From: a virus
IMG/VR virus record: IMGVR_UViG_3300009169_000032
Span: 1-47,304 of that record
Direction: 5' to 3' (one strand)
DNA length: 47,304 nt
Shown here one piece after another: positions 1-47,304 of this stretch. Under the pieces are notes generated by a model. It was not told where the DNA came from. It did no database searches and was given only the letters and a program-made list of their open reading frames with translations. Position 1 is the first letter of the stretch; the number at the start of each line of letters is the position of its first letter. The translations under genes and the position numbers were made by a program.

Positions 1-311
1 TCTTTTATCTCAGGAATTTTAAATTTTTGTTTAAGTGCAAATTCCATAAATTCTAACTTTTTAGAATCCCAATCAGACCTTACTTTAATTCGTTGACCTA
101 TCTTTTTCACAACTGCAGGTATAGTAGTTTTTGCAATTTTTTCTCTAAAATCTCCCGGTGTATAATAAACACCATCAAGCATTTGATCATTATTACATTT
201 CATTGCAACATAATAATGTTCAACAGATGGATAAGTAATTCCCTGATGCTCTATTTTACAAGGATAAAAATTAGATAGAAAGTTATATCTACCTTCAAAT
301 TTAGTTATCAT
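1..311 (-). CDS. NADAR-family N-glycosidase (YbiA-like), C-terminus beyond window
   Basis: Reading leftwards from ATG at 311, the frame stays open to base 1 (103 codons). The N-terminus reads FEGRYNFLSNFYPCKI, then YPSVEHYYVAMK, the hallmark of NADAR/DUF1768 proteins (YbiA): an LSNF segment and a conserved SVEHYY Glu-His pair. Known family members cleave N-glycosidic bonds in riboflavin intermediates, and some remove ADP-ribose from guanine in nucleic acid or act beside DarT-type toxins. The start lies inside the end of the next upstream gene (11-base overlap), suggesting co-transcription. In a phage a role in undoing ADP-ribosylation is plausible but inferred. Family assignment is confident; substrate is unknown. 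Confidence 0.85.
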   Translation of the reverse strand, partial: MITKFEGRYNFLSNFYPCKIEHQGITYPSVEHYYVAMKCNNDQMLDGVYYTPGDFREKIAKTTIPAVVKKIGQRIKVRSDWDSKKLEFMEFALKQKFKIPEIK

Positions 312-606
312 TTAATATTCTATTTAATTTTATATCTCTACTCTCATATACACCAACATCAACCTTATCAAGAAGATTATGATCACTTATATTCAATAGC
401 AACTTAACATAATCTTCTGCTTCTTTTAAAGTATCTCTATACACTCGTTCACCATTCCAAGTATCATAAGAAGCATAAGTAAATTCTCTAAGATATACCC
501 ATTTAGTTTTTTTACTAAATAATCTTTTTCTTTCAACCATTATACCGAATTTATCTCTAACAACACCATTATAAAATGATGGTTCTTTTGTAATTTTATA
601 CGCCAT
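301..606 (-). CDS. Hypothetical protein, 101 aa
   Basis: ATG at 606, stop at 301, overlapping the NADAR start. The product is basic and aromatic-rich at the N-terminus (residues 1-60, with many K, R, Y and W) and more acidic at the C-terminus. No signal peptide, membrane segment or recognised domain is seen. Its first ~16 residues (MAYKITKEPSFYNGVV) recur as a broken copy at 1552-1600, so the 5' end has been duplicated. Function unknown. Confidence 0.75.
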   Translation of the reverse strand: MAYKITKEPSFYNGVVRDKFGIMVERKRLFSKKTKWVYLREFTYASYDTWNGERVYRDTLKEAEDYVKLLLNISDHNLLDKVDVGVYESRDIKLNRILNDN

Positions 607-651
607 ATAATTATATTATATAATAAAAAAAAGTTAGTTATTAAAAATAAA

Positions 652-1512
652 TTACTTATCTATCCATTCTTTTAATGTATTTAGATATTTATTATGTAGA
701 TTATAGTCTTTAGAACCATGTAAAAATAATAAATTATTAAAATTGTTATTAATTAAACCAATTCTATTATGTCTTGCTAAATTCCAACCATGACTTAAAA
801 TGAAATTATCTTCATCGATTCCTTCTTCTCTATGATTTATATCAAAATTTTTAAAATACTCTTCCTCATTATTAGAGGTTAATGCACCCTGAATAGTATA
901 ATCACTAAAATAATATGAACATAAAAAAATATCACCTAAGTTACTTAGTTTATCTCTCCAAATTAAACAATTAATAATAGACTCATCACCATAAGGATAA
1001 ACACTACTATCAAAGTTTTGGTAATGTAAATAAACTTCTTCAAAAAAAGAAAGACAATTCTTATTAAATAACATACAACAAGCCTGTACGTAGATATTAT
1101 CAAAATTACTATCAATAACACCTATTCTATTTTTTGCATCATTTAAGAAACTCATATCACAATAGTTTGGTTTAATATTAGGCCATATATAAAAATTATT
1201 AAATCTCTCGATAGGTAGTAGTGGATAGGTAGTAATAACATTATTCCATATTCTATCTATCTTATTAGTTACTAAACAATCATTATCCAACCAAACAATC
1301 TCATCATATGTTTCCAATGCTTTTAGACAAGAAAGAACTTTAAATATAAAAACATAAGAATGTTGCCAATTTTCAGGTTCCCATTTAATATCAAAATCTT
1401 CTGGACGATAAATAACTAAATCATATTTAGAAAATGAATTAATACTATCCTTTAAAACTTCTGATAGTTTTTCGTAAGTCTCACCTGCAGCAAATGTTAT
1501 AAAGGTTCTCAT
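652..1512 (-). CDS. Putative GT-A glycosyltransferase
   Basis: 286 aa. After an N-terminal Rossmann-like half there is YDEIVWLDNDCLV (about residues 69-81). It carries a D76-N-D78 DxD-type motif that in GT-A enzymes coordinates the metal and nucleotide sugar. A C-terminal LLFLHGSKD (about 262-270) resembles the conserved His near the end of GT8-like enzymes. No membrane segment, so probably cytoplasmic. It is one of three DxD glycosyltransferase-like genes in the window (others at 30193 and 40709). Acceptor unknown: host surface sugar, phage DNA or a Thr-rich virion protein are all possible. Family-level call is fairly secure, specificity is not. Confidence 0.7.
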   Translation of the reverse strand: MRTFITFAAGETYEKLSEVLKDSINSFSKYDLVIYRPEDFDIKWEPENWQHSYVFIFKVLSCLKALETYDEIVWLDNDCLVTNKIDRIWNNVITTYPLLPIERFNNFYIWPNIKPNYCDMSFLNDAKNRIGVIDSNFDNIYVQACCMLFNKNCLSFFEEVYLHYQNFDSSVYPYGDESIINCLIWRDKLSNLGDIFLCSYYFSDYTIQGALTSNNEEEYFKNFDINHREEGIDEDNFILSHGWNLARHNRIGLINNNFNNLLFLHGSKDYNLHNKYLNTLKEWIDK

Positions 1513-1551
1513 ATTTTAATTGTCTTTTTTTTATTAAGACGAATATTTCTT

Positions 1552-1600
1552 TAATAACACCATTATAAAACGATGGTTCTTTTTTAATTTTATAAGTCAT
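1552..1600 (-). pseudogene. Duplicated 5' end of the 301-606 gene
   Basis: Reading left from ATG at 1600 gives MTYKIKKEPSFYNGVI, nearly identical to the first 16 residues of the gene at 301-606. After that the similarity stops and the frame runs only ~40 codons, into the glycosyltransferase start. The AT-rich bases just upstream of the ATG are also alike in both places. This is a partial gene duplication or recombination scar, not a functional gene. Confidence 0.6.
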
Positions 1601-1620
1601 ATTGTTATAGTATATAAAAT

Positions 1621-1649
1621 AAAAAAGTCCATCATTTGTGGACTTTTTT
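1621..1649. terminator. Bidirectional rho-independent terminator
   Basis: An 11-bp stem (AAAAAAGTCCA / TGGACTTTTTT) with a 7-base loop, A-run on the left and T-run on the right. It could end leftward transcription coming from the region up to 2070. Confidence 0.7.
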
Positions 1650-1835
1650 GTTGTGGAGATGACGTTGTACTGCCCAACGTGTCTTTCCTAATTACGAATA
1701 ACAACTCGTTTACAGGTTTAGTAAATTTTTCTTAACTTACAAAATATTTAGTTTTTGAATCTCAAATTACTAACAAAAAAGTTTCACTTTTAAACTGGTG
1801 ACCACAGCTTGTAGAATTCTTAGAGTCTTATTTTA

Positions 1836-1995
1836 CTAAGCTACTAGATCCACTACTTGGATCATGTTGTTTTTAAGAGCCGCTACTAAATCTTCACGAG
1901 TTCCTACTTCATTTACGTTTCCGTTTAAAATTGTATCAACTAATTTATTAATCGGTCATTGTAGACCACCCGATACCTGCATCATTAACATAAGC
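1836..1995 (-). pseudogene. Decayed coding fragment, frame-disrupted
   Basis: Two abutting reading frames look coding but do not join. Bases 1995-1949 leftwards encode AYVNDAGIGWSTMTD and end in TAA TAA. The -1 alternative frame from 1955 encodes PINKLVDTILNGNVNEVGTR and continues through EDLVAALKNN to a TAG at 1836. No intact start exists for the second part. Base composition is visibly less AT-rich than neighbouring genes and resembles the capsid gene. A single-base change would fuse them into one ~55-residue C-terminus. I do not recognise the protein. It lies in the 558-base stretch 1513-2071, which otherwise holds the terminator at 1621, a small hairpin (ACGTTG..CAACGT near 1661-1681) and no intact gene. 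Confidence 0.5.
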
Positions 1996-2071
1996 TTAAA
2001 AAATCGATGCTATTAACATCCCCTTGTATTATTATATATATTATAATTAAAAAGTATAAAAAGTTTAATTA

Positions 2072-3376
2072 TTACTCTACGTTTTCTTCAAACCACTTGA
2101 TAACTAATTCTTTTGGAATAACATCACCATAATATTCTTTATATTGCTCTCCACCTTTTTTAATAACATAAGAAGTATCATCATTATTAATACTATCAAA
2201 ATATTTTATATAATCACTCACACTATTAAAATCTTGTCCTAATATACTTATTCCACCATCTTGATATGCCAACATTTTATACTCATTAGGATCAATATCA
2301 ACACCAAATATATTACCAAAATAAGTATTGATTTTATTTAAATCTTTAAAATCAAATCTAGTATCATCATAACCTTCAATTTGAATTAAAATATCATCTA
2401 AAATAGTAATCTTTATATCAGTTTCTTCAAACCAAGTATTAAATACTAAGGTATCAGTATTATAAGTATCATATTCTAATGTATTAGTGTGTAATAAGTC
2501 ATATTTATTTAATATTTTCTTAATACCATCTATAACTTTCTTATTAGCGAATCTATGTCTAGGTACAATATTATATTTAGGTTGAAAATATGTTACTTTT
2601 CTAACCGTTGGCAGTTTTTCCCATTGTACTTTACAAGCAGCTTCTAAAACTGATTTAGTATAAGATAAATCAACCCATTCAGTAACATAATGTTCTTTCC
2701 ATCCACCTGCACTAATATTAGTACACTCTGGTATAATATCCAAAAATGTTGCAGTGTCTGTATAATAAGCATTTGGATCTGGAATAGACTCAACACCAAA
2801 TTCTGTTAATTCATCACTTAAAGTGTCTGCAAATTCTTCTGAACAACAATATCTTGCTTTTTGTCTTCTTACAACAGAACCTTTTTCCTTTCTATCAAAT
2901 GCAACTGCTCTTTTAAATTGTTTGAAGAATTCAGGATTTGCCTTTAATGCGTTTTGAGAACCCCATAATCCACCACTTAAAATTGGTTCTTCACCAAGGA
3001 AGAAGTAATAAGTACCTGGTATACCTCTTTCTATCATTTTTAATAGAATAGTCATACCTAATTTATTATCACCACCTAAAATAGTTTTACCATCAGTTTT
3101 GATAATATCACCATCTATTACATGATTAACTTTTTCATATTTTTCACAATATGTATCTAAGTGTGTTGTGAACAAAGTTTCAGATTTACCTACTTGAATA
3201 TAATAATTTCCAATAGAATCTTTTTTATATCCTTTTGGTAAATATTTTTCTAATTTGGTCTCATGACCATAAGGAATTGTATATTCAGTTAACTTTAAGA
3301 ATGTATCTGTAAAATCATCACCAGTTAGTTTAAGTTTACTTTTATTAAATAAACCTTCATTTATATTTTCTTTCAT
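2072..3376 (-). CDS. M20/M28-like zinc metallohydrolase, copy 1
   Basis: 434 aa from ATG at 3376; an upstream TTG would add five residues but is less likely. Metal-site motifs occur in family order: H72-L-D74 in TTHLDT, D103 in GGDNKLG, the E129-E130 pair in LGEE, D161 in AFDRK and H229 in GWKEHY. This is the pattern of co-catalytic zinc peptidases and deacylases. It is about 40% alike by eye to the gene at 3895-5241 through the catalytic core, so the two are tandem paralogs, with a small acidic gene between. The N-terminus MKENINEGLF has an I-N-E/G end like other leaders in this window, so packaging in the capsid is possible. Substrate unknown. Confidence 0.75.
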   Translation of the reverse strand: MKENINEGLFNKSKLKLTGDDFTDTFLKLTEYTIPYGHETKLEKYLPKGYKKDSIGNYYIQVGKSETLFTTHLDTYCEKYEKVNHVIDGDIIKTDGKTILGGDNKLGMTILLKMIERGIPGTYYFFLGEEPILSGGLWGSQNALKANPEFFKQFKRAVAFDRKEKGSVVRRQKARYCCSEEFADTLSDELTEFGVESIPDPNAYYTDTATFLDIIPECTNISAGGWKEHYVTEWVDLSYTKSVLEAACKVQWEKLPTVRKVTYFQPKYNIVPRHRFANKKVIDGIKKILNKYDLLHTNTLEYDTYNTDTLVFNTWFEETDIKITILDDILIQIEGYDDTRFDFKDLNKINTYFGNIFGVDIDPNEYKMLAYQDGGISILGQDFNSVSDYIKYFDSINNDDTSYVIKKGGEQYKEYYGDVIPKELVIKWFEENVE

Positions 3377-3404
3377 ATTACAAATATACAATATTATTTT
3401 TTAA

Positions 3405-3893
3405 TTAAAAAGGTTCATCATTACTTTGTTCTTCATCATCATAATTATCTTCCAAACCTTCATTAAGATAAAAGTTAAATTCTAATATAGTCTCACCCTT
3501 TGTTGTTTGATACATATTAAATTCAGAATCATATTGTGGTATAATATCTGTTTTTAAATGATATAAAACATCAAAAATACCTCTAACATTACTTAATCTT
3601 TCTTTTGTTAACATAACTACTGATATACATATATCAAATTTTCTATTTTCAACAAAAAAATCTTCAATACCCTTATTTCTTAAAGTATTTCTAAGTAAGT
3701 ATAGAATATGTTCCATACCATCGTCAATATTAGTATTACCACCATAATATTCATCATCATAGTAATCTTTATCAGATCTAGTTTCATCAGTATCTGCATC
3801 CCAAGGATGATGATCATCACTCCAGTCTTGTTCTTGTTGCTCCCAAGATTCATCATCAACTCTTTCTATAAATTTCTTATATTTGTGTATCAT
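3405..3893 (-). CDS. Acidic hypothetical protein with packaging-leader-like N-terminus
   Basis: 162 aa. Begins MIHKYKKFIERVDDE, a basic-aromatic helix ending in F-I-E, similar to the MK..K.F.NE leaders of other minus-strand genes here. Residues 15-60 are extremely acidic and rich in D, E, W, Y and H. Residues 60-145 look globular (LLRNTLRNKG, ISVVMLTKERL), and the tail is acidic again. It sits between two metallohydrolase paralogs with tiny gaps (28 and 1 bases), so is probably co-transcribed. No recognised domain. Confidence 0.7.
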   Translation of the reverse strand: MIHKYKKFIERVDDESWEQQEQDWSDDHHPWDADTDETRSDKDYYDDEYYGGNTNIDDGMEHILYLLRNTLRNKGIEDFFVENRKFDICISVVMLTKERLSNVRGIFDVLYHLKTDIIPQYDSEFNMYQTTKGETILEFNFYLNEGLEDNYDDEEQSNDEPF

Positions 3894-3894
3894 A

Positions 3895-5241
3895 TTATTT
3901 TAATTCTATTTTGATGTATGTTTCCTCAAAAATAACGTAAGGATCTATAACATTATATCTATCTAATATATTATTAACTTGGTTAAGTGTATCATTTATT
4001 GTTTTAACATCAGAACTGTCTAAATCTAATTTAATAAAAACTCTATCGTCTTTACCAACTATCTTTACTTCCAGACCAAATACATATCTTTTAACTTGAT
4101 TAATTAATATTTTATGTTTTCTTACTATTTCACTATTTATACCTACTTTTCTAACCGATGGTAGATTTTTCCAATCAACATTTATAGATGCTTTAGCCAA
4201 TTTTTCTAAATAAGTAATATTTTGTATTTCTTTACCAGTATGTTCATTATTATAACCAACCGATATATTAGTACATTCTGAAATATCATCAATAAATGAT
4301 GCAGAATCTGTAAATATTCCAGTATCATCTAATGCCAATCTCAAACCACCTTTACTATACTCTCTAGAAAGTGCATTACCAAATTCAGTAGAACAACACT
4401 CTCTACCATATTGTGAGGTAATAATTGATGTTGTTTTTCTTCTATCAAAAGAAATACATCTTTTTATATCTTTTAAATAATCGGTATCATCAAATACATC
4501 CGCTAGTTTACGTGATCCAATACCACCTCTTTCTTCACCTACGAAGAAATAATAAAGTCCTGGTACATTATGTGCCATCATATAAAGCATAACTGCAACA
4601 CCAGATTTATCATCAGCACCTAAAATACTTGAACCATCCGTATAAATATATTCATCACCGTCTATTATCTTAGATAATAAATTAGTAGGTACTTGTTTTC
4701 TATCAGCAGTGTCTAAGTGAGAAGTAAACATTGTTTTTTCATCACCAGGAATTATTTTATAATAGTTACCGTGTATATCTTCTGTTAAATTAGGAAGAAA
4801 TTTTAATACTTCTTCTTCATGACCCATTGGATAAGTCATTGTAACCATTGATAAAAATGTTGATCTAACATCTTTGGGTTTATAAATAAATGGTTGGTGT
4901 TCAACCGGAGTACCAACTACACCTACTTCACCTTTTTTAATCTTATTATAAGCAACACTAAATTCCAAAATTTCTTTATCATCAACATCATCAAAATATG
5001 CCTTTGTAAATCTATTAATTGATAAAGTTGTTTTCTTTCCTTTAATTGTAGCATTAAAGCAATTATCAATGTCAGAAACATCTAAATAGTATATCCCTAA
5101 TGAATTTTCATATGGTGTTTTAGTACCAGTTATCCACATAATTTCATAAGCGAGAAGATTATCATAATCATCTTCTATTTCTGAAATTACCTTTACTAGT
5201 TTTGGTGAAAATTTTATACCAAAATCTTTATTATTCGCCAT
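3895..5241 (-). CDS. M20/M28-like zinc metallohydrolase, copy 2, with N-terminal extension
   Basis: 448 aa. Catalytic motifs are complete: H175-L-D177 (SHLDT), D210-D211 (GADDKSG), E236-E237 (GEER), D266 (SFDRR) and H334 (NNEH). Compared with the paralog at 2072-3376 it carries about 110 extra N-terminal residues of unknown fold before the shared TYPMGHEEEVLKFLP segment. Shared landmarks CCS-EF (282-287) and NLPSVRK near residue 357 confirm paralogy. Family members hydrolyse peptide or amide bonds with two zinc ions. A tandem pair in a phage is unusual. Substrate cannot be told from sequence. Confidence 0.75.
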   Translation of the reverse strand: MANNKDFGIKFSPKLVKVISEIEDDYDNLLAYEIMWITGTKTPYENSLGIYYLDVSDIDNCFNATIKGKKTTLSINRFTKAYFDDVDDKEILEFSVAYNKIKKGEVGVVGTPVEHQPFIYKPKDVRSTFLSMVTMTYPMGHEEEVLKFLPNLTEDIHGNYYKIIPGDEKTMFTSHLDTADRKQVPTNLLSKIIDGDEYIYTDGSSILGADDKSGVAVMLYMMAHNVPGLYYFFVGEERGGIGSRKLADVFDDTDYLKDIKRCISFDRRKTTSIITSQYGRECCSTEFGNALSREYSKGGLRLALDDTGIFTDSASFIDDISECTNISVGYNNEHTGKEIQNITYLEKLAKASINVDWKNLPSVRKVGINSEIVRKHKILINQVKRYVFGLEVKIVGKDDRVFIKLDLDSSDVKTINDTLNQVNNILDRYNVIDPYVIFEETYIKIELK

Positions 5242-5272
5242 TTTATATTTATATTTTATCTATATATTAATA

Positions 5273-5665
5273 TTATATTACAACATCGTGTGAATTTTTA
5301 TAATCAACTTTTACTTGACCATCATTCAAACCAGGTTCTTTTTTTACAAATTTTCTTTTACAATAAACAACAGTAGCTTTTTGTGTAGCATCTGCTTTAC
5401 TATTTTGTTTAGCAACTGCCGCAACTGCCTTTATTAACTCAGGTGTAGGTAAATTTTCTCTTACTACAATAACAACATGACTACCTGGAACTCCTTTAGT
5501 ATGCATCCATATATCATTATCATCTGCCATGTTAAATGTTAAATGGTCATTAGATTTTGCATCTTTACCCAAATATACGATAAATCCGTCATTATCCATT
5601 TGTTTTATATTAGGAAATTTATTTTTCTTTCCTTCATTGAATGATTTAAAATTCTTTACTTTCAT
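5273..5665 (-). CDS. Free-standing NFACT-R (DUF814) domain protein
   Basis: 130 aa from ATG at 5665; an upstream TTG would lengthen it by nine residues. Residues 26-66 read GFIVYLGKDAKSNDHLTFNM, then D51-I-W-M-H55 and PGSHV, matching the NFACT-R domain of RqcH/Tae2/NEMF ribosome-quality-control proteins. The tail has KFVKKEPGLNDGQVKV as in that domain. The NFACT-N, HhH and coiled-coil parts of RqcH are absent. The first residues, MKVKNFKSFNEG, look like a T4-type capsid-targeting leader ending F-N-E/G, so the protein may be packaged and injected. Role in the host ribosome-rescue pathway is inference. A terminator lies just upstream, so it probably has its own promoter or depends on read-through. 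Confidence 0.8.
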   Translation of the reverse strand: MKVKNFKSFNEGKKNKFPNIKQMDNDGFIVYLGKDAKSNDHLTFNMADDNDIWMHTKGVPGSHVVIVVRENLPTPELIKAVAAVAKQNSKADATQKATVVYCKRKFVKKEPGLNDGQVKVDYKNSHDVVI

Positions 5666-5690
5666 TATGTATATATAAATTATATAAAAC

Positions 5691-5719
5691 AAAAAAGACT
5701 CCTAAAAGGAGTCTTTTTT
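5691..5719. terminator. Terminator after the major capsid gene
   Basis: GACTCCT-AAA-AGGAGTC, a perfect 7-bp stem with 3-base loop, flanked by an A-run and a T-run, so usable in both directions. It sits 17 bases beyond the capsid gene stop and should end its leftward transcript. Confidence 0.8.
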
Positions 5720-5735
5720 TATAATTAATTAATTA

Positions 5736-7400
5736 TTAGTTAAGTAATTGAGCAGCATCTGTAACTACAAGAGTCATAAATTGCTTTTGAGGGTACCAAC
5801 CCACTTCTGCAACAGCATATCTTGATCTAAGTAACATTCTTGGAGCAAATGTAGCCTCAGAGATAACTGAGATAGATTGTGCCATCAAGTAAGGTACGAA
5901 GATGATACCTGGTTGATCAGGGTTATTTTTTCTACCAAGAACGATTCTGTTATCGTTATATTTCATGTATGGATCAACATAGATAGAAATATCTCCGATA
6001 GAACCAACTGGGTAAAGTTGACCTTGAGAGTTCATTTTAGATTTAACTGGGTTAATTGTGTAACCAGCAATATCTTGTAATGATGCAGCTAAACCTCCAT
6101 TAGTAATTAAATACTGTGCAGGTCCAACACGTCCTTCAGTTGCGATGTAGTTAGAAGCGTGAGCAATTTTCGTGATCAATTTTCTTTGTACAGCGTGAGT
6201 AGTTTCTCCACCTAATGAAGTACCTGTAGCATAGTTAGTATTTAAATCAAAGATAGAAACACCTGAACCATTCAATGGTGCACTAGTTCTGTTCAATGTT
6301 CCCATTTCAAAGATTTTAGCAACAATTTGTTTAGAGATTGTTTGAGACAATTCATTAACAAGGATTGATTCCATTTTTTGAACGATATCCATACCTGTGT
6401 TAGCTTTGATGTCTTCAATTTCTGTTCTTCTTAATGCTGAAGATATTTCAATAGTACCAACTGCAATAGTTTTAGAAGAAATTTTTGGTCCAATAACACC
6501 TGAGTAAGATTGGTCATCTGATAATCTATCCATTGGATAAGCTCCTGCAGCAGATCCTGTAAGAGAAGAAGTCCAGTTTGCAGAGAAACCTGGAATATGA
6601 TCTTCCAATGCAGATACTAATTGTATTTCAGATACAGTAACCGAAACTGTTCCGATATAAAGTATTTGAGATGTCATAGAACCTGTTTGGTTGAATGTGT
6701 TTTTAGTTGCATCAAATGCAAATGTATTAAATTGACCTGCAGTATTTGCTTGTCTGTAAGATCTAAACATTGGCAATCCATCGATACGAGAGAATCCTAA
6801 GAATTCAACAATGCCTGCTTTAGATCCAGTTGGCTCAGAATAAGTAACAGCACTTGAAGTACCGATATTTAAAAATACTCTACCACCTACTAAACCACCT
6901 TGATTCTGTGTAATTGTACCAGAATTAGTTGCACCAGCCAATAAAGCAGATGCTGTAGTACCTACATTGATTTTGAAAACTTGTGGTCTTTCACCACTTG
7001 CCAAATCAACATCATCATATTGAAAGTCAATATAAAGTAAATCTAATTTAGGACCTGGAGTTGGTTTAACAGCAACTAAGTCTAAACCGATTGTTTGAGC
7101 AGCAATTTTCATTGCAACTGGTAACAAGTTTTGTCCAACATCACCTGAACCTGGAGTTCCTGTGTAAGCACCACCTAAAGCAGCACCTAAAGTTGATCCA
7201 GCAGGACCACCCAAAATTGGGTTAACAACATTTCCCATACCTGCAACGTTTGTACCGTTTACGTATGCGTTCTCGTTGATAGAGTGGAATTCAGCATATT
7301 CTGACATCCATTCAATTCTATCTTCCGAAACTCCCATGTTTTCCAACACTGGAGACCATTTTTTCATGGCTTTTTGATTATCTATTCTAATTTGTGACAT
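5736..7400 (-). CDS. 23: Major capsid protein (T4 gp23-like)
   Basis: 554 aa (T4 gp23 is 521). The N-terminus KWSPVLENMGVSEDRIEWMS corresponds to the gp23 N-terminal arm. LLPVAMKIAAQTIGLDLVAVKPTPGP (about 92-117) matches the conserved gp23 N-terminal block, and the segment from KTIAVGTIEISSALRR through MDIVQKMESILVNEL corresponds to the gp23 long-helix region. I41-N-E43 is a likely prohead-protease site (T4 consensus L/I-x-E), which would remove 43 residues. Codon use is less AT-rich than neighbours, as expected for the most abundant virion protein. It follows the protease-scaffold gene by 88 bases, has a late-promoter-like element at 7473-7487, and is followed by a strong terminator. Confidence 0.93.
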   Translation of the reverse strand: MSQIRIDNQKAMKKWSPVLENMGVSEDRIEWMSEYAEFHSINENAYVNGTNVAGMGNVVNPILGGPAGSTLGAALGGAYTGTPGSGDVGQNLLPVAMKIAAQTIGLDLVAVKPTPGPKLDLLYIDFQYDDVDLASGERPQVFKINVGTTASALLAGATNSGTITQNQGGLVGGRVFLNIGTSSAVTYSEPTGSKAGIVEFLGFSRIDGLPMFRSYRQANTAGQFNTFAFDATKNTFNQTGSMTSQILYIGTVSVTVSEIQLVSALEDHIPGFSANWTSSLTGSAAGAYPMDRLSDDQSYSGVIGPKISSKTIAVGTIEISSALRRTEIEDIKANTGMDIVQKMESILVNELSQTISKQIVAKIFEMGTLNRTSAPLNGSGVSIFDLNTNYATGTSLGGETTHAVQRKLITKIAHASNYIATEGRVGPAQYLITNGGLAASLQDIAGYTINPVKSKMNSQGQLYPVGSIGDISIYVDPYMKYNDNRIVLGRKNNPDQPGIIFVPYLMAQSISVISEATFAPRMLLRSRYAVAEVGWYPQKQFMTLVVTDAAQLLN

Positions 7401-7472
7401 AATAATTTTATTTTTTTTTGTTTTTTTTATGTTATCTATATATAAACCCTGTTTTTACTGTTTTTTGTAAGT

Positions 7473-7487
7473 GTGGATTTTTTATAG
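7473..7487 (-). promoter_or_regulatory. Candidate late promoter of the capsid gene
   Basis: On the minus strand CTATAAAAAATCCAC lies between the protease-scaffold stop and the capsid start, 72 bases before the ATG. The same 15-base sequence occurs upstream of the protease-scaffold gene and a close variant upstream of the portal gene. TATAAAAA differs at one position from the T4 late promoter TATAAATA, and a gp55-like sigma factor is encoded at 16099. Confidence 0.5.
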
Positions 7488-7488
7488 A

Positions 7489-9633
7489 TTAAACATTTTT
7501 GAATCTTTCCATAATTTGAGAAACCTCATTATCAGATAGTTTATCCTCTTGGATTAAACTTTCGTGAGCAATAAGTTTTTTAGTTACGGCTTCATTTGTT
7601 TTGATATTTCTAGTAGACCAGAAATGTTCAATTTGATTTTCAGTTTTTAATACATCTTCTGGATATAGTCTAGCTTGTGACAAGATAGATTTTTTAGAAG
7701 ATCCATTTAACTGTTCCCAGATTGGCTTCATGTTTTCAGGCATCAATCTAATTACTCTTTCTTCAAGAGATTCGTTTTTTGTTGAAAGTGTTTCTGCGAT
7801 TAGAGTAAGAACTTCTTTTTGTGTAAAATAACTACTTTCGCTTATGTGTAGTTTAACATTGTCTTGTTCTTCGTCAGATAGTGCATAATAACTATCAACT
7901 TGTGATTTATTTAAGAATTTCAAGAAATTCAAATCACTGCTTTCAGAAACTTTACGTTTTTTAGCTTCTTCAATTAATTTATCTATAGAGTTAGAAAGTT
8001 CTGAATCATTATTACCCTCAAATTCGTGAGCATATTCTTCTTTTTCTTCTTCGTGTACAAATTCTTCTTCTTCATTACCAACATTAAATTCTTTTTCAAA
8101 TTCCTCTTCGTCACTTGAAAGACCCGCTGGTTCACATTCTTCACATTCTTCTTCGGAAAATTCAGGTTTGAATTCTTCTTCAGTATCATCAAATCCAGCA
8201 TCTAATAAAGATGGAAATGCATTTTCTTCTTCGTCATTAAATCCTTCGTTTACTTTAGTTCCAAATGAGTTTAATTTTTCAACAATCATTCCTTGGTAAG
8301 AAATAGATTTATCTAAGTTTTCTGCAACATACTCAGAGTAAGCAATGTTATCATCTAAATGTTCAGCAATGTATTCAGAGTAAGCAATGTTACCTTCAAC
8401 ATGTTCTGCTAAGTATTCAGAATAAGCAATTGAATTATCAACAGATTCTGCAATATATTCAGAATAAGCAATATTTTTATCCAAATTTTCTGCAATGTAT
8501 TCAGAATAAGCAATATTTTTATCCAAATTTTCTGCTAAGTATTCAGAATATTCAATGTTTTTGTCTAAGTTTTCAGCTAAATATTCAGCATAAGAAATGT
8601 TTTTGTCTAAGTTTTCAGCGATATATTCAGAGTAGTTAATATTTTTATCTAAATTCTCAGCTAAGTATTCAGAATAATCAATATTTTTGTCTAAGTTTTC
8701 AGCCAAATATTCAGAATAGTTAATAGCCTTTTCTAAATTCTCCGCCAAATAATCATTATGTTTAGCCAATTTAGTTGTAGTTTCTTTTAATTCTTTATTT
8801 TCATTAACCATTACTTGAATTTTATCAGCCAAGTAATCTAAGTATTTAGCAACTTGTGCATTACTTCCATTTAATTCTTCATAATACTCTAAAAGCTGTT
8901 CTAATTTCTTAGGCTCCATGTTTCCTTTAGTAATTGCAGTATTAACTACTTTTTTAGTAGATGCAATCTCATTAACTAGATAGTTTGAATAATCTGTTAA
9001 TTGTTGTTTCGTTACAAATTCATTTTTGTTCATATTGAATAATTCGTTTATTTTAGACTCGTCAGACATCTCATATATCCTAAAGTTATTTTGTTCAATT
9101 TGTCCATTTGTACAGTAACCCAATGATTCATTCAATACTTTTACACTCATTTTAGCAGATGCAAATCCAGGATCAGCAACAATATCATAAGTAAAAAGTT
9201 TTTTTAATGACACCGAACCATCCGATTCAGTAATACCTGCGGCTCTTGAAGATACAAAAACAGGACATCCGTCATTAACTAATGCCTTTGCTTCTTTTCC
9301 CCAATAAGTACTTAACAATTTGATTTCACCTTCAACTGTGTTTTTTTCAACAACATATTCGGCTTTTGTAATAATGTGAGATGCTCTTGACAATGAGGTA
9401 TCAAAAACATCCGGGTGATCAAACTCACCATAAACAGCACCTAGGCTATTCATTCTTTCATTCATTTCACCTAATGCAGGTAGGAATTTTTCAGCAGTGT
9501 ATATTCTTTCATTACGATTTTTAACACCAAATTCTGTAAAAGTACCATTAAGGATAAAATCCTTACCATTAGACGATGCACTCTCTCTAATTAAAGAATT
9601 AGTTGAGTTTTCTACTATTAAAACTGGTTTCAT
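7489..9633 (-). CDS. Prohead protease fused to scaffolding protein (gp21-gp22-like)
   Basis: 714 aa. Residues 1-170 are a gp21-family serine protease: GVKNRNERIY (36-45), catalytic His73 in GEFDHP, Ser128/129 in FVSSRAAG, and YDIVADPGF with D150 as probable third residue. Residues 190-290 are helical. Residues 292-446 hold eleven copies of a 14-residue repeat, YSEYLAENLDKNIA, and 460-560 is very acidic (E-rich). The last 150 residues are a helical domain ending in ISQIMERF-like sequence. In T4 the protease and scaffold are separate genes (21 and 22); here one polypeptide covers both. Each repeat holds an (L/I)AE motif, the T4 protease consensus, so the scaffold is probably chopped into small peptides after assembly. 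Confidence 0.85.
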   Translation of the reverse strand: MKPVLIVENSTNSLIRESASSNGKDFILNGTFTEFGVKNRNERIYTAEKFLPALGEMNERMNSLGAVYGEFDHPDVFDTSLSRASHIITKAEYVVEKNTVEGEIKLLSTYWGKEAKALVNDGCPVFVSSRAAGITESDGSVSLKKLFTYDIVADPGFASAKMSVKVLNESLGYCTNGQIEQNNFRIYEMSDESKINELFNMNKNEFVTKQQLTDYSNYLVNEIASTKKVVNTAITKGNMEPKKLEQLLEYYEELNGSNAQVAKYLDYLADKIQVMVNENKELKETTTKLAKHNDYLAENLEKAINYSEYLAENLDKNIDYSEYLAENLDKNINYSEYIAENLDKNISYAEYLAENLDKNIEYSEYLAENLDKNIAYSEYIAENLDKNIAYSEYIAESVDNSIAYSEYLAEHVEGNIAYSEYIAEHLDDNIAYSEYVAENLDKSISYQGMIVEKLNSFGTKVNEGFNDEEENAFPSLLDAGFDDTEEEFKPEFSEEECEECEPAGLSSDEEEFEKEFNVGNEEEEFVHEEEKEEYAHEFEGNNDSELSNSIDKLIEEAKKRKVSESSDLNFLKFLNKSQVDSYYALSDEEQDNVKLHISESSYFTQKEVLTLIAETLSTKNESLEERVIRLMPENMKPIWEQLNGSSKKSILSQARLYPEDVLKTENQIEHFWSTRNIKTNEAVTKKLIAHESLIQEDKLSDNEVSQIMERFKNV
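8296..8760 (-). repeat. Eleven 42-base tandem repeats within the scaffold part
   Basis: Coding repeat of 14 residues (consensus YSEY-L/I-AENLDKNI-x). The first copy (HNDYLAENLEKAIN) and the last copies (AESVDNSIA, AEHVEGNIA) are diverged while the central copies are almost identical, indicating expansion by slippage or recombination from the middle. The length is exactly two heptads, consistent with a helical rod. Every unit has Leu/Ile/Val-Ala-Glu. Confidence 0.9.
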
Positions 9634-9697
9634 TTAAAATAATTATTTTTTAGTTCTGTGGTATATATTTTTCCTCGAAAATACTTATTTTTAAAAG

Positions 9698-9712
9698 GTG
9701 GATTTTTTATAG
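9698..9712 (-). promoter_or_regulatory. Candidate late promoter of the protease-scaffold gene
   Basis: CTATAAAAAATCCAC on the minus strand, identical over 15 bases to the element before the capsid gene, 64 bases before the ATG at 9633. It lies in the 171-base divergent gap between the protease-scaffold gene and the plus-strand gene at 9805; nothing else is evident in that gap. Confidence 0.5.
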
Positions 9713-9804
9713 TATATTAAATTTATCAGTAAAATAGAGGTTTTTTAAATTTTGTAGAAAAGAGAGATTGATAATTTAATAAATATAAAAAAAGACGGTT
9801 TTTT

Positions 9805-10194
9805 ATGATCATTTCGAGAGATATAAAAATTAAAATTATAGAATCAAATTACAACTATTATGAATATTTAGGATATGATGTATATATAGGTGAGGAAATA
9901 ATAATTCCAGTAGATTTATTACCTAAAGGATCACACTATAAAATAAAGTGTAAATGTGATGTCTGTGGTATAGAGAAAGATGTGATATACAAAAACTATA
10001 TAAAATATGATAATGTTTGGGGAGAGTATTTTTGTAGAAAATGTTCGGAAACAAAAAGAAAAGAAACCCTTAGAAAAAATTATGGAGTTGATTATCCAAT
10101 TCAGAATGAAAAAATTCTGGATAAAATGAAAAAAACATTAGTAAATAAATATGGGGTTGATAATATCTCAAAAAAAATAAAAAAGAATGAATAA
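9805..10194 (+). CDS. Homing-endonuclease-like remnant (zinc ribbon and YGVDN repeats, no nuclease domain)
   Basis: 129 aa. Residues ~50-80 hold two Cys pairs (CKCDVCG and FCRKCS) forming a zinc-ribbon. Next come the repeated elements TLRKNYGVDYPIQNEKILDK and TLVNKYGVDNISKK, the DNA-recognition repeats common in phage free-standing homing endonucleases. The expected nuclease domain is missing: the frame stops inside the first codons of the next gene (8-base overlap). It is probably the truncated front part of a homing endonuclease, kept perhaps only as a leader ORF for the RNase R gene. Whether it is expressed is uncertain. Confidence 0.6.
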   Translation: MIISRDIKIKIIESNYNYYEYLGYDVYIGEEIIIPVDLLPKGSHYKIKCKCDVCGIEKDVIYKNYIKYDNVWGEYFCRKCSETKRKETLRKNYGVDYPIQNEKILDKMKKTLVNKYGVDNISKKIKKNE

Positions 10195-12061
10195 ATTAAA
10201 AGAAGATAGTATGCACGAAGGTACTATAGAATTCTCTAATAGTGGAAATGCATCCATTACAATAGATGAAAAAAGTATTTTTATATTTAAAAAAAATACA
10301 TTAAACGCACTTAACTCAGATAAAGTAAAAGTTAAGATTATTATTAAAAGTAATAAAGTAGAAGCAGAAGTAATAGAAGTACTTCAACGATTCAGAACTC
10401 AGTTTGTTGGTAAAGTACATATAAACAAAGACCTAACCTTTGTAATACCCGACAGTCAAAAAATTCCAGTAGATTTTTATATAAAAGGAGACCACGATGC
10501 AAAAGCAGACCAAAAAGTTCTTGTTGAGCTAACTGGTTGGGAACCTGGTAGTAAATCACCTAAAGGTAAAATTATTGAAATTATCGGTAACTCCGGTGAA
10601 AATAACGCAGAGATGAACTCAATTATGTATGAATATGGATTACCTAATAATTTTCCATTAATGATTGAAGCAGATGCTGCATTAATTAGTGAGGTTATAA
10701 CAGAAAATGAAATATCTAAAAGACGTGACATGAGAAACGTTATAACTATAGGTATAGATCCATTTGATTCAAAAGATGCAGATGATACAATAGGACTTGA
10801 ATTTATAAATGGTGAGCGTTTCATATCAATAAATATTGCAGATGTAACACACTACATTAATGAAGGTAGTGATTTAGATGAAGAAGCTTATAGTAGAGGA
10901 TCATCAGTATATTTAGTAGACCGTTGTGTGCCAATGTTACCGAAAAGATTATCAAATGGTATATGTAGTTTGAAATCTGGTTCAGATAAATTATCTTACT
11001 CAGCCATATTTAAAGTTTCTGATGACGGTATTGTATTAGACAGATGGTTCGGAAGAACTGTTATAAATGTTAATAAAGATTACTCTTATGAACAAGCACA
11101 AGATGTAATTGAAAATGGTGTAAAAGATTCTAAAGAAATTGATGAGGTTATTATTGAGTTAGATAGAATTGCCAAACTGATGAGAGTCAGAAGAGTTGAA
11201 GATTCATTAGAATTAAATAGTATTGAAGTTAAATTTATTCTTGATGAAGTAACAAAAAAACCAACTGGTGTTTATTTCAAAGAACAAAAAGATTCTAATA
11301 AACTTATTGAAGAGTATATGTTACTTGCCAATAAAGAAGTTTCAACTTTCATAAAAAGTAAAAATCTACCTTGTGTTAATAGAATACACGAATCACCAGA
11401 TGAAGACAAACTTCAACAATTTAAAGATTTCGTAAATAGAATTGGTTATGAATTTGAAATTGGTGATGTTAAGACAACAAAGAAATCATTTAATAATTTA
11501 GTTAAAGAAGCTAAAGATACACCTGAACAAAATATAATTAATACATTAGTTACAAGAGTTCAAAAGAAGGCAGTTTATTCTACTAAAAATATTGGACACT
11601 ACGGTCTCAATTTTGAGGACTACTCCCACTTTACTAGTCCAATTCGTAGATACTCTGATATGATTACTCATAGATTATTAACAATGGTATTGAATAATGT
11701 AAATAAAAGTGATAAGAATAAAGTAGAGATTATGTGTAAACATATTTCTAGTAGAGAGATTCTAGCATCAAGAGCAGAAAGAGAATCTATTAAATATAAA
11801 CAGATGGAATTTTTAGAAGATAAAATTGGTTCTGTATTTGATGGTATCGTATCTGGTATAACTGACTGGGGTATGTATGTAGAACTTATTGAAAGTAAAT
11901 GTGAAGGTATGGTTAGATATAATAATAACTACACTGTTGATACCGCGAATTATGTTGTTTTTAATAAAATGGGTGGTTCGATACGATTAGGTGATGAAGT
12001 TAAAGTTGTAGTTAAGTCAGTTGACTTAGATAGAAAACAAATAGATTTTGAAATATTCTAA
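10187..12061 (+). CDS. RNase R/RNase II family 3'-5' exoribonuclease
   Basis: 624 aa (E. coli RNase R is 813), with shortened N-terminal cold-shock region (about 10-135). The RNB domain has the intact catalytic cluster GIDPFDSKDADDTIG with D191, D197, D199 and D200. It also has YLVDRCVPMLP, RLSNGICSL, NRIHESPDEDKL and the family signature HFTSPIRRYSDMITHRLL. A C-terminal S1 domain follows (about 550-624, GSVFDGIVSGITDWGMYV to the end). The enzyme degrades RNA processively from the 3' end. It should act on host or phage mRNA in the cytoplasm. ATG at 10187 overlaps the remnant upstream; Met9 at 10211 is an alternative start. It shares TAATG with the next gene. A complete RNase R homolog is uncommon in phages. 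Confidence 0.9.
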   Translation: MNKLKEDSMHEGTIEFSNSGNASITIDEKSIFIFKKNTLNALNSDKVKVKIIIKSNKVEAEVIEVLQRFRTQFVGKVHINKDLTFVIPDSQKIPVDFYIKGDHDAKADQKVLVELTGWEPGSKSPKGKIIEIIGNSGENNAEMNSIMYEYGLPNNFPLMIEADAALISEVITENEISKRRDMRNVITIGIDPFDSKDADDTIGLEFINGERFISINIADVTHYINEGSDLDEEAYSRGSSVYLVDRCVPMLPKRLSNGICSLKSGSDKLSYSAIFKVSDDGIVLDRWFGRTVINVNKDYSYEQAQDVIENGVKDSKEIDEVIIELDRIAKLMRVRRVEDSLELNSIEVKFILDEVTKKPTGVYFKEQKDSNKLIEEYMLLANKEVSTFIKSKNLPCVNRIHESPDEDKLQQFKDFVNRIGYEFEIGDVKTTKKSFNNLVKEAKDTPEQNIINTLVTRVQKKAVYSTKNIGHYGLNFEDYSHFTSPIRRYSDMITHRLLTMVLNNVNKSDKNKVEIMCKHISSREILASRAERESIKYKQMEFLEDKIGSVFDGIVSGITDWGMYVELIESKCEGMVRYNNNYTVDTANYVVFNKMGGSIRLGDEVKVVVKSVDLDRKQIDFEIF

Positions 12062-12480
12062 TGAATTATTCATTTGATGTTTTACTAGATGATAATTTAG
12101 AATTTGATTCATATAATGAAGCACTTTCTAGTTATCCAACTTGGAAATCAATATATCGTGAGATAAAACTAAACTATCTTTTAGAAGGTGGTAAAAAAGT
12201 ACAATTTGATATTGATGATATTCATAAATATATTACATTGGATGATTATCACCAACATTATGTATCTCTAAAAAATGTGTGTTGTTCTGTAATTGGAATG
12301 ACATTTATTTTAAATGGTAATAAGATTGAAAAACTTACTTTAAAAACTAAGATACTCATAACTGATCCAGGTAAAGTTGTTAAATCAATTGTTGATACAG
12401 GTATAGAAATTAAGATAAGTCAATTTATTAGTGGTAAGATTTTAAACTTTATAATAGAGACACCAAAAAATGTAGCATAA
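12061..12480 (+). CDS. Hypothetical protein, 139 aa
   Basis: Start overlaps the RNase stop by one base (TAATG), so it is translationally coupled. It looks like an all-soluble alpha/beta protein without membrane segments: N-terminal FDVLLDDNLEFDSYNEALSS, then YREIKLNYLLEGGKKVQFDI, and a C-terminal beta-rich part (TGIEIKISQFISGKILNFII). No family recognised. Being coupled to the exonuclease, it might be an accessory or regulator of it, which is inference only. Confidence 0.7.
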   Translation: MNYSFDVLLDDNLEFDSYNEALSSYPTWKSIYREIKLNYLLEGGKKVQFDIDDIHKYITLDDYHQHYVSLKNVCCSVIGMTFILNGNKIEKLTLKTKILITDPGKVVKSIVDTGIEIKISQFISGKILNFIIETPKNVA

Positions 12481-12514
12481 AAAAATCCTTTCAATTTTGA
12501 AAGGATTTTTTATT
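12481..12514. terminator. Bidirectional terminator between convergent genes
   Basis: AATCCTTTCA-ATTT-TGAAAGGATT, a 10-bp stem with A- and T-runs outside. It serves the plus-strand RNase operon and the minus-strand portal gene that converge here. Confidence 0.85.
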
Positions 12515-12528
12515 ATCTTATATATATT

Positions 12529-14295
12529 TTAGAACTCAAATTCTCCAGCTTCGGGTGCAGCAGGAGGTTCAGGTGCCGCTTGAGGAGCCGCTTGAGGAGC
12601 TGCTTGACCACCAGTCTGTGCACCAGTTTGTCCACCACCTTCCATAGGAGCCTCACCACTTTCACCACTACCACCAAACTCAGGACTCATTCCACCTCCA
12701 CCACCTCCACCTTCGGATGGTTCACCAGCTTCACCAGTTGCCCCTGCGGCTTGATTAGCAAGGTCTTTAGCCCAATACTTCATATTCTCTGCTTTGTCTT
12801 CTGGTGTTAGTTTAAATACGTTATCCATAATCCATTCAATATGGAAGTAAGGTTTCTCACCATTCATAACTCCAAGTAAAGTACCAACGATACCTGCCTT
12901 CTTTTCTAAATTATTTATCTTTTTCCATTCCTCAAAAACTTGATTTGAAAAGAAAACAATATCAACACCATTTACAAAGAATTCATCATCTTTTAATTCT
13001 GGAAATTCAATTAACATTTGTAATTTAATTGGTTTAACAATCAACTCTTTAAAGTTTGCTCTTAATCTACTAATAAAGTTATGAAACTTAATCTCATCTC
13101 TGGTCATCTCTGCCGCATCAGTAACTAAATTACCACCCCCATTCTCACCTTCAAATCTACTAATTGGAATTTTAGATGCTCTTTTCAATGCCTTATAAAA
13201 CCAGTCAAGCATTGAATCATCATTAAGATTATGTCCTTGAGGTGAAACTAATTCCATATTTGGTGTACCACCTTCTCCCTCTGGGAACCATATCTGTTTG
13301 TTATAAGGTAAATGTTTAGATCCATTTATACTTAATGTACCCAATGAATCATCCCATTCAACTTCTTCAGAATAATCATGTATTAATTGACCTATTTGTT
13401 CTTCTGCTCTTTGTCTAGACATACCTTTAATTGGAATAGTAAACTTTTGATAAACAGTTGCATTAATAATGTTAAACATTATTCTTGTTTGTTGTAATAT
13501 TTTTAATTGATTGTACGGTTTAATCAAACCCTCAACATAAGAAGTTTCTGCAAATTCATTTTGTGTAGAATATGAAACATAAACTAATTGTGAATCTAAA
13601 AATATTCTTCTTAATTGTGGATCTTCTGGAAATTGAATCCATAAATGTCCTATCGATGGTTCGTAAGCAGGAACTAATGTTTCCGGTCTTAATCTATTGA
13701 AACCAATAATATTTTTCTTTTTATCATCATATATAATCTCAAGTGCAACATAACCATCAACTAAAAAGTCTTTCATCATATTCCATGCAGTAATATTATC
13801 AGCGAAACCAAATTTATTATATATTCTTTCGAAAAATTCTTGATACTTATCGTGTATCTCTGTTGAATACTCTGTAGGTAGAGCAGTAGGAGAACAGAAA
13901 TCTCTATCATCATTATAAACTATACACTCATCAGCAACTGTACTTACAAAGTCTCTAATTTCGTCTTTAATAGAGTACTCTCTTAATATTCTTCTTTTAT
14001 CAGCATAAGCCTTATCTAAATAAGGAATAGATTTTCTGTTTAATACTGATGCAACCGCACGACTTGAAAAAAAATCATACATCGAATTTCCTTTGGCTGC
14101 ATATGGATCCTCGTTTATACCAATACCCACTTGATTTCTAACAATCATATCATCATAGTTCATTCCATAACTGGAAAGTGTTCTAAGTATTCTACTGAAT
14201 AGTCCTTTATTTTCAACTGCTGAATTGGTATATGCGAAGTTTGAACCACCTCCACCAGTATTATTATTGTTATCCGAATTGTTATATGACGCCAT
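12529..14295 (-). CDS. 20: Portal protein (T4 gp20-like)
   Basis: 588 aa (T4 gp20 524). Landmarks of the family: PYNQLKILQQTRIMFNIINA (about 255-275), IPIKGMSRQRAEEQI, WFPEGEGGTPNMELV near residue 340, and MLDWFYKALKRASKIPISRF at about 367-386. It forms the dodecameric vertex through which DNA enters. The last ~65 residues are unusual: a Gly/Pro/Ala/Gln-rich low-complexity tail (GGGGGGG, then repeated QAAPQAAP) with no T4 counterpart. A late-promoter-like element is at 14361-14375. Confidence 0.9.
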   Translation of the reverse strand: MASYNNSDNNNNTGGGGSNFAYTNSAVENKGLFSRILRTLSSYGMNYDDMIVRNQVGIGINEDPYAAKGNSMYDFFSSRAVASVLNRKSIPYLDKAYADKRRILREYSIKDEIRDFVSTVADECIVYNDDRDFCSPTALPTEYSTEIHDKYQEFFERIYNKFGFADNITAWNMMKDFLVDGYVALEIIYDDKKKNIIGFNRLRPETLVPAYEPSIGHLWIQFPEDPQLRRIFLDSQLVYVSYSTQNEFAETSYVEGLIKPYNQLKILQQTRIMFNIINATVYQKFTIPIKGMSRQRAEEQIGQLIHDYSEEVEWDDSLGTLSINGSKHLPYNKQIWFPEGEGGTPNMELVSPQGHNLNDDSMLDWFYKALKRASKIPISRFEGENGGGNLVTDAAEMTRDEIKFHNFISRLRANFKELIVKPIKLQMLIEFPELKDDEFFVNGVDIVFFSNQVFEEWKKINNLEKKAGIVGTLLGVMNGEKPYFHIEWIMDNVFKLTPEDKAENMKYWAKDLANQAAGATGEAGEPSEGGGGGGGMSPEFGGSGESGEAPMEGGGQTGAQTGGQAAPQAAPQAAPEPPAAPEAGEFEF

Positions 14296-14360
14296 TAAGT
14301 TAATTAAAAATTTTACTTATATATTAAATTTTACTTATTCCTCCAAAAAACATCATTTTA

Positions 14361-14375
14361 GTTCGGTTTTTTATC
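14361..14375 (-). promoter_or_regulatory. Candidate late promoter of the portal gene
   Basis: Minus-strand GATAAAAAACCGAAC, a variant of the CTATAAAAAATCCAC elements at 7473 and 9698, at nearly the same distance (65 bases) from its ATG. It overlaps the stop region of the gene upstream. Confidence 0.4.
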
Positions 14376-15066
14376 TTTTACCATATTTAGTAAGACTTGT
14401 CTGTAATCTTTTGATATGATCTCTCATCACATTATACTTATCTGATATTTCATGATTAACATCATAAAATTCATTTAATGCAGATGACATTAATTCTTTA
14501 TGTCTTTCATCACGGTTACCTAACTTAGCAACCCATATTTGATTTAGTTTATTTGGATCGTAAGTATTTTTTGGATGTTGAGAATATAAAAATCTTGATA
14601 ATAATTCTAAATGTATTCTATGAACTCTAACAATTTGAATTGCATTAAATTCCATAAGAGCATATTCGAATCCTAATTTTCTAACTTCTTCATACATACC
14701 TTGATAATCTACTTTTAAAAAGTTATTTTTCTCAAAGTCTTCAGGTAGAATATATTTATCAAATATCATTGTTCTTATTTCAATAGGTAGAAAGTTGAAA
14801 TTAAGTGCGAATAAAACTATTTGGTCATTAAATTTTTTAAAACTAACAACAAATACAGGAGAAAATTTCATCCAGTTAGAATCATCACGATAATGAAAGA
14901 AGTAAAATCCACCAGGGTATATATCTGTTATATTTACTGATTCAACATCTTTTGCAGATTTTTGATATTTATCATAAAAAAATAAAGAATTATTTTTAAA
15001 ATTATCTGGAATCCCATCTCCGTTTGCAAGTAAACTTAACTTAACTCTTTCTATCAACTCAGCCAT
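14371..15066 (-). CDS. Probable virion structural protein, 231 aa
   Basis: The core reads DIYPGGFYFFHYRDDSNW, then SPVFVVSFKKFNDQIV and LNFNFLPIEIRTMIFDKY. The PG-x-Y-F-F-x-Y ... P-x-V ... N-F-LP-x-x-R pattern occurs in uncharacterised structural proteins of T4-like marine phages. A C-terminal helix (residues 190-231) is basic. It sits directly upstream of the portal gene and beside the gp4 homolog, which supports a head or neck role. I cannot match it to a specific T4 gene. Confidence 0.6.
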   Translation of the reverse strand: MAELIERVKLSLLANGDGIPDNFKNNSLFFYDKYQKSAKDVESVNITDIYPGGFYFFHYRDDSNWMKFSPVFVVSFKKFNDQIVLFALNFNFLPIEIRTMIFDKYILPEDFEKNNFLKVDYQGMYEEVRKLGFEYALMEFNAIQIVRVHRIHLELLSRFLYSQHPKNTYDPNKLNQIWVAKLGNRDERHKELMSSALNEFYDVNHEISDKYNVMRDHIKRLQTSLTKYGKR

Positions 15067-15114
15067 ATCAAGGTATTATTTTCATTTATATATAAACTTT
15101 TTAATATATAATAT

Positions 15115-15642
15115 ATGATAAACTCAAAACCTAACAATAGTAGATACCATGGTGGTAATTACATACCTCAAAATAAAGATAAAGTTCTAAAATTAAATGC
15201 AGAAGGTGGAGTTTACTATAGAAGTTCTTGGGAAAAGAAAATAATGTTTTGGATGGATATGAAACCAGAGATATTCCAATGGGGTGCGGAATGTTTAGAA
15301 ATACCTTATCAAATGACACACTTTGATAATGGTGACACTAAAATAAAAAACCATAGATATTATCCAGACTTTTTTTATAGAATGAGAACACCAGATGGGT
15401 CTTTAAAAGAGGTGGTTGTTGAGGTTAAACCTCAAAAAGAATATGAAATGGTTATAAAACTAAATGAAGGTAAATTAAATGTACCCGCAGATGGTTTAAA
15501 GAAGCTAAAAAGTTTTGAGTATGACTTAAAAATGGCATACAAGAATAAGATTAAGTGGGAAACAATGATTAGTTGGTGTAATAAGAAAGGTTATGAATTT
15601 ATTATTATAACTGAATTACATCTAAATAAATTCAATGTTTAA
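15115..15642 (+). CDS. 4: Head completion protein (T4 gp4/gp50-like nuclease fold)
   Basis: 175 aa (T4 gp4 ~150). Contains YRSSWEKKIMFWMDMKPEIF, then WGAECLEIPY, RRYYPDFFY-like HRYYPDFFY, and VVVEVKPQKEYE. This matches T4 gp4 block for block. E (in SWEKK), D (in YPDFF) and E-x-K (VEVKP) form a PD-(D/E)xK nuclease-like site. In T4 the protein completes the filled head before tail joining. It is on the opposite strand from the portal gene, and its end overlaps the next minus-strand gene by four bases. Confidence 0.9.
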   Translation: MINSKPNNSRYHGGNYIPQNKDKVLKLNAEGGVYYRSSWEKKIMFWMDMKPEIFQWGAECLEIPYQMTHFDNGDTKIKNHRYYPDFFYRMRTPDGSLKEVVVEVKPQKEYEMVIKLNEGKLNVPADGLKKLKSFEYDLKMAYKNKIKWETMISWCNKKGYEFIIITELHLNKFNV

Positions 15643-15950
15643 TCTAATTCATATATAATCTCTTTTAAATCGATTAAGTTTCTAAGTTCATTCTGTAGTA
15701 GTCTAATTGACTTTGCGTCTTTTAAAACATTGTAAATATTGTTGGTGACACTTACTTCAATAGGACTACCTATTGCAACTTCATATTCATCAGGAATAAC
15801 ATTTGATTTACGTAATTCGTATTCGGTATTAATATAATCTAATCTACTATCTAAATCTATATGTATAGAACAACCGTCAGGTCTTGATGACTTTCCTTTT
15901 ATAGATTCTTCCCAAAGTTGAAGAATAATAGTCTCTGATAAATTTTTCAT
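15639..15950 (-). CDS. Hypothetical protein, 103 aa
   Basis: ATG at 15950, ending four bases inside the convergent gp4 gene. Sequence is soluble and mildly acidic, with a C-terminal helix (VLKDAKSIRLLQNELRNLID). No known motif. It is the last gene of a minus-strand run that starts at the sigma factor. Confidence 0.65.
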   Translation of the reverse strand: MKNLSETIILQLWEESIKGKSSRPDGCSIHIDLDSRLDYINTEYELRKSNVIPDEYEVAIGSPIEVSVTNNIYNVLKDAKSIRLLQNELRNLIDLKEIIYELD

Positions 15951-15956
15951 TAGTTT

Positions 15957-16127
15957 TTATTTAGTAATTGTATCCGAAAGATTAAATAAGTTTTTTATTT
16001 TTCTCTTTCTTATACTCTTTCTTGGAAAAATATTAATTGTATTTGTTATAGTGGCCGAACCAAAACCGGGATTAGCCACTATATCAAATGTTTTAATATT
16101 ATATAGAGTGTAATCCGTTTCCATCAT
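15957..16127 (-). CDS. Small protein resembling a piece of the prohead protease
   Basis: 56 aa, ATG at 16127 (a second ATG follows at 16124), starting inside the end of the sigma gene. Residues 9-25 read YNIKTFDIVANPGFGSA, matching FTYDIVADPGFASA around D150 of the protease encoded at 7489-9633. The remainder is a basic tail (PRKSIRKRKIKN). It lacks the His and Ser parts of the protease. It could be a translocated fragment of a second gp21-type gene or a regulatory mini-protein. The match is short but dense. Confidence 0.5.
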   Translation of the reverse strand: MMETDYTLYNIKTFDIVANPGFGSATITNTINIFPRKSIRKRKIKNLFNLSDTITK

Positions 16128-16473
16128 TTGCACTATTTATTGAAATAAGTTTAATTTGATGGTCATTATCACCTTTCTTTTTATAAAGGTCATTCCATCC
16201 TTTTGCCAATCCTCTTTTAAAGATTTCAGTGAAGTAAGCAAATGCATTTATTGATTTATCTTCATTGAAGTTATACCAGTTTTGAAACATATCTAATAAT
16301 CCACTTTGATAACAATCAAGTTTATCATCATTAGAATAATATCTCATTTTTTTTATTGTTTTCTTTGCCAAGATTTCTAGCATTTTCTCTGCATTTCTAG
16401 TTAGTCTTCCGTGAGCTTTACTAACTATTATTTCAATATATAATTCTTTGTTATTTAGGTAATGTTTTTCCAT
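16099..16473 (-). CDS. 55: Late-transcription sigma factor (T4 gp55-like)
   Basis: 124 aa (T4 gp55 185). NNKELYIEIIVSKAHGRLT at the N-terminus aligns with the start of gp55. DKLDCYQSGLLDMFQNWYNF, then FNEDKSINAFAYFTEIFKRG, is the sigma region-2-like core that recognises the TATAAATA-type late promoter and binds RNA polymerase. A basic KKKG tail follows. Late transcription also needs gp33 and the clamp in T4; neither is seen here. A terminator lies upstream at 16557. Confidence 0.85.
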   Translation of the reverse strand: MEKHYLNNKELYIEIIVSKAHGRLTRNAEKMLEILAKKTIKKMRYYSNDDKLDCYQSGLLDMFQNWYNFNEDKSINAFAYFTEIFKRGLAKGWNDLYKKKGDNDHQIKLISINSANDGNGLHSI

Positions 16474-16556
16474 TTTTATAGCATATTTTTTATTTTTTTA
16501 GATTTCATAAATGCTATTCATTCATGTTATAGATAATGTATTTAAATAAGTTTAAA

Positions 16557-16589
16557 AAAAAATACCCAAACTTTCATTTGAGTATTTTT
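16557..16589 (-). terminator. Terminator after the 16594 gene
   Basis: AATACCCAAA-CTTTCA-TTTGAGTATT stem with one mismatch, flanked by a long A-run on the left (T-run in the leftward transcript) and Ts on the right. It separates the 16.6-18.1 kb gene pair from the sigma gene. Confidence 0.65.
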
Positions 16590-16593
16590 CTTA

Positions 16594-16800
16594 TTATACT
16601 TTAGTTTTATATTTATTATGTTCAATTTTTTCAAATTTTCCCTCTCTAACTAATATATCACTCATATATCTTGCTAATTTGGTTTTACAAGTAACAATTC
16701 CATCATCATCAACATCAAATCCTATTAAGGTAAATATTTTAACAACGATGGCTTCCATTATTTCTTCTCTACCTTCATTAAATTGTTTTAAGTGTTTCAT
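16594..16800 (-). CDS. Small candidate internal (packaged) protein, 68 aa
   Basis: Begins MKHLKQFNEGREE, one of the clearest capsid-targeting-like leaders in the window, with F-N-E/G as a candidate protease site. After removal ~59 residues would remain: an amphipathic helix (IMEAIVVKIFTLIGF), DVDDDG, and a basic C-terminus (KFEKIEHNKYKTKV). It is coupled by TAATG overlap to the gene upstream. No family recognised. Confidence 0.7.
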   Translation of the reverse strand: MKHLKQFNEGREEIMEAIVVKIFTLIGFDVDDDGIVTCKTKLARYMSDILVREGKFEKIEHNKYKTKV

Positions 16801-18083
16801 TATACTCTAACTCTTTCTTTGTATTGTAATTCTTTAACTGCCAATAAATCAGTATCAAGATTACCTTTTCTTTTTTCTAAGTTAGAAAGTGCAGTTGTTA
16901 AAGTTTCAGATTCACCAATCATTTGGATAGATCCTTTAATTTTCTCGATGTTAAAGTTAATATCTTCTAATTTCATAGAAATTTCTCTTTCTTTATCTTC
17001 AAGTTTTCTTTTAACAATTAATTCTTTACTTAATTTATTTTCAAAGAAGTAAGTCAAATCATAGTTAAGTTCATTTCTAACCTCATTAACTAATTCTAAT
17101 GCTGATTCATATTTAAAGAATGAATTACCATATCTCTCATCACATCTGTAAACAAAAGTAGTATTTTTATAATTGAAAGCAAATACTTCTAAATAAGGAT
17201 TTACTAAATTATTAACTCTTTTTACAACATCTAATTCAACAAATTTATCTAAATTTTTAGAAGTTTCCAACAATACTGGATAAAAGTTTTTGTTAACGAT
17301 TGGAACAATTGGTGAATTGAATAAACTTTCTAATGTAGTTTCTTCATTTAACTCATCATCATTGATGAATAATCCACCTTTTTTACCAACAGATAAACCG
17401 ATTGTAAGATATTCAGAAATTCTGAAGTTAATTCTATTTTCAGTAACTGATGCAAATTTCATTGCCGTTTCTAAAGTTCTTAAACTTTGTAAAGCATCAA
17501 TATCTTTAACATGATTTTCTAATAATGTTTTTTCGATATTATTTTCAGTTAATAAAAACCAAGAATCTCTAACTAATGCAACATGTCCTTCTTCAACTTG
17601 CTCAACAACTGTAAAAATTGATTCTGCGTTACCACCACTTAAAAGATTAGTTCTTTTCTCAGGAGATTTAGTTAAATTATGTACAAATACTTTAATTTCA
17701 GGAACCCAGTCATAGATTGCCAATTCATTAAGAACTTTAGACATTCTGTCTTGATCTGTTTCTAAATTAATAGTTTGTAGTAAAACATTTATAGGTTGTC
17801 TATAAAGTTCACCTTGATTTTTAGAATTAAGTACACTGTATAAGTTTTTTAATTCATATAACAATTCATAGTTTGCCATATCATCATTAAGGTTCTCCAA
17901 TAAAGCCTTTACACTTACATCATAAGTATATGGTTTTAATCTTTCGTTTAAAGATGTAATTATAGTTTTCTCAGAATTCTGATTACAAGCATTCATATGA
18001 CTTTCCACGATTACAAATATTTCTTCCTGATCAAAAGAAAGATCCTTTTTGAAGTTAAACAATTCAAGTTTAAGATTCTTCAT
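16800..18083 (-). CDS. Hypothetical protein, probably structural, 427 aa
   Basis: Mostly helical. Residues 1-150 include LLENLNDDMANYELLYELKN, and the middle has a beta-rich segment VALVRDSWFLLTENNIEKTL. Residues 365-427 form a likely coiled coil (KLEDKEREISMKLEDINFNI). Composition is less AT-rich than average, suggesting high expression. A GGTAAAAAACGGC element 48 bases upstream resembles the capsid-gene late promoters. I do not recognise the family; a head or scaffold-associated role is inferred from context. Confidence 0.65.
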   Translation of the reverse strand: MKNLKLELFNFKKDLSFDQEEIFVIVESHMNACNQNSEKTIITSLNERLKPYTYDVSVKALLENLNDDMANYELLYELKNLYSVLNSKNQGELYRQPINVLLQTINLETDQDRMSKVLNELAIYDWVPEIKVFVHNLTKSPEKRTNLLSGGNAESIFTVVEQVEEGHVALVRDSWFLLTENNIEKTLLENHVKDIDALQSLRTLETAMKFASVTENRINFRISEYLTIGLSVGKKGGLFINDDELNEETTLESLFNSPIVPIVNKNFYPVLLETSKNLDKFVELDVVKRVNNLVNPYLEVFAFNYKNTTFVYRCDERYGNSFFKYESALELVNEVRNELNYDLTYFFENKLSKELIVKRKLEDKEREISMKLEDINFNIEKIKGSIQMIGESETLTTALSNLEKRKGNLDTDLLAVKELQYKERVRV

Positions 18084-18131
18084 ATTTTCAAATTTATTTT
18101 TTTTTATATAACTATATATTTATAATAAAAA

Positions 18132-18146
18132 GCCGTTTTTTACCAC
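18132..18146 (-). promoter_or_regulatory. Possible late promoter variant
   Basis: Minus-strand GTGGTAAAAAACGGC, a looser relative of the elements before the capsid, protease and portal genes, 48 bases before the ATG at 18083. Confidence 0.25.
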
Positions 18147-18149
18147 TTT

Positions 18150-19055
18150 TTATAAATCTTTATTATTGTTTCTATTTTGTATTCCTCTAGAACTAGGATT
18201 ATCATTTCTTTTAGAAGAATCTTCTCTCGATTTTAATATATTATTGAACCATCTAGTTCTTTTTGGTTGTAAGAAATATTCATCCTGATTGTAATAACTT
18301 GACATTGTGGCACCTGGTTGGTCAAAATAGTTAGAAAAACCACCATTGATAGTAAGTCCACCCATATCAGATTGTCCACTACTTTTAGCATATCCCGGCA
18401 TATCTACTCTATCTTTTCTAAAAGCAGGGTAATATGTTTGTACCTCAAAAGAAACTTTTAATTTTATTGTATTATCACTTGTAAAATTCTTTTCTCTTAC
18501 CAATTCTATACTATTAGTATCAGGCATTAAAACAACAGCATCTATATTCATAAAGTTATGTTCAAAGTACATAAATTTATATATCCATAAAGTATCCATT
18601 ATTGCTTGACTACATTTAAATATATCCAATTCACTTGATAATAATATTTCTAAATCATAATTTACTGTAACTGGTACTGCTCTAACTCTACCCAATACCT
18701 TTTTAATCTCAATTTCATTCTCAACAACAGTTCTCAACCAAACATTTGGATTTGCAAACTCATCTGCTCTAATATTAAAGCCAGTCATTGTGATATGACC
18801 TCTTGGTATCATATCAGTATTTAATTCAACATATCTACCATTACCACTTGAATCACCAGATACTATATCATCTGTAAATGAATCTAATAGGAATCTTTCA
18901 TCACCAGTCATTGAATAATAAAATGGAACTTCCACATACTTATCTCCTGATGAAAATCGGTTAATCCATTTTACCTGACCTTCAAATGTATCTAAGACAC
19001 ATACAGTAAGGTCTCTAAAGAATACATCTTCAAAATTAAATCTTTCTCCTATCAT
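18150..19055 (-). CDS. 15: Tail sheath stabiliser-like protein (T4 gp15-like)
   Basis: 301 aa (T4 gp15 272). The family layout is visible: VEVPFYYSMTGDERFLLDSF (small domain), IPRGHITMTGFNIRADEFAN, then VRAVPVTVNYDLEILLSSEL. DIFKCSQAIMDTLWIYKFMY and VVLMPDTNSIEL follow, ending with FEVQTYYPAFR. In T4-like phages this pattern (P-V-x-Y-x-L-x-I ... ILWFY ... SFEVxTYxP) belongs to the proximal sheath-stabiliser that caps the tail. The C-terminal 90 residues are disordered and rich in S, N, R and G. The match is by motif order, not a full alignment. Confidence 0.6.
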   Translation of the reverse strand: MIGERFNFEDVFFRDLTVCVLDTFEGQVKWINRFSSGDKYVEVPFYYSMTGDERFLLDSFTDDIVSGDSSGNGRYVELNTDMIPRGHITMTGFNIRADEFANPNVWLRTVVENEIEIKKVLGRVRAVPVTVNYDLEILLSSELDIFKCSQAIMDTLWIYKFMYFEHNFMNIDAVVLMPDTNSIELVREKNFTSDNTIKLKVSFEVQTYYPAFRKDRVDMPGYAKSSGQSDMGGLTINGGFSNYFDQPGATMSSYYNQDEYFLQPKRTRWFNNILKSREDSSKRNDNPSSRGIQNRNNNKDL

Positions 19056-19116
19056 ACTTGTATATATTAAAAAACTTTCCGTTGTAATTTCAATATATCA
19101 TGTAAAGTAAAATTAT

Positions 19117-20088
19117 ATGTCAGTAAAAAAATTATTATTATGGGAAAAATGGCGTCCAAAAAATATGGACGAGGTTATTTTATTACCCAGAATAAGAGAA
19201 CAATTTAAAGATGGTGTAACTCAACACTATATTTTTCACGGTCATTATGGAACTGGTAAAACTAGTTTGGCAAGAATTCTTATAGGTAAATATTCTAAAG
19301 AAACTCCATTTATTGAATTGAACTGTTCTATGGATACTTCTATTGATATTCTCAGGACCGAAATTGATAATTTTTGTAAATTTACTCCAATGATGGAGAC
19401 AAATTCTGATATTAAATATGTATTCTTGGATGAATTTGAAAGAGTTAGTACAAACTTTCAAGACGCATTCAAAGCATTTATTGAAAAATATAACAGAAAT
19501 GTTAGATTTATTATAACTACAAATCATATAAATAAAATATCTGATGGATTAAAGTCAAGAATTAAATTAGTTGACTTCGATTGTCAAGGATTAGAAGAAG
19601 AAAAATATTTAAAACAGGAAATATTCAAAAAGGTTAATAATATAATTTTACCTAGTGAGAATAGAGAAATACCTAAAGAAGATTTAGTTTCTATAATTAC
19701 TAAAAAGTTTCCAGATTTTAGATCAGTACTAGTTGAAGTTCAAGGATATTTAGAAACTGGTATTTTAAGTAGTGGTTCTAGTAATATATCAAATAAAGTT
19801 AAGTTAGATTTATATAAATGTTTATATGATGATTTAGACTATGAGAAAATATATCACTTCTTGATGTCTAACTTTGGTGCAGAGAAAATACACTCTATGT
19901 TATTATTATTAGGCAAACCATTCGTTGATTGGGCATTTAATGAGAAACGAGAAGATATATCTAAATTATTTGAAACAAGTTATATTATAACAGAATATAC
20001 TCCTAAATTAGATAGTGCAATTGACCCTATAATATTAGGTATGACTGTTGTAGGTAAATTTAGAGATGTATTAAAAAATCCAGTCTAG
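19117..20088 (+). CDS. 44: Sliding-clamp loader large subunit (T4 gp44-like AAA+ ATPase)
   Basis: 323 aa, equal in size to T4 gp44 (319). WEKWRPKNMDEVILLPRIRE starts the AAA+ domain. Walker A is GHYGTGKTS (about 42-50) and Walker B VFLDEFE (about 107-113). Sensor TTNH and the SRIKLVDF segment near residues 145-155 follow, and KKFPDFRSVLVEVQGYLETG closely matches gp44. It loads the clamp for DNA replication and late transcription. The small subunit gp62 is not adjacent. It sits alone on the plus strand among virion genes; its end overlaps the convergent ADP-ribosyltransferase-like gene by four bases. Confidence 0.92.
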   Translation: MSVKKLLLWEKWRPKNMDEVILLPRIREQFKDGVTQHYIFHGHYGTGKTSLARILIGKYSKETPFIELNCSMDTSIDILRTEIDNFCKFTPMMETNSDIKYVFLDEFERVSTNFQDAFKAFIEKYNRNVRFIITTNHINKISDGLKSRIKLVDFDCQGLEEEKYLKQEIFKKVNNIILPSENREIPKEDLVSIITKKFPDFRSVLVEVQGYLETGILSSGSSNISNKVKLDLYKCLYDDLDYEKIYHFLMSNFGAEKIHSMLLLLGKPFVDWAFNEKREDISKLFETSYIITEYTPKLDSAIDPIILGMTVVGKFRDVLKNPV

Positions 20089-20987
20089 ACAGGATTTTTT
20101 AAATATTCTATAAATTTTTGATAAAATCCCGGATCAACCAAATAATATTTATCACATATAAAAGTTAGTTCCTGATTAGTAACCTTATCCAAACCACTTT
20201 TTTGATACCCAGAAATAATTTTTTTAACATTGTCATGTAAAATATCATTCATATTTTCTTTATAACTATCAAAATCAATATCTGGTTCCCAAGTTAGAAT
20301 ATTTTTAACATATTCAAATGACTTACTTTTTAACTCAGGGTTATTATCTTTAACTTTTTTAACTGCAGATATTATATCATGTCCATATCCATAATCATTA
20401 TAATACCACTCACCACCTTCGGTATTTTCACCATAAGACATATCCCATCTTGATTCTAGGTTATCATAATCTTTAGTAGCACTATAATACCATTCTTCTG
20501 GTTCAATAATACCGTATAAATCTGTTATATCTTTACTCCAATAATATTCATAGCCATCAACCGGAAAAAATAAATAAGGTGTTCCATAATCACTAGCGAC
20601 ATTAGGTAGTTTTGTTGCAAATATACCAGAACTTCTTAATTTAATACCAAATTTTTCTTGAAAGTAACTATCAATTATATTAGATATATCTTTATTAGTA
20701 TCAACAGGTTCTCTATCACCACTAACTAACCTATCACCAATACCGGTATCAAACTCATCAAAGTTTCTAGTTCCTCTGAATAAAGGCTGTCCTATCTTCT
20801 TTATCTCATTTAAAAATTGTTTACAATCTCTTTCTAATATAGATATTATATTTTTAAAATCATCATCATCATATTCTTTTGAGATGTATCTTTTTTTACT
20901 AAATACTATAAATGATTCCAAACTTGATAATCTCATGGGTGAACTAAATCCCGACGAAAAGAATTCGTATGTTTTCATATATTTCAT
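20085..20987 (-). CDS. ADP-ribosyltransferase-like protein with packaging-leader-like N-terminus
   Basis: 300 aa. L-F-R71-G (GQPLFRGTRNF) fits the first conserved Arg of R-S-E ADP-ribosyltransferases. REPVDTNKDISN is followed by FGIKLRSSGIFATK (S119-S120) and ASDYGTPYLFFPVDGYEY, then YWSKDITDLYG, an arrangement I know from ART-like proteins of T4-type phages. The catalytic Glu cannot be assigned with certainty. The start MKYMKTYEFFSSG resembles the T4 Alt/IP capsid-targeting leader. T4 Alt is packaged, injected and modifies host RNA polymerase at once, so an Alt-like role is a good hypothesis. Confidence 0.65.
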   Translation of the reverse strand: MKYMKTYEFFSSGFSSPMRLSSLESFIVFSKKRYISKEYDDDDFKNIISILERDCKQFLNEIKKIGQPLFRGTRNFDEFDTGIGDRLVSGDREPVDTNKDISNIIDSYFQEKFGIKLRSSGIFATKLPNVASDYGTPYLFFPVDGYEYYWSKDITDLYGIIEPEEWYYSATKDYDNLESRWDMSYGENTEGGEWYYNDYGYGHDIISAVKKVKDNNPELKSKSFEYVKNILTWEPDIDFDSYKENMNDILHDNVKKIISGYQKSGLDKVTNQELTFICDKYYLVDPGFYQKFIEYLKNPV

Positions 20988-21019
20988 AAATGTATATATT
21001 ATTTTTTAATATATAATTT

Positions 21020-21403
21020 ATGGCAAATTCTAATTTCAATTTTATAGATTTTTATATCGGTTATCCAGGACATCCTATGTTTAAACAAGCAGAACTTATA
21101 GAAGATGATGTTGTACGTGTTATTGTTCAGAAATATGAAATGATTATATTCACAAATAAAGGTGAAGTATTAGGTGAGCCAAACTTCGGTGCCAATTTAG
21201 TAGAATTATTATATGAAACTAAATTATCTGCAGAAACTATACAAGGTGAATTAATGGCACAAATTGCAGATTATATACCTGAGATAGACCAAATAGGTTA
21301 TGAGTTAGTGGTAGAGTTCTTTGACGACCCTGAGAGATACCAAGAATATATGGTAGTTAATTTTACTATAGCAGGATATGAAGTTTATACAACTGTTACT
21401 TAA
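21020..21403 (+). CDS. 25: Baseplate wedge subunit (T4 gp25-like)
   Basis: 127 aa (T4 gp25 132). Contains IIFTNKGEVLGEPNFGANLV and LLYETKLSAETIQGELMAQI, the gp25/GPW family signature (NKGEVLG-P-FG-L...L). The C-terminus has beta strands (LVVEFFD, YMVVNFTIAGYEV). It forms part of the inner baseplate and initiates sheath assembly. It is divergent from the ART-like gene with only 32 bases between starts. Confidence 0.92.
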   Translation: MANSNFNFIDFYIGYPGHPMFKQAELIEDDVVRVIVQKYEMIIFTNKGEVLGEPNFGANLVELLYETKLSAETIQGELMAQIADYIPEIDQIGYELVVEFFDDPERYQEYMVVNFTIAGYEVYTTVT

Positions 21404-21415
21404 TAGGACAATTAT
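21403..21415. repeat. Left copy of a 13-bp direct repeat
   Basis: ATAGGACAATTAT just after the gp25 stop. On the minus strand it reads as the last codons (N-C-P-I-K-stop) of the gene ending at 22372, although that gene is ~1 kb away. Paired with 22379-22391. Confidence 0.6.
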
Positions 21416-21459
21416 AATAATTTAAACTCAACTAAACTATTATAATTAATAAAAGTCAT

Positions 21460-21660
21460 ATGATAGATATTTATTTTATAGAATTTTATATCAGTAGGAT
21501 ATACAATAAAAAGTTAGAAGAATACTTTGGTGTGGTAAGTTCAGTTGCATCAGGATGGAGACATGGTAAGTTTCCAAAAACAAGAATACATGAGTTTTGT
21601 TTCAAAGAAAATAGTAATGACATATTCGAACTTTTTGAAAGAATATATAAAAGAGAGTAG
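21460..21660 (+). CDS. Small helix-turn-helix protein, 66 aa
   Basis: Central part LEEYFGVVSSVASGWRHGKF followed by PKTRIHEFCFKEN resembles phage CI/Cro-type HTH domains, where a turn precedes the S-x-W recognition helix. DNA binding is inferred. It lies inside the segment bounded by the 13-bp direct repeats and 35 bases before an HNH endonuclease, so may regulate or travel with it. Confidence 0.55.
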   Translation: MIDIYFIEFYISRIYNKKLEEYFGVVSSVASGWRHGKFPKTRIHEFCFKENSNDIFELFERIYKRE

Positions 21661-21695
21661 AGATTTTTTAATATATATAATAAAAAATCTCTGTA

Positions 21696-22370
21696 ATGAA
21701 AATTTGTAAAAAATGTAATGAAGAAAAAGAATTAGATAGTTTTTACTTAAATAAAAATAAGTATAGTACGTATTGTAAAAAGTGTGATAATTTAAAATCA
21801 AAAGAATATTTTAATAAAAACAGAGATCAAATATTACCCAAATTGAGAATACGTAAATTCAACAATAGAAATACCGAATCCAAAAGATTTAAAGTAAATG
21901 AATTGAATTATTTAATTAGTGATGATGAGAGTGTATGTACTAAATGCTTAACTATAAAGAATAAATCAGAATTTATAAAAGATAACTCACGAAAAAATAA
22001 ACTAAGTGCATCTTGTAAAGATTGTAAAAATGAATATTTCAGAGATAAAAAGAAAAATGATATAATTTTTAAACTTATTTGTAATTTAAGAAGTAGTCTA
22101 TCGGATAGTTTAAGAAAAAATAGATTTATTAAAAATTATAAAACACAGGATATATTAGGAATTGAAATAGAAGATTTTAAAATTTATATAGAATCTAAAT
22201 TTATAGAAGATATGTCTTGGGACAATTATGGAAAGTGGCATCTTGATCACATTATACCTATATCATATGCAAAAAATATTGACGAAATATATGAACTTTC
22301 ATATTATACTAATTTTCAACCTCTTTGGATGATTGATAATTGTTCAAAAGGCAATAGATATATAGGATAG
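21696..22370 (+). CDS. HNH endonuclease with zinc ribbons
   Basis: 224 aa. Two Cys4 zinc ribbons (CKKCNEEKELDSFY ... YCKKC at 4-30, and CTKCLTIKNKSEF ... CKDC at about 73-108) are followed by an HNH core. In the core, WHLDHIIPISYAKN supplies the catalytic His-Asp-His, and NFQPLWMIDNCSKGNR supplies the N-H-like and K-G segment. Typical of free-standing phage homing endonucleases. A hairpin-like palindrome (AGATTTTTTA..TAAAAAATCT) precedes the start. It lies within a 13-bp direct-repeat-bounded cassette. Confidence 0.88.
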   Translation: MKICKKCNEEKELDSFYLNKNKYSTYCKKCDNLKSKEYFNKNRDQILPKLRIRKFNNRNTESKRFKVNELNYLISDDESVCTKCLTIKNKSEFIKDNSRKNKLSASCKDCKNEYFRDKKKNDIIFKLICNLRSSLSDSLRKNRFIKNYKTQDILGIEIEDFKIYIESKFIEDMSWDNYGKWHLDHIIPISYAKNIDEIYELSYYTNFQPLWMIDNCSKGNRYIG

Positions 22371-22371
22371 A

Positions 22372-22989
22372 TTATTTTATAGGACAATTATCAGCAGAAT
22401 ATATATAACTATTATTTCTTTTAACATTTACTCCTAATACTTTACCACTTACTTCAATATCTAAATAACATTCTTGATCAGAACCACCTACTATAACAAC
22501 ATCCTTACCTTTCATTGTCAAAAAAATATCATAAAGTTTTTTTGGAACATGAAACCATTTATGATTATTACCAATATAAATAAGTAAAGTACCTTCTTTT
22601 GTATTGAAAGTATCACCTCTTTGTAAGGAATTATTATTCTCTTTTTCTTTTATCTCTTTATAAACATCATCTGATAGTATCTTTATATAAAAGTCTGCAT
22701 CAACATCATAATTATATCGTTTTTCGATTAAATCTCTTTGATTTGGAAATTGATATAAATCACTCTCAACAGGAATATCCGGGTTTTCATCATAAAGGTA
22801 ATCTTTATCAACATTTTTACCATTTACATGATTGTCCCATATCTGATAAACATCTTTAAATTTTTTACAATAGGTTTTCAATTCAGATAAGTAGTTATCA
22901 GTAAAAAATTTCTTAAAAGATTTTTGTACATCAACAACTATTAATATACCATCTTTGTTAAAATCTTCATAGACTTTTATATACTTCAT
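22372..22989 (-). CDS. Isochorismatase/nicotinamidase-like cysteine hydrolase
   Basis: 205 aa. GILIVVDVQKSFKKFF places D20 at the family Asp. W51-D-N-H corresponds to the metal or substrate-binding W-x-x-H region, and VVIVGGSDQECYLDI with C174 is in the nucleophile position (family VVGxxxxxCV), followed by GVNVKRNNSYIYSADNC. The middle is longer than usual. Family enzymes hydrolyse nicotinamide, isochorismate or carbamoyl compounds. The N-terminus MKYIKVYEDFNKDG resembles the packaging-type leaders. Its last codons are repeated beside gp25 at 21403. It is linked by TAATG to the next gene upstream. Reaction not proven. Confidence 0.6.
   Translation of the reverse strand: MKYIKVYEDFNKDGILIVVDVQKSFKKFFTDNYLSELKTYCKKFKDVYQIWDNHVNGKNVDKDYLYDENPDIPVESDLYQFPNQRDLIEKRYNYDVDADFYIKILSDDVYKEIKEKENNNSLQRGDTFNTKEGTLLIYIGNNHKWFHVPKKLYDIFLTMKGKDVVIVGGSDQECYLDIEVSGKVLGVNVKRNNSYIYSADNCPIK
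22379..22391. repeat. Right copy of a 13-bp direct repeat
   Basis: ATAGGACAATTAT within the last codons (DNCPIK-stop) of the isochorismatase-like gene; same sequence at 21403-21415. The two copies enclose the HTH and HNH genes. Confidence 0.6.
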
Positions 22990-24719
22990 TATAATGAATA
23001 CTTAATTTTAATAAATTTAATAAGATTACTAATTCCTATATTAGCATTTTTATTCTCTGTCTCACTCAGTCTTGTGAAATATCTATGTGCATCATTACCA
23101 TAACTTGATGATATTCTACCCATAAATTCTTTCAATCTATATAAACCATATCTTTCTGAATATAAAACATGACGAATTGCATATAATTCTTGTAAAAGAA
23201 TTTCATAGTCAAATAGATTATCTATTTTATAATTTGATACATATTTATAAAGTAAATTATTAAGAGTCATTACATTTTCAAATAAAATAATATCATTTGG
23301 TGAAGGTATACCTTCTAGAAGATTAGTTTTTATAGATTCCAAATTTGTTTTAACTCTTCTTGAATAAGAATTTGCATCTGAAATTTCTCTTTTAATATCT
23401 CCATTAACATCTTCAACTTTTCCAGGTATACCTTCACCACTACCTTCAATTACTTTTACAAGTCTATAAATTTTATTTCCAATTGTATTAATTTCTCGTA
23501 AACCATCAGTTTGTGTATTATCAACCAAAAAGAATAGAATATTTTGAGACCCTAATAATTTTAACATTAACTTGTTAAGATTTTTCAAATCATCTAAATC
23601 ACCTTTAAGTTTACTTCTATTTACTAATTCATCAAAATATCTTTTGATATTTGCGGCTTTAATATCTTCTGGTTTAAGAAGTGCAGTTGCACCCTTTTTA
23701 ATTTGTTCTCTTTCTTCTCTAGTCTCACTTCTTTTAGTAACATCCATGGATTTAAGTTTAGAAAGGTCTAATACTAATGCAAATTCTGCATTTTTTAATA
23801 AAGGTTTTAGTTCAGAATATCTTTTATTTATCAAACCTTCATATCTATCAAATTCAATAGGTATATTTACCGTGTAAGGATCGAAATCTTCTCTTGGTGC
23901 CTTAGGTGTCAATAAATTTATCTTAGTATATCTTTGTTGACCTGGATTCCAATTTGATTGTGACGATGTTAATCTAAGTCCATATCGCCCATATTGTTTC
24001 CATCTACCATTAGGATTATCATATGTACCCAACTCATCTTGAATTCCCCAACAAGAATTATTGTCTTTATAAAATGTTGCAACAACAGGTTTATTTTTAC
24101 TTCTAAAATCATAAGAAAGTTGACCAGTAGGAAAGTCAACTAATATAGGAGTTCCTTTAGTTAAGGCCTTTACTTCATCCAAACTTAATTCTTTACCAAC
24201 TATATAATCTTCTATATCAGTAGAATATTGATCTTTTTTACCAATAACATTAGCACTACTACCTCTTACAACACCATCAACTCCAGTTTTACCGACATAT
24301 TCACCATCACTATTAAACCAAAATTTAATAATTTTAAGATCTGGTTTTCTTGGTTCGATTCCAGTACCACCACAATTTTCACAATCTACTATTCTAACAC
24401 GTCCAGCACCCCAAGATCTTTTTATCTTACCTTTTTCACATTTCTCACCTGCAATACCTTTATCACTAAAGATACCTACTGATGTTGCAGTACACGGTAC
24501 ATCTTCAACATCAAATGAATATTCCAATGCTCTTTTAAATGGTAGGTATTCAAATACATCATCATTTATTTTTGATAATGGAAAATCGGATCTACTACAT
24601 ATTTTCTTAACATCATCACTGAATTTTTTTCTACTATCTTTGTTTATAAAACCCAAAGTCTTTGATAACTTAATAGAATCAAATGCTTCAAATAATTTAA
24701 TATATTTTAATTGTCTCAT
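22989..24719 (-). CDS. Large unknown protein with leader-like N-terminus, 576 aa
   Basis: Starts MRQLKYIKLFEAFDSIKLSK, a basic-aromatic helix like the other candidate packaging leaders. C-x2-C zinc-knuckle-like motifs (KCEKGK, then CENCGGTG at about 115-122, DnaJ-like) sit near the N-terminal third. The middle has CWGIQDELGTYDNPNGRW and an EFALVLDLSKL segment (about 314-324). The C-terminal 150 residues are helical. No known family. It is the middle of three adjacent minus-strand genes that all carry leader-like starts, suggesting an operon of packaged proteins. Confidence 0.7.
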   Translation of the reverse strand: MRQLKYIKLFEAFDSIKLSKTLGFINKDSRKKFSDDVKKICSRSDFPLSKINDDVFEYLPFKRALEYSFDVEDVPCTATSVGIFSDKGIAGEKCEKGKIKRSWGAGRVRIVDCENCGGTGIEPRKPDLKIIKFWFNSDGEYVGKTGVDGVVRGSSANVIGKKDQYSTDIEDYIVGKELSLDEVKALTKGTPILVDFPTGQLSYDFRSKNKPVVATFYKDNNSCWGIQDELGTYDNPNGRWKQYGRYGLRLTSSQSNWNPGQQRYTKINLLTPKAPREDFDPYTVNIPIEFDRYEGLINKRYSELKPLLKNAEFALVLDLSKLKSMDVTKRSETREEREQIKKGATALLKPEDIKAANIKRYFDELVNRSKLKGDLDDLKNLNKLMLKLLGSQNILFFLVDNTQTDGLREINTIGNKIYRLVKVIEGSGEGIPGKVEDVNGDIKREISDANSYSRRVKTNLESIKTNLLEGIPSPNDIILFENVMTLNNLLYKYVSNYKIDNLFDYEILLQELYAIRHVLYSERYGLYRLKEFMGRISSSYGNDAHRYFTRLSETENKNANIGISNLIKFIKIKYSL

Positions 24720-24739
24720 AATTTTATTTATTTAAAAAT

Positions 24740-26431
24740 TTATATAACTGGACCTACTATTTCCAATTTGATTCCTTTTGATTTAATTGAACTAAAAAAT
24801 TCTTTTGATTCTTTAGTAATTAAGTCACCAGAAACCACAAGTTTTTTAAGATTAGTATCGATTAATGCTTGTTCTAATTCATCTAATGAGTCTAATGTGT
24901 ATAATAAGTGTAATTCTTCCAATTCAGAAAATTGACCGAAATTAGGAACTCCAACATTATCACAACTAGTTAATTTTATTTTCTTAATATTAGGTGTACT
25001 TTTATTAATATCATTAAAAATATTAATAGCGAATTTACATTTATCAAATGCGATTGAATCAAATTTTATTTTAGAAAATGGTTTCAATGTTTTCAATTCT
25101 AAAAGTTTAAATTTAACCCAGTCAAGATTCAATGGAATATCTAAAAGATTTACTGGAATATCAGTAGTTTCTATTACTAATTCTTTAATACTAGAATTTG
25201 CAGCAACTTTTACATTTTTCCAATCGTATAATTTATTAAGATAAAGAGTTTTGGTATTTATTCCAATATATTTTACTCTTTTAATATTACTACCAAATCT
25301 ATCGTGATATGGTTGTTTTAGTTCCGCATCATCTCCAAGATCTGGTGAATATACATACCAGTTACTACCAACTTGTCCAATATTTTTATTTGAAGTATAT
25401 TTCTCAACTATTTTAACAAAAAATGACTGCATTCTATCTGGGTAAGCTCTATCAAAAAATAATTTAACTTCTGATTTTTTATTATCAAGTGATTCTAAAT
25501 TTCTTATAACCATTCTTGATAAAGGCAATGTATCTGAAATTTTCTCATCTCCTTGAAAGATAGGTGTATCAAATATTAAAAATGCAGGAATACTATTTGG
25601 GTCAAAAACATTTCCAAGTAATTGATCTCTATAACCCCCAGTATATAAATGTTGACAAGATGCATAAAATTTAGATATAGACATGTTTAATATATCCTTT
25701 GGATTGTGTTTTATTGATAAGTAAATATCTTTATTAAAGATTTCAAAGTCATATTTAAAGTCTCTATTTTCATTACTTCTCGCATAATTTATAAAGTTTG
25801 CCAAATTTTGGTCACCAGATAATTTATTAGCAGGTATAATTTTATCTTCCAATTTATATTTATTACCTAATTTCAATTCAACATATTTATCAACCAATGT
25901 ATTATAATCAGTTATTGCAGCATTTATGTTAACTAGGTTATTTGAAAGAACTAGTTCACCTGCAGTCTTTTCAACTTTAATCATGTTACCACCTTCATCT
26001 CTAAGAGGTACACCATTTTCATCTTTTGAAATAACATTGTTTGATATACTATCATTTACTGATATTTTTTTGAAAATACTATCAAAAATAACACACATTT
26101 CATCCAAAGTTGGACTTTTTATATTAATATCTTTTACTTTTTCATTAAAAACGGTAGTTGATATAAATTCAACAAATCCTTCTGGTAAAGAATTGAATAA
26201 TTCAAATAACTTTTCAATATCAGAACCTGTAAATTCTTTAAGAGCTTCATATTTATCTTCTTTTGAAAGTAACCATTTACCTTGTTCTATATTACTAGTA
26301 GGTAATATTTCCTCATAGTCTAAATATTTTTCACCCCATATTTTTGCAACTTCTTTTGCTTGTCTAGGAAAAATAACGTCTCTTACTTTTGCCTCATTTA
26401 TAAACAACTCTCTAGATTTAATCCATTTCAT
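24740..26431 (-). CDS. Large unknown protein with clear packaging-type leader and LRR-like C-terminus
   Basis: 563 aa. The leader MKWIKSRELFINEAK is the closest in the window to T4 internal-protein leaders, ending F-I-N-E/A. Residues 235-330 include FYASCQHLYTGGYRDQLLGN and FDPNSIPAFLIFDTP. From about 385 to 560 there are irregular leucine-rich, beta-solenoid-like turns (IKRVKYIGI, IKKIKLTSCDNV, LEELHLLYTLD, LKKLVVSGDLI). LRR domains usually bind proteins, so a host-interacting effector is conceivable. No enzyme motif is recognised. Confidence 0.7.
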   Translation of the reverse strand: MKWIKSRELFINEAKVRDVIFPRQAKEVAKIWGEKYLDYEEILPTSNIEQGKWLLSKEDKYEALKEFTGSDIEKLFELFNSLPEGFVEFISTTVFNEKVKDINIKSPTLDEMCVIFDSIFKKISVNDSISNNVISKDENGVPLRDEGGNMIKVEKTAGELVLSNNLVNINAAITDYNTLVDKYVELKLGNKYKLEDKIIPANKLSGDQNLANFINYARSNENRDFKYDFEIFNKDIYLSIKHNPKDILNMSISKFYASCQHLYTGGYRDQLLGNVFDPNSIPAFLIFDTPIFQGDEKISDTLPLSRMVIRNLESLDNKKSEVKLFFDRAYPDRMQSFFVKIVEKYTSNKNIGQVGSNWYVYSPDLGDDAELKQPYHDRFGSNIKRVKYIGINTKTLYLNKLYDWKNVKVAANSSIKELVIETTDIPVNLLDIPLNLDWVKFKLLELKTLKPFSKIKFDSIAFDKCKFAINIFNDINKSTPNIKKIKLTSCDNVGVPNFGQFSELEELHLLYTLDSLDELEQALIDTNLKKLVVSGDLITKESKEFFSSIKSKGIKLEIVGPVI

Positions 26432-26479
26432 ATTATTTAATTATAAATTTTTATTAGTGTATATATTAAAAGATTTTTA

Positions 26480-26508
26480 TTGAAAATGTATATTTTATTG
26501 TATATTTG
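26480..26508 (+). promoter_or_regulatory. Bacteroidota-type promoter candidate
   Basis: TTG at 26480-26482 and TATATTTG at 26501-26508, separated by 18 bases, fit the Bacteroidota -33/-7 consensus (TTTG ... TAnnTTTG). It lies 75 bases before the plus-strand run starting at 26583. A 19-base stretch here (TTGTATATTTGTAATATGA) recurs at the start of the metallohydrolase gene at 3376 on the other strand. Confidence 0.5.
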
Positions 26509-26582
26509 TAATATGATAAATATTAATTAGAAGGTTTACTAAACAATATATAATAATTGAATAAAATAATAAAGATATAAAT

Positions 26583-26858
26583 ATGACAGAACAAAAAGAA
26601 ATTAGAATATCACTAAATGAAGTGAATTTCACCGCAGTATGTAAAGAAGGTTCTATAACCTATGGAAGTGGTTACAATAAAGCAGTTATTTATATAAGTA
26701 AAGTAGATATGAAAAAATTGGCAACTGGTGAGGTTGTTGAGTTTAGTTTACCAGAACATCCAGTTTTCTTAGTATCAGTTCAAGATATTGGACTTGAAAT
26801 GATTAAGGAAATACTTAAAAGATCTACAATGTACTCTGATATGTATTACGAAATTTAA
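26583..26858 (+). CDS. Hypothetical protein, 91 aa
   Basis: First gene of a tight three-gene plus-strand run (gaps of 5 and 0 bases). The sequence looks like a small beta-rich domain (EIRISLNEVNFTAVCKEGSI, then VIYISKVDMKKLATGEVVEF) followed by a helix (GLEMIKEILKRS). No family known to me. Probably early-expressed, given the host-type promoter upstream. Confidence 0.7.
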   Translation: MTEQKEIRISLNEVNFTAVCKEGSITYGSGYNKAVIYISKVDMKKLATGEVVEFSLPEHPVFLVSVQDIGLEMIKEILKRSTMYSDMYYEI

Positions 26859-26863
26859 TCACT

Positions 26864-27319
26864 ATGATAATAACACAGATTATATTAGCAGTATGTTTAT
26901 TATTATCAGTAATATTATTACATAAATTCTACTCAGAAAATTCCAAACTTAAAAAAGAGTTGAGTAATCAAAAAGGTAAAAATACCGAAATGGAGAAATT
27001 CAATAAAGAACTTATGTTAATTGAGCCAGGTGATAAAGTAATTTTTCCTGATTATGGATTAATTATAGAAAAAGGAACACCAAAAGAAGTCAATTTTGAG
27101 GTTACTTATGAACTTGAAGTATTGGAAGTATCAACAGACAAAGTTAAAGTTAAAGCACTTGATTTTACATCAACTCATAAAGTAGGAAGAGATACTGCTA
27201 ATAAACAAGGAATTATTAATTTTATGCAAGATAAATGGGTTTCTAAGGTAGATGTTCAACTTGTTGTTGATGATTCAATAAAAAGAGATATTAAATTAAG
27301 AGAATTAGGAATAGTATAA
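26864..27319 (+). CDS. Membrane-anchored hypothetical protein, 151 aa
   Basis: Residues 1-22 (ITQIILAVCLLLSVILLHKF) form one strong membrane helix. A short charged coiled coil follows (SENSKLKKELSNQKGKNTEM), then a cytoplasmic beta-rich domain (PGDKVIFPDYGLIIEKG, VTYELEVLEVSTDKVKVKAL). N-out/C-in or N-in topology cannot be decided. It is next to two small genes in the same run. Function unknown. Confidence 0.7.
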   Translation: MIITQIILAVCLLLSVILLHKFYSENSKLKKELSNQKGKNTEMEKFNKELMLIEPGDKVIFPDYGLIIEKGTPKEVNFEVTYELEVLEVSTDKVKVKALDFTSTHKVGRDTANKQGIINFMQDKWVSKVDVQLVVDDSIKRDIKLRELGIV

Positions 27320-27652
27320 ATGAAAGAATTACATGAAATTGAGAGAGATTATATCGAAGGTATAATCTCTTTTTTCTGTAGAAAATCTATGGAAGTTTTT
27401 GGACTTAAAAATAATTCACGTAAACACGATATTACAAATTTTATACAAAGTCATATTAATAAAAGGTTAGTAGAAACTAACTTAATTTGTAGTTGTATGG
27501 TTTTAGTTAATATTGATAATATATCTGATATTAGAGATTATAAAATTAGTAAAATATTAGGTAGTGATATTTCAAAACCTAGAAATAGTATAGAAGTTAG
27601 TATAAAGTATGGAACTCGTGAAATCGAAACGGTTCAGTATTTTATTAATTAA
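27320..27652 (+). CDS. Hypothetical protein, 110 aa
   Basis: Starts immediately after the preceding stop, so probably translationally coupled. Soluble and basic: an N-terminal helix (MKELHEIERDYIEGIISFF), a middle LIC-SCMVLVNIDN strand and a C-terminal IEVSIKYG strand. Its last eight bases overlap the end of the convergent gene at 27645. No recognised domain. Confidence 0.65.
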   Translation: MKELHEIERDYIEGIISFFCRKSMEVFGLKNNSRKHDITNFIQSHINKRLVETNLICSCMVLVNIDNISDIRDYKISKILGSDISKPRNSIEVSIKYGTREIETVQYFIN

Positions 27653-28160
27653 TTTCAATAATAAAATAGTTACTCTTATCAAATGATATTTCAACATCAT
27701 CAGGATTTAGTTTGATAATAAATTTAGATGATTTATCACCAACTATAATACTATTCATTAGATTATCATTTATAATGATATTACAATTTAATTCTGTTAG
27801 AAATTTGTTAAATATTTCTGTTGATGATATTATAAATTTTTCTTCAGATAGATTACTTAATTCTTTTAATAAATTCTTTTTATTACCACCGGTTAACCTA
27901 GTAAATATATTTTTAGATATATTAAATACTTTCCTATTAGATAGTAACATTTCTTCCATTATTATCGATTTGATAGAAGATATATCATTTGCTAATTGAT
28001 ACTTATTCAAATTATAAACTTCCTCTTTATTATTATATTCAATAATACCATTTATTTTAAAAACTTCTTTAGTCTTTAAAATAAATGGATTATTATTAGT
28101 GTATATTATCTCAGAGAAATAATTTAGTATTATATTCTCTATATTAGAAGCTAGTGTCAT
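27645..28160 (-). CDS. Hypothetical protein, 171 aa
   Basis: Isoleucine- and asparagine-rich soluble protein, mixed helix and strand (NIENIILNYFSEIIY; NKFLTELNCNIIINDN; KFIIKLNPDDVEISFD). It starts inside the end of the gene upstream (17-base overlap), forming a minus-strand run with genes up to 29957. No family recognised. Confidence 0.65.
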   Translation of the reverse strand: MTLASNIENIILNYFSEIIYTNNNPFILKTKEVFKINGIIEYNNKEEVYNLNKYQLANDISSIKSIIMEEMLLSNRKVFNISKNIFTRLTGGNKKNLLKELSNLSEEKFIISSTEIFNKFLTELNCNIIINDNLMNSIIVGDKSSKFIIKLNPDDVEISFDKSNYFIIEIN

Positions 28161-28635
28161 AATAATCTAAGATTATATTATTTTTATTTATAATAAATAA
28201 TAATTCATCTCTTTTTACTAATTGAAACTCAAAATGTCTTCCTGTTTTAAATAAAGTTCTTATGAATGGTATATCATCGTTATAATTGACATCCTTTTCA
28301 TTAATCATTAGACAAAGTACTTTCTTATCATCTTCAGTATTATATTGAGTCATTTCATCACCTTGGTCTTTATCAGACCCTTGTTTACCATAACAAATAA
28401 ACTTAGTTGTTAATTTCTCTCCACTTGGAGTCCATTCAATACTAATATCATCACCAATTTCAATATTTGGTTGTTCGTCTTTAATATACAATCTTATCCA
28501 GAAATATACTTTCTGTTCTTCAATAATTTCATTTATTGTCTTATCACTAACATTATCAGATAAGTCAGTTGTATCAATACCTTTAATTTGTTCAATTAAA
28601 GTATCTCTATAATCCATTGTTGATAAATTACTCAT
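28144..28635 (-). CDS. Hypothetical protein, 163 aa
   Basis: Acidic. An N-terminal helix (DTLIEQIKGIDTTDLSD) is followed by a beta-rich domain: QKVYFWIRLYIKDEQPNIEI, ISIEWTPSGEKLTTKFICYG, HFEFQLVKRDELLFII. The alternating pattern resembles an all-beta virion or adaptor protein, but I cannot name it. Two bases separate its start from the small gene at 28637. Confidence 0.65.
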   Translation of the reverse strand: MSNLSTMDYRDTLIEQIKGIDTTDLSDNVSDKTINEIIEEQKVYFWIRLYIKDEQPNIEIGDDISIEWTPSGEKLTTKFICYGKQGSDKDQGDEMTQYNTEDDKKVLCLMINEKDVNYNDDIPFIRTLFKTGRHFEFQLVKRDELLFIINKNNIILDYYDTSF

Positions 28636-28636
28636 T

Positions 28637-28774
28637 TTATTCTTTTATTTTTATTTTCCTTGGAATATCATGTTTATCCAAGTCTTCATGTAATAAATCA
28701 CTACCATAAGAAATATTTTTTTTATATTTCTTACAAAATAATTCTATCCTTTCTTGTAAAGTTAATTCTATCAT
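28637..28774 (-). CDS. Small protein, 45 aa
   Basis: ATG at 28774, stop at 28637, immediately before the next gene's ATG. Sequence begins MIELTLQERIELFCKKYKKN and ends with a basic tail (PRKIKIKE). Tight packing in a minus-strand run supports it being real. The 122 bases upstream (28775-28896) hold no gene or evident signal. Confidence 0.45.
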   Translation of the reverse strand: MIELTLQERIELFCKKYKKNISYGSDLLHEDLDKHDIPRKIKIKE

Positions 28775-28896
28775 CTTAATTTCTAATTTTTTTATCGGTT
28801 CAACTCTTTATTTAGGTTTGAATTTACCGGCTTTAATCATAAAAGTTATATAAATAATTATAAATTTGTTTCTTTATTCATGTAACATCATTATAG

Positions 28897-29388
28897 TTAT
28901 TTTAATAATTTTTCGATTTTCTTATTTCTATTGAATTCTTTTAAATCTGGTATTTGACAAATAAGACCATCTATTGATTTAATATCAAGTTTTTCAATCT
29001 GTATTTCATCATATAAACCACTACTACGTAAATTTCTAACAGGAAACCAAAAACTATCTATATCGAAGAATGTTTTTATTGAATAATTAAAATATGGTTT
29101 AACCTCATTACTACTATGGTCAAACAAATAAATTTTTTGAATTTCAATTTCAATTAACTTATCATCAGATGTTCTTTTTTTTAAAGAAATAGAACCATCA
29201 GGTCTATTTTTTAGAAATTTTATAGGTGAGACCTTATCTCTTAAAAAATAAAATAATTTCTCACCTATATTATTCTTTATCCAAATATAGAAGTTTCTTT
29301 TTTGATATTGAAACTCATTACTTGGAATTGAACAAGGAACAATTTCAAATTCATAAGTATCTACAATATAATCTACTATTTCTTCCAT
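28897..29388 (-). CDS. Hypothetical protein, 163 aa
   Basis: Starts within the end of the 2H phosphoesterase gene (13-base overlap), so co-translated. Features: aromatic-rich N-terminal half (FQYQKRNFYIWIKNNIGEKL), a KIYLFDHSS strand, and FFDIDSFWFPVRNLRSSGLY near residues 105-125. Basic C-terminal helix. No known family. Coupling suggests a partner function with the 2H protein. Confidence 0.65.
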   Translation of the reverse strand: MEEIVDYIVDTYEFEIVPCSIPSNEFQYQKRNFYIWIKNNIGEKLFYFLRDKVSPIKFLKNRPDGSISLKKRTSDDKLIEIEIQKIYLFDHSSNEVKPYFNYSIKTFFDIDSFWFPVRNLRSSGLYDEIQIEKLDIKSIDGLICQIPDLKEFNRNKKIEKLLK

Positions 29389-29957
29389 TCTACTAATTTT
29401 AATTCACTTAATTGTTTTCTTGGCTCGTTAGAAATCAATTCATTTTTTTTACAACACTCTAAGATATATTCAGAATGTTCTATATAATCTTTTCTTACTT
29501 TAATTGCAAGTGGACTATCATTTAATGCAGTGGCCTCTGGATATTTAACCAAGGCATATCCTAATGTTAAGTGCATGCCATAGAATGGTTCTCTTGATAA
29601 ACCCATTACCTCTCTAATACTTTCGGCTTCCGGACTATGTACTCTTAACCACCAGTGTTCACCATTACTTCTTGGTTCAGTTTCAACATAAAAGTCTATT
29701 TCTTTACCATCAAATATTTGTGCAAATTGTTCAAATACTTTAGCATCCATTCTATCATTAATAAATGTAACATGAGTTCCTCTCAAGGTACTATTTAACT
29801 CAAGATTAAATCTTTTCTTTAAAAACCAAGCATAGTATCTATCTAATTCACAGTTAGTTCGTATCATAGCAACTCTCTTCCAAGAAGCCTGACTAACATG
29901 CTTCTTAGTTTTGTCCTCTGGACTGAAATCTAATATACCTCTTACTTTAAATATCAT
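29376..29957 (-). CDS. 2H phosphoesterase-like protein
   Basis: 193 aa. Two H-x-T motifs, H62-V-T64 (RGTHVTFINDR) and H129-L-T131 (YGMHLTLGYA), each in a beta strand and 67 residues apart. This is the arrangement of the 2H superfamily, which opens cyclic phosphates in RNA, ADP-ribose cyclic phosphate or cyclic oligonucleotides. T4 Acb1 (57B), an anti-CBASS enzyme, has similarly spaced motifs. WWLRVHSP (102-109) may line the substrate pocket. Sequence ATCTTTGTAGT before the ATG resembles a TAnnTTTG promoter box. The superfamily call is good; the substrate is open. Confidence 0.7.
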   Translation of the reverse strand: MIFKVRGILDFSPEDKTKKHVSQASWKRVAMIRTNCELDRYYAWFLKKRFNLELNSTLRGTHVTFINDRMDAKVFEQFAQIFDGKEIDFYVETEPRSNGEHWWLRVHSPEAESIREVMGLSREPFYGMHLTLGYALVKYPEATALNDSPLAIKVRKDYIEHSEYILECCKKNELISNEPRKQLSELKLVEWKK

Positions 29958-30000
29958 ACTACAAAGATAATTAAATTATATATAAAATAAAAATTAAATT

Positions 30001-30153
30001 ATGGATAAATCAAAAAAAGAAAACATTTCATTATTAAGAGAAAAGTTCCTATTAAGTTATTGCAAAAGGATGAATTGGAATCATAATGAACTATCAACTA
30101 ATCAAATGTTGTTAATTACTTCACAAAAAGACTATATATCACCTAAACAATAG
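30001..30153 (+). CDS. Small hypothetical protein, 50 aa
   Basis: ATG at 30001, TAG at 30151. Sequence begins MDKSKKENISLLREKFLLSY, with a basic helical first half and a polar tail (QKDYISPKQ). It fills an otherwise empty gap between divergent genes. No family. Coding status is moderately likely. Confidence 0.45.
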   Translation: MDKSKKENISLLREKFLLSYCKRMNWNHNELSTNQMLLITSQKDYISPKQ

Positions 30154-30192
30154 TTAATTTTATTCATATAATTAAAAAATAATTAATTATTA

Positions 30193-30948
30193 ATGAACAC
30201 ACATTCTTTTACATATGTAATAGGTTATAAACACAGATTAGATAGACTAACCAATTTAAGAAGAGTCTTAGATTGGATAAATGGATTTACTGGAGTTGAT
30301 GTAATTCTCGTAGAACAAGATACTCACTCAAAAATAGGTCACCTAAATTTAAAAGCCAGACATGTTTTTCTAAAAAGCGATAAACCATATAATAGATCTT
30401 GGGCATTTAATGTTGCAACAAAAATTTCAAAATCAAATATCATCGTATTCTCAGATGCGGATATTATAATGGAACCGAATCAATTTATTAATTCAATTAA
30501 ACTTATTGAACAATATGATATGATTAGTCCATATACTTCAGTACTAGATTTACAACAAAATGAATCTGTATTACCTATTTCAGAACTTCTCAAAATACAA
30601 AGACCTGGTAGAGGTGAAACAGACCATCAAAAAATAAATATTTGTGGTGGACTTTGTATTTTTAGAAAAGATTCTATACAAAGAATCGGTGGTTGGAATG
30701 AACAATTTATTGGTTGGGGCGGAGAAGATGATTTTCAGGCAATTAAGGTTGAAAACTTTCTAACTCATATAGAAGTACCAAATAAATGTTATCATTTATA
30801 TCATAGTAGAGAACAACCTGATATGGTTGGTTATCAAAAAACTTTACAACTACTTCAACAATTAAAAAATCTATCTAAAGAAGACTTAATTAAAAGTATA
30901 AACTCAAGTATTCCAAAAATAGGAATGTTTAATAAGTATGACAACTAA
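30193..30948 (+). CDS. Glycosyltransferase, GT-A fold (Glyco_transf_7C-like)
   Basis: 251 aa. VFSDADI with D88-A-D90 is the metal-binding DxD. GGLCIFRKDSIQRIGGWNEQ, then FIGWGGEDDFQAI, is the signature of the C-terminal galactosyltransferase-like domain (chondroitin polymerase and beta-1,4-GalT related). H-rich YHLYHSREQ near the end fits the second metal ligand. Soluble. Acceptor unknown. Ends in a strong hairpin shared with the next, convergent gene. Confidence 0.85.
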   Translation: MNTHSFTYVIGYKHRLDRLTNLRRVLDWINGFTGVDVILVEQDTHSKIGHLNLKARHVFLKSDKPYNRSWAFNVATKISKSNIIVFSDADIIMEPNQFINSIKLIEQYDMISPYTSVLDLQQNESVLPISELLKIQRPGRGETDHQKINICGGLCIFRKDSIQRIGGWNEQFIGWGGEDDFQAIKVENFLTHIEVPNKCYHLYHSREQPDMVGYQKTLQLLQQLKNLSKEDLIKSINSSIPKIGMFNKYDN

Positions 30949-30985
30949 ACTAATAAACCACTCTTTTGAGTGGTTTATTAGTTTA
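30946..30985. terminator. 18-bp perfect hairpin between convergent genes
   Basis: TAAACTAATAAACCACTC, loop TTTT, then its exact complement. The stop codons of both flanking genes (30946-30948 plus, 30978-30980 minus) lie within the stem. It lacks a long T-run but probably terminates in both directions. Confidence 0.65.
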
Positions 30986-31514
30986 CAGATTGAATTCTGA
31001 TTTTATCATATTTCAACATTAATTTATACATTCTATCCCATTCATCATTAGGATTTTCAACTAACTTTTCATTCCAAGTATTATTACTGAAATATTCAAC
31101 TATCATACCAACTCTAAAATCTTCTTTCTTTTTTGGAATCCAATATCTTTTTTCCTCAAAAAAAGAAAATGACATTCCTTTATAGATATATGATGTATTA
31201 CAATCTTCATTATACTTTGTTACACTAAGTAATTTTTCAAATCCATTATTCATAAGTCTTCTAGGTTTTTTATCACCTTTATATTTTATAATTACAGATT
31301 GTATATTAAATTTGTCGAGTATTAATATTATATCCTTTCTCAAGGTATCATTATCTATTATTCCATAAGCCAATATTGAATCATTATATACACCATCAGT
31401 ATATTTTTTCATCTCAAGCATTTGATAATCTCTGGAATATAAAACTGACATAATATCATCCAACTTATCAGATGATATTAATAAATAAGATATTTCAGTG
31501 TTTTCTAAATTCAT
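30978..31514 (-). CDS. Hypothetical protein, 178 aa
   Basis: Soluble, mixed alpha/beta. N-terminal half has ISYLLISSDKLDDIMSVLYS and DIILILDKFNIQSVIIKYKG. The C-terminal part FRVGMIVEYFSNNTWNEKLV and PNDEWDRMYKLMLKYDKIRI looks like a small beta-barrel with a W-x-KxxV strand, seen in several phage proteins of unknown role. No catalytic motif recognised. Confidence 0.65.
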   Translation of the reverse strand: MNLENTEISYLLISSDKLDDIMSVLYSRDYQMLEMKKYTDGVYNDSILAYGIIDNDTLRKDIILILDKFNIQSVIIKYKGDKKPRRLMNNGFEKLLSVTKYNEDCNTSYIYKGMSFSFFEEKRYWIPKKKEDFRVGMIVEYFSNNTWNEKLVENPNDEWDRMYKLMLKYDKIRIQSVN

Positions 31515-31530
31515 ACACTATATATTAATT

Positions 31531-31683
31531 TTATTTATCAGTAACTTTAAAAATTTCTAGTAATTTTTCATCACTAAGATTTTTAATAATTGAAAAATAT
31601 CCAACTGCATCCATCAATGTTCTAAAGTCTCCTTTGTTTATAACTTCTTCAGAATTTATAAATTTTAGATAAAATGTTTTCAT
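31531..31683 (-). CDS. Small hypothetical protein, 50 aa
   Basis: ATG at 31683, TAA at 31531. MKTFYLKFINSEEVINKGDF, then LMDAVGYFSIIKNLSDEKLL: a short strand plus two helices. It lies in line between the polymerase-like gene (gap 13) and the 178-aa gene (gap 16), which supports it as part of that minus-strand run. Function unknown. Confidence 0.5.
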   Translation of the reverse strand: MKTFYLKFINSEEVINKGDFRTLMDAVGYFSIIKNLSDEKLLEIFKVTDK

Positions 31684-31696
31684 AATTTTTGTTTTT

Positions 31697-32938
31697 TTAT
31701 ATTAAGTCAAATTCTAGACTTATCTCATTTTGAAAGATATTATTGACAATATCTCTATATTTTTTCTGTACCACAATACTATCATGAATAGTAATTATTT
31801 TAATATCTGGATGTAAGTTCATAATCTTTTTAATTATACGATTGAATATTAAATTTGACTCAGCTTTCTGTAAATCATATGCCAATACTCTATAATCACC
31901 ATGTTCTTTCTTATATAATTTAATAAAATTGTGAATAGTAGGAAATAAAATTTTAAATCCTTTATCAACCTTACTATTTCCAATATTTCTACCAAATAAA
32001 ACTTTATAAGTCATCTCTTTTACTTTCTTCTTATTAGTTTCACCTAATTTATCCATTACATATTGATAATAACAACCACTTGTAGTCAATTCTGTAAATA
32101 ATTGAAACTCATCCTGTTTAACCCATTTACTACCTGTCTCTTTAATAAGTTTAGTTAAGAATAGTGGTTGTGAATTTTGTATGTCAATCTCACAAGTTTC
32201 TTCACCATCGATTAATAAACAATTCTTTCTTATAAATGATTTTAATATGGTATAATTTGTATGCATTCTACCATAATTATCAAAATGATAAAAAATATGT
32301 TTATTATTTATACATTCAACAGAATATATATTTCTATTATAAACATCATAGTCTTGATATTTTAATGAATCTAAAAAGAATATAGCTCTATCAAATTCTA
32401 TCTTAACATTAAATAAGTCAGATACTAGTTTCTCTCTAACATCTATTTCAATTAAACTATTTGATGAAGTACTATTACTTTCAACATCAACTGTTTCAAT
32501 AAACTTATTTTTATATTTTTTTAGTAATACTTTATCATAGTTTTTATATCTTTTAATCTTAGAATTAAATATATTATCATCTAAAGAATATATTCTCGAA
32601 GTTACTCCAGTTTGATAATTATTCATTAATGAAATAATGTTATTATCAATTAAATAACTTATATAATAGTTATATAAGTAACCATATTTATCCTTTAATA
32701 CTGTTGCATTTAATGCAAATCTATTTTCTTTCTTGAAATAATATTTTAATACTAGACTATGTATAATATCAATTAGATAATCTGTCTTTAATTTAGTTTC
32801 TTTATATTTTATATTTTTAATATTTTCTATATTATATAAACACTCTGGTAAAAATTGAAGTGTAAAAGTCTTATCTTGTATTCGTTGAGATACTATTCCT
32901 GTTGACTTTTTATTAATAATTGTGTTTTTAATATACAT
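31697..32938 (-). CDS. Polymerase-palm-like protein (family A-like motifs)
   Basis: 413 aa from ATG at 32938; an upstream TTG at 32983 would add 15 residues and overlap the gene before it. C-terminal half: YGRMHTNYTILKSFIRKNCL, then ETCEIDIQNSQPLFL (motif A-like Asp), YKVLFGRN (motif B or O-helix-like), and LQKAESNLIFNRIIKKI. It ends with IITIHDSIVV (motif C-like His-Asp). This order matches a group of short uncharacterised polymerase-like proteins on Bacteroidota plasmids and phages. No exonuclease domain. The N-terminal half is lysine- and tyrosine-rich with no known domain. Whether it makes DNA or RNA is unknown. Confidence 0.55.
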   Translation of the reverse strand: MYIKNTIINKKSTGIVSQRIQDKTFTLQFLPECLYNIENIKNIKYKETKLKTDYLIDIIHSLVLKYYFKKENRFALNATVLKDKYGYLYNYYISYLIDNNIISLMNNYQTGVTSRIYSLDDNIFNSKIKRYKNYDKVLLKKYKNKFIETVDVESNSTSSNSLIEIDVREKLVSDLFNVKIEFDRAIFFLDSLKYQDYDVYNRNIYSVECINNKHIFYHFDNYGRMHTNYTILKSFIRKNCLLIDGEETCEIDIQNSQPLFLTKLIKETGSKWVKQDEFQLFTELTTSGCYYQYVMDKLGETNKKKVKEMTYKVLFGRNIGNSKVDKGFKILFPTIHNFIKLYKKEHGDYRVLAYDLQKAESNLIFNRIIKKIMNLHPDIKIITIHDSIVVQKKYRDIVNNIFQNEISLEFDLI

Positions 32939-32954
32939 ACTTTTTATATCAAAA

Positions 32955-33164
32955 TTATGTAGTATGTTTGAATATTTTATCAATTTTTTTACGTCTAATT
33001 TCTCTTCTAATTTCTGTTCCTAAAATTCTTTCTAATTCATCGAGTGTATCAATATTACAGAAAGAATTAATATCTTGTACTAACTCTCTTTTAAGTGAAG
33101 CTCTAAGTGTCCTAGTTTTTGATTCTACTACTATATTGTTTATTTTTATATCAACTTCTCTCAT
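32955..33164 (-). CDS. 69-aa protein resembling an internal helix segment of gp23
   Basis: Residues 14-63, starting ESKTRTLRASLKRELVQDIN and continuing through DELERILGTEIRREI, resemble the stretch of T4-type major capsid proteins in which KTR-x-L-x-A is followed by QDL, a D-x-x-x-EL and a long helix ending EI-x-x-EI. In this phage's own capsid protein the counterpart runs from SKTIAVGTIEIS to KIF. The product is very basic. It may be a capsid-derived mini-protein or a convergent helix. It lies 33 bases from the divergent gene at 33198. Confidence 0.55.
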   Translation of the reverse strand: MREVDIKINNIVVESKTRTLRASLKRELVQDINSFCNIDTLDELERILGTEIRREIRRKKIDKIFKHTT

Positions 33165-33197
33165 AATTATGTATATTGTAAATTAAATATATAGTTT

Positions 33198-33530
33198 ATG
33201 AAAGAATATTTATTTGTATATGGACAGTTTAGAGACACTGCTAAAAATTTATTAAACAATCCTATATTTTGTGGAAAGGCAACAATAAATGGTAAAATTT
33301 ATAAGGTAAATGATTTTTACCCTGGTTTTGTTGATGGAAAAGGTAAAATTTTGGGTGATGTTTATTTAATAGATCCTATCGTATTTCCGATACTTGATGA
33401 ATTCGAAGGGGATGAGTATGTAAGAACGAAAATACTTACATCAACTGACATTGAATGTTGGGTGTATAAATACATACATGATGTCAAAGGATTTCAAGAA
33501 ATCAAAGGTGGTGATTGGTGGCTTAGATAA
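33198..33530 (+). CDS. Gamma-glutamylcyclotransferase-like (AIG2/GGCT) protein
   Basis: 110 aa. N-terminal YLFVYGQFRD is the family's VYG-x-LR substrate loop. GDVYLID, then LDEFEGDEYVR, carries the conserved Glu of the D-x-x-E-G-x-Y motif, and CWVYKYIHD is the last strand. Family enzymes release 5-oxoproline from gamma-glutamyl compounds; phage homologs have no established role. Followed directly by a long-stem terminator. Confidence 0.8.
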   Translation: MKEYLFVYGQFRDTAKNLLNNPIFCGKATINGKIYKVNDFYPGFVDGKGKILGDVYLIDPIVFPILDEFEGDEYVRTKILTSTDIECWVYKYIHDVKGFQEIKGGDWWLR

Positions 33531-33564
33531 CAAAAAAACCTACTATATAGTAGGTTTTTTTGTT
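33529..33564. terminator. Strong bidirectional terminator
   Basis: AACAAAAAAACCTACTA-TA-TAGTAGGTTTTTTTGTT, a 17-bp palindromic stem with seven-base A and T runs built in. It ends the plus-strand GGCT-like gene and overlaps the end of the convergent minus-strand gene at 33543. Confidence 0.85.
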
Positions 33565-34874
33565 GTGTTTATTGGTTCAATTGGTAGTTTACCACCTTTA
33601 CCCTTTTTCTTCTTATCATGTTCAACTCCTTTTTCAAATTCAGAATAAACATCAGGATAAACTTGTCCACTCGCATCAGTATCATACTGAATATCAAAGA
33701 AATCCCCGAAATCTAAAAGACCAGCTCTTGTCAATTCAACCTCACTTATCTTCTTCATATACTTACCTATCTCATTATCAATCTCATCTACAAATTTATT
33801 AAATAGTTTTACAGTATTATCAGTAAAAATACCAATTGGTCTTTTTCTTCTTCTATTAAATGACCCAAGTATTACTTTAAAGATATATTCTAATTTATCA
33901 CTCTCACTTATATACTCTTTAGTTAATTTATTTTTAATTAATTCAGTATTAATTTTAAATTTATCCTTATCAAAAAATTCAGGAACTGTGAAGTCGAAAT
34001 CTAGTAGATCACTTTTCACTTCAGATATATAAATATTAAATAACTTACAAACTAAATAAATATAAATTTCATCTTTTCTATCTCCTTTTAATTTAATATT
34101 TTCTAAATCAATTGATTGACTAAAATTAAGAAAATTTATTAATATTAACGTGTATATCTCAACAAAGTCAGTATCATTATTCTCACTAAGTCTTGTATAT
34201 AATGGATTAAGTAATTCAAAGGAAATATCTTTTGATTTACTTCTTATTATTAATTTTTCTGTATTTTTTTGAAAATCATCCATTAAAAATGAACTCTGTA
34301 AAACGGGATTTAAAATTTTATAAAAGAAAAAAGTAAATGATTTCTCACCAAAAATATATTCTAAATCATCTGTACTAGTATTAATAAAATATTTTATCGC
34401 TTCTATCATTTTATCAGTTAATCTACCTTGATAAATAACTGGAATTATCTCTACATTAAATAATCTAGCATATTCATCCAACTCTTCTAATATAAAATCA
34501 TACTTACCTGCCTTATTTATAGCAGTTAATACTAAATTATTTTTAGGAGTTCTATTATACTCAATATTCGCTGGTTGACTATCTGGGAAATATTCAAAAC
34601 AAAATGACCATCTTTTATTCAAAAGACTTTTCACTCTATTATCTAAAGAATTAAAATAATTTATAGCAGGATTATAATAATTCTGCATTGCCAAATCTAC
34701 CATATTAATAGGTTCACTTGATAATGATTTTGGTCTTATTATAAACTCTTTACCATCCCAATTAACCCATATTTTAGATCCTTGTATATCCTCGAATACT
34801 ACAATTTCATCATTAAATAATTCATTTAATAATTTTTGGTCATCTAGACCATTCAGTGTTACTAATTTACTCAT
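33543..34874 (-). CDS. Nucleotidyltransferase/RNA ligase-like protein lacking the catalytic lysine
   Basis: 443 aa from ATG at 34874 (TTG at 34898 would add eight). IVVFEDIQGSKIWVNWDG sits where ligases have motif I E-K-x-D-G-S, but the nucleotidyl lysine is replaced by Asp29. WSFCFEYFPDSQPANIEYNR resembles motif III (F-x-x-E), and TEKLIIRSKSKDISFELLNP resembles motif IV (E-G-L-V-I-R) with Gly changed to Lys. The rest is helical, ending in a basic GKGGK tail. The overall pattern suggests a ligase-fold protein without adenylylation activity, perhaps a binding or structural protein. The assignment is by motif order only. Confidence 0.45.
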   Translation of the reverse strand: MSKLVTLNGLDDQKLLNELFNDEIVVFEDIQGSKIWVNWDGKEFIIRPKSLSSEPINMVDLAMQNYYNPAINYFNSLDNRVKSLLNKRWSFCFEYFPDSQPANIEYNRTPKNNLVLTAINKAGKYDFILEELDEYARLFNVEIIPVIYQGRLTDKMIEAIKYFINTSTDDLEYIFGEKSFTFFFYKILNPVLQSSFLMDDFQKNTEKLIIRSKSKDISFELLNPLYTRLSENNDTDFVEIYTLILINFLNFSQSIDLENIKLKGDRKDEIYIYLVCKLFNIYISEVKSDLLDFDFTVPEFFDKDKFKINTELIKNKLTKEYISESDKLEYIFKVILGSFNRRRKRPIGIFTDNTVKLFNKFVDEIDNEIGKYMKKISEVELTRAGLLDFGDFFDIQYDTDASGQVYPDVYSEFEKGVEHDKKKKGKGGKLPIEPINTTKKPTI

Positions 34875-34913
34875 AATTTGATTTCTGTTTTTTATCAAAC
34901 TTATATATTGTTT

Positions 34914-35201
34914 TTACTCGTCTTGTTTTTCTTGAAAAAAGAAAATTACAGTCTCCAAGTTTTCTTTATTATAACCATCTAATGGCGAACCACCTGATTT
35001 TAAATAATCTTGATACATTTGATTATATTCATCTATTGTATAAATTCGACCACCCAACTCACTATATATGACATCAGTATCATAACCAGTTATGGTTTTA
35101 TTCTGTAGTCTAGTTTCACCATATCCTGGACCAACAGGACCAACCATTTCAGTACCAGATATTGCCTCATTAGTAAATTGACTAAATTTTTTAATTATCA
35201 T
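34914..35201 (-). CDS. Small candidate packaged protein, 95 aa
   Basis: Starts MIIKKFSQFTNEAISG, a clear leader of the MK..F..F.NE/A type. Cleavage after E12 would leave ~83 residues: a Gly/Pro-rich stretch (VGPVGPGYGETR), then YSELGGRIYTIDEYNQMYQD and a helix. No known domain. It starts 11 bases inside the end of the gene upstream. Confidence 0.7.
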   Translation of the reverse strand: MIIKKFSQFTNEAISGTEMVGPVGPGYGETRLQNKTITGYDTDVIYSELGGRIYTIDEYNQMYQDYLKSGGSPLDGYNKENLETVIFFFQEKQDE

Positions 35202-35655
35202 TATTATTTATAGTTATTTTTTCAAAATATTCATCTTGTTCTTGTAATGAATATTTACCTAACTTTTGATTATAAATTATATTATAAAGAAACTTATCAC
35301 TTAATTTATGTGTTTCATTTTTCATTATAACTAAACCAAATTCTTCTTCATAGTCATTTTCAATGCTCATAACGGGTAATCCAATTAAACCATCTCTATC
35401 ATGTAGGTCACAAATTACTTTTTTACCTCTCTCTAATAAATCTTTAACACGCTCACAAGTAGTATTCTTAGAAAGATACATAAAGTCTTTATCATCTTGT
35501 ATTTTATGATTATAAAGTTCGATAAATCTCTTTTCTCTATTTGATAATTCATCTTTTTTACTAACCTTACCAAATATTCTATTAACCTCTATTTCCTTCA
35601 ATGATTCACCTAGGAAATAATAACGTAATGTTCTTTTGATACACATGTTTTCCAT
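35191..35655 (-). CDS. Hypothetical protein, 154 aa
   Basis: Start at 35655 or 35646 (Met4). Basic N-terminus (IKRTLRYYFLGESLKEIEVN). A central part with CERVKDLLERGKKVICDLHD and a C-terminal LSDKFLYNIIYNQKLGKYSL. No membrane helix or known motif. Divergent from the tape-measure-like gene, with an 84-base AT-rich gap that contains a TATAAATA box on the other strand. Confidence 0.65.
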   Translation of the reverse strand: MENMCIKRTLRYYFLGESLKEIEVNRIFGKVSKKDELSNREKRFIELYNHKIQDDKDFMYLSKNTTCERVKDLLERGKKVICDLHDRDGLIGLPVMSIENDYEEEFGLVIMKNETHKLSDKFLYNIIYNQKLGKYSLQEQDEYFEKITINNNDN

Positions 35656-35697
35656 AATTTTTATATACTATATATTAATATTAATTAATAGTTATAG

Positions 35698-35705
35698 TAT
35701 AAATA
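35698..35705 (+). promoter_or_regulatory. TATAAATA box before the tape-measure-like gene
   Basis: Exact match to the T4 late promoter core, 34 bases before the ATG at 35740. In DNA this AT-rich such 8-mers arise by chance, so only its position supports it. Confidence 0.35.
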
Positions 35706-35739
35706 CTTAAAAGGATTAAAACTTTTATATATAGTTAGT

Positions 35740-38700
35740 ATGGATAAACAGTTATTAAATGCACTAGATAATTTATCAGAAGCACTAGTTATGATCTCAG
35801 AAGCCCTTGAAAAAAAGGGTAGTAGTAACACTACGACCACTAATGTTTTACAAAGTGGAGATTTCTCTAAAGAAATTAAAGAAATTAGTGCAGGTATAAA
35901 TTCCATAAAGTCAGATACACAAGAAATTCTTAAAAATCAAAAGACAATTTTAGAAATGTCTAAGAGTAAAGAGAAGAAAACTGGTCTTTTTGAAGAAACT
36001 GCTGATAAAAAATCAGAAAGTAATATTAAAAAAGGTGTTAGTACTATTCTATTAATTGCAGTAGGTGTACTTGCAATTGGATTAGCATTTAAATTAGTAG
36101 GTAGTATTGACTTCGTATCAGTTGTTGGATTATCATTAGCTATTCTTGTCATGGCAATGGCATTTGAAAAAGTAGCTAAACTAAAACTAACACAAGATGA
36201 TGCGATAAATACAACGAAGATACTAGTAATGATGGCACTGGGTATAACATTGTCATCTTGGATATTAAGTTTGGTAAAACCAATTGGTGTTACTCAAGCA
36301 ATTACTGCTATATTAATTGCAGGTATGTTTACTGTTATATCATTTGGTATATCAAAAATACTCAAAGGTTTAGGTGGTGAAAATGTTGTAACATTAGGTA
36401 AAAGTATTTTATTTCTTCCTATTTTATTACCAGCAATTGCACTAGGTATAACATTATCATCTTGGGTATTATCTATGGTTACTCCAATAACACTCGCACA
36501 AGCAGTTACTTCTATACTAATTGCTGGTATGTTTACAGTTATATCATTTGGTATTGCAAAAATATTAAAATCACTAGGTGGTGCGAATGTAGTTACATTA
36601 GGTAAAAGTATTTTACTTTTACCAATTTTACTACCTGCAATTGCATTAGGAATAACCTTATCATCTTGGGTATTACAGATGGTTACACCAATAAGTCTTG
36701 GTCAGGCAGTTACTTCTATATTAATAGCAGGTATGTTTACAGTTATATCATTTGGCATGGCAAAATTACTAAAATCACTCGATGGTATTAGTCCAGGTAC
36801 AATAGTTGGTGCAGTATTTATACTACCACTATTATTACCAGCAATGGCATTAGCAATCGCAGTATCATCTCATGCACTTGGTATGGTAATACCTATAACT
36901 TTTGCACAATTTATTACTGCAATAGGTATATCAATTTTATTTATAGCTTTTGCGTTTGCACTTAAATTAATTTTACCAGTTGTTGGTAAGTTAGATATGG
37001 GCACTGTTATAAAAATACCTTTAGTTTTTACACTTTTAACACTAGCAATTGCCGCATCCGCGTATATATTATTTCAAGCACAAGAATATCTTAATGGTAT
37101 ATCTTTTGGTTCAATGATTAAAATATTAGTGTTTAGTGTTTGTTTGGCAATATCTATTGCAGTAGTAGCTGCGGCAATGTGGGTTGTTAATAAGTTAGGT
37201 AATCCTGGAACTTATTTTGCAGGTGGTATCTCACTGGTGATAATAGCAACTGCTATTATGGTAAGTTCATTGATACTATCAGAAGGTAAATATGAGAAAT
37301 ATCCAGACTGGAAATGGTCTTTGGGTGTCGGAATTTCACTATTGGCATTTGGTGCGGCAGCAGTTGTTTTAGGAACAATTGCAATGAGTGGTCTTGGGGC
37401 CTTAGCTATATTAGCAGGAGCTGTTGCAATCTTAGTAGTAGCTACAACAATAGTTGCAACTTCACATATACTTGATAAAGGTAAATATGATAAATATCCA
37501 ACTCTAGGTTGGTCTATGGGAGTAGGTCTAAGTATGCTTGGGTTTGGTATGGCAATGGGTACCTTAGGTACATTTATATTAGGTTCGTTAGGATTAGGAA
37601 TGGTTGCATTAATGGCAGGTTCTGAAGCAGTATTGATGATAGCACAAACAATTGTTGATTCATCATTTATACTAGGAAAAGGTAAATATACTGGTGGACC
37701 TACTAAGGCTTGGTCAGAAGGTATATCTCTAGCAATCACAGCATTCGCACCAGTTTATACAGCACTTAGTTCAGGTGGATTCTTTAGTGTTAAAGTAACT
37801 CCAGAACAAATGAGTTCCGGTATATTAAGTATTAGTGATGGTATAATAACTGCAGCGAATAAATTCGCAGGTGTTAAAACCGCATTTAAAAATGGACCTA
37901 GTAAGGCTTGGTCTGAAGGTGTTGGATTGGCAATTGCCGCATTCGCACCAGTATATAAAGCACTTAGTTCGGGTGGATTCTTTAGTGTTAAGGTAACTCC
38001 GGAACAAATGAGTTCTGGTATATTAAGTATAGTAGATGGTATAATATTAGCAGCTAATAAATTTTCAGAAAGTAAAGCATCATTTAAGAGTGGTCCAACA
38101 AAAGAGTGGTCTGAAGGTGTTGGTTCTGCAATGATTGCATTTAGTCCAATATTTAAAGCACTGAATAGCGCAGGATTTTTTACATCAGGTGATGATGTAG
38201 TTGAAAGTATATTTAAAGGAATAACTTGGACTGCACAAGCAATTGTAAATGTAGCTCATAAATTTTCAAAAGTAAAGGCCAATGTATGGGAAGCATATCC
38301 CAAAAAAGAATGGGTCAATTCAGTAAAATCACTAATAAGTACATTTATTAGTATAACTAAAAGTATAAAAGGTATAAACTGGGTAGAGATGGGATCTATT
38401 GATAGAGTTGCATCACGGATAGTTAATACTGCAAAAATATTAAGTAGTGGTGCTAAATTCTTTAGTAAGAAAATCGATCCAAATTATATTAAAAGTTTAT
38501 CATCTAATGTACTAGGATTTGCAAATTTAGCAAAAAAATTAACTGAAATTAATAAAGGACAAGGTACTCTTAAAACATTATTTGGACAAGATCCAGTATC
38601 ACAAACTGCAAATTCAATGGTTAAATTGGCGAGTGCATATGATAAATTGGCAAATGCTTTGAAAAAATTTGGTGGTGCCTTATCATCAATAGATGGTAAT

Positions 38701-39051
38701 AAAGTAAATTTAATAAGAAAGTTAACAGGTAATTTGGCAGTACTTGCCGCAATGAATGAACAGGCATTTAGTAATATGATGTCAACTTTAGAGAATAAAG
38801 CAAGTGTATTTAGTAAATTACTTGATGCAGATGTTAGTGGAACAAAACGACCAATGGTTGGTGCTAAAGAAGATAAAAAAGGTGGACTTATAAAAGATAA
38901 AGCAAAATCTAAATATGGTGATACTCATCAACAATTAGATATAGTAATTGACCTATTGGCAAATATTAACCATTCCACTTCATCACTTGATGAGTATATT
39001 GCGAGTAAAGGATTTCAGGCAGAACCTGTGGTAGATTTGACCATGAAATAA
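35740..39051 (+). CDS. Probable tail tape measure protein, 1103 aa
   Basis: N-terminal helix and coiled coil (1-95), then an extremely hydrophobic Ala/Ile/Leu-rich block (100-640). This block contains three near-copies of a ~68-residue unit (ALGITLSSWVLSMVTPITLA, then QAVTSILIAGMFTVISFGIA). Two further near-copies and a diverged third of a ~66-residue unit follow (about 650-850; KAWSEGVGLAIAAFAPVYKA and SGGFFSVKVTPEQMSSGILS). The C-terminal 250 residues are helical and basic. Size, helix content and repeats fit a tape measure, whose hydrophobic segments may insert in the host membrane. T4 gp29 is only ~590 residues, so the tail would be longer. A multi-pass membrane protein is the alternative. 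Confidence 0.65.
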   Translation: MDKQLLNALDNLSEALVMISEALEKKGSSNTTTTNVLQSGDFSKEIKEISAGINSIKSDTQEILKNQKTILEMSKSKEKKTGLFEETADKKSESNIKKGVSTILLIAVGVLAIGLAFKLVGSIDFVSVVGLSLAILVMAMAFEKVAKLKLTQDDAINTTKILVMMALGITLSSWILSLVKPIGVTQAITAILIAGMFTVISFGISKILKGLGGENVVTLGKSILFLPILLPAIALGITLSSWVLSMVTPITLAQAVTSILIAGMFTVISFGIAKILKSLGGANVVTLGKSILLLPILLPAIALGITLSSWVLQMVTPISLGQAVTSILIAGMFTVISFGMAKLLKSLDGISPGTIVGAVFILPLLLPAMALAIAVSSHALGMVIPITFAQFITAIGISILFIAFAFALKLILPVVGKLDMGTVIKIPLVFTLLTLAIAASAYILFQAQEYLNGISFGSMIKILVFSVCLAISIAVVAAAMWVVNKLGNPGTYFAGGISLVIIATAIMVSSLILSEGKYEKYPDWKWSLGVGISLLAFGAAAVVLGTIAMSGLGALAILAGAVAILVVATTIVATSHILDKGKYDKYPTLGWSMGVGLSMLGFGMAMGTLGTFILGSLGLGMVALMAGSEAVLMIAQTIVDSSFILGKGKYTGGPTKAWSEGISLAITAFAPVYTALSSGGFFSVKVTPEQMSSGILSISDGIITAANKFAGVKTAFKNGPSKAWSEGVGLAIAAFAPVYKALSSGGFFSVKVTPEQMSSGILSIVDGIILAANKFSESKASFKSGPTKEWSEGVGSAMIAFSPIFKALNSAGFFTSGDDVVESIFKGITWTAQAIVNVAHKFSKVKANVWEAYPKKEWVNSVKSLISTFISITKSIKGINWVEMGSIDRVASRIVNTAKILSSGAKFFSKKIDPNYIKSLSSNVLGFANLAKKLTEINKGQGTLKTLFGQDPVSQTANSMVKLASAYDKLANALKKFGGALSSIDGNKVNLIRKLTGNLAVLAAMNEQAFSNMMSTLENKASVFSKLLDADVSGTKRPMVGAKEDKKGGLIKDKAKSKYGDTHQQLDIVIDLLANINHSTSSLDEYIASKGFQAEPVVDLTMK

Positions 39052-39085
39052 TTAAACTTTTTATAAACTTATAATATAATATTCT

Positions 39086-39514
39086 ATGAAACGAATATCA
39101 TTTTTAAAAAAAATACAACTTTTTCTTTATTATAGAAGAATTTTAAAACAAAATAAAGTTCAGTTAGAACAAAATTTAAATATAAGAATCGATGAAGCAT
39201 ATAGACTTTATACAGTTTTAAATGTACCCGAAGAATTAATAGGTGAGGCATTTTCTATTAAAAAGTCCGATATTGATAAAATATCTGAAAGTTATATTAG
39301 AGAATATACCATGATTGTTTCTAAATTTTTAAATTCAATTGGATTGTCCGAACTCTTTCAGTCATATGAAGTCAAAAAAGTTGATAAACTATCATACCTT
39401 GTAGTAATTGGATTCTCATTATTCAAGACTAATAAATTTTATGATAATTTATATTATAGAGTTATACCAACATCTTTATTAATGATAATCATATCATATT
39501 TTTTATTAAAATAA
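39086..39514 (+). CDS. Hypothetical protein with C-terminal membrane helix, 142 aa
   Basis: Basic N-terminus (KRISFLKKIQLFLYYRRILK), a central helical part (VPEELIGEAFSIKKSDIDKI), and a C-terminal tail anchor (VIPTSLLMIIISYFLLK). It follows the tape-measure-like gene by 34 bases on the same strand. Possibly a lysis or tail-assembly accessory; no family recognised. Confidence 0.65.
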   Translation: MKRISFLKKIQLFLYYRRILKQNKVQLEQNLNIRIDEAYRLYTVLNVPEELIGEAFSIKKSDIDKISESYIREYTMIVSKFLNSIGLSELFQSYEVKKVDKLSYLVVIGFSLFKTNKFYDNLYYRVIPTSLLMIIISYFLLK

Positions 39515-39559
39515 ACTTTTCAATAGTTTAATGTTATAATACTTAAAATATATATAAAT

Positions 39560-39991
39560 ATGAATGATAATTTTTATGAAGTATCTGACGATACTATAAC
39601 TGATTTTTTTGATGTTTTTAATAAAAAAACATTTCCTATTAAAATAGACTTTCAATTTCAAGGACACAAAAAACAAAAAAGTATGATAAAGATTACTAAA
39701 ATTGCAGATAATATGTGTGCAATCTTAAATAAAGAATTGTTAGTGACTATAAATGAGGACTTGATGATAGCATTTGATGAAGAATCAAGAACTATATTAA
39801 TTGAACAAGAAATTGACAAAATCAATATGAATATTGATAGTGGTAAAATTAAATTAGTAAAAACTGATTTGAATACATTTGCATCTTTGGTAAATAAATA
39901 TGGTGTAGAAAAGGTAAGTAGAGCGAATCAAGTAGAGTCTTTATTTATTGAACAAAAAGAAGATGAAAAACAAGATACTTTCATCATATAA
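39560..39991 (+). CDS. Hypothetical protein, 143 aa
   Basis: Soluble, acidic. A beta-rich first half (FPIKIDFQFQGHKKQKSMIK; DNMCAILNKELLVTINEDLM) and helical second half. Its position between the tape-measure-like gene and the gene at 40008 suggests a tail chaperone or baseplate-assembly role, comparable to small T4 genes near gp29, but no sequence match was recognised. Confidence 0.65.
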   Translation: MNDNFYEVSDDTITDFFDVFNKKTFPIKIDFQFQGHKKQKSMIKITKIADNMCAILNKELLVTINEDLMIAFDEESRTILIEQEIDKINMNIDSGKIKLVKTDLNTFASLVNKYGVEKVSRANQVESLFIEQKEDEKQDTFII

Positions 39992-40007
39992 AAAATAATT
40001 AAATAAA

Positions 40008-40661
40008 ATGTCAAAAACAATAGAAACAAATGTAGTTAAACCTCAGATTAATTTCACTGAGAATCTTAACGATTATATTCTTATAACTAAAGAATCAGAA
40101 GATAAGTTAGACTTAAAGTCAAAGGAGATTACTAAATTTATCAATACAACTACTGGTAAAGGTAAATCAGATAGTGAAAAAGATGAACTTTATAATAATG
40201 CACAAATTATTTGGAAACAATATTCTGATTTACTACAAGATACTAAATATAATTTTAATCTAAATAAATCACAATGGAAATTTTTAACAGACTTAATTCT
40301 AACTAAATTAGAATATGATGTAAATACTGTATTTCTTGCAATAGAGCTTACAGACTTATTTGATATAATGAAATCAACTAAGTATTCTGATGATTATCAA
40401 TTATTTCCTTTTCAAGTTAATGCAACAGAAGTTACTTATATTTATCACTTAATTTCAACTTATAAAATTAAGGGATTAACAAAAGATGCTTATACATTCT
40501 CACAAATTCTTCGTAAAATTGGTGATGTTAGTAAAGTATTTAATTATTATGAAACACTTGGTAAAAGTTTATCATCAGATGTTCAAGACTGGGTCGCTTG
40601 CTTTGAAGAAGGTGTTGAACGTGAAATTTCAAATCAAACAGTATTAGAATTTGAACAGTAA
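40008..40661 (+). CDS. Hypothetical protein, 217 aa
   Basis: All-helical by composition: TTTGKGKSDSEKDELYNNAQ linker after an N-terminal strand, then LNKSQWKFLTDLILTKLEYD, VFLAIELTDLFDIMKSTKYS and a C-terminal acidic helix (CFEEGVEREISNQTVLEFEQ). It is last of the plus-strand tail run and is followed by a terminator. Probably a virion or assembly protein; not identified. Confidence 0.65.
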   Translation: MSKTIETNVVKPQINFTENLNDYILITKESEDKLDLKSKEITKFINTTTGKGKSDSEKDELYNNAQIIWKQYSDLLQDTKYNFNLNKSQWKFLTDLILTKLEYDVNTVFLAIELTDLFDIMKSTKYSDDYQLFPFQVNATEVTYIYHLISTYKIKGLTKDAYTFSQILRKIGDVSKVFNYYETLGKSLSSDVQDWVACFEEGVEREISNQTVLEFEQ

Positions 40662-40665
40662 TATT

Positions 40666-40693
40666 AAAAAACCTCTTAATTAAGAGGTTTTTT
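40666..40693 (+). terminator. Rho-independent terminator of the tail run
   Basis: AAAAAACCTCTTAA/TTAAGAGGTTTTTT, a perfect palindrome with a T-run, five bases after the stop at 40661 and 16 bases before the next start. Confidence 0.85.
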
Positions 40694-40708
40694 ATTTATA
40701 TATAAACT

Positions 40709-41632
40709 ATGAGATATATATGTGCACAACCCGCCACAAAGTATTATGTTTGGCAAGTAGAAGTAATGATAAATAATTTTGTAAAAAATGGAATAAATTT
40801 AAATAATGTGGATATAGTATGTTTCAAAAATGGTACTATACCAGAAGAATGGTCAAAGTTAGCTAATAATTATGCTGCACGATTTTTCTTCTATGATGAT
40901 ATACGAGAATCAAAAACCTATATAAGCTCAATAAGGCCAAATATTTTAAAACAACACTTTTTCAATCACCCTTATCTATCAGAAGAAGTAATATTTTATC
41001 ATGATTGTGATATTGTATTTACCAAACCTGTTAATTTTGATAAATTTGAAAATGATAATATATTTTATGGTTCTGATACAAGGTGGTATATTGGACATGA
41101 TTATATAATCAGTAAAGGTGAAGATATTTTAGACAAAATGTGTGAAATACTGAATATAGATAAACAATTAATTAAAGATAATGAACTTAATTCTATAGGA
41201 GCACAATATATAATGAAGAATATTAATTATGAATTTTGGGAAAAGGTAGAAAATGATTCTGAACGATTATTCAAAGAAATAACTGATTTAAATAATATTA
41301 AAAAGTTAGAAAATCCACAATATCACGAATTACAAATATGGTGTGCAGATATGTGGGCAGTTCTTTGGAATATATGGAAATTGGGCATCAAAACCGTATG
41401 CCATGATGATTTACTATTTGCTTGGGGAACATCTTCTATACAGGAATGGGATAGATTAAATATATTTCATAATGCAGGAGTTGTTAACTCAAATAGTGGA
41501 CTTTTCTATAAATCAGACTATATGAATAATTTTCCATATAATGAAGATTTAAATATCAATGAAAGTACTGCCAGTTATAAATATTGGCAAGAAATAAAAG
41601 AAACCGCTAAAGTAACTGTACTAAATATTTAA
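40709..41632 (+). CDS. Putative GT-A glycosyltransferase, 307 aa
   Basis: VIFYHDCDIVFTKPVNF has D99-C-D101 as a DxD metal site. FYGSDTRWYIGHDYI (about 118-132) and an acceptor-region motif YHELQIWCADMWAVLW follow, and IFHNAGV near residue 255 may supply the late His ligand. N-terminus MRYICAQPATKYYVWQVEVM resembles uncharacterised phage glycosyltransferases. It is separated from the tail genes by a terminator. The 100 bases after it (41633-41732) contain no gene. Acceptor unknown. Confidence 0.65.
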   Translation: MRYICAQPATKYYVWQVEVMINNFVKNGINLNNVDIVCFKNGTIPEEWSKLANNYAARFFFYDDIRESKTYISSIRPNILKQHFFNHPYLSEEVIFYHDCDIVFTKPVNFDKFENDNIFYGSDTRWYIGHDYIISKGEDILDKMCEILNIDKQLIKDNELNSIGAQYIMKNINYEFWEKVENDSERLFKEITDLNNIKKLENPQYHELQIWCADMWAVLWNIWKLGIKTVCHDDLLFAWGTSSIQEWDRLNIFHNAGVVNSNSGLFYKSDYMNNFPYNEDLNINESTASYKYWQEIKETAKVTVLNI

Positions 41633-41732
41633 CTTTTACATTCTTTATCACGAGGAACATTTATAAATAATATCTTAATATCCATTACAATGAAGATTTA
41701 CATTATTCTAAAACATAACCTTTTTATTTACT

Positions 41733-44700
41733 TTATATTATGGGACATTGATTTAAAGTATTGAGGCCAATCGTATCTGTGTAATCACTATAGGCATCAG
41801 ATAGGCTCCAGATTGTACCTTCATAAGTTGTTATGTACCCCTCAAAGAAAAGAGTCATTGCTCCTGATGGGTCATCCACTTGGAAAACAACTATACTCGA
41901 TTGACTGATGTATCCCCTATTATTAGTTTCATCAAAGATCAAATCTCCCGAACCGTCATCAGGAATTGTGGACCCACCTCCATAGAGAGTTACAATAGAC
42001 CTTACTCTAACCCAACTATTAACTGAGTCAATGGTTTCACCATTGATTTTTGAACTAAAATCTATATAGCCATCAATCCTATTTTCAGTATTAGTAGGAG
42101 TCATGGGATATACATTACTTGTCCAATACCCACAAAGATTACCAGTTATTATAGGAGATAGAGTAGTAGTAGTACTCGTAGTAGTACTTGTTGTACTAGT
42201 CGTTGTCGGAGCTTGAGTAGTTGTACTTGTAGTTGTACTTGTAGTACTCGTAGTTGTACTTGTTGTACTAGTCGTTGTCGGAGCTTGAGTAGTTGTACTT
42301 GTTGTACTAGTCGTTGTCGGAGTCGGAGCTTGAGTAGTTGTACTAGTCGTTGTCGGAGTCGGAGCTTGAGTAGTTGTACTAGTTGTACTAGTCGTTGTCG
42401 GAGCTTGAGTAGTTGTGCTAGTTGTACTAGTCGTTGTCGGAGCTTGAGTAGTTGTGCTAGTTGTACTAGTCGTTGTCGGAGCTTGAGTAGTTGTACTAGT
42501 TGTACTTGTTGTTGTCGGTGGTGCAATCGTAGTTGTCGTAATCTCATCAATTGGAACGAATGGACCTATTCGATCCTTAGTTTGATTATTAGTTATCAAA
42601 TCTTTATTGCCTCTTATTTCGTAATTTTTCTTATCAGTATAGACACATCCATAACCATTATCAGATGTTACTTCAACAACAATAAATGGATCTAAATTAG
42701 AATCAACAGTAAAATTAAATGGCAACATATTAGTACCACTTCTAAATTCAGATATTGTCTGAACTGGATCTAAACCTATTGGTCTCCATTCTGTTATATT
42801 CTTCCAATTTGAATCTAAAAGTGGACTTATTGTAGATTGTAAAGATGGAATAAGTAATACATAAATATCACTATTATATTTAACAATATTTGTCTCTATA
42901 TAAGTTTGATTAGACACCCAAGATGTAATCAATTCATATTTTCTAGGACTATTTACTCTATTCAAGTCAATAACTGACTCATATAAAATATCATAATATA
43001 TAATTCTATCACCTTTACTATATGTGAAAAAAGGAACCCATTCTTTAAATGTTTTATAAGTTCTTATCTTTATATTAAAGTAATCAGGTGAAACCAATTT
43101 AACTCCATTATATGGAGTTGGTGGTGTTTTCAATATATCAGTGTTTTTGTCCGCACCAATACCCGGTATTATAGAATATAAGTCTAATACACAGTTATAG
43201 ACAGTTGATCCACTATTAACCGGAATTAGATAAGCCTCATTTAATTTAAATGAAACTGGTGTCATATTTTCACTAATATTAATTATTCTAATATCATTAA
43301 CTCTATGTTGTATTTGAGTACCACTACTAAGATAAGCTCTACCTGTAATATCAAGTATTTTATGTGTTAATGGAATAATATTTTTCTTTAACCAATATTT
43401 CAAACCTTGTAATTTTATAATTACTTCATCAAGTGAATATGTTAGAACATTTGTACCATCTTTATCAGTTATAAAATAAGTTAAATTGAAAAGATTAGTT
43501 CCTTCAAACTTATCATTAGGCATTGTATGTTTAATAAAATCATTTTCCGTCCAACCTTCAACAGTATTGTCAAAAATATCAGGAATCTCTACTTTAAATA
43601 ATTTGGTAAAGTCAGAAGATGTTGTATCAACATTTTTATAATATTCATTTAGTTGTAAATCATTGTATCCAAAGAAGTTAATTGCATTTATAAGTGATTT
43701 ATAAGAACCAATATATGGATAAATCAGATGTTTCATCATCATCATTTCTTTTCTCTTCTTATTTAAGAAAGTCCAATCAATACCACCTTCTAATATATCA
43801 TATTGTTTAAATATAAATACATCTTGGGTATCAATCAATTTACCAATATTACCCAATTCTATTTTAAATCTAACATCTTCTTCTTCAGTTTGACCATATG
43901 TGAAAAATCTACCTATTTCCTTATCAACAACTTTTATACTAAAATCCAAATATGTAGTATTACCTACTTTTGGATAATCTGTTATAACAGTTGATTCATT
44001 TTCTAATATATCATTTTCTATATCAAAAAAATCCACTACTAATGTCCTAGTATATATTTCTTTTATTATAAACATAGATGCACTATTATGTGAGATATAT
44101 TGGTCTTTAGTATTACTATTATCTTTAACATAGATAACTATATGTTGGTCAACTTTTAATCCTTTATCAGTAAATACATCTGTTGAATTAACATTTAAAC
44201 TTATTTGACCTCTTCTAGTAGTAAGATTACTATCTAGTGTTTCCATTGTAATACTCTGTAAAATATTAGACTTTATTGTAAAGTAAATAGATTCTTGTTT
44301 ATATAATTGTAAGATAGAACGAAGTGCTCCTTCACTTTGTGATTGAAAACCAATAAATAATTGTAAAGGTTCAACATCAGTAGAAACATCAATACTATCA
44401 TCAATATGACTTAATGTATATTCTATTTTATCGAAGATTGTCTTTTGATATTCTGGTGATGAAGTTTTAGTAATATCAGTATTAGGTGTCTTATTTAATA
44501 CAACTGGACTCAATGGACTCAAACCAGTATATGAATATGATGCAGAACCTTTATAAATATTCTCACTTAATTGTAACTGAGTACCAGAGTAGTCATATAA
44601 AAAGAATTCTGGTACATTATCAGAAAACCATTTCCAATAGTATTTAACAGAATTCTCATCATTAAAATTTTCTCTAGGTCTTCTAAAATAATCTCTTGTT

Positions 44701-47304
44701 TTCAACCAAATGTCTGGTCTAGGTACATAGTCACTATGTAAAGTACCATATTGATTATCATCAACTGAAGTAGATTGTATATTATTTAGAGTAACTACAT
44801 TATTTAGAGTAACTACACTCTCAACAATTCCATTTGTAGATGGTTGTATAAACCACATAGACTTTCTATCAGGATTATAAACTAATTTAGTCGTTATTGC
44901 AGTTTGTACATTTAACACAAATGTATTAGTAAGTGGATCTATAACAACTATATTATTAGTTGTAGATGATAGATAAATTGAACCATCATATGGATTCAAT
45001 CCTAAATAACCATGGTTGGAAACATTAGTATAGTCAACAATACTTCCAGTTAATCCTAGTCTAATAAATGAATTACTATCATCAGAAACATTTAACTCAC
45101 CTGTTAGATTATTAAATATCATATCAGAAAATGTAGATGTTGTTAAATCAGTTATACTCACTAAGCCATTATCAATTCGATAAACACCATTTGTACTATA
45201 AACAAATATACTACCATTGATAGGTTCATAATAAATATTTGATAAAGTACCACCGATAGTATAAGTATTTTGAGGACTTCTATCTATACCACCAACTCTA
45301 AGTATATTACCATTATTACACGTGATATAAATATCATCTTCATACTCATGATAAACCATCTTTCCACTAAATGAAGTATTATTTATTGATGTAGATAAAA
45401 AAGTATCATAATAAAAAATATCAATTTTTAAATTATTACTATATGAAACATAAACATCACCATTAATTGGGTTTGCTAATATATCAACCGCATCACTAGT
45501 TAGTATAACTGTATGTATTATCACATTTGTTAATGGATCAATTATATTTAATAGATTTTTTGATAAACAGTAAACATAATTATTAAAACTGTTAAATTCC
45601 ATTTTTATACTAGCAGTATTACCAGGTAAATCTATAGTAGTTATATTTATTCCATAATAAGAATCTAAAACACCTATACTAGAATCACCAAAAACATAAA
45701 TTGAGTTAGATAATTGAATATATTTAATATCAACCATACCAGAAACTCCACTATATGAATAAGAAGTGTATGTATTTGGACTAAAATTTATATTAAACTC
45801 TGATGCACTAAATGCCTGAATATCAAACTCACCTGATGTACCATCCATTGTATTAAAACCACAAGCAGTTTGTCCAAATCCTAAACTAAATGCAATAGTC
45901 ACAAATGGTGATAAATTACATATGAAATTATTAACATCCCAAAAAGGTCCTTGATAACTCAAGTTCAAAACTTTAGGATCTAAATATTCAATACTAAATT
46001 CTTGATTAACATATGGATAATTAGTATTATTTATTGAGAAAACCATACCCGTTGCAAATCCAACTTCTTCAAATGATTCAGGTGTATTTGTTGATAATAT
46101 AACTTCATTAGATGCTATCAAAACTCCATCATTACCCTTCATTTTTTTAGTAATAATATAATCATTTATACCTGGTAGATTTATCTTACCAGTATTTATA
46201 GTATAATTAAGTCTATTTTCAGTTTGTTTAATATCAAATAGTAAAAGATTATTTTTAACATTGGATATTATACCATACTCCAATAAGTTATTAGAATATA
46301 AATCACTCCAATTTTTCAAAGTAGTACCAATATCAACAATCGATTGTGTTGCAGTTGATAATGATGATGTTGTAGTTTGAACAATATAATCTTTATTATT
46401 AATATTGATATTCAAAGATGGTCCTAAATCATTAAATAAAATACGAGAATGTTCTATATAACTATATGCGGTTGTACCTACTTTAACTTCATTTATAGCA
46501 ATTGGTACATTTGGATATTCAGTTAATATTAATATCGAATTATAAAACAATGAAGTATAACTACCAGTATATTGTAACTCAACATTTATACCTAATTTAT
46601 ATAATTCCAAATAATTTCTTGATAACCAATTTCTAAGTGTCTTATCAATTGTTCTTTTCATATCAATATTTAATCCACTATAAACAAATGAAACTTCTTC
46701 TTCATAAACCATTTTGTTTATAATTATCTTTATACCAAATTCATCAATATCAGTAAATACTATATTATATTTATATCTTTCTGAGTAATCATAATTAAAT
46801 TCATTAGTTAATACTTCATTAGTCTCAATTAGTCTCTCAAATGTTCTTAACTCACTTCCTATAGAGGTATTAGTATCAATTTGAGTATGGTAAAAATTAA
46901 CACTAGCATATCTACTTGGATAAACCAAATCTGCTTTAAGATAATCTTTTTCATAATAAAGATCAATATTAAATGATTGTAAATCTGTTTTATATTTATC
47001 TGCAATAGATGCTAAAGTTATCGCATTAGAACATGTCCAACCATAACTATAATAATATCTTTCGGTTGTTAGGTATAATTGTGCATAAAGTAATGTTTCC
47101 AAATTTGTAGATTCATTAACTTTAATATGTGTTGGATTAGACCAGTGTGTTATATCAGTATCAGGTGTTATATACATAGTATCTTGTGAAGAGTGACTAT
47201 GAGTATAAGCCAAAATACATTCATATAACTTACCATTATAAGTAACTTGGTCTTGATAATCATAATATTTTATATTATTATTAGTTGTAAAATCATATAT
47301 ATCA
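41733..47304 (-). CDS. Giant tail/baseplate structural protein, N-terminus beyond window
   Basis: The frame is open from the right edge to a stop at 41733 (over 1,850 codons; no in-frame ATG is needed, since upstream codons read on). Near the edge is YYDYQDQVTYNGKLYECILA, a W/Y-GD-V-Y-x-G-x-Y module like carbohydrate-binding CBM5/12 domains; similar modules recur later (FFTYSKGDRIIYYDILYESV). Bases ~44780-45730 encode a YVTN/NHL-type beta-propeller (IDPLTNVIIHTVIL; NPINGDVYVSY). A region with PYIGSYKSLINAINFFGYND and WLKKNIIPLTHKILDI resembles baseplate-wedge-type proteins. A Thr-rich linker and a ~135-residue C-terminal domain end it. Probably exposed on the virion and host-binding. Confidence 0.7.
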   Translation of the reverse strand, partial: DIYDFTTNNNIKYYDYQDQVTYNGKLYECILAYTHSHSSQDTMYITPDTDITHWSNPTHIKVNESTNLETLLYAQLYLTTERYYYSYGWTCSNAITLASIADKYKTDLQSFNIDLYYEKDYLKADLVYPSRYASVNFYHTQIDTNTSIGSELRTFERLIETNEVLTNEFNYDYSERYKYNIVFTDIDEFGIKIIINKMVYEEEVSFVYSGLNIDMKRTIDKTLRNWLSRNYLELYKLGINVELQYTGSYTSLFYNSILILTEYPNVPIAINEVKVGTTAYSYIEHSRILFNDLGPSLNININNKDYIVQTTTSSLSTATQSIVDIGTTLKNWSDLYSNNLLEYGIISNVKNNLLLFDIKQTENRLNYTINTGKINLPGINDYIITKKMKGNDGVLIASNEVILSTNTPESFEEVGFATGMVFSINNTNYPYVNQEFSIEYLDPKVLNLSYQGPFWDVNNFICNLSPFVTIAFSLGFGQTACGFNTMDGTSGEFDIQAFSASEFNINFSPNTYTSYSYSGVSGMVDIKYIQLSNSIYVFGDSSIGVLDSYYGINITTIDLPGNTASIKMEFNSFNNYVYCLSKNLLNIIDPLTNVIIHTVILTSDAVDILANPINGDVYVSYSNNLKIDIFYYDTFLSTSINNTSFSGKMVYHEYEDDIYITCNNGNILRVGGIDRSPQNTYTIGGTLSNIYYEPINGSIFVYSTNGVYRIDNGLVSITDLTTSTFSDMIFNNLTGELNVSDDSNSFIRLGLTGSIVDYTNVSNHGYLGLNPYDGSIYLSSTTNNIVVIDPLTNTFVLNVQTAITTKLVYNPDRKSMWFIQPSTNGIVESVVTLNNVVTLNNIQSTSVDDNQYGTLHSDYVPRPDIWLKTRDYFRRPRENFNDENSVKYYWKWFSDNVPEFFLYDYSGTQLQLSENIYKGSASYSYTGLSPLSPVVLNKTPNTDITKTSSPEYQKTIFDKIEYTLSHIDDSIDVSTDVEPLQLFIGFQSQSEGALRSILQLYKQESIYFTIKSNILQSITMETLDSNLTTRRGQISLNVNSTDVFTDKGLKVDQHIVIYVKDNSNTKDQYISHNSASMFIIKEIYTRTLVVDFFDIENDILENESTVITDYPKVGNTTYLDFSIKVVDKEIGRFFTYGQTEEEDVRFKIELGNIGKLIDTQDVFIFKQYDILEGGIDWTFLNKKRKEMMMMKHLIYPYIGSYKSLINAINFFGYNDLQLNEYYKNVDTTSSDFTKLFKVEIPDIFDNTVEGWTENDFIKHTMPNDKFEGTNLFNLTYFITDKDGTNVLTYSLDEVIIKLQGLKYWLKKNIIPLTHKILDITGRAYLSSGTQIQHRVNDIRIINISENMTPVSFKLNEAYLIPVNSGSTVYNCVLDLYSIIPGIGADKNTDILKTPPTPYNGVKLVSPDYFNIKIRTYKTFKEWVPFFTYSKGDRIIYYDILYESVIDLNRVNSPRKYELITSWVSNQTYIETNIVKYNSDIYVLLIPSLQSTISPLLDSNWKNITEWRPIGLDPVQTISEFRSGTNMLPFNFTVDSNLDPFIVVEVTSDNGYGCVYTDKKNYEIRGNKDLITNNQTKDRIGPFVPIDEITTTTIAPPTTTSTTSTTTQAPTTTSTTSTTTQAPTTTSTTSTTTQAPTTTSTTSTTTQAPTPTTTSTTTQAPTPTTTSTTSTTTQAPTTTSTTSTTTSTTSTTTSTTTQAPTTTSTTSTTTSTTTTLSPIITGNLCGYWTSNVYPMTPTNTENRIDGYIDFSSKINGETIDSVNSWVRVRSIVTLYGGGSTIPDDGSGDLIFDETNNRGYISQSSIVVFQVDDPSGAMTLFFEGYITTYEGTIWSLSDAYSDYTDTIGLNTLNQCPII
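42150..42540 (-). repeat. Threonine-rich coding tandem repeat
   Basis: Seven to eight imperfect units of TTTSTTSTTTQAP (some PTPTTTSTTTQAP) make a ~130-residue mucin-like linker before the C-terminal domain. At DNA level the same 30-40 base blocks are repeated almost exactly, so copy number is likely to vary. Confidence 0.9.

Follow-up and report, generated by a model that had tools for sequence, protein, structure and literature searches.

A putative protease-scaffold fusion of uncultured huge phages carries an array of 14-residue units, nearly all with a predicted protease site

The window analysed here is the whole 47,304-nt stretch of DNA of the IMG/VR virus record IMGVR_UViG_3300009169_000032 (positions 1 to 47,304; all coordinates are window positions), and the feature under study lies on its minus strand. 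There, a single 714-aa open reading frame (ORF) (7489-9633, −) combines a prohead protease with a putative scaffold or core protein and adjoins a gene for a gp23-like capsid protein (5736-7400; Pfam Gp23, E 3e-29). With a gp20-like portal gene further upstream, the succession of portal, protease-scaffold and capsid protein reproduces the 20-21-22-23 gene order of T4. Given the protease match, the helical character of the remainder and this gene order, the 714-aa protein is most readily interpreted as a fusion of a gp21-like protease with a scaffold, the scaffold assignment being the presumptive part. The preliminary description of this ORF had recognized the array but missed the T4 gp21-like (S77) prohead protease at its N-terminus.

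The protease domain (residues 1-169; 9127-9633, −) matches the head maturation protease family PHROG 207 (E 7.8e-28), which places it in the S77/gp21 family, and Pfam S77 (PF03420) at E 5.7e-4 and 19.9 bits, below the 27-bit cut-off. Its modelled fold matches chains of the T4 gp21 crystal structure 5jbl (Foldseek E 5e-8 to 2e-7, target TM 0.66-0.68). The motifs G-E-x-x-H-P (GEFDHP, with H73) and S-S-R (SSRAAG, with S128/S129) have their counterparts in GELNHPP and VSSRG of T4 gp21, and H73, S128 and S129 are invariant among 54 sequences. The T4 gp21 protease itself loses nine N-terminal residues (PMC9958956); here, a predicted autocleavage site, I-R-E↓S (the arrow marks the predicted cut), occupies residues 15-17 (9583-9591, −), and nearly all distinct homologues have [LIV]xE↓[SNA] within residues 9-32. 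A second predicted site, L-N-E↓S at residues 167-169 (9127-9135, −), would release the protease from the scaffold. N168 and E169 are invariant in the 54 sequences, and [LIV]NE followed by S or A is found after the protease domain in nearly all homologues.

Past the protease, a helical lead-in delineated by alignment, unit search and model (residues 170-291; 8761-9126, −) carries degenerate units and runs into the array of eleven 14-residue units (residues 292-445; 8299-8760, −), which was identified by repeat finding and alignment and is modelled as continuous helix. Directly beyond the array lies a predicted site V-N-E↓G (residues 461-463; 8245-8253, −), represented in homologues by K-[L/I/V]-[N/F]-E-[S/N/G] in an otherwise variable linker. 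The acidic linker of low conservation seen in the alignment (residues 464-540; 8014-8244, −; pLDDT mostly <50) leads to a C-terminal helical domain (residues 541-714; 7492-8013, −; model pLDDT ~80 over most of its length). In the predicted structure, residues 282-456, including the array, form one continuous helix, beyond which come the disordered acidic linker and the small helical domain; the pLDDT of the array in the AF2 model (60-74) is too weak to separate a single helix from a coiled coil.

The units of the array are in register and follow the consensus YSEY(L/I)AENLDKNIA, and at the DNA level they appear as a 42-bp tandem array at 8297-8718 with 80% matches (Tandem Repeats Finder). As previously described, there are eleven units, correctly placed, each with (L/I/V)-A-E: positions 5-7 read [LIV]-A-E in 11 of 11 (six L, four I and one V), and [LIV]xE is found in no other register within the arrays. 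The consensus quoted at that stage, YSEY(L/I)AENLDKNI, closely fits units 2-7 and does not fit unit 1 (HNDYLAENLEKAIN) or units 8-11, which are distinct (SVDNSI, HVEGNI, HLDDNI and ENLDKSI). Outside the array, the unit recurs in degenerate form on either side, for example as YLDYLADKIQVMVN in the lead-in before it and YQGMIVEKLNSFGT after it. The array has a strong 14-residue periodicity, and its hydrophobic moment shows the kind of maximum expected of coiled coils, at 103 degrees per residue. It contains 10 (L/I)xE motifs, against 4.7 in shuffles of its own composition (P 0.005). One candidate site per 14 residues, as first proposed, is thus present throughout, but the periodicity repeats one observation and does not provide eleven independent ones; the evidence that the motif exceeds chance comes from its conservation across phages and not from the count in one array, and it is this conservation that rules out chance as a full account.

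Close relatives of the fusion occur at 71 IMG/VR loci and in huge-phage genomes of 634.8, 636.4, 642.4 and 735.4 kb, with a divergent relative in the 462-kb record LR756500. The 634, 636, 642 and 735 kb genomes are the largest of the Mahaphage clade, with predicted Bacteroidetes hosts (Al-Shayeb et al., PMC7162821), and the source phage belongs with these uncultured huge 'Mahaphages'. Within the annotated phage collection, the array is present in six records only, all of them uncultured. All three array groups retain the fused ORF, as do the Lak megaphages (Prevotella phages, 540-550 kb), where protease, acidic linker and C-terminal domain share a single ORF, read with alternative code 15, whose ends are homologous to those of the window protein but which has a shorter acidic region where the helical array would be. 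Tenacibaculum phages pT24 (527 aa) and PTm1 (564 aa) also have a single long ORF, with the annotation 'prohead core scaffold (and protease)', and entries from both are among the structure matches; PTm1 is likened by annotation and structure match, whereas pT24 has a homologous C-terminal domain but no 14-residue periodicity, and a genome of ~235 kb. The C-terminal domains of pT24 and Lak were matched at 24-28 bits (hmmsearch), compared with a best score of 4.2 bits in 1000 shuffles, so that the window protein shares with Lak and Tenacibaculum phages the fusion of an S77 protease to a homologous C-terminal domain in a single ORF. Protease and scaffold are also joined in one polypeptide in lambda gpC/Nu3, P2 gpO and herpesvirus assemblin/scaffold, which involve other protease families and are not known to carry such a repeat array. 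Since Lak and pT24 have the fusion and the C-terminal domain without the array, the latter is an elaboration restricted to part of the protease-scaffold lineage, gained by, or lost from, an older fusion.

Conservation of the unit was followed in a close set of 37 distinct arrays, which comprise 401 units and include those of the 735-kb and 636-kb relatives, and in two further, more divergent groups (relatives of the 735-kb phage and relatives of the 462-kb phage); Fisher tests on unit positions count related sequences and are descriptive only. In the close set, Tyr-4 is kept in 401 of 401 units, Glu-7 in 400 and Ala-6 in 392, and position 5 is solely L, I or V. Asp is found at position 3 in 38 of these units and Glu at position 10 in 69, with Asp at position 7 in none. 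Both position 7 and its twin, position 14, face the exposed side of the helix, 173 degrees away from the hydrophobic face: the unit consists of two heptads, and the two positions therefore share one place on the helix. In the close set, variability within the unit is greatest at position 14 and nearly lowest at position 7; Tyr-4 apart, the P1 Glu is the sole polar exposed position that hardly changes. Because the twin position is free to vary, exposure or heptad geometry alone does not explain the retention of Glu-7, a pattern that a requirement for Glu at P1 would predict, although it does not prove one. In the most divergent group, whose units were located without scoring positions 6-8, Glu-7 is found in 62 of 90 units (69%), with a single Asp, and Ala-6 in only 28 of 90; certain units there, such as YAEYVGLK, consistently lack Glu, and cutting of every module would therefore not be needed. 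The proposition that every unit is a site does not extend to the most divergent relatives.

Candidate sites outside the array bear on the likely cleavage rule. The capsid protein has a predicted maturation site, I-N-E↓N, at residues 41-43 (7272-7280, −); this INE had been pointed out before and is indeed conserved in homologues, where all three array groups maintain [I/L/M]-[N/Y/H]-E with N at P1' (S in one). Val at P3 is likewise accepted in conserved sites outside the array. Together, the predicted sites outside the array and the capsid site suggest the rule [LIV]xE with S, N, A or G at P1', and, judging by these conserved candidates, the protease domain of the 714-aa ORF would cut after Glu at (L/I)xE. 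About three quarters of the array units fit [LIV]xE↓[S/N/A/G] fully. Among the 401 close-set units, P1' is Asn in 285, as in the E↓N of the capsid site, His in 87 and Ser in 21; P2, which is Ala in the array, is usually Asn, Phe or Arg at the sites predicted elsewhere.

The protease of T4 cuts after L/I-X-E and converts the scaffold gp22 into multiple fragments, most of which exit the head (PMC9026906, PMC9958956); in giant phages, extra propeptide sites are thought to yield smaller, more easily cleared fragments (PMC5694885). Like the scaffold part of the window protein, T4 gp22 is encoded next to the genes for a gp21-type protease and a gp23-type capsid protein and is dense in (L/I)xE (16 in 269 aa, far more than in shuffles, or 5.9 per 100 residues, against 6.5 in the window array), and its sites include IAE↓A, LAE↓S and LAE↓N; unlike it, gp22 is a separate gene with no 14-residue array. 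The presumed scaffolds ORF93 of Klebsiella phage RaK2 (24 in 370 aa) and 0471 of Pseudomonas phage Cassandra (19 in 368 aa) also lie between protease and capsid genes and, as with gp22, their counts exceed those of shuffles, but both are separate genes and that of RaK2 has no 14-residue periodicity. As T4 gp22, RaK2 and Cassandra are all enriched, dense sites in a scaffold are ordinary; the strict 14-residue module and the fused protease are the unusual part. The setting of the window scaffold is gp22-like in that it lies between protease and capsid protein, is helical in the model and is rich in (L/I)xE. Nevertheless, neither the whole protein nor its C-terminal domain was matched by PF25623 (T4_CASP) or PHROG 237, and hhalign of either against the T4 gp22 family was not significant; among gp22-type scaffolds, only gp22 of cyanophage P-SSM3 gave a signal, a weak one of 7.5 bits. 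By eye, the C-terminal domain and T4 gp22 look suggestively alike, but homology between them was set aside on the profile comparison.

The conservation of Glu-7, the site density comparable to that of T4 gp22 and the capsid E↓N that matches the array together make cutting of the array into small peptides, which would clear the head, the best explanation and on balance a probable one. From the computed features (the fusion, the protease fold, the conservation of the array and the conserved sites), we infer an assembly role, cleavage of the array and exit of the peptides. One polypeptide would constitute the prohead core, with its gp21-type serine protease, rod of 14-residue modules, acidic linker and C-terminal helical domain; many copies, joined by their helical rods, would build the core, and the gp23-like shell would form around it. 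With the shell complete, the protease would become active, free itself after LNE-169, trim the capsid protein after INE-43 and cleave the rod behind the Glu of (L/I/V)-A-E. Cutting to completion would produce 14-residue peptides with computed masses of 1.56-1.70 kDa, the exit of which from the head would free space for DNA; the computed monoisotopic masses are 1641.789 for NLDKNIAYSEYIAE, 1685.778 for NLDKNIDYSEYLAE and 1593.731 for HVEGNIAYSEYIAE. The original suggestion that the array is meant to be shredded into 14-mers is thus the likeliest reading by comparison, given the helical rod, the match to gp21-type sites and the fused protease, with the reservation that some divergent units lack Glu. 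A more specific version for the core of the largest known phages, in which selection keeps one protease site in each module of the rod, the attached protease would generate a uniform 14-residue ladder and the building unit would also be the disposal unit, is plausible, although we stop short of calling it probable. Shredding would turn an otherwise decorative-looking repeat into a concrete candidate for the way in which very large heads, here those of the Mahaphages with genomes of up to 735 kb, clear their core before DNA packaging, with exact peptide masses to look for.

Several features weigh against shredding. Tyr-4 is at least as conserved as Glu-7 yet is absent from the conserved sites outside the array, and YLAE may therefore be a binding motif; the Ala at P2 is unlike the other sites, and the His at P1' in 87 units departs from the rule; a continuous helix would be a poor protease substrate unless unfolded; and no significant match to the T4 gp22 family supports the comparison. 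The principal alternative assigns the array a solely structural or docking role, as a rod in which Y-[LIV]-A-E packs or binds a partner, the likeness to protease sites is incidental and the rod is released whole by the flanking cuts. Such a rod would account for the 14-residue spacing (four helical turns), the coiled-coil-like moment at 103 degrees, the single continuous helix of the model, the invariance of Tyr-4 in the close set, the conserved sites on both flanks of the array and the several divergent-group units without Glu-7. It accords poorly with an exposed Glu-7 that is never Asp in the close set while its twin position 14 varies, with the persistence of Glu-7 where Ala-6 is lost and with the generality of (L/I)xE enrichment in T4-type scaffolds, and we regard it as rather unlikely. 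Alternatively, the array or its peptides could stay in the head and act after injection or packaging, in the manner of the 2.5-kDa gp22 fragment and the 3.9-kDa gp67 fragment that remain in the mature T4 head (PMC9026906); nothing here points beyond the core, such uniform repeats look structural, and we consider this highly improbable.

The number and age of the units bear on a further reading. Across the 37 distinct arrays of the close set, 10, 11 or 12 core units were counted in 9, 25 and 3 arrays, respectively, with 12-13 or more in relatives of the 735-kb phage and 9-12 in the divergent group. The core comprises about 10-12 units in complete genomes of 462, 635, 636, 642 and 735 kb alike, with no trend of unit number with genome size over this range, and the Lak phages (540-550 kb) have the fusion and no array. 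The central copies, initially described as near-identical, are so as protein but not as DNA, in which ~36% of amino-acid-identical codons differ synonymously; for units of one array across the close set this fraction is 36-50%, about what random choice from the codon usage of the array would give. On average, the DNA of a unit resembles that of its same-position counterparts in other phages more than that of its neighbours inside one array, and the last four units have position-specific sequences kept over most of the close set. In locus L027, one pair of neighbouring units has the same DNA sequence. Units are gained and lost, yet the likeness of the middle copies owes more to purifying selection than to recent duplication; a recent expansion was rejected on the synonymous divergence and the same-position similarity, and the copy-number change postulated earlier finds no support as a recent event in these old copies. 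That the array is a ruler, with unit number dictating core length and head size and being adjusted as units come and go, is scarcely credible despite the variable copy number and the identical pair of L027, since similar unit numbers are maintained from 462 to 735 kb, Lak has the fusion without any units, the copies are old and genome size already suggests that head size is unrelated to unit number.

Other observations concern the same gene and its surroundings. At the protease/scaffold junction, codons 183-195 (9049-9087, −; AAC TTT AGG ATA TAT GAA ATG TCC GAT GAG TCA AAA ATA) show strong synonymous-site conservation, with Ile encoded by ATA in 41 of 41 sequences and Arg by AGG in 38 of 41, both codons being rare in the gene; the patch may embed a promoter, a start or an RNA signal that serves a scaffold-only product. 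An internal start for such a product, comparable to lambda Nu3, at the ribosome-site-like AGGATATATGAAATG and its ATG is not claimed: several relatives with AGG ATA or AGA ATA retained have GTA, CTA or ATA in place of the ATG, and no Shine-Dalgarno pattern was found in the 31 window genes inspected. Two further patches of raised synonymous conservation lie in the C-terminal domain, at about 7942-7980 and 7720-7761 (−; codons 552-564 and 625-638). Beside the main capsid gene, loci L043 and L046 have a second, shortened gp23-like N-terminus (...WMTEYANLHLKNEINMDTT...AAQTIGLDLV or IDLV), which may belong to a vertex protein or a capsid paralogue. In Flavobacterium phage immuto (L171, 4458-5699), the ORF between the protease and capsid genes is very acidic, with a duplicated segment of ~50 residues; annotated as 'DNA polymerase phi-like protein', it is more likely a scaffold and probably misannotated. 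Elsewhere in the window, two ORFs of 439 and 448 aa near the capsid gene (2072-5241, −) resemble, by eye, related metallo-aminopeptidases; a hydrophobic, perhaps tape-measure-like ORF of 1103 aa contains in-frame tandem repeats of 204 bp and 198 bp (36235-36870 and 37695-38123); and an ORF of 1826 aa includes a low-complexity repeat of the TTSTTTQAPT type (42164-42518, −).
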